From Lagopus muta (Eukaryota > Chordata > Aves > Galliformes > Phasianidae), in the NCBI RefSeq assembly GCF_023343835.1, contig NC_064444.1, forward strand, positions 9,973,219-10,037,218: a DNA stretch of 64,000 nt, given 5' to 3'. Below, one piece after another: positions 1-64,000 of this stretch. The position numbers were made by a program, and so were the translations under genes. Every line of letters begins with the position of its first letter. Position 1 is the first letter of the stretch. The notes below the pieces were generated by a model. It was not told the DNA's origin. It searched no databases and saw only the letters and a list, made by a program, of their open reading frames with translations.

Positions 1-395
1 TTGCAGTACTTTGAAACAGCAGATACTCTGCTGCTTCTTGAGCATTAGTGCTTGTTAAGTCCTGTATCATTTTAATAGACTTAAGTGGTATTTTAGGTAA
101 ATACAAATCTGTTTTGTTTGAATGGTTGGTAAATCTTGCCTCATGGCTTCGCCTCTGGGATGACCTCATACTCTGAGTTCAGGCATCCGAATGCTGTGAC
201 CTGAGATGGTTGAAAACCACTGAGATGAGGACAGAACATAAGGACTGGATGCAGTGTGAACAAAACTGGTTGAGTGTCTGATAACTCAGTGTAGCTTTGT
301 ATAGATAACTCCTGGCTTGCGTTTTGTGAACGTTTTGTTGTAAAGTGTTTTGAAATGTTGATCCAGAGCGAGAATTTTCATTTTCACATCATTTC
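1..395. other. Non-coding, presumed ANKRD27 intron 1
   Basis: AT-rich unique-looking sequence; no gene, promoter or repeat recognised before the CR1 element. Confidence 0.5.
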
Positions 396-830
396 CACAA
401 AGATGATCATGGGGCTGGAGCACCTCCCCTACAAAGACAGGCTGAAGGAGCTGGGCTTGTTTGGCCTGGAGAAAAGAAGGCTGTGGGGTGACCTTTCAGT
501 ATCTAAAGGGAGCCTATCAACAAGAGGGGAATCAACTCTTTGAAAGGGTAGATAACAGCAGCACAAGGGGAAATGGTTTTAAGTTGAGGGAGGGAAGATT
601 TAGGTTGAATGTCAAGTGGAAGTTCCTTACTGAGAGAGTGGTGAGGTGCTGGAACAGGCTGCCCAGAGAGGTTGTGGATGCCTCGTCCCTGGAGGTGTTC
701 AAGGCCAGATTGCATGGGGCCCTGGGCAACCTGGTCTAGTATTGAATGTGGAGCTTGGTGGCCCTGCGTATGGCAGGGGGTTGGAGATTCACTGATCCTT
801 GAGGTCCTTTCCAACCCAGGCCATTCTGTG
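396..830 (+). mobile_element. CR1 LINE, 3' end (5'-truncated, F-like)
   Basis: The sequence begins GGGGCTGGAGCACCTCCCC, typical of the avian CR1 3' region. About 545-739 encodes the CR1 ORF2 C-terminus (RVVRCWNRLPREVVDASSLE then VFKARLHGALGNLV). The 3' UTR ends TCCAACCCAGGCCATTCTGTGA. The frame is broken near 490-500 by a small deletion, so it is a dead copy. It lies in the sense orientation relative to ANKRD27. Confidence 0.93.
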
Positions 831-2842
831 ACTTCTATCGTGGAGGATCATTGGTCTGATAAGTTTATTGTGGACTTGTTGTTGCATGGCTTTCAGTTAC
901 CTTGGGCCAATGTATGATGCCCAATGTGGTATTAAAGGCCAGCAGTGCTTATAATTGTTTGCTGTTCTAGTTGGAAGGACTTCTCCTGTGCAAGTGCTCC
1001 CGCCTTCCTTCCTCTCTGCTCCTCAAAAGGGATATCTAATGTAATTCAGCAGTGCTTCCCATAACTAGATAATCTAGTAATGGGCGGATGTTTAAGCTCT
1101 TAGCATCAATGAGACAAAGCTAGTCTTGGCCTGCAGCAACTTGGTTTTTCCTACTGAGATATGCAGAAAGCAGATGTGGTCTGCTATGAACATGAGTGGT
1201 CTGTGACTCTATAATCGGGACACAGTGTTTATGCATCCATTTTAGTGTTTGAGCCCAATGCATAAACTAAGGATTCTACCACTGCTTTGTCTCTGTGAGT
1301 GAAGGATCACCATAATTGGCTTAAGAAAACAACTTTTATCCTTGTACTTCAGCACCTTAGTTTTGGTGTGTTTTTGTGTGGTCAGTCCGCTGTGAATTCA
1401 TATGCTGATACCTCTGCAAGACTGCAGAGGTGACCTTATGTAAATGCATTGAGCAGATGGTGAGGACTTTGTCCATTCTGTTAATGTTTGATCTCTTTAA
1501 TCTTTTCTACTGATCAGCCTTTTCTGCTCTCTTCCTTCACTGTTTGCTTGTAACTTGCTCAGGATTCCCAATTTGAGATTTGAGTGCAGTCTTAGTAATG
1601 GTAAGCTAGAGAACAAACGCAGGTGAGGAATTTGCAGCTACTCAGTATATTTTTAAATCTGCAAGGGTTGGGAATCCATACTCTCTTGGGTTGTTTGGAA
1701 TGCAGCTTGTTGTAAGTACCTGGCTAATGCCAAGAGCACTGATCTCTGAAGTCAGGGGAGGTGACTGGGTGAGAACAGACAGCATCCTGTTCATAGAGTG
1801 CTGATCAGGTGGCTGGTGGGGGTCAGGCCTCAAGTCTGGGGGAAATGTGAATGTTTTAGCATCAAACTATAATATGAATGCACTTAAATTAGAAAGGTTG
1901 AATGTTCTTTTTAAGAATGAGCTCTGGTTTGGAGTTTTTTGGGGGGCTCATAATGGAAAGCAGTGTGAGGGATGAGCAGAACACACTTACATGGCACTGC
2001 CTGCTCCTGTCAGGCATTGTGCAATGCCTTAGGGCACAGCATGATGCTGAGAGAAGTGATGAGAGACAGCTGTCTGACCCTAAATAGAGAAGTGGGATCT
2101 GTGTGGAGAGGGATGTGCAGAGATGCCCCCCACCCCCCAAAAACCCAAACAAAAAACCAAACACTGCACACAAAGATCTGAGCTCTGTACCCTTCACTTG
2201 AAGGAATGTGACTGCAGGGGAGATGCTGTTGAAAAAGGAGCATCTTCCTGGAACGGCATTGACCTCTCCTTCCCAGAACCTGCTGCATCACTGTCAGACT
2301 CTCATTCTGGGATGATATAACTTAGTTTTCCCCTGGTTTCTAGGGAGCCTTGAGCTGACTGATGCAGATTCACTACTCAATACTCTGATAATTCAAAGGT
2401 GATGTTCTGATATACTCACTAAAATCACTGAAATCACTATAAGCTGCAGCTGAATGTAAAAGGTAGAAATAGTTTCCTCTTTATCTTTCCCTTGTGGTGA
2501 GCAGGGAACTGGAACATGTCTCGGAGCCATAGTTCATCAGATGCTCAGTGCTCATTCATTAGGAGTGAGAGTTTTTCTGTGTGCCCAGAAACAGGAGGTT
2601 TTTGCTTCATGATGAAAATGTCGATTTGAGGTCTCCAGTTCAAACTGGGACTTTTAGCCTCAAGTGGTGTAAATACGAGGAGTAATACTGCAGATAAAAC
2701 TGTAGTTACTGTAGGTAACTAGTTGTATTTGGACTGAACCTACTTAAGTCCCACTGTTAAATTTGTGTTTGCAGGGTACTTTAAGATATGCTCAGATCCA
2801 GTATACTGCTAAAAGCGGTGCTCTGATAATATTTTTTCTTTT

Positions 2843-2893
2843 GGGGGGGGGGAAGAGGGGAGAGGAGGAGGAGGAGGTGGTGGTGAAGGGGGA
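2843..2893 (+). repeat. Purine/G-rich tract with GGA repeats
   Basis: A run of ten G is followed by GAAGAGGGGAGAGGAGGAGG and TGGTGGTGAAG. Several G runs within 50 bases could form a G-quadruplex on the plus strand. It lies in presumed ANKRD27 intron 1. Confidence 0.9.
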
Positions 2894-5800
2894 TCCCACT
2901 GTGTTTGAAAAGTCATTTGGAACTGGGGAACAATTGTTTCATCCAGATTTTTCTGCACTACAGTTCACTGGTGTGATAAATACACTTACAAATTTGACCA
3001 GAAATGTCTCAGTATAATGTTTAGCTGTTCTGAGATGAACAACTTGTAGGTGAGTAGTAAGGTATTGCTTGGTCTGACTTCTGTCATCCTTTTGAGCTTT
3101 TCAGCAAGTGATATTCTAGTTACTGGTTTACTAAGCTGGAGTTGTTAATGTTGTACAAGAGTCTGCAAGTGGAGATGAAATTGATGTCAGTGTGTGAAAT
3201 GAACGAGTCAGTCTTGTGCTCTTCACCATGGAATATGAAGTATTTCTATACAGAATCCGTTGTGCTATTGTGAAAGGCTATCTGTAGTACATCTCATTAG
3301 GTCTTCAATATTAAAATGGGGTATTCAGGTGGTATACTTAACAACTGAATAAAAATTTTTAGAATGGGGACACAATGTAGCTGTCAAGTAAAAGCTGTGG
3401 CATCTATTTTAATGACCATTTCAAAATGTTCCTTAAAAAGAGCTGGAAATGAATAGGACTGTGAAAAGCACCTGATTTCAGTATCTCTAAAGGAAAATCT
3501 TATGACAGAAACTTTCATAGCTAAATCCTGCTTATTGCTTTCAGTACCAAAGGTCATAGAACTTGGTTTCCACTCCTTTGGAAAAAACTGACATGCTTGG
3601 ATTCTATTGCATGGCTTTTCACTTCAGCTGTTCCTGGTGCAAGATGTGTCATTAGAACTATCACTCTGTTCTTAATCTACAAAGGACTTGGCTGTTCTAA
3701 GGGTATGATTATGTTGGTGGGGTTATTTTTTGTACAGGGTAACAAAATGCTTATTGGATTCTCTGATGAGCTGGCTTCTGTTCTTCCAGCAATCAGAGCT
3801 ATTTCTGCGTTTACAGGCGTGAAGCTAAGTAATTCCATTTTAACATTTTGAAAGTAGTACTTATGTGTTGCTTTACAGCTTAGCATAATGGAATTTAATA
3901 AACTCAGTGAATGTGGCTTATGAAAATTTTTAATGGGCTTTCAGTTATATGTTACCAGCACTGTTCAATACTTACGTGACACTGTGCTTTTTGCTGCTTG
4001 TGTAATGTTAGTAAATCTAAAGCTGTCTGAGGTGCAACTAGAGGAATAACTCCACCACCTGCCCCTTTAGTTCCATTAGATTAAAGTTGGATGTTGTGTT
4101 CTGCCAACAAATTCTCAATGGAATATTCTAATGCATTCTTAGAATTACTGCAGTGCATTAGCTGTTATGTTCAGATGCACTTAACTTTTGAGATGGAAAG
4201 AAATCGACTTGTCTCAAAAATGCTTGAGACAAAATTTGGGGGATCTTTAATGTATTCTTCAGTTTTCTTAGACTTGATTTGTAGAAGCGTAGTGTGAAGG
4301 ACTTGGCTTTGTTGTAGTTACTAATACTACATGGCCAAAACATCCCCATTTGTCTGGGCAAATGTAGTTGATTAACTGCTTCAGTTAATTTAATGAACAT
4401 TTCATTCTTTCTTTTGCATGCCCACACAATAATCAGATATGGTAGCCATCCACTAATGGAGCAGTGTGCAGATGCAGGGCTAAGAGAAAGGTGTTGAGAA
4501 AAGAGAAGGAAATTGAGAATCCATTCTCAAAACAGTACTCATTTGACTACTGGTTGCTACTTCCTGCTGTGCAGGGACTTGGTTGCAGCTTTATGTGCCC
4601 AGCTAGCAGATTAGAGTCTTCAGCCTGCTTCTGCTCAAGGTGAGTGGCAAACTCTTCCATGAACTAAAAGTCAAAGCTTCCTTATTAGGGTTTTAGCATG
4701 TTGACAGCCATCTTAGTTGTACTGCAGTAGCTGAAATGCTAGAATTAATGCAGATTCTTGTCACTTTTTTTGAACTTAAGAAGTATGAATTACTGCTGCA
4801 GTCAGTAGTTCTGTAGTAAACAGAATGCCTGGCTCTGTGTGGTAATGCGTGAACCAGATCTGTAGGTTGTTGTTTCAAACTTAGTGGGTTAATCTGTTAA
4901 CTGAAACAGTTCTTATAGTACCCTGATTTTTTTTTAATTACGTGAAGCCGATGACTTAAGAGCTGCATCAGTCAAACAGCAAATTTCATAAGCTAAGGTT
5001 TTCTAGGGGGCTTTTCCCCTCCAATACATCCCTTCTATCTGTTTTGCTAGGGTATTAAATATTGTTAATTTCCTGTAGGCAGAGCTTCTCACTTCTTTGA
5101 GATGCAGGTTTCTGGAGAAAGGAGGTCTGTGGAATGTGTTCTTCCTTCTCTTTTCTACTATGGGAAAAAATTCTTTGGACTTAGATTCATTAAGCTGAAA
5201 AAGGGATAATATAGCAATTAGAAACACAAGTGCACTGCATTTTTGTCTCTGCAGTCTGATGCTTAGTTGCCTTCTTGTGTCAATGTGCTCTTGGCTCATC
5301 TCACCACTGCCCAGCACCTGGCATCCTAATACTTTCTTACATGCTGTGTGGAGAGTCACAGCATTCTCATCTATCAGTTGACTGGATAGTGAACGTGGAT
5401 TCACAAACGAAAAGGCAGGTGAAGATGCTTTGGTGGGCCATCTACTTCAGTAGAAGCTTGTTTTGGAAACTGTCCTGAGAGATAGTATCATCTAGTGAGG
5501 CTAGAAGGCTGGATCTGTATCACTTCTAGTAGAGGTTTGTCTAACAGGTTCTTAAAGATTTACAATATTGGAGACTTGATAGCTTTGACAAGTGATCTAA
5601 AACATGTGGTTATCTTCCTTTTTTTTTTTAAAGTTGTTCCTGATCTGTAACCTGACTCTCTTTACCTAAGCTGAGGCCTATTTCTTCTAGAGATGTGGAA
5701 CAAAATGCCCTTGCTGAGACTTTGGTACATCTGGGGGATTTTCTTACTTATCTCATGCAGTTTCTTTACCTTAACTAGTATCACTGCACTGCACTGTGTC

Positions 5801-6661
5801 CTACATCCTCCTTTTCTGCCTTTCTCACTTAAGATTCTTCAGTCAATTTCATCTTCCCTGAAGAGTAGCCCCCAAAAAGGAATAAGGGGCTCCAAAATAA
5901 GCTTTGCTGTGGCTGATGATTTTGCTTGCTGCATGTGCTCATACAGCCCTCTATGATATTTGTCTTCTATCTAATAAGTTGATGTTGAAACATGTTTGAA
6001 CTGTGAGCTCTAAGTCATTTAAGATCTTACTGGAATTAATGCTTAGCTGGCTGTTCATAGGCAGTTAATAGGTAATTAGTCCTGCTTGGTAAGTCCTGTC
6101 TTAGTGCTGGCACAGCCAAATTGATGTCCTTTCATAATAGATATTATTTTTTTGTCCTTTTGGAAAGTGGATGAACCGTTTTATCTGGAGCTTCATGAGA
6201 AAAAACTGCTGGAGACAGTTACCTGCCACTGCCTTAGTTGTCTTGAGTGATTCATGCAGAGGCAATCCAGGCTGCAAGAAACTGCTGATAACTTTATAGT
6301 GGGAATGGCTTTCAGGCTTAATTGATTGTGTTTGTGTTGAGTTCTCCTTATGCCTAATTATAAGGAAGGACCAGATAATACATAGATCAGGTAACAGACA
6401 ATAGATCAGTTAACAGCATAGCTGAAACTAAAGGACTGTTTAAAAATCTCTGCAAATTGGAAATGTATTTTCCCATCCTTTTATACTGTAACATAGCGGT
6501 TTCATGTCTCTTTGCCAGTCTGTGGAGAAGGATGTGTTTGTGGCACCAGTACAGCACTACTGTAGCTCAGTATTTCAAGTACTACATGATAAGCATCAGA
6601 AGCTCACACTGAGCAAGTGATGTGCTGAGTAAAAGTTAGGATACTAACCTCCATATTCTAA

Positions 6662-6715
6662 ACTAGACCAGGCTGCCCAGAGCCCCATCCCGACATGGGC
6701 ATTTCCAACGTGGAA
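6662..6715 (-). mobile_element. Small CR1 fragment, reverse orientation
   Basis: The reverse complement of 6662-6690 reads GGATGGGGCTCTGGGCAGCC then TGGTCTAGT, the conserved stretch just before the CR1 3' UTR. Beyond 6690 the match is strongly diverged. It is an old, short remnant. Confidence 0.6.
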
Positions 6716-7778
6716 ATGCTAATTGTGTAAGGATGGCTTGGTTCAAATTGAACTTCTGCTGCTCTTCTTACCTTTTCCTGGTACATATAGATGAAATTGC
6801 AGGAGGAATAATGTGACTTACGTTTCTAGTTTCCTTGAGGAATCTGGATGAGGGGAAAAGATATGACAGTCTACTTGATTAAGCCCTTGTAAACTTATTA
6901 ACCTTTGTTCTTCTGAATGAAACAATGCTGAAGTTAGTCTAGAAGGGTCCTATTAGGGTTTTTCATGTCCTTGTGTCTAGAGATTTAGAAGTACAGAGGC
7001 CTTTTAAACTGAGAGTTTAGTGTCTCTGGAAATCCTCTTTTCCCTGTGACGCACCTTGTGATAACTCTCCACTGTCTAGCAGTTGGATTTCTGTCTCTGG
7101 TAGCTTTTCTGCTTGCTTTTTTCCAGATGTTGTCAGTCTGACTTCAGATGATTGACACCTTTTTAATGGAAGTAGAGGTTACCACAAATATTGGATTTCA
7201 TTGGTGTCTTTTTAATTACGACTTGGTTATACATACCTGCTTCTTGTACCTTTCCTGAAACTTTCCCTGGAAAGTCGGGGATTACATTACACAAGGATTC
7301 CTGTTACATTGTCTGAGTGTCTCACTGATGTGTACATCAGTAATTGTCACTTAGCTAAGCTTACTGTGAAAGCATCAATGTCCTGAAGCGTTGTAGAATC
7401 TGCTGTGAAGAAGCTTTTAATTCCAATCTTCTGTTTTGTGTTAGACCTTAGCTTGTCTATCAGAGTGGTTATAATGTAGATCTTAATATCCATCTTCTTC
7501 CATTATTTTTTTCCCCAGCAGATCATGCACTTAAAGGGCAAAGGAGACCTTATGAGGGTACATGTGTAACAGGAAATGTGTTGTTTTGTTTGCACATAGT
7601 TCTTTCTGAGTAACTTTTGTGTGACTACACTTAATTTCTAGTTAATTAAGCATGACATTGACAGTTCACATCCAATATCTGAAGCTACTTCTTTCTTTTT
7701 GCCCCTTTGGTATTTTGCAATATTGTACATTCACAGATACATGTACTATGCTTTAACCATTCTCCATATGTTTTCTAG

Positions 7779-7807
7779 AAAATCTCCTTTGAGTATCTGA
7801 AGTCCAT
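7779..7807 (+). other. ANKRD27: ANKRD27 5' UTR part of first coding exon
   Basis: An acceptor (TTTTCTAG, ending at 7778) lies 29 bases before the ATG at 7808. The transcript therefore probably enters this exon from an upstream non-coding exon, as in mammalian ANKRD27. The ATG context is modest (T at -3, G at +4). A second in-frame ATG follows two codons later at 7814. No CpG island or promoter is visible anywhere in 1-7807, so the true promoter is probably outside the window. Confidence 0.7.
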
Positions 7808-10127
7808 ATGGCTATGTATGATGAAGACCTTTTGAAAAATCCCTTTTATTTGGCCATTCAGAAGCGACGTCCTGATCTCTGCAGCAAAGTTGCAGAACTC
7901 CATGGTATTGTAAGTATAAATAAGTGTATTCTAAAATAACTTATTAAATAGCAGCAAATTTTTATTTAAATTCCAGGCTTCCTAAGACTCATGAAGATCA
8001 GTACAAGCCTGCAAAATGTTTTGTCTGCAAACATGGATCTCTTGGTAACTGCACAGTAGTAACAGATGGAAGTGATAACTTCTAACCTTCACAGGAAACT
8101 TACTTTCTTTGATACCAACTAGTTGTATATTCTTGCACTTGTGATTTAAATTAGGATTGGCTTCTTGAAATTCCTGGTGGACAATCACTTATTTTTGACA
8201 ATTTTATATAGCAAATCAAAGACATTAAAATGAGTTAGAACAAAAAGCTGCAATTCTTTAAAACTTCCAGTTTGAGTATCTTGCTGTAAGTGTTGATATA
8301 AAATTAAGTGTGTGGAGATTCCATTAAACTCAGCTTATTTCTATTGGATTATAAAATTAAGGTTTAATTGGACAGGGTTCTTTCTATTACTTATTACTTA
8401 TGATAGTGATATTAGTGAACAGATTTTAGCATTTCTGTATTCTAACGCCAAATATCATTGGCATCCTTACCTTAATCTTATCCTTAATTCTTTGCATTAA
8501 CTGTACTGCACGCTTGCATGAACTTGCTGGCTTCTAGTATGTATTGATATTTCTGTGATCTTATGTGGGATTAAAAGCGTATCTTTTAAGAAATATCTGT
8601 ATATATTCAAGTTTAGTAAATATCTGTACAGTCTCAGAGGATTATTGGAGAATCAATGAGCAGTTGAATGCTGCTTGTGAAGGCAAGAATCTGTCAAATA
8701 TTTCCAGAACTCAGGAATATTTAAAGTTTTCTTTCTGTTCTTAAGTCTGATCTTTTGTACTGGTGGTTCTGGAGCTGTTAAAGGAACAACTCTACATTTC
8801 CAGGATAAAAGTATTCATATTGAGTTGTACTGCTGCTTCTGGAGAAGGAGGGATGTCATTTTAAGAGCAGAAGCAATTTGAAGATGCTATTTCTTGACCA
8901 TGAAATGTATTTTCAGTGTGTGTAGAGTTCCTGGTATTGAATGAGATCTCACACTTTGTTCATAATTTTTCCTCATTGAATAGTGATTTACTGTAACTTG
9001 AAAGTGCTCATCCACTGCTTTACTCTGAATGACTGAACTTGCTTTGAGAAAATATAGTCTGAATGGAGGATAACTTAATTAAAAGAAGAAACTCAAAATT
9101 CCTTTTGGATTAACAGTGGAAGTTTGAGCTTCTTGACATCAGAACAAATTGAAAATTAGATTAGCATTGTGTAAACAGATATTAAAATGAGTCTTGCTTA
9201 CTAGTCAAGAATTTGTCTTTATCTGCCAATCTATTTTAGTGTGAAAGGCAAAAGCAATCAGAATTTAACTGGTGATTTATTGTATTTATCTCCAAATTGT
9301 GATCTAACTCTATTTTAGGTATTAGTTCCATGCAAAGGAAGCCTTTCAAGCAACTGTCTTTCCAACTGCCAGTTTGAATCTTATGTACTGAAGCCACTAG
9401 AAGAAAATTTTCAGACCTTAAATGGAAAGGTATTTCCGTTTTGGTATCTTGGGGACACTGGTAAATGACTCCTGCAGTCGGTAACCAGCTGAACTAAGGG
9501 TGGTTACAGGAGCAAGCAGAGAGTTAGCACTAACTGCCAAAATAAGTGTCACTCATTTAAGACTCTGTTCTCCAGGATATGTTGCTTTCTAGTGAAAACT
9601 GTTTGGTATAGGCTCGAATGGTTGTCCTATTTAGATGCCTCTGACTCCGATTTTCAGTTTACTAGTTCAGTGAAGTAACTGCCAAGCTTATCTGTGTTTT
9701 TTAGTTATGGAATTTCTGACTGTGTAAATGGGTTCTCTGCATTTTTTGCTGTTAGGAATCTTGTTGCCTGGTGTAAGGGCCATTTTCACTTAACTGCATC
9801 TTTAGATTTCATGCTGCCTGTATTGTATGCAGATGCAAGTTCATCAAGGGTTAAGACAATTAAGATAATACTAAGTAGTATCTGAGGCCTGATTTAGTAA
9901 CTAATGCAAAGCCATTATAACCAATGCTAATGCTGCATAGGTTTAAGATGAATTTTTTTCTTTTCTGCTTGCCATTTTTGCAGTACATTCTGAGATTTTG
10001 CAGCTATTTGCAGGCAGTCATTGAGGTATTCCTACTGTAGGTGTTCACACAGGAATTCTTTAGGAGATAAAGCTGAGCATGAGAAATATATCCAGGTTGG
10101 ATGATGTCTTACTAAGCAGAACTCTAG

Positions 10128-10167
<40 letters not shown>

Positions 10168-13100
10168 TAATATATATATAAAAAATATAAATATATTTTT
10201 TATTAAATATATATATATATAAATATATAATATATATAAAATATATATATATATATATTTTTTTTAATTCCCTTTTGCTAAAAGTGCTTGAAAGCTTGCA
10301 AATAGTTACTTGGTTTCAGATATTCTCCAAAGCTTCTTTAGTAGGGGGCTTGTAAGGAAAGTGAGTACAAGCAAGATTCAGCTAGCTGTTGTAAACTGCA
10401 GGAATCCCTGTTTCAGCCTACACAGCATTAGAATATGAAAAATATGGAGTCTGTGATTTTTCCATATTGCAAGATTCTCTTTTTTCCCTGGAGATGTAAC
10501 TATGCAGTGCAGAAGTCAGGGTAATTGTGTTTTTTTGGAAATTTTCCACTTTTTTTTTCCCCAGGAGATCTTCATACAAGCAAATCTTGTCATCTTAGGA
10601 ACTGGTTTTGACGATCATCTCTCAGTACCTGTTCTTTTTGAGGAAACATTTTACAATGAAAAAGAAGAGAGCTTTAGTATTTTGTGCATAGCTCATCCAC
10701 TGGAAAAAACAGAAAGCTCAAGTAGGTATTTCAGTGATAACAGTTGGCCTTGTTTGCACACAAGCAAATCATTATCTTTATTTAATGTGCTTTATTCATT
10801 CTGAAAAGTGCCGAGTTGACTGAAGCTCTCAGCATTTACTGATATGGTGGTGTGGATGTTAGTATGTTGCTGTAAAAGCATTAAGTTGGTGCCAGCCAAA
10901 CTTTATTTTTATAGGACTTGTGTCCCAGTCTCCATGGTAAAGAATTATGGAGTACTTGATACAGCTTGATTTTTTTATTTTTTTAAATTTTTTTTAGCAA
11001 AGTTCAGTGTCAGTGTTGGCTGTTTAAAGGTAGAATTTAATCTCTTTAATCACACCTGTCTTCAGATGCACCGTGGATGTACAAAATTGGATTGTGGTAG
11101 CTTCATAGTGCCTTCATTAGTGTTTAAAGGCTGTGTAGCATAGCTACATAGCAGCTCACTTGGAGGTAATCTGTCATATTTCATTTAATGTATTCTTTTT
11201 TTCCTAATATTGGAAAAGCCTCTTGATGAGGCTAGAATGCTCTTTCCAAGGCTGCTACTCAAGCTGTGAACGTAACAGAATTTCCTTATGAAATTTTGTA
11301 CCAAGTAAGTAACTGAAGCTACTTGACGTGTATGCTTTTTCTGAATTAAAAGCATCCCATCTTTTTAAACAAGTAAGAATGTAAACAAATGACAAAATGG
11401 TACTGGGCAAATGTGAAAATAGTACTGTGAGTAGTGTGGACATTATGCTGGAAATAAAATAGCTGAAATACATACAGACTCAAACTGTGACTATATGCAT
11501 AAAATCTATTCTTCAGCTTTTAGCTATTGTTAGTTATACAGCAGAAGCGAGGTGACTTTCAGAAGTGAGGTGACTTGTAATTTCTAAGTAATTTGAAATG
11601 AATAAGATCTGAGCCTGCTATTAGTTGCCTTTTGAGTGCAGATGAAGGCCTTGCCTAGAGGAATTTTCTTGGAAAAGCTATATATAAATATATGAATTTG
11701 AGACAAGGGATCAAACTGTATTATTTAGAAGAAAAGTGGATTTGGTTCAACATTTACTTGATGCGACTTTGCCCTCATTCAGAAGAAAGGGTGCCTATAA
11801 TAATAGGCTATTAAATAGACTATGTAGAAGTTCAGGATGTGGGTGTTTTATTTTTTACAGCTTGTTTAGAGCACACTGTCTTCCTGCACTCAGTGCTGTA
11901 ATATGCTTTTCTTAAATTTCATGCCTGTCTCACGCTCAAGTTATGAGCAGCAATAAATTACCCCAGAGGAAAGGAGCATGCAGAATCAGTTTTTAGCTAT
12001 TCCAAACAGATCCTTGACATAAAAGGCAAGAGATCTGGCTTTAAGTGTGGCTATTTAACTGCAATATCTTTTCATAATTGAAAGCAACACCTTCGTTTAG
12101 AAGCACGATAAGCTGAATTAATGTTTCATCATACACAAGTTGGCTTGATATCTGGAACAAGAAAGCGCTTTACTGTGCATGTGTATTCAATGTGTTAACT
12201 CTTGGGTTTCATTTTTAGGTGAATCTACAGCTTCATCAAATCTTTATTCTCTGAAAAATATTGAAGATGTCAGAGAATTCTTGGGAAGGCACTGTGAGAG
12301 ATTTGATAAATACATAGGATCTTTCTACCGAACATTTAAAGAGCACGAACGGAAAAGCCTCCGCCATTACATAGTCAGTATCTTGCTGCTTGCTGCTTAA
12401 TTTACTAAACATAATTCACTTCACTGCTTTGGGTATCTTTTCCTGTTAAGATGTTCTATGTCAGAATAGTCCAGGGAGGAAGGTAGGGAGGGAGAAAAGA
12501 ATTTGTAACTGTGAATGACTGCATCTTGACTGTTATGTAAATGCAGCTTTTAGCTAAAGATCTTACTTTGCTTTTGTTGATACTGTATGCTTCTAAGTCA
12601 GAGAAGCTCTCCTTTCTTTGCTCTTTTATGCTTTGTTGCTTCATATCATTAACGCAGATCTACTTTTTCTTTTCCCTTCTAGGATTCTGTCAGTGCACTT
12701 TATACCAAATGTCTCCAGCATCTTCTGAGAGATTCACACTTGGTAAACACATCACTAAATACATAGTATGTAGCTTTACTTAAGCAATAAATCATTTAAC
12801 TCTCTTGCTGTTTATGTGGCTGTTCCTTTTTTAGAAGATGCTTGCGAAGCAAGAAGAGCAGATGAATCTGATTAAACAAGCAGTTGAAGTAAGCATCTGA
12901 AATGAAGGAAGACAATTGGCAAGCAATTTTAGCTTTTCCTTTCCTTTCATGTCTAAGTTACTGTTTGCTTTTTTTTTCCAACAGATGTATGTCCACCATG
13001 CTATTTATGATCTAGTCTTTAAATATGTGGGGACTATTGAGGCAAGTGAGGTAAGTTTGTTTGATTGCTGAAGATCAATTACGTTAATCCAATGCACTTT

Positions 13101-16100
13101 AAACACTTATTACCTTTCTTATGATTAGGATGCTGCTTTTAACAAAATCACAAGAAGCCTTCAAGAGCTCCAGCAGAAAGACATTGGAGTAAAACCCGAG
13201 TTTAGGTGAGTGTTAGTTTTTGAGCAGTCACTGAGATCCTGTCTCAAATAGCTTTCTGGCAGGCCAAAAAGTTATCCTTCATAAATAAAAACAGTAAGTT
13301 TTTATTATGCTTCATTCCTTTGAGATAGAAAAATTGTATCATTTTAAGGCAGTTGTTTCATTGAGCTTCTTTATTTTTGGGGTTTTATGCCTCCCATTCC
13401 ATCTACAAGGCACAGAAACGCAAGTGTAGGGTAGAGATAGAAATGCATTAATACCATTCTTCATTTCAGCTCTGGATAAGTTCAGACTTGGATTTTGGGC
13501 GTCCTGCACAGAAGCTCTGGTGTATGTTGACAATTTCTTTCAAATTATTTTGTAGTTTTAATATACCACGTGCGAAGCGAGAACTGAGTCAGCTGAACAA
13601 GTGTACTTCCCCTCAACAGAAGTTACTCTGTCTACGAAAAGTGGTACAAATTATTATGCAGTCTCCTAGCCAAAGAGGTCAGTAAACAGTGACTTAAAAT
13701 AAAGCTCTGAGATTATTTTTTTTTTAACATCTATGCACTGTGGTATATAAACACCTGTTTGAATTAGTCTTGTGCATTAAGCAAGTACATTCAGGTCTGC
13801 AGATATCTAAATAAAATGATTGCAACATGAGCACTTCGCTTTACGATAAGAGTGAGCTGAAGTACTTGATTAACTGTATGTTTTAGCTAGAGCATGTGAC
13901 AAGCTTATGTAATCTAGGACTTTCTCAGGTATGAAAAAAATGTCATCCATTTAAAACACTGAAGGTTGCTGTTGGCTTATTCTTGTCTGTGCTCTGTGAT
14001 AATCTTGAAATCAGAAGTATACAGATGTATCACTGCAAAATGCAGTGTTGGGGGGCAGGGTCAGGCAAACCTTATACTGCATTGATTCTGAGATACAGCC
14101 ACTGTTGATTCTGAGATAGGAAAGTACAGACCTGTTGGTCTGATTCTTATTTTATGTAGCCTGGAAAGGGAAGATGCTACCAGTAGACAAAGCGGTGCAG
14201 TAGAATACTGCTTACTTCACAGCATCACTTTCTTTCTCCTGGATGGCCCTTTGGATATGAAAAAGCATGTCAATGGACAGTGTTCACCTTCTGTTCTGCC
14301 ACTGTTCTGACTTCTCCAGTGAAGAAGGAGGGAATACTAATTAAATATTGCAGCTGTATTTGTTTTTTTTGGCTTCTGGGAGTCTATTTTTAGAGAGAGA
14401 TTGAGAACATACTTTTGAAAGATTGCATTGGTTACTAGTCAATTGGGAGAGCTGACCATTAGTCTTAAAAGGCAGACCTACATTTATAGGCATTTAGTTT
14501 TGGTTTGAGCTGTGAGATTACTAATATCAGATATAAATTCTTTCTTTTAGTTAACATGGAAACCATGTGTGCAGATGATCTACTCTCTGTCTTGCTGTAT
14601 TTACTTGTAAAAACAGAAATCCCAAACTGGTATGTAACTACTTTGGCTGTACAAAGCTCCATCATATTGTATATAATGGTGCAGTGGGGTCAAATGTTTC
14701 TAGTAATAGCCTACCCAAAGTCTAAGAGGGGTAATGTGATACAGAAAACTAGTCAGATAAACAGCAAAGATGTGACAGAATTCAGGACTTACTTGGAATT
14801 CAAGTGTTGTTTGTTTTGATTCCAAATCAGGAAATCTGTTCTCATGGGGGAATCTTCCATGTACTGGATCTGCATGTTTGGTGTGGACTTAGTACTGGTT
14901 CATCCACATTTGCATTGGAACTGCAAAACTTTATGCAGTTTCTAGATGCTTGAGATATGTTATATGGAGAAATGTGATTTGAATGCTTAGTTGCTTGCTA
15001 GCATATGCTCTTATGGTTATTTCATCTGTTGGGAAAGGTATGTATAAACCTTTCAGGTTTATCTGGACAGTAGTGTTGGTATATCCCAAATATCAGATGC
15101 TATTTATTTACTGTGGTACTTACGATGCTTGAAACTTGTGAGACATTATTTCTTACTGCTGTCCTTACCTTGTCCTTCATATTTGTTATATCTAGTTTTT
15201 AACTTTGTATCTCATAATGAAGAACTGAAGTGTTAAGATCCTTCTGCAAAGCTCATAACAGCTATGATAATGCCAGCCTACCAATCTTTCTAGAAGTTTT
15301 TCTTAACTCACATGTAATATCTGCCTGGATTGTCTGAAATGACCTGTGATATTAAAGTATGACATGTTGGTGTCAACTTTAATGATTCATGGTTTTAACT
15401 TTATTTCAGGATGGCCAACTTGAGTTACATCAAGAACTTCAGGCTCTGCAGTTCGGTGAAGGATGAATTGGGATACTGTCTAACCTCAATTGAGGCTGCA
15501 ATAGAATACATACGACAAGGCAACCTCTCTGACAGATCAACAGTAAGCTACTCTTAAAGTCTGTGAAATGTGATTTTGATAAGGTTGCACAACTATGTAC
15601 CTTTATGGTGGTAAATCCAATCAGAAAAAGCAAACAGCTAACAAGTTCATTTTTCACCCTTCGAAGGTTAGGAGGCAGCTGTGCCTGAAGCAGAAGCTAA
15701 AATGTTAGAATGAAGTGCCAGTCCTGTAGCAACACATGCTCACTGTACACTTTAAGGAGTGGGTAAATCTGAAGTAAATGTCTCTTCATTATAACTAGAA
15801 ACAATGACATCCCCCTTTTTTTTTTTTTTTTTCCATGAGCTGAATTTTAAGAAAGTTTTTAATACTTTCTGTCTTCGTTCTGTTGTGGTTGTGAAAGCAA
15901 TGCAGTACATTATAGTAGGCAAAGCTTGAACTTAAGCACATTTTTCTTGAAATTTTAAAAAGCTTAGCTAGCAGAATGAAGATTTACTGGATAATTTTAC
16001 ATTACACTGCAGTTGAAGTTCTTTAGAAATAAAAGTGTTTGAGGTGCACATAACTCCATTACACAAAGTTGATAATTTAGTGGGAGTGCAGGACTGTATC

Positions 16101-19100
16101 ATATTAGATAGTGCTTGAAGGTCAAATTTGTTTCTCAGGATTTCTAACACAGCAGGGACTAGAAGTTTGTGGATCTGTTGCAGCTAGACCTTCTGTCAAT
16201 CAGGTCTAATCTCTTTGGGGATCCAGAATGATATTGATGTGACTTTAGAAACTTTTGTGCTCTGAAAACTTTCTAGCTTATTAAAGATATTCAATCTTGA
16301 ATCTTCTGCTCAAAAGAAAATAAGTCTACTATTGCAAAATGTTTTTTTTCATGCTCTGTTATAGAAATCAAAAGTAGCTAACTCAGAACTGGAATGAATT
16401 TGATGTGTCTCAGTCTGTCCAACTGCAGAATACTGGAGTGTAATTGCAGGAGCCAGACTAGTGGTTCAGTGTGCAGGGCTTGGAATGGGACAACCTGGGG
16501 CACAATCTTAAACACTTAACTATCATTTTAGTCAGTTTGCTATTTGTGGCTTTGTTTTTTGCTATTCTCTCCATGAATTTGTCATGCATGTGTTGATTTT
16601 GTACACAAAAAAAACACTCTTCCTTTTTATGTGTAAAGAAATTATGGTACTACATGTTTGCAGTGTTGTTTCAAATTGTTAAGAAAAAAAAGAATAAAAA
16701 TGTTAGTTTAAAAGGAAAACAACTTGCCAGTCAATTTTGCTTCCTGCAGTCACTTGGCCAACATTAATAATTAATACAAAAATAGCAGTGCTAATGGTCT
16801 AGAAGGAGAACTGGAGCCAAAGTGGAATTATCTTGCACAAAAATATCAGCAAGTTGAAGAAAATAAAAACTGTTTCTGATTAAGTGCCTGCTTCTATCTC
16901 TTCTTACACAGCTAAGGCTAGCTTTCCTTTTTTATGAACTGGAATTGCCCTTAGTGATTATAACTTCCTGGTAAGTGTCACTGCCAGTAAGATATGGTAC
17001 TTATTTATCTGGGAGCTTGTCTTGAAAGATGAACTACATCTCAGTCTGTATGGGGGCAATCCTATGCTACTTAAGTGTCTGCACCAGTATACAGTGTTCA
17101 GAAGAGCAAGCTTTCTTCCATATCTCAGCTGGATCATCTCCAGACTTGAACTTCAAGTTCCCTGCTTTCTGCCTTTTCTCTTGTGTGTATGAGCAAGCAA
17201 CAGGAATTCTCCACACCTCCTATCACAGCAGTCAGCATACTAGATGAGGGGGGTGAACAGGAGTCTTGAAGACAAGGAAATGAGTCACCCCATGGTCTCT
17301 AGCACAGTTTAAAAGGAAAGACCATCATCCCTACTGCAGGTAGAAAGGAAAGATGATACACCTAGTTTCTGCTTCTTTGTTGTAGCAGATAGCCCCACCA
17401 TGGGAACTGAAAAAGAAAGTAAGGAGATGGATGAACATAAAAGAAACTTCTGATGGAATTGTTCTCTTCAGAAACCTAGCAGTTTAGGTATTTCCTTTAT
17501 CTGTGTTAAAGGAGATCTGCTTTCTGCTTAAAAGCAGCAGTTGTCAGATTGATGTCCCATGGCTTCTATTTCCAGATTGTGCTTGAAGGGTTTCAGGCTC
17601 TGAGCAAGAACATTGCTGTGCCCTGGGCCTTCATTACAGCTCCTCATGTGGCTATGTTTAATTTTATAGTTGGCTTCAGATGGCGTTTCTGATGGCTGAC
17701 TAATGCTCTTGTCCAATCCCTAATGATACCAACTACAGAAGGAGAACTCCACAGGGAGCTAATGTACCCTGTGGGATAATGGTATATCATCTTCATGTCA
17801 GTAAGAAAATTGCACTTAAGAAAAACTTACCCAGTTCTTTGCTAAAGATCATGCAAGTCTTGGAGAGACACTTTCAGTGTGGGTCAAAAGGAGGACAGAA
17901 ACATGCAACTGATAGTGTGAAGGACTACATTTTGTTTTCTGGTGCTGGTCAAACTTGTTTAATGGGATTCTAGTCTAATAAGTGTTGGACCCTTGTTAAA
18001 TTCCTGTGTACAGCTACTACATAGTAAGACCCAATTTAGAGAGTTGAAGGTGGATATGAAACAGGGACTTTCTTGAAGCTGTGCACAAGAAAATAGGTAG
18101 AATTTAGACTCTTGCATGGAAGGAGCTGTAGATGGCCCTGAAGTTGGAACTGAAGAAGTGCATATAGGAGGGCAGGTAGGGAAGTTTCTAACACAAGCTG
18201 AGGTAAATAAGGTTCAGGGAGTGGGGTGAAGAGGGAGAGAGAGTTTTCACAAGCTGTAAATGGTTATTGGTGGAATTATTCTGGATAGGTTGCTGTATAG
18301 AGCAACCTCTTTGGGTGCGTGCATCTCTTTGTATAAAGAATCGCATCAGATAAAAACATCATTAATGTTTGGTTGTAGGTTAAATAAAGCTTAGAAACAG
18401 CTGAGCTTAGAGCTCCCACTCTAAGCAAAGCTTTATTTTAATTATTGGAGTGGAAGTTAAGTTGTTACAAGCAATTTTGTCTTTGAAGGACTTATTTTGG
18501 TATTTCAACCAATTCCTGATTCTTATGCTATTGCTTTTTTTCAAGTTCTTATTTATAAATGATATGTAGCTTCATCTGTAATGGACTTCTTCCTTACTCA
18601 TGTAATAAAATGACAGACATATCTCTTCACATAAGGGTTACTGTCTTAAATAACTCCTTGTTTATCTCCATATTTGAAATGCTTTTCATGTAAAACACAC
18701 CATGAAAGGGACAGTATTAAAGCTATGCTAAGTTTAGCTGCTTTTTGAGATTCTCTATAAAATACGAAGCATGCAAGCAGCTAATGAAATTCTTCAGTGA
18801 TTTTAGTATTAAAGCTTTAAAATTTTTCATAGCTAATAAAGATTTTGATCAATTTTTTTTTTAAACGGAATTATTTCTGATCACAGGTAAGAATCTATCC
18901 AAGGCGATCAGTGATCACGTACTTCTATTATTCTGAGAAGATGGACATGGGTATCTTTAGCTGAAGTGCCTAGATTTGAAAAACTGTATGTCTCTAAATT
19001 CAAAACCAATAAAAATAGTTTCACATCAGCCAACAACTTTTTCTTCTTAATAAGGTGAAATCCAAGCTAACAGTTTTTCTTCTGTTATTATAGAAAAAGC

Positions 19101-22100
19101 AAAACAAATGGCATAAATAGCTGAACACAGCATGCCTTCCCAAATAGTTCAGGCTTTAAAAGCTGTCAGTTAAATTAGCTATGGTGTTAGGAAGGCTGAT
19201 CTTATAAACATGCAACCAAATGGCCGTGTAGACATGTTAAGATTGTACTGACTGACTACTGAGTTTACAAAGATACCATGTGTTTTAGGAAGGAGGTTTT
19301 AATACTGTGATGGAGAACAGATCCACATCCAGGTTGCAGCTGCTTGGTTTCTACTGCAGTCTTGGATTATTTATCCATTCTAAAATGGCAACGTTTGAAG
19401 TACTGAAAAAAGTTCTATAGATAACATACTGTGAAATACAGATCTGAACCTTCATCTCTGTAGACTTCTCAGATGTTTCTAACCTTATTGGCTTTAACAA
19501 CAGAGGATTTTTTTAGGCAGCATTGCAAGAGAGGTGTTGATTTTGGGACTTGATGAAATTTCAAGAAAATCTGAATTTTTTACTGGCTGTAACTTGTAAT
19601 TTTTACTTGTAAATGAGTATTTCGGAAATTTATTTACATATTTTGTCTTCAGGAATCTGACAGGCTGTATGACAAGTTGCTTTTAAAACAAAGGATGAAC
19701 TTTTTATCCCAGATGTCTACTACTCCAATAGATTGCTTATTTAAGGTAACTTTATTGGCAGAACTACATATGTACTTATTTCATATCTATATGCTGTCCT
19801 TTGTGTGATTTTCTGAAATGTGACACAGCATTAATTATATTTGTACTGCAAAATGTGTTTTAGTAGCTGATAAAAGTATGTTTGTGTTTTTGTGCTGAAA
19901 TGTTACCAAGTTAATATGACTTTATGAATTCTGGTGCTTAAGAAATATGGACTCAGACAACAATGAAATGCTACTGCTATTGGTATTGATCAGTCCATTT
20001 AAAGCAAGTATGTAATGCTAGTAATTGCTTGTGTCTCACTACCTTTAGTGCTTAAAATTAAAGAGATTGCTGAAATAACTTAAACGTAGTCACCTGATAG
20101 CTACTTTATGTTATGTGCTTATCTCTAACTGTTCTAGAAGAATTTTCCTTGAACAAGGAAACAAAACAGAGCTTCTGATTATATGTGTTTGCTGCTTATG
20201 GCTAGAGACATAGTAATTTTATAGAAACGGTTTTGCACAGAGGAGCTCAATTTTTGTGACTGAGTCTAATTGTTTTAATTTTTTTTAATAGAAAGTGAGG
20301 TAAGCCAAGAACAGATAATTTTTAATGCTGAATGCCCATTAAAGGGTTTTGTTCTGTGACATTGTTCATTTCTGCTTTCTAACGGTTGAGTATGTGTCAT
20401 TCATGATCAGTTTCTTTGTTTTTGTGCTTTGGTAAATTGTTTTTCTTTTTTTCTAAATTTTTGTGAGTATTGCTTTTTACATCAGTTCCTCATCCTATTT
20501 CTTCTCTTGGCTTTTTGTAGCATATTGCTTCAGGTAATCAGGAGGAAGTGGAGCGATTACTAAGTCAAGGTGACAGTGATAAGGACACTGTACAAAAAAT
20601 GTGTCATCCGCTCTGTTACTGTGACAAATGTGAGAAGCTAGTTTCTGGGTAAGCACTTTTTATCTCTGCAAATGCAGGAAAAGCTATGTAAGAAGTGTTG
20701 ATCTAAGATTTACTTTAGGATGTTGGTAGCACTTCAGGATATAATAGAGAGCTTATGTTCATGTAGTTTGAAACAGCAGAAGAAATATTAGGGTACTGAA
20801 TGCCTTGGATCCAGGCAGATTTTGTGATGGAGGCTGTATATCTTTTGGTAAGCGTGATGTGAATTGTTTCTTCTCTTGAGCAAAACTTACACATCATGGA
20901 CAAAAACACTCTCAGAAGACCTAAAAGACTGGATAGACTAGTGCAAGAAGTTAAAGGATAAGGAGTTCCAGCATCAGTTTCTTTCAGCCTTGGCGGTTTC
21001 TCTCTCTTCATCTCCTCATTAACCCTGCTGCACATGTAATTGAGCTGCTTTTAAACCACTGTGTTTTATAGGAAACTGAATGATCCTTCAATTGTCACTG
21101 CATTTTCCCGAGATGACCGGGGATATACGCCACTCCATATAGCTGCTATTTGTGGTGAGTCTCATTGGTTTTCTTTGCTCATGTTTTCACCTTCTTATGT
21201 TCTGCTTTTTCCTGTTAAGATCTTTTCCAGCTTTCACTATACAGTGAATTTAACGTTGAAGTGTTTTTAGCTATGAGAACTGATATCTTGGTCTATGCTG
21301 AAGTTGCTGCGTTTTCTTTTAAGCTCTTTTAAGTTTTTTATGGGCAGGTTATTGTTTGTTTGCCAGCGGTTTACTTTTACCTCCCATGGTTCTTTCTTCA
21401 GTTGTGGAAAAAGATACAATTTCATCAGAAACCAGTCATGTTTTTAAAGAACTTGCAAATTGAGGAATTAATAATTTCTTTCTCCTGTAGCTGGCTATAC
21501 ATGGTAGATTCTGTACCATATTCTGTCTTGTAACATTCACTGTACCATTGATCTTCAATTTTTTAGAAGTTGAATTAATTTTCTTCGTGCTTCCTTTTTT
21601 AACCACCTTCATTCTTTTATTATTATCTTGAGTCCTAACATAGGAAAGGTTTGTGTGACAGCTTTATTTTCTTACTCAGAATACAAAACTTGCTCTTAAC
21701 TGGTGTTTTTTTTTGCAGTCTTGACCACGTGTAACTTACAACAGAAAATACCCAGTAGGAAGTAAATATACAGCATGTAGAAGGATAGCATGCAGAAATG
21801 GAGGTTATCATGTTTGAATGTGAAAAGTAGCAGTGTTCTTTAGGAAACTTTACTTCTCTTTTCTAATGACTGTGTATTTTCCAAGGGCAAACATCATTAG
21901 TGGATTTACTAATAGCCAAAGGAGCCATTGTCAATGCTACAGATTACCACGGTTCAACTCCACTTCACCTTGCCTGTCAGAAGGGATATCAAAACGTTAC
22001 AGTAAGCACTAAAAGGCTTAATTAGAAATAAAAGCAAGTACTTAACCTAAATAATAGATATCTGACTCTTAGTAAGCTGTTCTACTGTTACTGTCATTTA

Positions 22101-25100
22101 GGTCTTCTCAGAAGGTTTTTCTAGACATGTACATGTTGTCAGAATTGAGGATCTTTCAGCATTTTTATTTTTATATTTTATGTTTTTCTTTACTGGGAGG
22201 TTTTCTGCTGTTCATAATAACCAAGTAATTGACAGCTGTGAATGCCTGAGAATTAACCCATTTTATTAATACAAATCTCTGATATGTAGTGTCAGTGGAC
22301 AACCTGTTAACTTTTTGCTCTTGGCTAGGACAAAAGAGCCATTGCAGTCATTGGGATTAATAAAATTTCTTCAAATTGTGTTTAGGATAGACTGCCTATG
22401 TTGTGTATTTGAATTTTGTATATGTGAAATCCTTGAGTTACCATGGCCTAAATAATTCTATGTCTTCACCGCTATAGACCGCTAATGTGCGGAGTAAATG
22501 ATTGTGTGGTATCTGTATTGCAGTGTTGCTGCAGTAAATGATTCATTTTTTCAAGGACAAATCTGAATATGTAACCAGCAGCTTTATTTGTTTCTTGGAT
22601 TAGGGAGAAAAAGAAATACTGTAATGCCAAAAGGGACTGTTAGTATTGGAAGCAGGAGGGACAGACAGTTCTTCATGAAGCGTTTCATCATACTAGAAAC
22701 CTAAAGGAATATACAGAGTAACAATTGTTTCTGTATTAATTTTTAAGTTATTTATATGTCTGCTTTTATTTTTCTTCTAAGCTTCTCTTATTGCACTATA
22801 AGGCAAGTACTGATGTTCAGGACAATAATGGGAATACTCCACTTCATTTAGCCTGCACTTATGGTCATGAGGATGTAAGTAATTGTTTTGTAATAAACTA
22901 AGTGGACATCTAAGTGGAAAGGAATTAAACCATGATACCAGTTTGCACTAGACTTCCATGTTTTAAAAAGAAAATAAATTGGAGGGTAACTGTTTAATGC
23001 TGTAAATTAAGACTTTATTCAGTACTTCATAACAATTTTAATTATACATTCACATTAAATATAATATTGTGCTAATTTAGTTATTAAACAAAGAGTTAAA
23101 ATCAAATAACACTCAAGTATAAGAGCCTGTCTTTTAGGCAATGGGTTATATGGAATGGGAATAAATATATATAGGAATATATAGGAATGAAAACAAGCCA
23201 TTTAGGATTGCACATGTTATATGAATTGGAGACTATACAATAATTTATTAATGGCTTTCCTTTTCTTTCCAGTGCGTTAAAGCATTAGTCTACTATGATG
23301 TGCATTCCTGTAGACTAGATATTGGAAATGAAAAGGGAGATACTCCTCTCCATATAGCTGCTCGTTGGGGTTATCAAGGGATCATAGAAGTGCTTTTGCA
23401 AAATGGGGCAAATCCAAATACTCAAAACCGGATGAAAGAGACTTCGCTACAGTGTGCATTAAATTCCAAGGTACTGTTGTTTATCTTCCAGCCTCATTTC
23501 TCTTCAGTGTAGTTCCACAGAAGTGTGGCTGCTTACCTGTTAAGAAGATTTTGTGCTTTAATACTATTTAAGTTAAAACGTATGTTTGCTTTTGAGGTAA
23601 AATGGTTGTGTTTTAAATCTAGTAGTATGAATGCAATCTCTCTGTAGTACAGAACATAAATTTGTAAACTGGTACTTTTAATCTGCTCAGTTGTGATCTG
23701 TTACTAATATTAGGTTGTCAGCTAATTTATGTTTTGGTTGGTGGAGTTACATTGGTTTTCTTTAATATTTTTATGCAGATTTTGTCACTGATGGAATTAA
23801 ACTATCTAACCTTTGAGCGGGGACAGAGTGCTTCTGAGGTAACAACCAATGGAAATCACGAAACATTTTTTTTTTCTTACATTTAACCTGCTTAATCTGA
23901 TGCAAGTTTTTCTGTTTTTTTGTTTTGTTTTGTTTCTTTTTCCCAACTTGAAGTCACCACTTAGGTCTCCTCAGCACTCAACAGAAACTTTCAGCAGAGG
24001 ATCATCTGTCTCTAGTTTGTCATCAGCATCAATTGATGTAAGGCAAGATGAAGTGAAGAACAGTTATAAAGAGGTAAGACTGAGGTAAAAGCAACGTGAG
24101 TGAACCTAGGAAGAGCAATATTGTGTAGGACTGTTTTAAACTGCTTCTTCAAAAATATCCTTTTTCTTTTCTTTTTTTTTTGCTTCATTTAGGACCTTAA
24201 ATCCATACTTTTGATTTATGCCCTCCCAAGGCTGTCATATAATCACTCCTTCTGATACTTCTGTTTGTATTTCGTTATCTTCCTGTTCCATTTTTTCCAA
24301 TTTGATCTCCACAGTATCTTTGTTTCCGTCCATATCATTTCTGCATTTTAATTCTTTGCATTCCTTCTGCTATAATGTTCTCCTCTTTCCAAACTTTCCT
24401 GTATTCTAAAAATCGTCAGGAAACTTTACATCTAAGTTTGCCAAAAGGACAATATTAATTCACACTTTGGTATCTATTTAGCCTGTGAGAGCCTAGATGT
24501 CAGAGTGTACTTCTCTGTGCACACAGGCTCTGTAAATGAGCTCCAATGTATGTAAAACTTTACCTGATAGACTGAGGATTTGCTTTTCCTTGAGGGAACA
24601 AATTTATCGTTCATGAGAGCTAAGACTGTAGTTCAAACCAGGGGAAAAGATTACAAGCAGCTTACACCTTATATTCTTGGGGTTGATGACCTCTTCCTGT
24701 AATCCAGCTTTAGGTCAGTTCTGTTTGCCAGGTTTCAAATGGGCTCACGGCTGTTATTCTTACTAAGCAAAGAGACAAGGGCCTAATCCTGAGAGTTCCT
24801 CATAAAGGGAATGCCACCGGAAGTAATGGGAAACTGATAAGATCAGTTTTTCAGACTTCAAGGCTTAGATCATGGATTAAGGGAATGCAGTGGGGTCTTT
24901 ATTACTGCTGGTTATGGCATATAGCCTTGAGCGTGTCTCATTTACAACTTAGAAAAGAAAAAGAGCTAGATGTGTAAATTTGGAATGTCATTTGTTGGAA
25001 CTGATAACTCTTAGTACAATTTCTGTTCAGCAGCAGAAAAGCTGAGTATATGAATAAGTTACAGTAGATTTCATCAAGTGGCTTTATTTCTTTTATTTTT

Positions 25101-28100
25101 ACATTTAAAGGAGAGTACTTACCTTCCACAGAGGAATGAGAAAGCAAGCTGGGAAGATGGAGGAATGCATGAAGCAAACATTTTAGCCTGAGTACTCTTA
25201 ATAAATAATCCATAAGCTGCATAATAGATTTATGTATTTCTTCACTGTTAAGGCCTGGGGCAGTTTTTAGAACTCGAAGGAAGTTGTTTTTGGAAAGGAA
25301 TTATCAGAGCTTGTGGGTAACTTGCTATTCCTGTTAGGTATCTTATATGTGATAAGTCTGATCCCTGAAAATCATTAAGAGCTTCTGTGATGACATTATT
25401 CTGTATGATTAGGGAACTGTGCTAGGGAAATTAAGGATGGTACAGATCTTCTTAATATATTTGGTCCATTTTAGATGTGCATGTGCAGAGGATACAGCTT
25501 ACCTGCCTTCACATGTCTGAAAGACAATCGTCTTAAGTTTAGTCGCCTGTTTTTCTCCTGTTAGTTAGACATCTTAGTTAGACATCTTAAATGCTTAATT
25601 CAAGCTCAGCTGTACTCAGGTGTTGTTTGTCTGCATTCTATTTTGCAGGTACCAGGGAGGGAGTTTAGATTTATACAGATGGCTTTTAGACATTGTAAGT
25701 TGGGTAAGAAGAATGCTGTCTTGAGGGCCTAGTGCATGACTTCAAGGAACTTCACCTTATACTAGAACTGTAGTAATGTGGAAGAACAGAATTTAGTAGC
25801 TTTCCTAAAAGGAAATAAAAAGGGATGGAGAGATTTTATCTAGCCTCTTTTGTCTGTACAAGATTTGTCCTGTTCTGATAAAACCCTGAAGGAGATCAGA
25901 CCAGTGAAATATGACTTCCTTTTAGTTTCATTCTTCCATGTTTGCTGTAGCAAATATTGCACTCACAGCCTGCTTGTCTTCCACCCGAGATTCCCTTCCT
26001 ACTTTACATAGCTGCAGAGAATTCTGAAGTATCCTTAAAAGTCACTTGCTGTTCTTGCAGTCTTTCACCGCTCCGCATCCACTGTTAGCACTGTCTCGGC
26101 TGACATTACCATTCTGTTTATCCAAATGTAACATGATTTAAAGTTTCTTAACTTTACTTGTATTTGTAACCTGCCATAAAACAATAATAAAACTCCTTCC
26201 AGAAATGCTATGGAAAGGGGCTGATAGTTCATGCACAAAATGTAGAGTTAATCAGAAACATTTTATGTACGTTCATGCCTTTTAAAAATTAAAAACTTTC
26301 TATCTTGCTAACAGCTTTCTGATAAATATTTCTGTTTCCCAGAATGTAGTAGATCAACTAGATCTAATACTAGTCAACTTAGAATAGGTCAACAATTCCT
26401 TTTTTCCCCACCCTTTCAGGAAAGTGAAGACTACTTAAAGTACTGTAGTGATGAAACATAAGCTCAATGTTACTGATGTGTTAATTGCCATTAGTAACAT
26501 AAGTAAAGCTGTGCACTTTCAAGGAGTGTCAGTTTATTTCTGTTGCATGAATAATAGTGCCTTCCTTGAGTGATACTGTCATATATGCTTTCTAAAAGGA
26601 GTTTTCCTGATAATATGCTTTCTGGAACAGTGAGAGGTGAAAGTATTTTATTGCTATCAGTTATACCCTTTTGTACAGCATGCTGCGCATTTGTTATAAG
26701 TGTGTGGAGATGCAGCTGTAATGAGCAGTCTTTATCATATTTAGATAAAGATTGAAATGCAACTCTAGCTGTTACTCCATGATATATTCAACTTGAGATT
26801 GAACTTAATTGAAACAGCTTTGTTCGTACAGCAGTGTCTTCCGTGATGTTGGCACAGTGCTGGAATAATTTGCTGAAGTTGACAAGAGCCCAGACAGCAG
26901 TAGTTTTCATCAGGGCAGGAGTTTCACTTGCATAAGGTTTTCTTTAGTTTTAAATTCACACCAGTAATGTATGGTCAACTGCTGCTGAAGCAGTGTAGTA
27001 ATGTGTAGCAGCTTATATGGCTTTCCCTATATGTGGACAACTTGTGTTCTATTTAGGTAACTACTATTTATCTTTAATTGATCTCCAAATGATTGTGAAT
27101 TCACAGCTTTTGTATTTATTTGTATTTAAAGGAAGGTGTTTTTTTGTTTAAAACTTCATTAGCAAATATAAAATGGCCAGCACTAACCCATCTACATTAG
27201 CTTAGGGGTTGGTAAGAGAGACGGGATCTTCCATTTGCAGCTGAATACTAACAAAGCAAATGAATTTTCTTCATACATAGGTGGAAAAACTCCTAAGAGC
27301 AGTTGCTGATGGAGATCTGGAAATGGTGAGTCCTAAAATGGCTGTTGAATGTTACTGAATTCCAATTTACCTCATTCAAATTGAGGAAGTTATTTGTAAA
27401 TAATAAGTTAAGAATGCTTCACTTAGTATCTTCCTTCAGAAACAAGAAACAATCATGTAGAGCTTGTTTTCTACCAAGAATTTTCACTTGATGTTCTCAA
27501 ATCATTTTACCTACAGTGCTTTGAGGGCTACTATTTTGACATTTTCATGACCGTTCAGTGAAGAAATGAATTTGGTTAGTATAACATAGAGTCAACTAAA
27601 TGGGAGCTGTTGGTTTAATTAAATACACTCCTTTTAATTGCAGGTTTATATTACATTAATGATATTTATTGGGGCACTATTATGATTTTGGAAAAAAAGT
27701 TGTCACACCTGATAGAGCTATTACTGGGTCATCTTCATCAGAATTCTGTTGGTAGCAGTTTTTGAAAAGAACAAGAAATTTTCATGACTTCCAAGAGCTG
27801 AAATTGACCTTGAAAAATGAATCCGTGTGCACAGGAAACCACTGTTATCCCATTAACCCCCTGTACTCAAGCTATGTACATAACAGAGCTTTACACTCCA
27901 GTGTGCTGGAAGAGGTAGAGCAGATAACAAGTAAAATCCAAGGAGTTGGAAGGGAATTTTGCTGCTTGCTTAGTATTAGTGGAATCGTCTTTATTTATCC
28001 CAATATTCCTGATATACAAGGTTGCTATTTGTGCTTAATTTTTATGGTTTTTCTTGCTCTTGCTGCTCCCTAGGTTCATAGTGTGATTTTTGCACATACT

Positions 28101-31100
28101 GACTTTGGTAATCTTCTGGGGGCATTACATGAATAGCATCTTGTATTTCTGTATTTTTTAGAAGCCTCTTTTATTTTCTATTTTGGCCACTTTAAATAAT
28201 TTTGTCCCTTATGAAATACTGCTATTTAAAAATGCATGCCTAGCCAGGTATGGCTACGTGCCTGCATTTCTGCATTATCTAATGGTTTGAATGTTGTCTG
28301 TTCTTTGTTTTGCAGTGTAAAGCAGCGTAAATGAAAAGTGGGCCCTTATTTGGTTATTGTGATACACTTTTATTTATAGTTTATGCTTAGAGAAACCTTT
28401 TGTGACAGGAGTCAATACAGAATAGGAGTTACCTTAGGAGTGTACAACTTTTCTGTAGTCTAGATCTCTCTTTGGTAGATGAGTTGATGTTTATAATAGT
28501 ATCAGATTCAGAGCTGGTGTCTTGTAGCTTGGGATACTTGTTGTTTTGATGTTCTTTTGAGTTGCTGTGGCCATTTATGACCAGAAGTTTGAAAAATAAG
28601 ATGTTTCCAATGACACTGCATTGAAAACTTGAAGGCGTTGCTTAGAAAACTTTACAAGTTTTATATTTTCAAAACATACATGAGGCTGTATGTTTCTGAT
28701 TTGTTTTGTACTTCACGGGACAAAAGCACGAACCTGTGTGAGAATGCAGGATTTCTCTTCAGGAGGCATATTCTGAAACAATCATTTAGGTGATTTGTAT
28801 TTTGGGAGTTTCACATCCTAATCACGCAGTCGTAATAAAGCGATAAAGTGCAGTGCAAAATACATACAGTGTTAATACTGATTCTCTCATGTATTTTGTC
28901 CCAGTTTGATGATAAGAAGGAATTTATTTATCTGGAGATAGAGGAAAGGATCATGGGGAAGAAATGTAAATGTCATTGTTCTAGTTTACGGCATAGCTTA
29001 ATCTTAGCAATTATTTCCAAGTCAGTCCTTAAGGCCTTTCAAGAAGCAGCAGTATACCTGGCAGTGATATTTTCTATGGCCTTAGCAAATAGTAAACAAG
29101 AGTGTATTACAATTAACTCTTCACAGATTTTGTCAAAATCTAAACTATCATAAAATACTTAAGGAAAATTAAATATATTGTTATGATCTGCTAGAAAATA
29201 AACATCTAGCAATGATCAAGAGACCTCGTCAGTGAGAAGCATTTAGAAATCTAACTTATGCATTCAGATGACAGAGTCACCTTATTTTTCATGGCCTTAT
29301 TTCCACATTATTCAAGTTTATGTAAAATTTTTTGTTAGAAAGAGAACTGTTCAACTGGATGGCATGCATGCATATCAGCATATCATCTACAGCTTGAGTA
29401 TCTATTCAAAAAAGGGTCATTTGAAAATTCTTATCTTGTTCTGACAGCCTGAGTTCTGTCTCCATAGGAACAGAAGCATCAGAAGGGTCATTAGTGTTGT
29501 AGATTTCTCCTCTGACAGCCAGTTCAGCTTTGCAAGAGGAGGCATTAAACAAAGTGCCATGGAACTGGAAGATGTAACAAAAATAATAATTATGCTCTGA
29601 TTCTTCAGGAAGCCAAAAAAACACAACTTTTGTCATTATCATAGCACCTGCAAACTTCAAAAGCAATTATATTTTAAATTAGAGATAATTATGTTAATTA
29701 GTGAGAGTTATTTTAATTAACTGACCCAATGACAGTTCTGCATTCTGAAAATGACATTCAGCTCACTTTGGTAAATCCTTTGTGTCTTTAGTGAGAAAAA
29801 AGTATTTGAGGACAGTGTAGAAGATCTGTCTAGAAAGGATTAAACTTTATTCCCCAAATATGTTTCAGTTATGTAGCAGCTTTTTGCAAGGAGGTATACA
29901 AGCTATACTTTCTATATGGTCATTTACTGCAATAATGGAGCCTTCGCTTATTCTAAGATATCTTTAGTTTACACTGGATGAATGGATTCCAGTGTAAAAA
30001 TGTATTTCTTCAATGGCTTTATTGCATAGAATTTAGTTTAAAATTAACTTGCAGTAAGTGTCACTGCATGCGAAGCCTTCAGGAACGGTCTGAATCCTAA
30101 GACTAGTTTCATTGAAAAGCTCTCTCTTAAAAAGTAGGCATTATACACTGAGGGGAAGTAAAACTGTCAAGCTTCTGGGAAGTAACAGACCTAGGAAAAA
30201 TCAGTGCACCTGCAAAGCTTGGATATTGATTAAATGTTGTTATCCTTGTCACTTCTTATGCTTGTTAAAGGAAAAGATGAAACAAAATTCACGTTGACAC
30301 AAGCTGGCACAAATCTTGGTCTAATCATCATCTGAGCTAAAGGGATTTGGAAGGTTTGGGCGGAGGTGAACACTGAAGTCTTGATTAGGCAGCAGGAAGT
30401 CATTTATAATTTACTTCACTGCTATACTTGGTGAATTTTCTAGCTGCTTTGTCAACAGTAACATTTGATGTTTTAATTTGCCTCAGGGGAAGTGATGGCA
30501 GGAGGTAGCTATATAGTCTTCCTGTGATATTCACAAGTATGTGTTTGTGAAATCATACTTGTATAAATGCAGATATGCAGATTTGTTAGGATGTGGATCT
30601 ATAAAGGAGGACTTGCTTTTTCTACCAGGTACGTTATCTCTTGGAATGGACAGAAGAAGACTTAGAAGATGAAGATGATGCAGTCAGTACATTGAAACCA
30701 GAATTCTGCCATCCATTATGCCAGTGCTCGAAATGTGGGCCAGCACAAAAGGTTGGAATATTCGTTCTGTAAATAGAATAATTTGTGTTCATGTAATTCA
30801 GCTTCTAGCTCAAGGGAAATAGCATTCATATAGACCAACACCTCTGTATCTGTGTCCAAAAAGTAATGAAATATGTACAGACCACAACAGAACTCATCTG
30901 ATGATAGTAAATTGTACAAAGACTTATTTATCATGGAGCACAGACGTTTTAAAATACTTTTTTTTTTTTTTTTTTTTTTTTAAAGTAAGGAAATGATTCA
31001 GGCTTGGAAATAGAATGCCAATTACTTGCCCTTCAAGAAGAATTGCTACTTTTTAAGATGTACATTGCTGGATAAATCATTGGAGAATAAACCAAATTAT

Positions 31101-34100
31101 AAATTTTCACTGCATTGGCTATTTTGAAGTAAAAGTATCCATAAAGAGCAAAGATGTGAGATGGCTTATGTTTTTCTAAATTCCTCACTGCTACCTTACA
31201 CTTATTTTGTGTAGGGTTTGTGGTTTGTTCTTTGATAAGTTGTTTCCTTGCACTTCTGAATATGGAGACCATATGTTAAAGGTGCCACACCTGGAGAATG
31301 TGAAGTTCTACTGGTGTTGGGGAAGGAATGGCACTGACTTTGGAATTTACTTACCTAATGAAAAGCAGAAGTGATTTGTTAACTGATCTGGTTAAGCATA
31401 CCTTTTAAAGAACACTGAGGACGGGCAGGATGAAAGATCTACCACTGTGAACATGAAGCACCCATGCAGTTTGTGAGAGGAGTAAAAACAAATACTGCTG
31501 TGTAAGCCACGTTTGAGGTAGTTTTCTTGACTCCCCATGGAGTCTGTGCTCTGGAACAACGATACTTGCACATGGGAAAAAAAAATAAATTAGTTATTAT
31601 ATGTATTACCTAGCAGTATTATCTAGTGCAGTAAAATAGGTACATAGTGTCTGCAGGCCGTGAGTATTTGTGAAATGTAGCTCATAAAGTATTAACACCC
31701 AGTGTCTGTATGTAACAGCATCCTAACAGCTATATAAAAAGCACTGGGCCTTACTTCCATCTCAACCTACACACCTTTTGTCCCTTTTTAATAACATGAA
31801 CACTTTGCCAGGAATTTCTATATAGGGAGCTATCATACTGAAAGAAAAAGAGAAAAAAACTTGAAAAATACTGCAAAGGTGCTCTGATTCACCAGCTGTA
31901 AAGTCTTCAGTGAGGTTCTGTAGTTGAAGTTCTTGAAATGTCTGTCCAGCTGCTTGGTGTTTTACTTAGTAAGTATTTGATTGCATTTTGGTCAATAGAA
32001 AGTAACAGAATTAATTATTTTGTTTTGTGTACTCCTCAACAGAAATTTGCAAGGGTCCCTGCTAATGGCCTTGGTGTAAATGTATCAAATCAAGATGGTT
32101 TTACACCATTGCATATGGCTGCACTGCATGGACACTCTGACCTCGTCTCTCTCTTGTTGAAACATGGAGCCAGTATCAGTGCCAAGAATGCAGAACATGC
32201 AGTGCCTCTTCATTTAGCCTGCCAGAAAGGTCACTCCCAGGTAATGGAGCCTCTAATTGCAAGCTATTTAACACAGAGCCACCAGCAAAAAACTCTTCTG
32301 TGAAATTAGCAACAAGATAAACCAGTTAACAGTTAAAATTAATTTAATGATGCTCAAGGCTGAGGTGATGGTTAGTTGGTTTGTGTGGCCTAAATTACGG
32401 AAACTAGTATGATAAGAATTAGTGCTTTTCATTGTCATTTGTTTGGCAAAACTGAGACTTGTTTTCTTCAATCTTCTTGCTTCCTTGCATCCCTTTTTCA
32501 TTCTCTATTTACAGATCTTTGCATGTAAAGAAATGTGCATGATTGCGGTTAGGTAGTATCTTAAATTGAAAAGTTATTTCTTTCAACAGGTGGTAGAATG
32601 TCTAATGAATTATAGTGCTAAACAAAATAAAAAGGATGCATATGGAAATACTCCTTTAATTTATGCATGCTTGAATGGTCACTATGAGACTACTGCCTTG
32701 TTGTTACAGGTAAGATCACTGAAAACAGTCTTCAGAATACCACTTTTATGTGTTACTGGTGCTTGGTTAGGACTCAGATTAGTATTACTATTTAAGCTTT
32801 TCTCCATTAAAATTACTCAGAAAAAAAAAAAAGTGTTTTTTCCTCTTCCTCTTTTCACAGATTTTGATGAGATAAATGTTACTTTGCGATTGTACAGCTA
32901 ACTGCTTTTAAGGAACTTCTCTGTGGCACATGGCAGATTTTCTTGCTTGTGATTGTATCAAATTTTTTTGTTTTTTAGCATTTTGCATGTTGTTGTTTAG
33001 TTTAAGTCTCCTTTAGACTTGGCCTATCTAGAAGATACACACAAAAAATGAAATGAGTTTCTCTATGAAATTGTGGCTATGAGAGAGTAGGAAATAATAA
33101 TATGACCAGGTGGCTTATTGTTGAACTGGTGATTGCTAGCATATGCTTTTTGGTTTTGTATACAGCTACAAGGCTGTTGTTGCTTTGTTCTCGTTGCTAC
33201 ATAGAAAATGAAAGGGGAGAGAAGCACAATAATAACGTGCTATCTCAATTTTAGGCTGCTTTTTATTATCTCTGATTTTATTTTGCTGTCCAGCATGGAG
33301 CTTCTGTTAACCTTTCTAATGCCAAAGGAAATACAGCACTGCATGAGGCTGTGATAGGGAAGAATGAAGCCCTGGTGGACTTGTTGCTGCAGAATGGTGC
33401 GATGACACACATACAGAATGAAAGGAACTGTACCCCTGCAGACTGTGCTGAGCCGGTGAGTGCAGAAAGTTTGCTTCCAGCATTCCGATTTTCTAAAGTT
33501 CCATAGGTGTAATGTAAAGCAAATGTAACTGCTTGTCACAGCAGCATTTTTAGCCCTTCATTGCCGAGACGTCTGTACTCAAAAGTTACATGCGATGTAA
33601 GACTAAGATGCCTGTTTATTGTGCCATGACTTGTGATATGTGAAAGCTGTAGTGCTTTTGAAATAAAAATCCTAGACAAAAAGGATGAGCCTAGGAAGAG
33701 TGAAAGCACATGTATGAAAATGTGAATAGTGGCAGAGAGAGCAGAAGAAATGCAGGCTGTAGGAAAACAAACACCCTGTTCTAGTCAGTTACCCTGCTAG
33801 CAGTTTTGTTTCACCACCATGTTTTGCCCTTCATGCTTTTTGATATCTTTTATCTTGTCGTCATCAACTTTCATTTTATTAATACCAGGTTATAAGGAAT
33901 TATTCTCTAAATGATTCCTATCTTATTGTACTTAAATAGCTTCTGACGTGTAGAATAGCAGCCACAAAATTCTGTACTGCATCAATTTCAGTATACATAT
34001 TATCAATCTAATCATAGGTGAACTTACCCATCAGTGGTATAATTTGAAATAGACAGAGACTGCAAAAGCATTTTGTTGCATTGCACCCTGTGGAACACAG

Positions 34101-37100
34101 GCTTTGTCCAGAGTCAAGCTGATATGAAGTCTTTATTTATAAAGAGGTATTCTTGTGTACATTCATTTCAGCAGCTAACACTCCTGCATGAACTGTAATT
34201 CTGAAATTGTACTTTTATTTCCTTATTTTTATTTCAACACTGATGAAAACGGAAACTTCTGAAATTAAGAATTCAAATATCATTAAGTTGCTGGAAACAG
34301 CAGCAAGCTGTGTACCTGCATCAGCAGAGGAAGAAAAGGAACGTGAGCAGCATGCTACTATCAAGATAAGAAGAAAAGGTACATGTCCTTTATCCACTGT
34401 TATGAATAAAAAGAGATTTAGGAATTAATCTGAGACAATATGATCTACATATAATTAAAGAATAGCCAACTGTTTTTCATATTTTTTACAGGAAACACTG
34501 AGAATAATATAACTAAATTCAGCAGACTTTTAATTACATATATGACATCTTTCACAAACTCAGTTTTCACTTCTTTGGTGCATAGCAGGGAATTTTACAT
34601 ACTAAATCATTTCATGCTAAAAAAAAAAAAAGCACATTTGAGATTATATAATTAACCATGCAATACTTCGTCCATTTCAGTGCAAAGAAGAAGGGATTAA
34701 ATCACCTCTGGTTGTCGTCCACATTGCCCTAAGACAGATACTTCAGTGTGTTCTGTCTCTGAGATTATGGGACAGAAATCAAAGCTACAGAAATAATTTT
34801 CTAGGCCAGCAAGCAAGATTTGCAAAAGAATGCTTTTCTGTAAGTGGGAGCATTTAGTACAATCTAAACAAATATATTGAGACACATGGTACTGTTTGAT
34901 GGTACAGCTGAGCTGATGTAGCTTATTGCCACTTAAAAGAAATGGTGTTACTCCTGGCCCATCATCACTTCATCACTCCTTCCCTCTGCTTCTGTTGTCC
35001 TTATCCACTGCTTCCTTATGCTGGCTCAGAAGTTTTTCAGATGATTTCCCAGCTGATACAGTTCGCCAACAGAGGAGATAGGGTATAACAAGTAACAAGT
35101 TTTGTGCTGAGCTGCACAACTCAGCATAGCAAAGGGACTGCTGCCACCCCAGTTGTGGAAAGAAGACAGTTGAGGCTGCATGGCCAGGACAGAGGGAAAA
35201 GGAGAAGCAGAAGTGCCCATTTCAGCATCCATGAGTTTTAGTTAGACTTTTCAAAGTACCTCATCTGCTTCCTCAGGAAAGAATGTCAATATTTTGTTAA
35301 AATAAAATTTATCACCATATGCTGTTGCCAGAGACTGATGCAATCATTTCAAATATCATGGGAATAGCTTTTAAAAGACCAGCAAAAGACATAACTAAGG
35401 AGTATTAATGAAGAGGTGGAAAAGCATTAGTTACACGCATTTGTAAAAATTGGAATGATGAGCCTCAAAGTCCAGAATTAAATGGTCTCTCCAGAATCTT
35501 GGCCAGTTGTGCTAATCTGATTAACAGTGCTTACTCCTGCAACTTAAAATGGTTTAAAATTTCCAAAGAGAAATGGTGACTGATTCAAGTTATTACTGCA
35601 AAGCTTTTTCGCCTGTCAGTAAATATCACTTTTCATTCAGAACTTTTTTTTTTTAACTCTTCATTGTGACTAAGCTGTACTTACAGCTGCCTGTTCTTTT
35701 AAACCCTAGTGAACGAGCCACGAGAGAAAGCTGATGATCCCATGAACAGACAACATCAACTCGTCCAATCAATTAACAGATTTAACAAGTAAGCATAGAT
35801 GCTTTCGTGGAAGTACATTTATTGTTTCCCACAAGCAAACAAAGCATGTAACTGTTTAATAACGCCCAAAAGTGGGCCAAGCATTGTTGCACATCAGATA
35901 TGACTAAGTAGATAGATACAACAGTAGATGTTAATCCACAGAGGCATAAACATTAATATCACCAGACAGATGTTCTAGGCGTACTTGGTGGTGGTGAATG
36001 CCAGTGATGTGATGTGAAGCAGAAAGGGGAAAAGCTGGTTTCTGAAGGTAGTACTGGCAAACATATTTACAACAGTTTTTGCACTGGTACTTGCTATGCC
36101 ATAAATCAGCAATTTCTGAGCCAGGCTGTTTTAAAAATATCTTAATACTTCAGTCAGACATTGGGTTTTGGCTGTTATCTTCCAACTTTCAGTTTACATT
36201 GTGTGATAAAATGATGCCCAATCCCTGCAGACCTTCAAGGGAAGGCTGGATAAAGCCCTGGGCAAGCTGTGGTGTCCCTGTTTGCTGCAGGGGAGTTGGA
36301 CCAGATGGCCTCAGAGGTCTCTTCCAACTCGAAGGATTTTATGATTCTAAAATATAAGAGATAGTAGTAGGCTGTCTTTTTGTGGAAAAAGTGACTGTCA
36401 GATAGTTGCCTTTGTGTGCTGAGATAGTGCCACCTAGAGGGTTTTTCATCAAGACTTGTGAAAAGACTAAATGAAAGCGTCAAATTTAATTTCTTTAAAC
36501 TGTATTTTAGAGCAAAACATTTACGGAGAACAATAACAAGAGATAAAAGCGTCCCCAATTTTGACTATCAGTTCTTGCACCAGGTAAGAGGAAACACATT
36601 ACTTGTATAATATATGTCTGCTATTAACATAGATATGTGTAACAGAGAAATCTCTTTACCGGTGGTGGTCAACGAATTCCCAAGGTTCTGACGTGCTTGC
36701 TAAATTGCTAATGTTCCATCCTTGTCCAGACTCAATTGTACTATCTACTATCCATCTCTTAAATGTCTCATACTTCCTTTTAAATTTCTTAAACCTCTTC
36801 TTGCAGGCTTAATTTTTTTGTCTTTCTGTTGCTTGTCCAGCAAAATCTAGGATATGCTTGAAAAAGTATATATTGTGAGAACAGATGTTGCCAAGCAGAG
36901 GTGCTATTCACAGGAGAGAAATTTGTCAGTAAATTGATAAATCTGCTTCTAGGTGGAGACTTTTCGCAAGGGAGATAGCAAAATGGATGTTGCGTTGTCA
37001 GCTGTATCACAGCTGTATGGTGTGGTCAGTTCATCAGTGGTTGGGCATACTGTGGCACCCTCAGCCAGTATAGCTGCTGGATGCTGCCCTACCCCCAGAG

Positions 37101-38572
37101 CATGCACCCCCTCTTCCTTCTTTGCACTGGCTGTGACTCTTACTGGAAATCTTGCTGAGCCTTTCTGGCATACTAAGTCAGGAGAAAAACAAACCTGTCC
37201 AAAAGAAAGCAGTTTTCTACCAGGTTAGTTCAGTAGCTGTCTGTTATTAGATTGATGTAGCCTCTGAAATGTGGTCTCTGCCTCTCATCTTCATCTACAA
37301 AATGAAATGCTCTTCCATTTCATGGATCTCGTTAGATTTAGTATTTGCGAATTGAGAATGCCAAATCAATGCCACAGAAGTGTAATATTTTATTAATTCT
37401 TTCTAGCATTAATGATAATATTCCATTAATTAAATGCGGGATTTGGATTTTATAGTTGTAAATCACCAAAGAGAGCATGTCATGCAAATACATCAACTGA
37501 CAGAAAATATGTGACAGTGATATATAGCACATTCACCATGTTTGACTGTCATGGCTCTGTAAATTTACAGGTCATAGTCACCTTCTGAAACTTCTTCAAT
37601 TTTTGGCCATTATTTCAGCAAAAGGGTATTATAATTGTTTTCTGCCCTTAATTATTTTCTCAGAAAATCTGTCATTAGTATGCTTGGCCTTTTTTTTTTT
37701 TTTTAATATCCAATTTTTATATTTAAATCAGCAAAGCGGCCAGTGATCAAGGAGAGCCACCTTTTTTGTAAAAGAAAAGTCCGGCAGATATAGAAATGGA
37801 AGGTAGGAGTACTTGGAGAGACTGAACAAGAGTCTTGAAGGAGCACGGGGTCTCTCTCCCCTGACAGATCTGGTAGCAGTTTGGCTTTTGGATCTAATTC
37901 TGCAGTGTCTAGTTGAGCCTGTCTCTGTAACTGCCAGCACATTTCTTAGTGGTATGAGAAACAACTGCTGCAATAACTTAAGACCTGCACTACAAAAGAT
38001 GTTTGTAAGAGATAAGATCATATTGGAAAATAAGTTTTAGAATGCCTTGATTGTCTTTTCAGTTCTGGTACTGATATGTTGCTGTGGCAAGTTGGCCTCT
38101 TCTTGTTTTCACATATTCAGACTGAAGATGATAAATGTCCTACAAAGTGCACTATTCCTAATTCTCGACTGTGTTCTCAGTGTCAATATCATGACATTAA
38201 TATGATAATTATATTCACGAAACTATTTTAATTATCCATGTTTGTGGTGAAGAAACCAGACAGTGCTTTTGACATGCCATTTTTCCTTCCCCACAGTTAG
38301 CTATTAAAGGCTTTGATAAAACCAAGTTAAAATCTGTTGAAACACTGGACCAGAACAAAGCAAAGATTACTGACGCAGAATGCAGTGGTGAATTTATGAA
38401 ACATGATGACATGATAGAAACTCCTTGTAGGAGTAAATTAATGCACCGGAGACACACTGTTAATGTTCCGCTTTCAGCAGAGAGTGTCAGTGGTAATAGT
38501 TTATCCAGCCCTGGAAGCCCAAGTATTTCACAATCGAGAGACTGCTGTGATGACTTGCTTTCCAAACATTGA
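7808..38572 (+). CDS. ANKRD27: ANKRD27 (VARP), VPS9-domain ankyrin-repeat protein, 28 coding exons
   Basis: VARP is an endosomal protein: its VPS9 domain is a Rab21 guanine-nucleotide exchange factor, and its ankyrin blocks bind Rab32/38, VAMP7 and the retromer subunit VPS29. Coding exons: 7808-7909, 9319-9429, 10565-10721, 12219-12373, 12683-12742, 12835-12888, 12985-13050, 13129-13205, 13556-13677, 14551-14629, 15410-15542, 19653-19745, 20521-20648, 21072-21154, 21886-22001, 22782-22874, 23273-23470, 23779-23838, 23954-24073, 27281-27325, 30629-30751, 32043-32240, 32590-32709, 33294-33455, 34270-34378, 35710-35788, 36511-36583, 38297-38572. All junctions are GT-AG, phases agree throughout, and the lengths sum to 3,192 nt (1,063 residues plus TGA; the human protein is about 1,050). 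The start [14 protein letters not shown] matches the family N-terminus. Residue numbering equals human up to at least residue 550. No frameshift or internal stop is seen, so it is an intact gene. Confidence 0.97.
10131..10267. repeat. Long (TA)n microsatellite
   Basis: About 135 bases of almost pure A/T consist of several TA dinucleotide blocks interrupted by short A or T runs, ending in a T run. It lies in ANKRD27 intron 2, 300 bases upstream of exon 3. Confidence 0.95.
11542..11576. repeat. Imperfect 17-base tandem duplication
   Basis: CAGAAGCGAGGTGACTT is followed, one base later, by CAGAAGTGAGGTGACTT, in ANKRD27 intron 3. Confidence 0.75.
13129..15542 (+). other. ANKRD27: ANKRD27 exons 8-11: VPS9 Rab-GEF domain
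   Basis: Exons 8-11 encode about residues 236-372, the VPS9 domain that exchanges nucleotide on Rab21. The catalytic Asp and Tyr known from VARP are both present: D310 in [19 protein letters not shown] (exon 10) and Y350 in DELGYCLTS (exon 11), at the same numbers as in human. W328 is split across the exon 10/11 junction (TG|G). Donors and acceptors are canonical. Nothing is missing from the catalytic core, so GEF activity is expected by homology. Confidence 0.94.
13206..15409 (+). other. ANKRD27 introns 8-10
   Basis: The introns are 13206-13555, 13678-14550 and 14630-15409. There are no recognised elements; a short repeated GATTCTGAGATA occurs at about 14083-14118. Confidence 0.8.
15543..19652 (+). 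other. ANKRD27 intron 11 (4.1 kb, the largest)
   Basis: AT-rich intron with a 17-T run at 15816. The stretch 17000-18300 is less AT-rich and carries three unrelated open frames of 62-72 codons; it may be an old transposon remnant, but I cannot assign it. Confidence 0.75.
19746..22781 (+). other. ANKRD27 introns 12-15
   Basis: The introns are 19746-20520, 20649-21071, 21155-21885 and 22002-22781. Nothing was recognised beyond AT-rich sequence. Confidence 0.8.
20521..23470 (+). other. ANKRD27: ANKRD27 exons 13-17: first ankyrin block (Rab32/38 site)
   Basis: Exons 13-17 encode residues 404-609 with ankyrin repeats recognisable by the TPLHxAA/LACxxGH signature: [41 protein letters not shown] and [15 protein letters not shown]. 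Residues Q509 (last codons of exon 15) and Y550 (exon 17), recalled from work on mammalian VARP as required for Rab32/38 binding, are both conserved at the same numbers. Exons 16 and 17 (93 and 198 nt) are phase 0-0, each close to a whole number of repeats. Confidence 0.93.
20602..20631 (+). other. ANKRD27: First zinc-fingernail motif of VARP (residues 431-440)
   Basis: Exon 13 encodes [10 protein letters not shown] at residues 431-440. In VARP, two copies of this short Cys-rich pattern (CHPLCxCxxC) bind zinc and dock onto the retromer subunit VPS29. All three spaced Cys residues and the leading Cys-His are intact here. The motif sits just before the first ankyrin block, as in the mammalian protein. 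Confidence 0.9.
22875..23778 (+). other. ANKRD27 introns 16 and 17
   Basis: The introns are 22875-23272 and 23471-23778. They are AT-rich with no recognised element. Confidence 0.8.
24074..27280 (+). other. ANKRD27 intron 19 (3.2 kb)
   Basis: T-rich at its 5' end (24170-24400), then ordinary AT-rich sequence with the 13-base tandem duplication at 25561. No gene or known repeat recognised. Confidence 0.8.
25561..25586. repeat. Perfect 13-base tandem duplication
   Basis: TTAGTTAGACATC occurs twice head to tail in ANKRD27 intron 19. The lack of divergence suggests a recent slippage event. Confidence 0.85.
27326..30628 (+). other. ANKRD27 intron 20 (3.3 kb)
   Basis: Contains open frames of about 100 codons (27762-28073, 28848-29153) with no family resemblance, consistent with chance in AT-rich DNA. 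Nothing else recognised. Confidence 0.8.
30707..30736 (+). other. ANKRD27: Second zinc-fingernail motif of VARP (residues 711-720)
   Basis: Exon 21 encodes [10 protein letters not shown] at residues 711-720, the second copy of the VPS29-binding pattern, after an acidic stretch ([10 protein letters not shown]). It precedes the second ankyrin block, mirroring the first copy. The whole exon (30629-30751) is 123 nt, phase 0-0, and ends at an unusually weak donor (GTTGGA). Confidence 0.9.
30752..32042 (+). other. ANKRD27 intron 21
   Basis: Contains the 24-T run; otherwise no recognised element. Confidence 0.8.
30958..30981. repeat. 24-T homopolymer
   Basis: A run of 24 T lies in ANKRD27 intron 21. 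Smaller T runs are at 15816-15832 (17 T), 37690-37704 and 46496-46518 (interrupted). Confidence 0.95.
32043..33455 (+). other. ANKRD27: ANKRD27 exons 22-24: second ankyrin block
   Basis: Exons 22-24 encode residues 726-885 with repeats [48 protein letters not shown] and GNTALHEAV. In VARP this block carries further partner contacts and may help fold against the VAMP7-binding segment. All three exons are multiples of three (198, 120, 162 nt) in phase 0-0, so each is skippable in frame. Confidence 0.93.
32241..34269 (+). other. ANKRD27 introns 22-24
   Basis: The introns are 32241-32589, 32710-33293 and 33456-34269. AT-rich, with no recognised element. Confidence 0.8.
34379..38296 (+). other. 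ANKRD27 introns 25-27
   Basis: The introns are 34379-35709, 35789-36510 and 36584-38296. Intron 26 holds a CR1 tail; intron 27 holds an exon-like open frame at 36953-37223 and a 15-T run at 37690. About 34900-35240 is less AT-rich and unassigned. Confidence 0.8.
36215..36350 (+). mobile_element. CR1 3' tail
   Basis: It contains CTGCAGACCTTCAAGGGAAG, GGCTGGATAAAGCCCTGGGC and TTGGACCAGATGGCCTC, and ends CTTCCAACTCGAAGGATTTT then ATGATTCTA, the CR1 3' UTR and terminal repeat. It lies in ANKRD27 intron 26, sense orientation, about 160 bases before exon 27. Confidence 0.88.
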
Positions 38573-38974
38573 CAAAGAAGCGCAGATGTGATGTCAAAAG
38601 CTTTGGAACTAGGTGGTGTGGATTTCAGTATCCCTTTGCTGCATATCAAAGAACTCGGTGACGCTTGCAAGCTATGCCTTCAGAAGAGAATACAGGGATA
38701 ACTCTTCAGCAGAAACAGAATGTTCCTAGAACTTTTGAAGACTGAATGTCTTGGAGGTAACTACAGAGCCAGATCGTTGCTGATGTTAACAAACAGGGAA
38801 GTACTGACGTATGTAGGCAGTAAAGTTACCTTCATGTTCTACGTAGCACTTACTAAAAAATCATATATAACAGTAAACCAGACCAAACCCTGTATTGTAT
38901 TTTTTCAGCCATCCACTTTGTTTTTAAAGTCTTTGAATAATTTTCGCATTTTTGGTTTTTACCACTACAATGGA

Positions 38975-39022
38975 TAAATATATACAAATATATATATATT
39001 TATATATACATAAAGATATATT
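38975..39022. repeat. (TA)-rich tract in ANKRD27 3' UTR
   Basis: Imperfect TA repeats beginning ATAAATATATACAAATATAT lie in the predicted 3' UTR. Confidence 0.8.
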
Positions 39023-39321
39023 GGATAACAAGCTATTTATTGACAGAGGTAATTGAAATGTCTATTTTTATTCGAATATTACAAACTGTTATAGCATAAA
39101 TTTTTCTGTATATTTCAGTAGCTGAGAAAACAGTAGTCCATCGGTGACACCATGTTAGACATATATACATGCTAATAATATGAAGGGAACTAATCTTTGC
39201 TAGTTTCTTAGTAATGCTCCTCTGTATCTACAACATCAATTTCTTTTTAGGAGTCAAGACAGTGGGGAGAAGTAGAGAGCCCCTGCAAAGCTAAAGTGTA
39301 AACTCAGTGTTCAGCCTGATT

Positions 39322-39327
39322 AATAAA
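39322..39327 (+). terminator. Candidate ANKRD27 poly(A) signal AATAAA
   Basis: This is a perfect AATAAA hexamer 750 bases after the ANKRD27 stop. It has a T/GT-rich downstream element within about 35-65 bases. Confidence 0.5.
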
Positions 39328-39350
39328 AACGCAGAAGCAAGAGTGCGTAA

Positions 39351-42300
39351 GGACACACAAAATTGTTTTAAGGTTTGTTTTTTTTCTTCCTCTAAAGCTA
39401 GCCATTCAAAAAGTGCACGAATATTCGTGATTCTGAACCTGGGCGACATCTGCAGGCAAAACCACTGCTTGAGAGCCTGAACCCAGACTGTTACTTAAAG
39501 TGAACTTCCATGAACTTCCATTTCTGAAAGGTACCCCTCACATCAGTTGGCTTTTGTTGGAATAGATCATTCCCAGAGGTGATCACTGAAGACCAAAAGC
39601 TCACAAGTAACTGAGATGGTTGCTTAGATTTGGATTTTGTTTTCTACTGTTTTGGTTACGGTAGTAAAACATGTACATAGCACAAGCCAGGTTTCTAAGT
39701 GCAGTATTTTTTTATCCATGGCTCACCACATCCAGCTTTCATTTTATTTGTATGAATAATTCTGTTCCTTTTAATTGCAGTATTAGTAAACTGCCTGGCA
39801 AAGTAGAAAGCTGGAGGACATGCTGGTGATTTTTTCAAGTAACTTTTTAATCTAAGAGGTAAAATTTGCTGCAAATGCACGTTTAGACATTTGGAGTTGA
39901 GGATCTTGTGTTTATTTTTCTAATAATTTATGAGTTTATCTGACTTTTCTAATGTGCCTTGGATTTGTGCCAAAAGATGGAAAGAAAAAGCTAGTAAAGT
40001 AATTCTTGAAAGTGCTGTTTTCTTTGAGTGCTTATTTAAAGCATTGCGTCTTTTTGTGGATTTACTTGTTTTTGTAGACATCTGAAGAGTTCACCTTGTA
40101 TCTGTGTAAATTGAGGGGATCTGTTGGAATTTAGTCCCGTTCAATAGGAGTTTCTTCCCTTTTCTGCTCTGCATTCGCAGATTGCTATTAGTAGGTTGTG
40201 TGGTTTGGGATTTCAGGCATATAAATGTTAAATACAGAATTATCTGTGAAACTGGACATTTTCACTTTTAAGTTCCTTCTTCATTTAAAAAAAGGTGGGA
40301 TTGATCTTAACTACAGCAAGCCAGAAGAGCAAGTGGAGAGATGAACCAGATGAACTAGTTACTTTTTTCTTCCTGCAACACTGCAAGGTTGTCCTAGAGC
40401 ACGTTGCTCATCCCTGCCTGTCATGTTCTTGAAATATCTAAAGATTCATTGTAAAGTTAAAGATAGAATTAAATTTCATAGATCTGATTTCCAAACTAAA
40501 TACTGAGAATTTAGCTTATGTCTTAATTACAGTATGTGTTTTACCTAAATTATGATAAGATTTCTAGACAGTCTGAATGAGAAAAATCATCTCCATAGTT
40601 TTTTAATACTGGTGCTACTATGCTACAGTGTGTAAGTGCAGAATATTAGAGTTGAGTAGCTGTGGAAACAAGTTCTGAGTGAGTTTATTAAATACCTTTG
40701 AAATAAGTATCAGCAGATGTGAACTCTGAATTTAGTTTGTTTTTTTATTAAAAACCAATTTTGACTGCAACGGGTTATGGAAAACAAATTGTTCACTGCT
40801 GTTCTATTTGAAGCATAAAGTGTTCCATTGTATTCTATGCGAGCAGTGAAAGAGCTGCAACATCTTGATACAAATGACTATGTAATTATTTGGTTAATTT
40901 CACTTTTAAAATTTAGTCTGTTTGATGGACAAGTAGACATCTCCCTGCTGTACAGAGACGTCCTGCACTACCTCAGCAAGGCTGGAAGTTCTAGTCACCA
41001 GGGGAGTTGACTAGATGACCTTTAAAGATCCCTTCCAACTCAAATGATTCTATGATCTTAAACTGGCTTTTTGTAAGCAGCTATACACAGCAGAGAAACA
41101 GTCCACAATTAAGCAGTCCCTAAGCACAGATGTAGGAACAGCGATGCCCTGAAGTGCCACATATTGGCATATCTATTTGCTGCTGTTATGTCTGTGGGTA
41201 GTGCCAGGTGCTACTGAGACTGTGCACAAGTGTAGAACATGAAGCACAACTACAGTTATACCAATACGAGGAGATGGGCTGATTAGGAAAAGCACTCTTC
41301 ATTTTACAGGAACTGGCCAAGTGTTATAGTAGTGCTTGCCTTTGGAAAACGCTTTCCTCTTGAATGAATTATAAAATTTCCCCCCCAAAAAACCCACAAA
41401 ACCAAAAGTAGCTTCATTAACTTGAGTTTTCTGTTGTTGTTCTATCTGAACAGTTGTCCTGTTGAACCCAAACCTACTTAAGTGACCAAACCATGCTTCA
41501 CTTTTACTTCAGCATTCAGTCTAGGATAAAGCTTACTTCCAGGCATTTTGGATTTTTATGTATCAAAGCACTTAAATCCTGACCAGTTCCAAATAACATC
41601 TAACAAATGATTTAGGTAAGTGAAAGATTCCTCTGATGTGCTTGACCAAGCTTATCATTAAAGAAATATACTAATTTTCTAAGACATGATGATTGAAGTC
41701 TAAACTCAGATAAGATTTGAAGGGAGTACTAGAAATTCTCCCCAGGTCTATAGAACAGCCATGCTGAAGGCATGCTTTTTGCACAGGAATAACACGCTTA
41801 CTAGTGCTGACTTTAAACAGTTTTATTCTGTTCCAAAAACCACTGCAGTTAGGATCATACATGTTTATGTTAAATTATGTCAGAAGAGGGCTTTGAGGTT
41901 GTAGAGTGTTTATCAGCACAATGTATTTGAATAAACGTACAGCACAAGTTTTACTTTATGCATGCAGGAGTTGCAGAAATTTAGGAAAACTGATTGTTTG
42001 TTTTTAAGAAACTCTCCAGCTATTTGATAAAAATGGAGGTAGCTTTAAGAATGTATGATGCCAAATGTCTGAACAGTGCTGGATTACAATTACACAGTTA
42101 ATTTTAACTTTTTTTTTTTTGAGACAGCCTGATTGTTTTGTAGGAGAACTCTTCAATTGTATGATGGTAACAATTTCTTTATAATAGAGACCGCCCCCAA
42201 TCCAAACACAAATAATGGCTACTTTGATGCTTTAATTTGAATTTACAAATTTCGAGTAAAGAGCTGAGAGTCTGTGAGCTGCTGAGAGGCTTCCTTCAGG

Positions 42301-42689
42301 GGCTCAGGTAACCTTGCTTCTAACACTTTTGTGACTTAAACTGTGGAGGTAAGTCCTTTAAACTCCTGCAGGGAGTGGCTGTTCCCAGCTTTACACTGAA
42401 GTTCTCCTGTTACCGTATCTCCAATAGCAGCAGGTTAAGGGTGTACAGGTGCTGAAAGCATAGCTTACACACTGAGTAAGGGGCAACAATTTTCATGCTA
42501 CTCAAGCAGTGGAGAACTCCACACTGCTCAGGCCACTTATACTACAAAAATGTAAGTTATAAAAACCCCTTCTCAGGTGTATTTTACAAGACAAGTTCAT
42601 TTGTTGGCCTTTATACATATTTATATATATTTTAAAAAGAAGTAAAGAAACGTAAACATTTTCAGACTTTGCATTCTGCCTGGTAGCTG
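39351..42689. other. Convergent intergenic region, ANKRD27-PDCD5
   Basis: About 3.3 kb of AT-rich DNA lies between the two 3' ends. A 10-base tandem TGAACTTCCA occurs at 39501-39520, and the CR1 tail is at 40945. No coding exon seen. Alternative long 3' UTRs could cover part of it. Confidence 0.65.
40945..41057 (+). mobile_element. CR1 3' tail in ANKRD27-PDCD5 intergenic region
   Basis: It contains GGGGAGTTGACTAGATGACC and CCCTTCCAACTC, and ends AAATGATTCTATGAT, a diverged CR1 3' end with the 8-base terminal repeat. It is the main recognisable element in the convergent intergenic gap. Confidence 0.85.
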
Positions 42690-42706
42690 TTGCCTTTGTC
42701 CAACCA

Positions 42707-42712
42707 TTTATT
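42707..42712 (-). terminator. PDCD5: PDCD5 poly(A) signal AATAAA
   Basis: On the minus strand AATAAA begins only 20 bases after the TAA stop, with a T/GT-rich stretch (TGTTTACGTTTCTTTAC) about 50 bases further on. This predicts a very short 3' UTR of about 45 bases ending near 42690. Confidence 0.6.
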
Positions 42713-42732
42713 TGGCAGTCTTACAGTAGTAT

Positions 42733-45135
42733 TTAATAATCATCCTCTTCATCTGAATCCAGTACTTTCCTTCTGTTGAACTAAAATGAAATACAAGGTG
42801 ACAGTAAATCCAACACAGAAAAGCCTTTCCAACTCCACCCATCTGACAATCTATTACTGGGAAGCAACGTTTCACCCCATCACAACCTTCCAGTCCCCAC
42901 CTGGCAAAATGGGAGAGATCAAAAGCACAGGTCTGTCTCAACACAACACTGCTATCCCAGTGATAACAGCTGCAAATTAGACTATTCCTAAGGATGTAAC
43001 CCAATGCTTATTTATTAGTGTGGGTGAGAGAAGTGATGGTAAATACAAAGGAAAGTTCTGTGCTGAACTGAAATAGAGCACTACATGCAGCTTTCCTGCT
43101 TGAGCTTGTAACTGTATTATATTACATACATATATAATCAATTATAAAAATAATAATAAACTATATTTAGGAAACAAAACTTACCTTTACTGTTGTTTTC
43201 TTTTCTGTTTGCTGACTCACTTTTTCAAGTATTTCTATCAAACCTTGTTCTGATACCTAGAAAGTAGAAGCTTAGTATCAAACAAACAAAACACATTTTC
43301 CTTTGTGAAAGGTGTCTGACTGGTGAATTATACCATAGTAGTTAGAAGTGTTCCTAAGTGCCCTTTTCAGTTATTTAATTCTATGAATATTAACAACATT
43401 AAATATTTTTGAGGGAGTTAAGTTTGAAAATGAATATATGCAAGAAAATATAGGGGAAAAAAAAGCAAGACATAACTCACCTTTCCAGGTAGCTGTCCAA
43501 ATCTTGCCATCTGTATAAGATAATTCTCTACTGCTTTTGCTTTGTCTGGTTTCACAAGTGCCAAATTGCTTACTGCAACAAAGAAGACTCTGTTCAGTTT
43601 GTTTTAAACACACTCTGAATATCTTCAGTCACTTTTTAGATACTAAAGTAGGAAACTGTCCTCTTTGTGCCAGGATGATGGAATAAACTGAAGAAGGGAT
43701 TTTGACAGAGGTGAAAGAAAAAGCTGCATTTCTTACTTTTAAATATTTGCTCTTTATTAGATTAACTAACATTGACTCACTACAGTTCTTACTATTAACT
43801 CATGGAAGAACTGGATTAATGTCTTTCAGATGTCAGTTGACCACTCCCCTCACTCATATCACCAGTTGAAAAGCTGAACTAGTTTTTCCCTCAACAATTT
43901 TTTTCAGTGTGGCCTCTATACAGGCATGTATGTTCTCAATGTGAGAGGTGAGAATTCTTGATTTAAAAGCTTCTTGGATACTTACATCTGGCACGAGCTG
44001 CTTGATCAAGAACTTGAGCTAAAATTGTATTTCTTATTTCCGCTTCCCTGTAATGGAGATTAGATACATTAAAAGGGAGATTTCAAACACCTGAAACAAT
44101 GTGCATGAAAACAAGAAAGTTTACAGAAGAGTTTCCATTTGTATAACTGAAAAGAACCCTACACTTATGTATGATTTCTTCTGTCGCATTTCTGCCTTGG
44201 GCAGCTGTACACACCAGCAGTAAAGTACTACATTAGGTGACAACATCTAGAGTAGTAAGGAGACGTAAGGAGACCTTACTACATTCATTTATTCATTACA
44301 TCTTGCCAGAAAAACCAAACCACACTAGCTGCTGTCACGATTCTGTGATCAGTTCCATTTAGTTCCAAAAGCAGTGTGTGTTTGATCAGGCACCAAGTCC
44401 ATACACCTGCAGGACACAACTAAACTTCATTATGTATTTAGCAGTTTTCAGTAAGTCTTCGTATCCTGGGAGTTTTGGTTTGTGTGTTTCAGTTAATACA
44501 AGCCCTAAGCTCTCACCCCAACTTCCTTCAAAAGTCTCTACTTATTTTTTTCCATTTTCTACTTTGGAAAGTACAGAATTGCTTTGGTTGTTGTTTTTTT
44601 TCCCCTTGTACTTAAATCTTTCACGTTTCAGTGTCTTTGCTGATGGTTTCTTCCAACACCTGAAGCTCAGCTGAGAAACTTAATATTAAAAAGAAAGGAG
44701 GGTTGAAGACGATAAGACGAGACTCTGGTGACAGTCAGCAGTTGCTATCGGTACCTCTGCTTTGCCTCCTGTTGCGACGGATCAGCAGAAGTATCCTAAA
44801 GAACGAGACGAGAATAAAAAACTGTAATAATCCAAAAACGTCACTGAGAGGACAGGAAGGTTAAATATTTTACTAGAGATTAACGCGACCCAACGCTGCG
44901 GGGCTCCATCCCGAGCATCGCTGCCCCGGCAGCAACCAGGCCGAGCAGCCTCCGTATCGCAGCTCCGCCAGCCCGGCCCCGCCCGCAGGTCGCCCCGGGC
45001 GCCGCCAAGCCTCCCGCTGCACACAGGCGATGACGCTCCCCAACGCTCGTGCGGGGCCCCGCGCCTTACCCCGTGCTTGGCCTGCAGCTCGGCCAGGCGC
45101 TGCTGCCGAAGAGCCGCGAGCTCCTCGTCCGCCAT
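42733..45135 (-). CDS. PDCD5: PDCD5 (programmed cell death 5, TFAR19 family), 6 coding exons
   Basis: PDCD5 is a small, mostly cytosolic helical protein that moves to the nucleus in apoptosis. It is reported to bind the TIP60 acetyltransferase and the TRiC chaperonin, and its family has a conserved three-helix core and DNA-binding archaeal relatives. Coding exons on the minus strand: 45135-45070, 44795-44755, 44047-43986, 43572-43481, 43256-43185, 42780-42733. They are GT-AG, phase-consistent and total 381 nt (126 residues plus TAA; human has 125). The sequence starts [22 protein letters not shown], continues with [21 protein letters not shown] and [14 protein letters not shown], and ends [15 protein letters not shown]. 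The acidic SDEEDDY tail keeps the Ser recalled as a CK2 target in human. It is intact and convergent with ANKRD27. Confidence 0.97.
42781..44754 (-). other. PDCD5 introns 2-5
   Basis: The introns are 42781-43184, 43257-43480, 43573-43985 and 44048-44754. They are short and AT-rich; no snoRNA or other embedded gene recognised. The first intron (44796-45069) is inside the CpG island. Confidence 0.85.
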
Positions 45136-45420
45136 GGCTGAGGAACGGTCACGGAGCCGCCGCACCGCGCATGCGCCGGCGCGGTCCGACCGACGGCGGC
45201 GGGGCGGTGCTCGGCGCGTCGTCGAGACGCGAGGAGCCGGGCTCCGCAACGCGGGCTGCCGGGGATGCCTCGCGCCTGCTGCTTTACCCCGTGCCGCCAG
45301 CAGAGGGCGCCCGAGTCCCACGGAACGGCCGTGCGGCTCGTGGCGGGGCCGGGGCGTCGTGCTGAGGGCCGGCCTCGCAGGCGGGGCGTTGATGTGCGCC
45401 GTCCGGCTGCGTTGTGGGAG
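44880..45420 (-). promoter_or_regulatory. CpG island promoter of PDCD5
   Basis: This roughly 540-base stretch is strikingly CpG- and GC-rich between AT-rich flanks and covers PDCD5 exon 1. It includes a GC box at 45201-45207 and the NRF1 site at 45167-45176. TATA is absent, as usual for housekeeping CpG promoters. The start codon lies inside ATGGCGG, a YY1-like core in the correct orientation. Confidence 0.8.
45167..45176. promoter_or_regulatory. NRF1 binding site (GCGCATGCGC)
   Basis: This is a perfect palindromic NRF1 core 32 bases upstream of the PDCD5 start codon, inside the CpG island. NRF1 sites of this form are common in promoters of housekeeping and mitochondrial-related genes. Confidence 0.75.
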
Positions 45421-47451
45421 ATTTTCACTTCTAAGAAAGACATAAAAATCTGAAGGCGTGAATTTTGAGAGCAGTTCTCAGCAGTTCTGCACCTTCGGTT
45501 TCAGACACCAAAGGGCTCAGGAAAAGTCCGTATTTTTTTCCGTAAGGTCTTAATCTCAATCATTAACGTTTCTTTCAGTGATGGTCACAGTAACTTCGTG
45601 GCTATCCTTAAAAACGATGTCATAGCAGTAACAGAACGGCACGCGTGAATAAAGCTGACAAACAAAACACTCCCGTTCCTCGAGCAATTCCAAGCGCAGA
45701 CCTGCAGGTACAGCAGCACAGCAGGCTGTGCAGTGCTTCTGGCTGGGAGGTGCACCAGAATTCCTCCTTGATGAAATCCTTGCTCACTCATTGCTAAACG
45801 GAATTAAAATTGTAGTGAGGAAGACCTACAGTGCAGCAGTGTGAACAGGAGCCTCAGCAGTGGGCCCTAAATCAACAAAAAGAGTCTTGAGAAGCACTGT
45901 GCCATGTCAGGGTGCTGGTTTCTGCATGCAGGAGAATCCAGGAGAATGGGCCTGGAAACTGAATGGTGTGGGTGTGAGTCAGGGATGCGAGGAGACCTCA
46001 CACCGTAGAAGGCAGGAATGAGAGAAAAATAAAAGCATTATTCATTACCTTTCTTCCAAGAGACATCTGTCTTTTTAGCAAAGCAGCAAATGTTTTGGAG
46101 GAATGTAACCCATGTGGGGCCATCAAATCTGCAGAAAGGTTTGACGCAAACCTTTTCTTTTGTTATATAGGTGGTGATTTGCTACTGAAGCCTGTAAAGT
46201 CAAGGCAGTGCCCCAGGAGCTCTGCAGGAACTGAGCAGGGCTCAGCCCAGCATCTTGTAAGGTGCCTGAGCTCATGCCTGGCTTCCAGCACGGGAAAATC
46301 CTGCGTGTGTGTACATATCCATATAATATGTAGGATATCTATTTCACATAGAGAATGTATGCATAGTTTAGGCTTGTCACTCACGAATTTGCTCCACTAC
46401 AGAAGTGCCGATAGTTCTGTTGACATGACTGAAGCCATTCATGCCATTTTATTGCTTATTATGCTCTGATGTTTCTTTATTTTACATCAGCCTTATTTTT
46501 TTTTTCTTTTTTTTTTTCCCCATGACTGTAAAGCATGATTGCTGTTGGTTTTTTTTTGCCAAATGTCCCTCATGTTATTTTTCACTTTCTGGATAACATT
46601 TGTGCCCACATGAGGCAGCTGAAACTCTGCATTATAGCACATAAGCCTTCTTTACTATCAAAGCTAAGATGTTGGTAGTTTGTGCTACACTTTGGAAATG
46701 ACACAGATACATGCACTGAACAAGATCTGTGTTCTTTTTCATTGGTAGTGGAACTATTCATTGTATTCCAATTAATTATTTTCTGCCCTAGCTTATGGAA
46801 GCAAATCTACTTCCACAGGTATGAAACAACATTAGTTCTGATAATTCATTTAATTAAAACCTTGTGGAACAGAAGATGGCACTGGTTTAAGTTAGCCCAC
46901 TTTAACTCACTTTCCATTACTGCTTCCAGCTGCTGTTTCATACATGGAGATTAAAAGAGAGAAAGAGAAGAAGCAAATGGAAGCCAGACTGAACAAAATG
47001 CTATTAGATCAGGAGAGATGGGAAAGGTGAAACTGGGATGCCCTTTTTTATTGCCTTTTTCTTCTCTGCACAAAATGCAATGCAAAATATCTCAGAGTAA
47101 TGAAAAATACGTATCTTATATTCCTAGAGATTGCAAGGGACAGATTTCCCTTCCTCTGTAAGGCTCGAGGGTGACTTGTTCGTAAAGCAGCCAAAACCAT
47201 TACAATGGAGGCAGCAATCTCCGTGCTTCCTCTCAGATCTCAGTGCTTTCTGTGGAGGTGCTGCACCGTGTCTCACTCAGTCAGCAGCTGCTGGGGCCCT
47301 CAGCCCCGATAGGGCAGCAGTGTGCAATATGCTTTCCTGAACTGCAGACCCTGGAGCAGCACATACCTGAGCAGCCCTTTGGGCAGGGTGCTGAGAAACT
47401 CACCCACGTCAGTCACGTAAAGTTCTGACTAATAGAAAAGCTATCATATGA

Positions 47452-47491
<40 letters not shown>

Positions 47492-48149
47492 TGAGCTTTC
47501 CTTTAAAGATGTTTGAGCTGTTTACCGAAGTTATCAATGTAATTAATTCAGTAATAAGGCACCAGCCAGGGGAAGCAATGCACTGAGTGCACTGTTCAGT
47601 GAGAACTGGTTTGTCTGACTGCAGCACACCTCAGATTTTACATTTTTATGTGTGTATGGCTCCTCTAACTCGGTCATGGGTTACTCAGATGCTCCTGGCT
47701 CTGTAAGAAGTACATCCGTTTCTGCAGGTTATTATAACTAAACCATTTATTCTAACCTTATGACACTCGTGTACAGAACACTGCTTAACAGAAAGGTTCT
47801 CCCAGGTGGCTGAAATAAACTGGAAATTAATCGTTATAAAGTACTGAAAGATACTGAAAATGTCCTCAGTTTTCCATCGTTAGAGGTTCACTTCGCAAAA
47901 TTAGATGGGAAAAGGTTATCACACTCACAGTTAAGAAAAGAGCTACAAATGTTGTTACAAACAGCGACAACGTACACAGCACGTTCACTCGCATCGGAAC
48001 AGCCCCGTGCCTTTGTGTCCCGCGGAGCCGGGCGCTCGAGGAGCCCGCGTTGCCCGGTACCCGCTGGGAGCAGCCGGCACCTGAATACAAAGCTTCCTGC
48101 AACTCAGAAACAACTGCGAAGTTACCGACAGCTCAGCACGACGCGTTTC
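45421..48149. other. Divergent intergenic region, PDCD5-cadherin
   Basis: AT-rich DNA with two T-rich tracts (46496-46518, 47456-47490) and a more GC-balanced patch at 47130-47410. The open frame at 46095-46469 (124 codons) has no recognisable similarity. No exon supported. Confidence 0.7.
47456..47490. repeat. 35-T homopolymer
   Basis: This is an uninterrupted run of 35 T in the PDCD5-cadherin intergenic DNA, the longest homopolymer in the window. Read on the minus strand it is a poly(A), so it could mark the end of a minus-strand retrocopy, but no recognisable body adjoins it. Confidence 0.97.
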
Positions 48150-49640
48150 CTGCAGGCGCGCGGCAAAGCCCGCTCCGTGCGTGCGGCGCGACGGCCGGAC
48201 GGCACCGCGGGTTGCGCAGGGGCTCGGATCGCGGCAGGACCGCGCCGTCCGGGTGAAGCTGCAGCACGAACGGGATAAGCGGGACGTGCGGCGGCACCTC
48301 AGGGCTCCGCGCCCGCAGCGTCCTCCCCTCGGCGCGGCCCGCGGGGATTGGCCGGGCGCGCCCCTCTCCCTCGGGCGGCCGTTCCCCGCCCCGCCGCGGC
48401 CCCGCCCCGTCCGCCCATTCCCCGCGCCGCTCGGCGCAGCGGCGGACCGGCCCAGAGCCGGCATGGGGCCCCGCGGAGCCGGGCTGGCGGCCGGCTGCCT
48501 GCTGCTGTGTTGCGCGCTGGCCGCGTCCCGCGTCGCCCCGCGGAGGAGGAGGCCGTCGTTCGGCGGACAGGTGGCAGAGAACCGGCCGGCGGGCACTCGC
48601 GTGCAAGGGCTGAGCATCCCGCTGACCCGGCTGGGGCACGAGCCCTGGTGCGCCGACGTGCGGGGTCGCCGCTGGCACCTGCAGCTCCTGGGCGAGGGCC
48701 ACGCTCACTTCCAGGCGGCGCTGCACGCCCGCTCGGGCCGCGTCTGGCTGCGCACTCGCCGCCCGCTGGACCGCGAGGCGCGGCCGCTCTACGCGCTCCG
48801 CCTGGGTTTGTGCTGCCGGCTCTGCGCGCCGCCCGGAGCCGCCCCCGCCGAGCTGGCCGCGCTCACCGTCCGCGTGCTGGACGACAACGACAACGCGCCG
48901 CGCTTCGTGGGGGGGCCGCCCGGCGGCGTCGCGCGGCTCCGCGTGGAGGAGACGTTGGCGCTGCGCTCCGCCGTGTGGCACGCGCGCGCCGAGGACGCGG
49001 ACGCGGGGCCCAACGCGGAGCTGCGTTACTTCGCCCGCCCGAGCAGCGCGCACTTCTTCGTGGTGCCGCGCAGCGGGCGCGTGGTGTTGGTGCGCTCCCT
49101 GCTGCACCTGCGCGCGCCCATCCCGCTGCGCCTCTACGCCCGGGACCGCGGGCGGCCGCCGCGCCTCAGCGCGCCCCTGGAACTGGAGGTGCTGCCGCAG
49201 CCCCGCCGCCTCCCGCCGCCCCGCGCCCTCCTCCGCCGCCGCCGGGCTCCGCTGCCCTCCGCCGTTCCCCTGGCGCTGGCGGTGCCCGAGGACGCCCGGC
49301 CTGGCACCTTCCTGGCCGCGCTGCCGCCCGCGCCCTTCGCCGCCGCGTGGTTCGAGCTCGTGTCCCCGCCCGCCGAGCGATCGCCGCTGCGCGTGGAGCG
49401 GGACGGCGGCGCCGTGACCGTCGCTGGGCCCCTGGACCGGGAGGCGGCGGCCGCGTGGGACGTCCTCGTCCGCGTCCGGCAGCGCGCAGGTGTGTGCCCG
49501 GGGCCGGGCGGGGCGGGTGGGCTCCGCGATGTGCCTTTGGTCTTTTTGCTTTGCCGGTAGTCGGGTCGCCGCGACAGGGGCGGTGCGATGCTCCCCGCGG
49601 TGAGGGACTCGTGCTGCGGCGGCTAAAGCTCGGAGTCATT
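48150..49640 (+). promoter_or_regulatory. CpG island: promoter and first exon of the cadherin gene
   Basis: Dense CpG sequence begins abruptly near 48150 and ends near 49640, covering the first coding exon. Upstream of the ATG at 48463 are a reverse CCAAT box (ATTGG, 48347-48351) and two identical GC boxes (CCCCGCCCCG, 48384-48393 and 48400-48409). This layout fits a TATA-less promoter initiating at about 48370-48450. Confidence 0.7.
48463..49489 (+). other. Cadherin exon 1: signal peptide, EC1, EC2, most of EC3
   Basis: One 1,027-nt exon encodes residues 1-342. EC1 runs from about 33 (FGGQVAENRPAGTRVQG) to the LDDNDNAPRF linker. EC2 runs to about 244 and contains a DAD-type motif (EDADAGPNAELRYF). 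It is followed by a Pro/Arg-rich stretch (about 245-268) instead of a DxNDN linker. EC3 starts near LALAVPEDARPGTF and is finished by exon 2. Codons are extremely G/C-biased. A Cys cluster (LCCRLCAPP) sits late in EC1. Long minus-strand open frames here are by-products of GC content. Confidence 0.85.
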
Positions 49641-52600
49641 AATGAGCGGCACAAAAAACTGTGTGGGACCTTAACTCGGCATCCAGAGAGCGGCCTATCA
49701 TTTATCTCTGCCTGCTTTACAACTGTTTTGTTGGGTTTTGTTTTGTTTTGTTTTTCCATTGCCTTCTGTGATATTTTTCACCTATCAGAGCACAGTTTAG
49801 CTCCACTATATTTGTAAGTTAACGGACGGTGATCATTTTTGTCCATTCACATCTTTTGTTACTTTGTGCAGCCTGTGGCTGTGGCGATGTTGTGTAGATG
49901 TGGAGTGCCATGAGAAACTCTCTTGTATGTCCCTAACGTGGGTGTTCAGGGAAAAGGATTGCACTGGCACGGAGTGGTTGGTCGGTGAGATTTCATCATG
50001 GAAGGGTTTAGTGGGGTATTGCGTGCTGTGATTTCAGAGAACTTGGATTCTCAGGGGCTTAACGGCTCCGAGCAAGTCCAGGAGCTGGCAGCAGTGCATT
50101 CTGCCGTGTCTGCAGGGCTCTGGTTAGTGCTGACAGCCACAGAGATGAGATTCCTCTCCCTGTGGAGCCAACCCTTTCACTGGGTCCTGGGAAGCAGCAG
50201 TCAGAACTGGGCCTTGCCTGACTCGTCAGAGTGCTGCTGCAGCAGCTGGATGCCAACACTGGCTCTGGCTGTGCACGGTGCTCAGCTCTGACTGCCAACC
50301 AGGAGCTGATAGATCCCTTGCCGGGGCACAGATGCTTTCTGTGCCCTGCGTGCTCAGCCCCGAGAGAGGCCGTGTGATGGGGCTGTTATTGCTCAGAGCA
50401 GTGACAGTATCTATTGGGTCAATCTGAGGGTGCTTCTGGGATTTTCAGCTGCACTGTCACATAGCTCAAGTTTCAGCTCTTTGTCGATGTTGCAGCTGCC
50501 TCTATCAGGATTCAGACGATGTTGCAGCAATGGGAGCCAGCCTTGCCCCCGGTTACTGTGATTCTCACCTTTGTGATGGCTTTCACTCTTATCTAGTCTG
50601 AGTGGGAAAGCCTAAGATGGCTTGCAGCTGAACTTGTCACACTGCCGTGTTGCAGATTGCTTTCTTGAAGCAAGGCCTGATAACCCAGTTAAAAAGCCAC
50701 AGCCAGCTTGAAATTATTTTTAGCTTTTCTTTTAATTCTCTGTCATGTAGTTTTAGAAAATAGCTTGGTAGTGTTTTCCACTAGTTTGATGTATTACTGC
50801 CAGTAGGACCAAGTAGATAATCATCTTTATGTACAGCTTGATTCGGGCTCTCGGAGACCAGGTAGAGGGCAATTAACAGTGCACAGTGTTACGTTCTTTG
50901 GATGCTGGTGGTTGTAGGTTTGTTTCAGGGAGCCTACATTTTAAAATATGACTTTGTTAGTACTGTTGTTTTAATCAGAGGAAGGTTATTAGTGACTTAG
51001 TACCTTCAGAACTCTTCAAGTTGCTGAATACTCGCTTTCTAATGTAATAGTTTAAGCACGGAGGCGTTTGAGACAGGCTTGAGAAGCTGTGCCTGATTCC
51101 TGAAGGCTGGCTGGCAGAGCTGGGTATTCTGGGAAGGCAGCTGCTGTAGGGCTCTCAGTGGTGGGCAGCCCTGCCTGCAGCCTCTGCCCTGTGCCTTGGG
51201 GGTTGTGCTGCAGCTCCAGCCTGGCCCCAGCTCCACTAGGGTGCATAATTCCGTGCTTGGCCATGCGCCTTGCTGACCCTGTACTGCCTTGCTAGCTGGC
51301 TCCCTGGCTTGACCTCAGCCATGCCTTGTCACCACAGACCTGTCTGGCAACAGCTGAGCTGCTGGGTGACCCAGAGTACATCATAGGCCCTGCTTTGCTC
51401 TTCCTGCTCGCTGACATTGAGGTCCCTGCCTGCCTTGCAGTCGCTCTGGACTCCACATTCGTCTTTGACAGGCAGAGCAGCCCCTTGCATGCACATGTGC
51501 ATTTCTATTCAATACTTTAGTTACCCTTAATACCGTGGGAACTTAAATTGCTTTTCTGGACAGTGGACAAAGATGTAATCTTAACAGGGCTGAAGTAACT
51601 AATTTGAAATTATTTAGATAGGCTCCAAGAGTATTTACGTTTTCCAAAAGTTACAAATATGTTGTTAAAACCGAAATCAATGGGAAACACTAGGAGAGAC
51701 TTGTACATTAGTTTGTACACCAGATTCTAGACTGAACTCCTAAATTTCAGGGCTTGACTTCCTGAAGACATTTTCTGTCTCCTGGTCCTTGACAAGCACG
51801 TTCCTCTGGTTGACCCCTATGGCCATCCAACCTGGAGCTCTATTCTTCACTGATCCATTTCTGGAAGAAGTGTTGGTTATGCTTATGTTTTCTGTAGCAT
51901 TTTGTTTCTTATTTCATTTATTAGGGCACAGATAATTTATATAGACCTCCCAGGAGCATAATACTGTTCTAAGTTTTTGTCCAGTGAACAGAAAGTAAAG
52001 TGTCTTAGATTCTTACAATCATAGAGCTAACATTTAATTTGAGAAGGAGCCAATATTATTCTGTTAATGCTTAGGGGAGGTGCATGAAAGATCCCATCTC
52101 ACTAATCCTCGCCATCACAAGCTCCTTTGACCTTACTTTATCCATGGGCATTAGCTGGGTAATCCCGTCTTTCATTTTTTCTTATCAGAAGATTTACTGG
52201 GGGTGATGTTGGGCCTGCCTTCCAAATAGTTAACAGCAGTCAGTTGTGTTTGTCCTGTTCAAATCAACACAAATTGTCTTGTCTAAATCAATGTATAGAG
52301 TGGAAATACAAACATCAGTGATGCCTGTATTTTAAGCCTGGGAGCTTTTTGTCCTTGGCTCATCTGTTCTAATTTTATCTGAGACCTCAGTTCCCTCTGA
52401 GCTGTACTGCTTCTCTGTGGACCATCGCTGGTTGGTATTTGGTCTTCTGTGATTCTTATTGCCTCTTTTATGGATTACAGTCACTTCAACAGTTATGCAT
52501 CACTCTGAGCTTCAGTTGAAGCCATGTATTTTCAGGCAGATGTGGTTCTTTAAACTGCAGTAGATTTCACATTATGAAGTTGAAAGAAAGTGGACATTCT

Positions 52601-55600
52601 GTGTGTGTTTGGGGCAGCTGTGGGCGTTGACAATTTGGGGATCTTACTTGTGTTAGAAAGGAGTATCTCACAGAGCTTTAAAGCACCATCTTGGTATTTA
52701 TTCAGTCCAAAAAACATTACGTAGAGTCTATGCCAAGCAGTTGGATTAAAAATATCTTTGTAAGTCTTCTGGGACTTGCGCACCAAAGCTGTTAGATCTC
52801 TGTCTGTTATCTCAAACATTTAGTTTCTACCAGAATAATAGGCTTTTTTCTTTTCTTTTCTTTTTTTTAAAGATCTAGCTGAATTCCAGTATATAACTGT
52901 TAATCTGATGGAAGCAGTGAATTACAGAATTATAGAACATATGGGTAGAATCTTTCTTAAAGCTGATTTATAACATAACAAGTTGGATATTGATCCTGTG
53001 TCTGACATGGCAATTATGTTAAACTTTCTTTGATTCTCAAACAGTTATATTTTAGGATTTTTTTGTTTTCTTTTTTCTCCTTCCAACTGTCTTGCTGTAA
53101 AACAAATTCATCATTTAGAAGGCTGTTTCCTTTTGGTTCACCTAACAATGAACAGCATTGAGACATTCCTTATTCTGATAAGGTGTCGTAATTCCTTAAA
53201 TAAGGAAATCTGTTTGTTTCAGAAGTTTAATCTTATTTATCTAAAGAAATTCTTTAAATGGGGATTTCCCTCCCCCTCCCAAAATCCTAAGCAACGTTTC
53301 AGGAGATCTTCTTGTTTCACACTTACTGTGGCTGCTTCCTGTGTATCTAAGTTCTCTCAGTACAAAGCTTTTTGTAGTCACCATTTAAGACCTGTTATTT
53401 GTTATCTAAGGATGTTTGCTGCATTATTTATATACAGTCACTTATTTCACTGCAGGGCACGCTTGGATTTTTGTCTGTTGCTGTTGGTAGATGCATGCTG
53501 CACTGGGAATCCCTGGTGACGTGGTTATCACTTTACTCTTTTAATTGGTAATTAATAGATCCACCCTGCCACAATCTTGTAGCTCTTTACTTTTGTTTTT
53601 TGGTTCATTTGTTCTACGGTTAATGTGTAGAAGTTGGAAAAACTTTAAACGCAAAGGGAAAAATATTACTTGAGTAGTTAGTTTGCTGACCCATGTGGAT
53701 GAGAATGTCATAGTGATATTGACTTAAAGGCTTGCAAGACTTTTAACTCCCTTATAAAAATTTTAAAGTAAACTGAAATGACCCAAAAATGCCAGAGCAA
53801 CCTGGCTTCTCACCCGGTGTTCTTTAATCATGATAATATATTGCCTTTCTCCTCGGTAAATTCAAGGCATGTAGCGTATTTGTCTGCAATTGTGGAGACA
53901 TGTTCACTCGAGTAAATATTCTATATTGACAGATTTAGAAATCAGAATGTCTGCTGTTGTCAGTTTTATCAATTACACCGTGGCAGGGAAACCCACATTT
54001 TTAATGAATATGATAATTTTATTTTCAAATCTCGTCTTCCAGATGCATCCATTGGATTCTTGAGAGAAAAGACAGTCAGAATCCTAATGAAATCAGAAGT
54101 CTGAAAGTATGCCACATTTCACAGATTGACAGCATCTTTTGTAATTTGACATGGTGAAGGGAGATGGGTTTGGAGGCAAATCCAACCTATGCTGTTTGGA
54201 ATTGCAATCAACCTATTTCAACACACGATTTTGAGGCTTGGTTCAGACAGTGCTGCGCATCAGAAGTTATGTTTAACTGTGGTTAAGCACTAATGCCTTC
54301 CTGTCCTTCCCGCCCCTCTCACAATTCAGGTTGGTGGAAGAATGTGTATTCCTTTTCTTTGAAGGTTAAAAGATGGGTTGTCACATATCAGTATATTTCC
54401 CGTGAGCACAAACTTCTGTGAGCTATCATGTTCTGTTACCCAATGCAGTCTGAGTTCAGTGTGTGTAAGGTGCAATATGAAATACTTTCTGTGCCCATCC
54501 TTTTTCAGTTGCAGACACACGTGAAAAATAAGCAATTTTAGATGGGTGTGATGAGGGATCAGCAGCGGATTAGTAAGATTGATTTGGGGATAGGGAATGA
54601 ATCTCAGCTCTGTGGTGTTTGTCAGTAATGTTGAGATAAAAAGGAAGTCATTCCAACAGGAGGGAATGTCAGAATGAGCTGCCCTAAGAAGGATTTTTGG
54701 TGAGAGATGAATTGACTCTAATAGGGATTTAAGCAGCTAAAGCAGGAAAAGCTTCTGGTCTGGAGTTTATAATGTTAGTTTTGTTTTTCTCTGTGAACTT
54801 TAAAGAGGGGGGGGAGAAGGCTGAGTTTTGATGCTGCAAAGGACTGGTAAGTGGTGTTTGCAAATGTGTGTAAAGAACAGTCTGCTCATGTAACCTGTTT
54901 TCATTGTATTGAGGAGAAAAGAACGGGGGAAAACACTTACTGGTCAAATGAAGTTGGTTTGATCCATTTGAATATGCAGCATTGTTTTCTGTACAGCTTT
55001 TAAAAATGCTAGTTTTTAATGTGAGGTGTTCCACTTGTCACTGTGACTGTTACTGTCATCCTATGCAACAAGAACTGCCTTGAATTTTGTCTTGTGGCTG
55101 TGTTTGTGAGAGAGCAATTATTTACATTTTCTGTTATCTGAAGTTAGGGAGGGATATATGTCAAGTGCAAAATCTGCATGTGTGTCTACAAGATAACTAG
55201 CAGTACTATTCTTTTAGGAGGAGTTTTTTTGAAGAACGAAATTGTGTAAGATATCTACAGTGTGCCTGGCTTGAAGATCAAGTATCTGGTGTTTAATATT
55301 GAGAGATTCCTATTGGTGGTGTGTTACAGCACTGTTTGGCAGTTCTTTTCAAGGCGATGAGGCCTATGACAGTTCCTCATGTAGGATCTCTGTGCAAGGC
55401 CACTGAGTGCAGTTGCAGGCAGTGCCACCGTGCTGTCACCACTCCATGTTCTGAATTGATAATTTAAGTAGAACCCGTTTGTGTGTCTGTAGGACTTAAC
55501 CCAAATACGCAGAGGATTATCAGTTTTAAGCTGTTTCTGCTAAGATTTTGAGTGGAATATAATGTATTATTTCTTCCATGATGTAGTACTTATATACTAC

Positions 55601-58600
55601 TAATAAACAACTATTAATCATAATGTACTACTGCAGATGTAACAAGCTAGTGCTGGTATTGACACATTAGTGTAGTTAATAGAGCTGCTGGCTGCGTGCT
55701 GGGGATGGTGGTGTCTGTTTTGGAGGGTAGCAGCGAGACATCTTAAACTGTCAGAGAGCTGTTGTTCTAGAATTCCCTTCCTTCCACTGTTGTGGAATCA
55801 GAAATCATTTCCATAAATGACAGTGTTTAATTCTCTCCTGGGGAAAAAATGAATTTCACATACCTCATTAAAGATTAGTTGGAGATCTGGTTTTAGCTCC
55901 ACTCTGCAGGAAAAACAGCTGTTCTGTAGGAAAGCAACCATGTTGGTTGCAAAAGATGCCAGTTGTAAGAGGCCACATTTTGTAGGATATATCTCTTGAC
56001 AATTAAAACAAATGAGAAGCTTTTTAACTATTTGCGTCAGTTGTTGGAATGAGGAATTATATTTTACACAAATCACATTCATGTTCTTATACTTGGAAAT
56101 CGTTAATGTCTGCTATAAACACATACGTTCCACGTTATTGTCCATGCCAGTCTCTTCATCACATCCTTTGTCCTCTGACAAGCCCTTGTCTGGTCGTGCT
56201 TCACTGGACACCCTGATGTTGTTTCTACAAGTTGTCAGGTCACATTTGTAGGTCTCAGTGCAGACAAGTGTAGTCCTGTGCAGTTCTGTTACAGTTCTTG
56301 CTTTGATATATGGTATGCAGTCAAGGGGAAACTTACAGAAATTTTCCTCCAGATTGCCTTTATCTGAAAGGGAAATAATCTCTAATTTTGATGATTTATT
56401 TAGTACTTCTGCTTGAGAATCAGATTGCTTATGATTGATGGAAGAAGATAACGTACTGGTGAGACCTGCAAGGCCACGTGCAGTGGATACACAGACAGGT
56501 CAAGAGAGACACTTACACCTGTCTCTTTGATTATATGCAGCACAGTTCGTGCTGACTATCCTAATGAGATTGTGAAGTATTCACATGTTTCAGAGGTACC
56601 CAACATATTGCTGAAAGCTTTGGTCTTGCCCAGATGACAAATGACATTAAGGTCTATTGACTACTAAAAGCAGGTATTTGGGGAAACATTTGCAAGTCCT
56701 TTTAGTTTTTGATTACTAAAGCTTATTGAGTCATTTGAGGCTGAATCTCACTCTTGATGCTGTTGTCCATAGTTTCCTTACAAGAGGTGTATCTCATCTA
56801 TAATTGTGTATTAGTAGCTGACATATTAATGTTCAGTGAACTCACAGTAAGTGACAAGAGGAGTTTGTATCCAGGTGTACTTCCTCAGCTGGAACCAGCT
56901 GCTCTTCAATCACGATGTTACGTTTTGGTGAATAAATGTGTGCAGGTTCAGAAGGATAAGCAGAATTTGAACGTGAGTTTGCGGGCTGATTAGGATGTTG
57001 ATTTCCAGATTCTAGGAAGATAAAATCAGTTACCTTTCTACTCCTGACAGTGTTACTGAGATGGCACTCAAACTCCTGGTAGATCTTTCTGTTACAGAGG
57101 AAGATTTTTGAAGGTTCTTAACTCTGATTTAGTGCTTGCTATTGAAGCCTGCAGTATCCCCAGGCAAACCAAGGTAATAGTGGGTATTTATAAACTCATG
57201 ACAACTTCTGTAAGGCCTGTTCCTTTGTGAAAAGTTGGACAATTTTGACACTAGCTTTTCCCCTTTGCATTTAGGTGGTTTGGGTTTTTTTTGTTTTGTT
57301 TTGTTTTGTTTTTAAACTAAGATCATCCAAGAATTCGGGCAGACATTGATCTTCTGATTTGGCACTTTTCATTTGGAGCTCTTCTCATTCTGGGTCATGC
57401 TGGGCTTAGGCACAGACCAGCACTGAGCACATTCCCTCCCCTACATTTTCTTCTGGTTTCCAGGACTTATTGTCCTGGGACTTCATGTACTGTGTCTCTG
57501 GTTTCATTTCCTAGGTTAGAATAGGGAAAGAATAACCATGCTGTTGTATTGTACATCCAGGTTCTGGAATGCTCTTTTGAGGTTCCTTCTGGCTTCTTTT
57601 TTAATGTGTGTTTTAACAGAACCTGCAAGCAGAGAAGAAGGTATGTTTGTAATGAGGCAATTTCTGTTTGTTGGAAACTTGGGCTTCACATGCAGTGTTG
57701 TTCCAGACTGATACTTTTCTTTTTTGTCACTTTTTCAATGATGCTTCCCTACTGTTTATTGCACAATCAGGAGCTCTTCTGTGCTCACTGATTGGTGTAA
57801 TAGCAAAAACAAAAAAATGAATTTTTTCTCTCAACTTATAATTTTTAATTAGCTTTTTAAATTTTTTTTTAATTAACTTTTAATTTAAAATTTTGTTGAT
57901 TTCTGGAGATTGGAATTGTTGCATTCTCTGTTGGCTATATAATTATATTTTTTACTTTAATCTTAAATAGAAGTGAAAACGGTATTACAACTTCAGTGAT
58001 CTTTTTATTCAGGAAATTCATTACTTAAGGTAGATTAATTAGGATCTTTCTGACAACAAATACTTAATTATTTTAAAAATTCAGAATTGCTGTAATCATT
58101 GAATATACAAAACATACCTTTATTTTTTTTTCTAGTAGCATACTTTCAGAAAACACACATTCAAACTTGTAAAATGTAACGATGTGTGATCTTTCCTAAG
58201 AAGAAATACTGTTAGGAAGTAATGCAAGTCACTCTGATCTTGCAGTTTGGCAGCAGTTGTGCTTATTTTTTTCCCCATTATGTCTATATGTGGGTGACTG
58301 TAGGAGAAGAGCCAAAAGGTTTTTCTGGATCGCATGCCAACAATATTGCAGACATTATATCCTCAGGATACGTGTTTGTTACTCTGCATGCTGCTGTGTA
58401 GCTAAGTATTTCTTCGTTTCTGTTTGACTGCTAGGGAAAGATTGGTATTTGTTGCACTTAACACTTACTGTGATGGACGTGAATGACAACGTACCTGAAT
58501 GGGCCATGGAACCCTTCCCATTCTTGGCTGTGGTTTCTCCCCAAGCTACAGAGGGAACTGAAGTATATAAGCTGCTGGCTGTGGATGCGGATGAAGGGGT

Positions 58601-61600
58601 CAATGGAACTGTAGAATATTTTCTCCTGGAAGGTAAATTTAAACCTCGCTTCTGCGTTTGTATTAAGCTTCAGTATTGTGACATCTTTGTCTTCTTACTT
58701 TTAGTGGAAAACCTTCCTTTCCTACTTAAAAAAAAGTTTACAAGCCTTTGGTGTTGAGGGTGAGAAAGATAAACTTGTAGAGAGTGTGTGGACAGACTGG
58801 TCAGTTTGGAAGCATGTTCTCTTTGCAAAGTTGGGTTCCTGACCAGATTGTTGCCTGTGAGGGCAGTGGACACGGGAGTAGCACTGCAGTACCACGGGCC
58901 TTGGGCACAGGAGCAGCAGTGGTAGTCATAGACAGCACCTTTCTGGTTTGGTTGGAAGAAGCTGACGTTCCTTTTTCCTTGTGGAAGTTGTGCTTCTGGT
59001 CAGTTTCAAAGAAATTCTTAAGGATCTGGGCACCTTAGCTTTGCAAAGCTGCTGCAGATTCACTCATAATTTTCTTAGCTGGGGCACTTAAAAGAAACTT
59101 CAGTTCAGAGTTGTGTAAGCAGAAAGGCAGTGGGAATACCACTCCAGAGGCAGTCTGTTCCTCTTGACCAGAGCATGCCCTGGCAGGGTATTTTCTTCAA
59201 AGGGATATTTCAGCATCAAATAACAGCAAAATATTGGAGGGTAAAGAAAGGCTGGCGTCTAACAAAATAAAATACGGTTTAGAAATGTAATAATCCCTGT
59301 AATTAGTGAGTTCAAAACAAACTTTTTATATTTTTTCCATGAATATTAATTCTAAGACAAAACCAACTCAGGAATTGATTCCCTGTTCTCAGTATTAATC
59401 AAATAAAAATGTTCGTTCTTGCTGACAGCAGTTTGTGACTCTTCTTCCTAGGTGGAGAAGGCAGATTTCAGGTTGAGAGGGACACGGGCTGGATCAAAAC
59501 AACAGGCTTGCCATTAGTGAGGAATAAGGAGTATTTGCTGACCGTGCTGGCAGCAGATAAACTTGGAAGCAAAGGGTCTCCAGCCTCTGTTTCTGTAATT
59601 GCTGGCTTTCGACCACCACAGTTCACCAACACATCATACCTGGTTTATGTTCCTGAAAGTATGGCAGAAAGAAAATCGTAAGTAACAGGAAAAAGTAGTG
59701 TGGTGATATTACGTTGTTAGTTCAACATGTGCTTGATCTCCCCAAAGCCTCACTATTGTCTGTGAATACTAGATACTGTGAATATTAATTTAGATATTTT
59801 AATTGAAGTGATTACATTCATTTGATGTATTTTAGTCACTGTTTTACACCGAACAGTGGTGATGAATAAGCGTGATTTCTTGATTTTAAACAATGAAGAA
59901 AGTATTAGCAGAATTGTCTCTTAGTTTTCAAACAAAATGCAGAATTCAAATTAAAAGCATTACATCGCAAAGGAAGCTGTCTTGGCATGAAAGTGTGTGT
60001 CAGTTCTATGTGTCAGCATTTGGAAAAGTAGATTCTCCACCAAATGAAATGTGGAAAAAACAAGGGGCTGTCTGTGCTGTCTTCATCAATCATGGTGACA
60101 AACCGAGTGAAAATGGAGATGCTGCAAAACTTGCCATTTTACTTCTCTATCCGTTGGCTAACTATGTGCATCCAAATAGCACAGAAAGTGTTAGTAATGG
60201 AGGCCCACCTGAATGCTTAGTTCCTTCTTTCACAGATTCTTTTGGTATCAGGGCAAACATTTTCCTTCTGCAGTTGAATTGAGAATACTTTTTTTTGCCA
60301 GTAAACATCTCCCTTGTGTGACCTTTCAACTTAGTCAGCTCTGTTACTATCTGTAGTACTGTATTGTACTGTTCAGTCTACAACAGTTATACGGTGTCTG
60401 AGGTTTGTCAAGATTAAAAAAAAATCATCAGTTGTTAATTGCAAATAATAATGTTTTTCTTTAAAACTGCAGTAAAGTTATTTAGCACATGCATAAAAGA
60501 AATTAAAGAGGTGTGTAATGCCAGAATACCTAACAGGTATCTGCTGTTCAATGAGGATGAAAAATAATAGAATTCTTTGTAACTCTTTTTTACCACTGTT
60601 TAAAGATAGGCTTGCACACCTGTTATAATGATAGGAGATTAATTGCTTTGTCAATTTGCATAATATCCAAAAGGAATTCAGTATTTGGTTGGTTATGGTT
60701 ATTACTATGCCATAAGAGGTTTTAATGTGAATGGTGTGCCCAGTGAAAGTGCTTTTCTGTTGTGTGCTAACCAGAAGCAGTCCTGAAAATCACTGTGGAA
60801 TCCTGAAGTTTTTGTATCTAAATTAGACCAACTGCAGGAAAACAGAGCTGCTGTCATGTGCTGTGTTTTGTAGGGCTGGGTTTCACAAGCGTAGGTTGAT
60901 TTAAGACTGCTGCTGACAAGAAGCATTACCAAACCTTTCCTTTGGTCCAGCATTAGCTCTAATATGTTAGCTGAGCTGGCAGGCTGATCCGAGGAAAGAC
61001 AGAATGAAAAAGCAGAGAGTTTTCGGCTGGGTTGTTAGATGTGCTCACAGCTGAGCCTTGTGATTGTGCTGACAGGAGGAGAGGAGAGGTGGCATGAGCA
61101 TGCAGCTGGGGTGGAGAGAGGGAAGGAGAGCAAAGTAATTCCTATTGGCAGGAATATGGTCTTGTGTTGGCTTAAGCTGGCTGTGAGACAACAGAAAGAA
61201 GAATAAAGCAAGAAAGTGGCCTACAGCAACCTTTTGCAGTGTTTCAGAGTTGCACCTGAGGGAATTTACAAGGCAGCAGCATGAAAAAAGGAAAGGACAG
61301 AAGTGTTCAGACAAATTGAGCTTTGTCTTTCTGAATGAAGTTGTCAGTGGGTCTCAGGTGTTGCAGGGCTCTTCTGGGAGATGGAATCCTTTCTCCTAAG
61401 AGATTTCGCAATAAGGCAATGAACATTTGATGAATTAGTGTTCTGCTTTAAACCCTGTAACAATTACTATTTTATAATGTATTTCTTCATGCTGCAACTA
61501 CATTTCCCACTTGAAGACTTCAAGCACATCTATGGGAAAAAGTGTCAGATAAGCTAAAACCTTGTGGTTCTGCATGCACTGCTACAGGCACGTGGCCAGT

Positions 61601-62016
61601 GGCTGCCTTTTCCCTGCTGGCAGGTGTCTAAAACATTAGAGCAGTATGACTGCAGCAGCAAATTTACCGTGCTATCATTATTAAAAGGAATATTTTGCAT
61701 TTTATGTTTAGGTTTTCCTGCCTTAGAATCATCACCACCTGATAAGAAAGGTAGAGTAGGAAAATTCAGTTGCTGCAAAAATGAAGTCCTCTGTTTCTTT
61801 GTTTTTAATCCTTACTGTGCTCAGCTTGCAAGAGTCTTATCTTTTTCTGTTTAATCTCAAGATAATAGAAATACTGTGTTACAAAATGTTTGAATTTGGA
61901 GTTCAGGTACAGGTGTCAGCACGTATTGCTCTAATCAGATCTACGGGATTGCAGCTGGTTTTGATGTGTAGTATTTTTTGCTGTATTTTTCATTGCTGAA
62001 TTATTACATGCTTAAG

Positions 62017-62051
<35 letters not shown>

Positions 62052-63472
62052 GCAGCTTTCTTAGAGTCACTGCTGTATCATATCAGAACAAATCCCTGAG
62101 CTACACTTTGCCAACCAATCCAAGTGGTCTGTTCAGCATTGATCAGGCAACAGGGGATATCAGCTTAACGCGGAGCGTGGATTATGAGAGTGACCAACGC
62201 CAGTACCTTCTTTTGGTCAGAGCAGAGGAAAATGAACAATTCAGTGGTGCAGCTGAGGTAGGCTTTTATTTCCGGTGTTCTTTGTGTCTGTATGTTTTTG
62301 TGTTCTTCTTGAGTCCTTCCCAATCTCTGTACAGATTCCCTATTGATGTTTAAAGTCTTTTTTATCTCTGGGTAGGTGAGGAGGACTGGTTTAACTCCTG
62401 ATAGACATCCTGAGAAAGCTGTTTTTTAGGGACCAGTCATGCCATTCCATTGTACATCATAGGCTTTACCCGAAAAGGTGTGGTGGTAGGTGCAGCCAAG
62501 GAAAATGTGAGGCTTTGTTTTACTCCTAAATTGATGCATATTTGAAAATATTCCAATTTATGACAAAACAAAATGGGAATAAAATTTTGTTTTGAGAACA
62601 CTAAGTGAAATAGTAAAGAGAGGAGGTAATGAAAACTCATAGCAAAAGCTGACAGTTCATGCTGTATCAGAAAGCTGTTTGACAGCAAATATATTTCTAA
62701 ATACAGTTATGACTGTTGTTTGAGTTCAAGATTCTCTGAGTTTGGAAATCCGTGTAATATCACACTTCTTCCTGCTGCAGCACGTCAAGTGTACACCACC
62801 AAAGGAGCAGGAGATAGAATTGTTAGGAACAAGTTTGAGGACACAAAGTATTTTAGTGTGACAAACAGTGGCTGTGGCACACCAGAGACCAGTAGTTTCC
62901 ATTGACACGTTTAGATACTACAAGATGAAGAGTGATAGAATATGACTTGAAAGAAGATTCTATTATGATTTTACAAATATATTTAGCCTAAAGTCAGTTT
63001 TACGTGCACCTGTAGAATTTTTGATGTTACAAATAATAGAAATATTAGGAGGTAATGCAAAAGGATGCTTTGGAAGCAGACAGTCTATTTCCATTTGAGT
63101 TAATGGTAGGAAATAATCAGTGGAGATGAAAATATGAATGGAAATGTTGCTGTGGGGGCTAGGACTTGATTATTCCAAATGTAGAATTTAATATCTAAGC
63201 AGTTCTCAGCAGGAAAAGAGCAATATGAAAAAAAAGAGTTTTCCTATGTGCTACAGCTTCCAGAGATCTCAGCAAATTCTTCCATCCAGTATTTCTAGAG
63301 CAATGGAGTTGTTACCTTGTTTCACTTGGATGCCATTTAACGCTCTCTCTTTCCACTGAGGTTTTGATTGTAATCACTGATGTGAACGATTGTGCTCCAG
63401 AATTCCATCAGTCCATTTACAGCAAAGTCAGCGTTCCTGAAACAGTTACTATGACTACTGCACTTCTACAAG
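48463..63472 (+). CDS. Large cadherin, 5' part (5 coding exons, runs off the window); probable type III / DN-cadherin-like
   Basis: This is a cell-surface calcium-dependent adhesion protein. Exons: 48463-49489, 58435-58632, 59452-59677, 62056-62257, 63361-63472 (GTTAGT donor follows). All are GT-AG with phases 1, 1, 2, 0 and 1, giving 588 residues so far. The ATG has a strong Kozak context (G at -3 and +4), is the first in-frame ATG, and opens a signal peptide (about residues 1-21, LAAGCLLLCCALAA). Calcium-linker motifs are LDDNDNAPRF (139-148), MDVNDNVPEW (356-365) and TDVNDCAPEF (557-566); N-glycosylation sequons NGT, NTS and NKS occur in exons 2-4. The EC2/EC3 and EC4/EC5 linkers lack DxNDN. 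Exons 2-5 (EGTEVYKLLAVDADEG, VDYESDQRQYLLLV) resemble nonchordate-type classic cadherins, including chicken Hz-cadherin, as I remember them. Dachsous/Fat-like or another large cadherin is the alternative. The downstream exons, transmembrane segment and tail are outside the window. Confidence 0.85.
49490..58434 (+). other. Cadherin intron 1 (8.9 kb)
   Basis: A long first intron, typical of large cadherin genes and a likely place for enhancers. Recognised contents are the CpG-island edge to 49640, (TTTTG)n at 49735 and 57283, and a C/T- and CTGCC-rich block at about 51060-51500 of unknown origin. The 128-codon open frame at 53133-53519 looks like chance. Confidence 0.75.
57283..57315. repeat. 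(TTTTG)n microsatellite
   Basis: About four TTTTG units with flanking T lie in cadherin intron 1. A similar short (TTTTG)n is at 49735-49756, and another at 23918-23937. Confidence 0.85.
58435..58632 (+). other. Cadherin exon 2: end of EC3, start of EC4
   Basis: The acceptor CTGCTAG precedes the exon. It encodes KDWYLLHLTLTVMDVNDN, completing EC3 with an intact calcium linker, then VSPQATEGTEVYKLLAVDAD, the start of EC4 with the DAD motif and an NGT sequon. It is phase 1 at both ends (198 nt), so it is skippable in frame. Confidence 0.92.
58633..59451 (+). other. Cadherin intron 2
   Basis: 0.8 kb; no recognised element. Confidence 0.85.
59452..59677 (+). other. Cadherin exon 3: end of EC4, start of EC5
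   Basis: It encodes GGEGRFQVERDTGWIKTTG and LVRNKEYLLTVLAADKLG, a standard cadherin strand pattern with the LxxD/AAD motif. The EC4 end is VSVIAGFRPPQF, without the usual DxNDN. It then begins EC5 with TNTSYLVYVPESMAERKS (NTS sequon). The donor is GTAAGT. Confidence 0.92.
59678..62055 (+). other. Cadherin intron 3
   Basis: 2.4 kb. It holds a 129-codon open frame (59893-60282) without recognisable similarity, a purine-rich and less AT-rich block at 60960-61330, and the terminal 27-T tract. Confidence 0.8.
62021..62047 (+). repeat. 27-T run acting as polypyrimidine tract of cadherin exon 4
   Basis: Twenty-seven T are followed by AATTGCAG and exon 4, so the run serves as the acceptor's pyrimidine tract. 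Confidence 0.95.
62056..62257 (+). other. Cadherin exon 4: most of EC5
   Basis: It encodes FLRVTAVSYQNKSLSYTL, NPSGLFSIDQATGDISLTR and SVDYESDQRQYLLLVRAEE, the hydrophobic-strand and LDYE-type pattern of a cadherin repeat, with an NKS sequon. Its acceptor follows a 27-T run (62021-62047) directly upstream of AATTGCAG. Confidence 0.92.
62258..63360 (+). other. Cadherin intron 4
   Basis: 1.1 kb AT-rich intron; nothing recognised. Confidence 0.85.
63361..63472 (+). other. Cadherin exon 5: end of EC5, start of EC6
   Basis: The acceptor is TTCCACTGAG. It encodes VLIVITDVNDCAPEF then HQSIYSKVSVPETVTMTTAL, closing EC5 with a calcium linker whose last Asn is Cys (DVNDC). It ends in phase 1 at a GTTAGT donor and must continue beyond the window. 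Confidence 0.9.
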
Positions 63473-64000
63473 GTTAGTACTTTCTAAACCATTTGTCACA
63501 TTCAGTATCAATGTTTTTCTCCCCTCCACGAGTTAGATTTCACTTTAGAAAGCCTCGGGATGGGGCAAGTCACAGTGCCTTGGCATCTTCTAGAATTGCT
63601 CATAATTATTTATTACTGCCACAGCTCAAACAATTTTGGAGGACAAGACACGAAGGAAACAGGTTGTCTTCATGGGATTTTGGTGTAACAAGACTTCAGC
63701 TGTGGTCATTATGATAGCAGCAGGCTTATTGTGGCGATCTTGCAACATTTTTCTTTTGAAAAGAGAATAATTTGGCATCAGTAATTATAGACAAAGCAGC
63801 TCACCTTCTTTGCCCATCTAAAAATGATGCGTGGGCTTGCATTAGGGAGCATAGGATGCTTGGGAGAAACATTTTTCTTCTCCCCAACATAATCTACAAA
63901 TTAAGCTTTAAATGATGATATTCTGGATATTATGTAGAGTGCAAAAATCTTATACTGAGAATGTTAATACAGAAATAAGCAGACCCTGACAATAAAGCAA
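63473..64000 (+). other. Cadherin intron 5, start
   Basis: Begins with GTTAGT and continues to the window end; no further cadherin exon seen. The gene is cut by the window. Confidence 0.8.

Follow-up and report, generated by a model that had tools for sequence, protein, structure and literature searches.

A bird type III classic cadherin at the PDCD5-DPY19L3 locus, very probably the genome-duplication partner of Hz-cadherin

Introduction

Which cadherin lies beside PDCD5 in a bird genome, and is it the one already known from birds? The loss of type III ("nonchordate-type") classic cadherins in mammals is already in print. In the parts of the literature that we consulted, only one type III cadherin was found for land vertebrates, and none of the reports found there described two copies for any of these animals. 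The window analysed here, a 64,000-nucleotide stretch of Lagopus muta DNA, contains the start of a cadherin gene flanked by PDCD5 and a DPY19-like gene on a contig of 19.3 Mb (C15). An earlier note, made from the letters of the window, had proposed that this gene is Hz-cadherin or a close relative. We followed the gene beyond the window and searched the same genome for its relatives.

Results

The window holds the first five exons of an intact gene

Positions 48463-63472 of the window carry the first five exons, encoding 588 aa, of a complete, intact cadherin gene on the forward strand, whose 33 exons together encode 2864 aa. Exon 1 (48463..49489; 79% G+C) opens with the ATG at 48463 and contains a signal peptide, recognized by eye, followed by the extracellular cadherin repeats EC1 and EC2 and most of EC3. 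Exon 2 (58435..58632) covers the end of EC3, the EC3/4 linker DVNDNVP and the start of EC4; exon 3 (59452..59677) continues through EC4 and the EC4/5 linker IAGFRPPQF, which has no calcium motif, into EC5. Exon 4 (62056..62257) encodes EC5, and exon 5 (63361..63472) the EC5/6 linker DVNDCAP and the start of EC6. The phase-consistent, intact cadherin start of 588 residues described previously was thus recovered: from the ATG at 48463 the introns are GT-AG, the phases agree, and exactly 588 residues have been encoded by 63472. The remaining 28 exons end 28,890 bases beyond the window, at the window-equivalent position 92890.

The exon chain was obtained from a codon-plus-splice-site model with loosened thresholds followed by manual refinement; most exons went undetected when the thresholds were strict. 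Refinement left 26 of the 33 exons as the model had placed them and altered seven, which span the NC domain to CE2 beyond the window. Two splice acceptors, those of exons 26 and 27, have negative scores. The spliced frame contains a single stop, the terminal one, compared with 128 and 222 stops in the other two frames, and it is therefore not a product of chance. That the gene is a silent relic, intact-looking and on its way to loss, is very improbable given a coding frame of 8.6 kb without an internal stop, GT-AG boundaries at all 32 introns, and functional motifs that have been kept. Matching exons occur in a relative found on a different contig, though the window gene guided the model of that relative.

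The predicted protein has a type III organization

Judged by its predicted domains, the product of the window gene is a type III classic cadherin. Counting by inter-domain linkers gives 17 EC repeats, within the type III range of 14-17. Thirteen stretches pass the Pfam Cadherin model alone, the other four ECs being supported by their linkers and by aligning two gene copies of this genome with each other (see below). EC1-EC3 are divergent and predicted only, with 108 of 271 residues identical between the two copies. The NC domain (aa 1949-2088) matches PF24811 Ig_Shg, the Pfam model of the DE-cadherin NC region, with an E-value of 3.3e-18; across the genome this model gave four matches, two per locus, at the two type III loci only. 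Pfam further found two Laminin_G_2 stretches and two EGF stretches, and a third CE was seen by eye only. A hydropathy peak at aa 2661-2683 marks a single transmembrane segment, no window between aa 41 and 2599 exceeding 1.6. The tail matches CADH_Y-type_LIR (PF01049; E 4.5e-17), and it aligns with the E-cadherin tail of complex 1i7w, so that it carries predicted p120- and beta-catenin-binding motifs. All the features that the earlier note had suggested looking for downstream, namely EGF and laminin-G domains, a transmembrane segment and a catenin-binding tail, are present past the window. A type IV cadherin such as DE-cadherin, with seven ECs and a single LG, was ruled out by the 17 ECs and two LG domains.

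How the repeats relate to other cadherin families was assessed by comparison with solved structures only. With EC4-EC8 as the query, the best single collinear stretch was that of Neural-cadherin 3ubh (173 bits), compared with protocadherin-15 (142 bits) and CELSR1 (98 bits), rather than Dachsous, Fat or CDH23, which the earlier note had named as matches that would count against it. The chance that the gene is an atypical cadherin of the Fat, Dachsous, CELSR, PCDH15 or CDH23 type nevertheless had to be weighed, since CELSR1 (8vy2) had the top summed score in both EC searches. For EC4-EC8 this sum was 284.9 bits, spread over five stretches of at most 98. EC3-EC5 gave a less clear picture: protocadherin-15 reached 111 bits in one stretch, above the best stretch of 3ubh (96 bits), and the CELSR1 sum was 185 (184.9) bits. 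FAT4- and CELSR2-named Pfam EC models also match the protein. The NC domain together with the catenin-binding tail is decisive against the Fat/Dachsous/CDH23/CELSR class, and we consider an atypical cadherin next to impossible.

Linkers and processing sites

The type III protein does not have the uniformly intact calcium linkers that had been claimed for it. The D-x-N-D motif is present in three of the five EC linkers inside the window (EC1/2, EC3/4 and EC5/6) and absent from two, EC2/3 (LPQPRRLPPP) and EC4/5. The latter aligns onto the linker GGKRAPQF of 3ubh, a fly N-cadherin linker known to be calcium-free. At the EC2/EC3 junction, within exon 1, lies a furin-like RRRR (aa 258-261).

A second type III cadherin in the same genome

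What is new here is that the window gene is not alone: another intact type III cadherin is present in this bird genome. It lies on contig C3 between a DPY19-like gene and INTS8. Overall, the two copies are 52% identical (1440 of 2784 aligned residues), with 13 of 33 exons at or under 44%. The C3 copy also has 33 exons, 22 of which have the same length as those of the window gene. Because its final model was bound to the phases and rough exon lengths of the window gene, the identity of phases between the copies is partly by construction; in a model free of those phases, 25 of the 33 exons were identical. A first automatic model was replaced: of its 34 exons two were false, including one that was a retroelement reverse transcriptase stretch, and eight of the final 33 exons had different boundaries in it or were missing. 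Three features of the window copy are missing from the C3 copy: D-x-N-D at EC1/2, D-x-N-D at EC3/4, and the serine of the NC cleavage motif.

Neighbouring genes and the identity of the two copies

Head-to-head with the window cadherin, on the reverse strand, an exon at 43475..43570 gave the sole match found in the genome to Pfam dsDNA_bind (PF01984), and we take it to be PDCD5. Forward-strand exons with Pfam ankyrin repeats (31914..33503) presumably belong to an ANKRD27-like gene; a guessed ORF used as the query for its presumed N-terminus had no Pfam match. DPY19-like genes adjoin both type III loci. Among solved structures, the one on C15 matched worm dpy-19 only. TBX20 adjoins DPY19L1. The identification of the C3 gene as DPY19L1/2 was dropped, as a T-box search found such a gene next to the DPY19-like gene of C10 but not on C3.

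We propose the label type III-A for the copy at the PDCD5-DPY19L3 locus and type III-B for that at the DPY19L4-INTS8 locus. The gene whose 5' end lies in the window is very probably a second type III classic cadherin of vertebrates, the ohnologue of Hz-cadherin. An origin of the two copies by a later segmental duplication, instead of the early vertebrate genome duplications, would suit two observations: the cadherin is oriented differently relative to the DPY19-like gene at the two loci, and the CCNE- and PLEKHF-like genes of C15 lie at a distance of 1.3-1.4 Mb from the cadherin. We regard it as improbable. Identity between the copies is only 52%, and the same two contigs share DPY19-, CCNE- and PLEKHF-like pairs; the cyclin and FYVE genes, named beforehand as CCNE1/2 and PLEKHF1/2, lie 30 and 115 kb from copy B on C3. 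DPY19L3 and DPY19L4 moreover arose before the fish split, according to PMC1475853. The three best matches of an Iroquois-type homeobox search also lay on C15 and C3, consistent with a paralogon; this result was not counted as evidence because other KN-class genes match too.

The ohnologue reading leaves the question of which copy is Hz-cadherin. We take C3 (94.6 Mb) to correspond to GGA2 and C15 to GGA11. Orthologues of cHz-cadherin (AAQ82055.1) lie on GGA2 and TGU2 according to a paper on another bird (PMC3648530). Hz-cadherin on GGA2 fits the C3 locus, and therefore what begins in the window is most likely the genome-duplication partner of Hz-cadherin and not Hz-cadherin itself. Copy B would most likely be Hz-cadherin, by this published placement and the assumed contig match. 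The reverse assignment, with Hz-cadherin in the window and an undescribed copy on C3, draws on the fact that both copies are of the same family as Hz-cadherin and that placement was by chromosome, not by letters. It is a slim prospect, given the GGA2/TGU2 placement and the location of the window gene, with PDCD5 and a DPY19-like gene, on the much shorter contig. The proposal of "Hz-cadherin or a close relative" thus holds in its second part, a type III relative, and most likely fails in its first.

Discussion

The expectation that mammals have no cadherin at this site agrees with a published 19q gene list, for human only, which reads ZNF507, DPY19L3, PDCD5 and ANKRD27, with DPY19L3 beside PDCD5 and no cadherin. 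From this list and the losses in print we infer that both type III copies were lost from mammals. Mammals may therefore have lost two ancient adhesion genes, at two sites, not one. With a second, intact and less altered copy in the genome, work restricted to Hz-cadherin could overlook a partner with redundant function.

Chicken Hz-cadherin (cHz-cadherin), a retinal cadherin reportedly described by Tanabe et al. 2004, is like the window gene product a bird type III classic cadherin with a nonchordate-specific domain complex; the two differ in locus, GGA2 versus PDCD5-DPY19L3, as far as the published placement goes. Further parallels come from DN-cadherin/CadN, as described in PMC8325961: it shares with the window protein two prodomain ECs plus 15, a furin site at the EC2/EC3 junction, a linker free of calcium at the corresponding EC boundary, the NC cleavage motif, the order CE-LG-CE-LG-CE and the catenin-binding tail. 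By contrast, EC1-EC3 of the bird protein are strongly diverged, and its processing sites are predicted. Compared by description, Pn-cadherin of the fish Pundamilia (PMC5473995) has the same type III organization, with EC1-EC3 reported as equally divergent, and so does sea urchin G-cadherin (PMC10734073) in its organization. Vertebrate type I/II cadherins (E- and N-cadherin) have the catenin-binding tail in common with the window protein but, unlike it, possess five ECs and no NC, EGF or laminin-G domains.

As in Drosophila N-cadherin, furin would cut the precursor at RRRR between EC2 and EC3 and remove a two-EC prodomain, and the NC domain would be cleaved at G-S (aa 2018-2019). The mature ectodomain of 15 ECs, folded at putative calcium-free hinges at EC4/5 and EC9/10, would engage its counterpart on an apposed cell in calcium-dependent homophilic binding and could pull on actin via p120, beta-catenin and alpha-catenin. 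By analogy with Hz-cadherin and DN-cadherin, it probably allows specific neurons, or other cells outside epithelia, to recognize one another. The conserved hinge and processing sites offer a direct test of whether insect-style folded adhesion works in a vertebrate.

Both copies are linked to type I/II cadherin genes, which is relevant to the origin of E- and N-cadherin. Tentatively, an early vertebrate type III cadherin may have shared a chromosome with the type I/II founders, which would be a local, shortened offshoot of their type III neighbour; the block would have been doubled in the genome duplications, and mammals would later have dropped both originals at two sites. This scenario is possible, though we would not favour it over its negation. 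In the present genome, all 21 classic-cadherin tail matches were found on three of 165 contigs, with 12 on C3, seven on C15 and two on C19.

Structure and family of the window gene

We examined the window together with the next 80 kb downstream, continuing the window numbering past its end. A codon-and-splice model and subsequent hand refinement, which left 26 of the 33 exons unaltered, gave a gene that runs to window-equivalent position 92890, where its last exon ends. Its 32 introns are all GT-AG, with agreeing phases. The spliced model encodes 2864 aa, and the two alternative frames of the message contain 128 and 222 stops. The five exons inside the window (48463-63472, 588 aa) exactly match the phase-consistent cadherin start of 588 residues described in the earlier note. 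Exon 1 (48463-49489, cadherin repeats EC1 to EC3) has a G+C content of 79%, against 44% in exons 2-33.

Pfam found 13 cadherin stretches passing on their own, two laminin-G (LG) and two EGF stretches, the classic-cadherin tail, and a match to Ig_Shg, the model of the nonchordate classic cadherin (NC) region of DE-cadherin (E 3.3e-18). In the beta-catenin complex 1i7w, the E-cadherin chain aligns with this tail at the juxtamembrane EEGGGE and in the C-terminal region. The EGF and laminin-G domains and catenin-binding tail looked for downstream of the window are thus present, supporting the proposed type III cadherin. Counted by inter-domain linkers, the gene has 17 EC repeats; type III cadherins have 14 to 17, according to the accessible text of PMC5473995.

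Comparison with solved structures was less uniform. The earlier note had set Dachsous, Fat or CDH23 as alternatives. For EC4-EC8, the best single stretch was Neural-cadherin chain 3ubh (173 bits), which we take to be the Drosophila structure of Jin 2012; protocadherin-15 reached 142 bits, and CELSR1 had a larger total (284.9 bits) but spread over five stretches, none above 98 bits. The EC3-EC5 query was less clear, with 96 bits for the best N-cadherin stretch, 111 for protocadherin-15 and a CELSR1 total of 185. Because these scores are mixed, the EC chain on its own points only moderately to N-cadherin; what decides the family is the NC domain together with the tail. With the NC/EGF/LG piece as query, the hits were to neurexin, CELSR1, agrin, Notch and further EGF or LG units; none of the 59 best stretches listed extended into its NC part (query 1-127).

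A second type III cadherin

The genome (1.027 Gb, 165 contigs), which looks bird-like in its size and gene order, was searched by profile. The classic-cadherin tail model gave 21 matches: 12 on C3, 7 on C15 (the contig of the window, which spans C15:9973219-10037218) and 2 on C19. All that were found lie on these three contigs, and C3 and C15 also carry type III genes. A C3 match close to a 551-aa cadherin frame led to a second type III gene on the minus strand (about 23232544 to 23190326). It has 33 exons, 22 of them identical in length to those of the window gene, and encodes 2815 aa with no internal stops; 1440 of 2784 aligned residues are identical. The final model was constrained to the window gene's phases, and 25 of the 33 exons are identical in a homology-guided model free of them. 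The NC model gave four matches genome-wide, two at each type III locus (one above and one below the cut-off), and no further locus. Exon 1 of the C3 copy likewise differs in G+C content from the remaining exons (82% vs 49%).

Identity between the copies is 40% in EC1-3 (108/271) and 61% in EC6-17 (783/1291). The bird copies resemble a fish type III gene, in which EC4-EC17 are recognisable and EC1-EC3 too divergent (PMC5473995, in part).

Hz-cadherin has been placed on chicken GGA2 (PMC3648530). Since we take C3 to correspond to GGA2, and C15 to GGA11, the published Hz-cadherin is most likely the C3 copy. Of the suggestion that the window gene is Hz-cadherin or a close relative, the second half most likely holds: it is probably the sister copy. 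In the available part of PMC5424241, the genes reported as changed in chicken trachea include the cHz-cadherin precursor (NP_001001754); the published copy is therefore not limited to the retina.

Type III cadherins in birds and their loss in mammals are already published, and the window gene may well have an automatically assigned name in public annotation. In the portions seen of the openly accessible cadherin literature, we found no report of two type III copies in one land vertebrate.

Gene neighbourhoods

On C15, PDCD5 (profile match) lies between an ankyrin-repeat gene (Pfam) and the cadherin, beyond which come a DPY19-like gene (99234-118644 in window-equivalent positions, minus strand) and a C2H2 zinc-finger gene (Pfam matches under the cut-off). 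Of these neighbours, the ankyrin-repeat gene is presumably ANKRD27-like and the zinc-finger gene ZNF507-like. On C3, a stretch of about 70 kb holds a DPY19-like gene, the cadherin and INTS8, all three on the minus strand; INTS8 was recognised by 45 residues that align to 7cun_H (Integrator complex subunit 8). A third DPY19-like gene, on C10, is adjoined by a T-box gene, as we take DPY19L1 to be by TBX20; the C3 gene is therefore DPY19L4 by elimination. The part seen of PMC1475853 places the origin of DPY19L3 and DPY19L4 before the fish split and gives birds three DPY19L genes.

A human 19q table cell reads ZNF507, DPY19L3, PDCD5, ANKRD27, RGS9BP (PMC4763861), which is the window-side order minus the cadherin; PMC2851616 gives the same four genes in a different order. 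The claim that the cadherin is missing from this block agrees with its absence from both lists, as far as these sources are accessible and neither list being claimed complete. The excerpt of PMC2851616 also lists PLEKHF1 and CCNE1 together on 19q.

The cadherin and the DPY19-like gene are tail-to-tail on C15, whereas on C3 the cadherin is downstream on the same strand, so a rearrangement is needed. Further paralogon pairs, which we presumed to be CCNE1/CCNE2, PLEKHF1/PLEKHF2 and ESRP1/ESRP2, were named before searching, and the first two were then searched. Cyclin matches fell at C3:23159088-23160722 and C15:11405648-11408856 (5 of 29 matches). Of 30 FYVE matches, the two that scored best lie at C3:23074975 and C15:11488734, within open frames of 250 and 310 aa. 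Their distances from the cadherin are 30 and 115 kb on C3 and 1.3 to 1.4 Mb on C15. The linkage between type III and type I/II cadherin genes is suggestive only, because the two type III copies are non-independent if the whole block was duplicated.

Calcium linkers and processing sites

The earlier description of the calcium linkers as intact needs correcting: three of the five inside the window carry D-x-N-D and two do not. Over the whole gene the motif is present in 11 of 17 linkers, and in 9 of 17 in the C3 copy, which lacks it at EC1|2 and EC3|4 where the window gene has it. At EC4|5 the window gene has IAGFRPPQF, which aligns in 3ubh with GGKRAPQF, to judge by spacing the EC2-EC3 linker of that structure. 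In Drosophila N-cadherin, the accessible part of PMC8325961 describes that linker as calcium-free and, as a prediction, EC7-EC8 as partly so; the window gene's EC9|10 linker, TRAKNQPPQW, sits at the latter position, EC numbers being shifted by two because of the Drosophila prodomain.

According to the same text, the protein is processed where the second EC meets the third, and its NC domain is cut before SPYYK. The first corresponds to RRRR (aa 258-261) at EC2|EC3 of the window gene. Furin-like cleavage there is a prediction from position, since exon 1 holds other R-rich, furin-like strings (a loose pattern matches nine times within the first 700 aa). The second corresponds to GSAYYR at 2018; the C3 copy has GPPYYK, and only the window gene keeps the serine. 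The Pfam matches of the product included no SEA family; exon 21, which holds the G-S string of the NC domain (window-equivalent 78929-79158), has by eye the look of a SEA-type self-cleaving fold.
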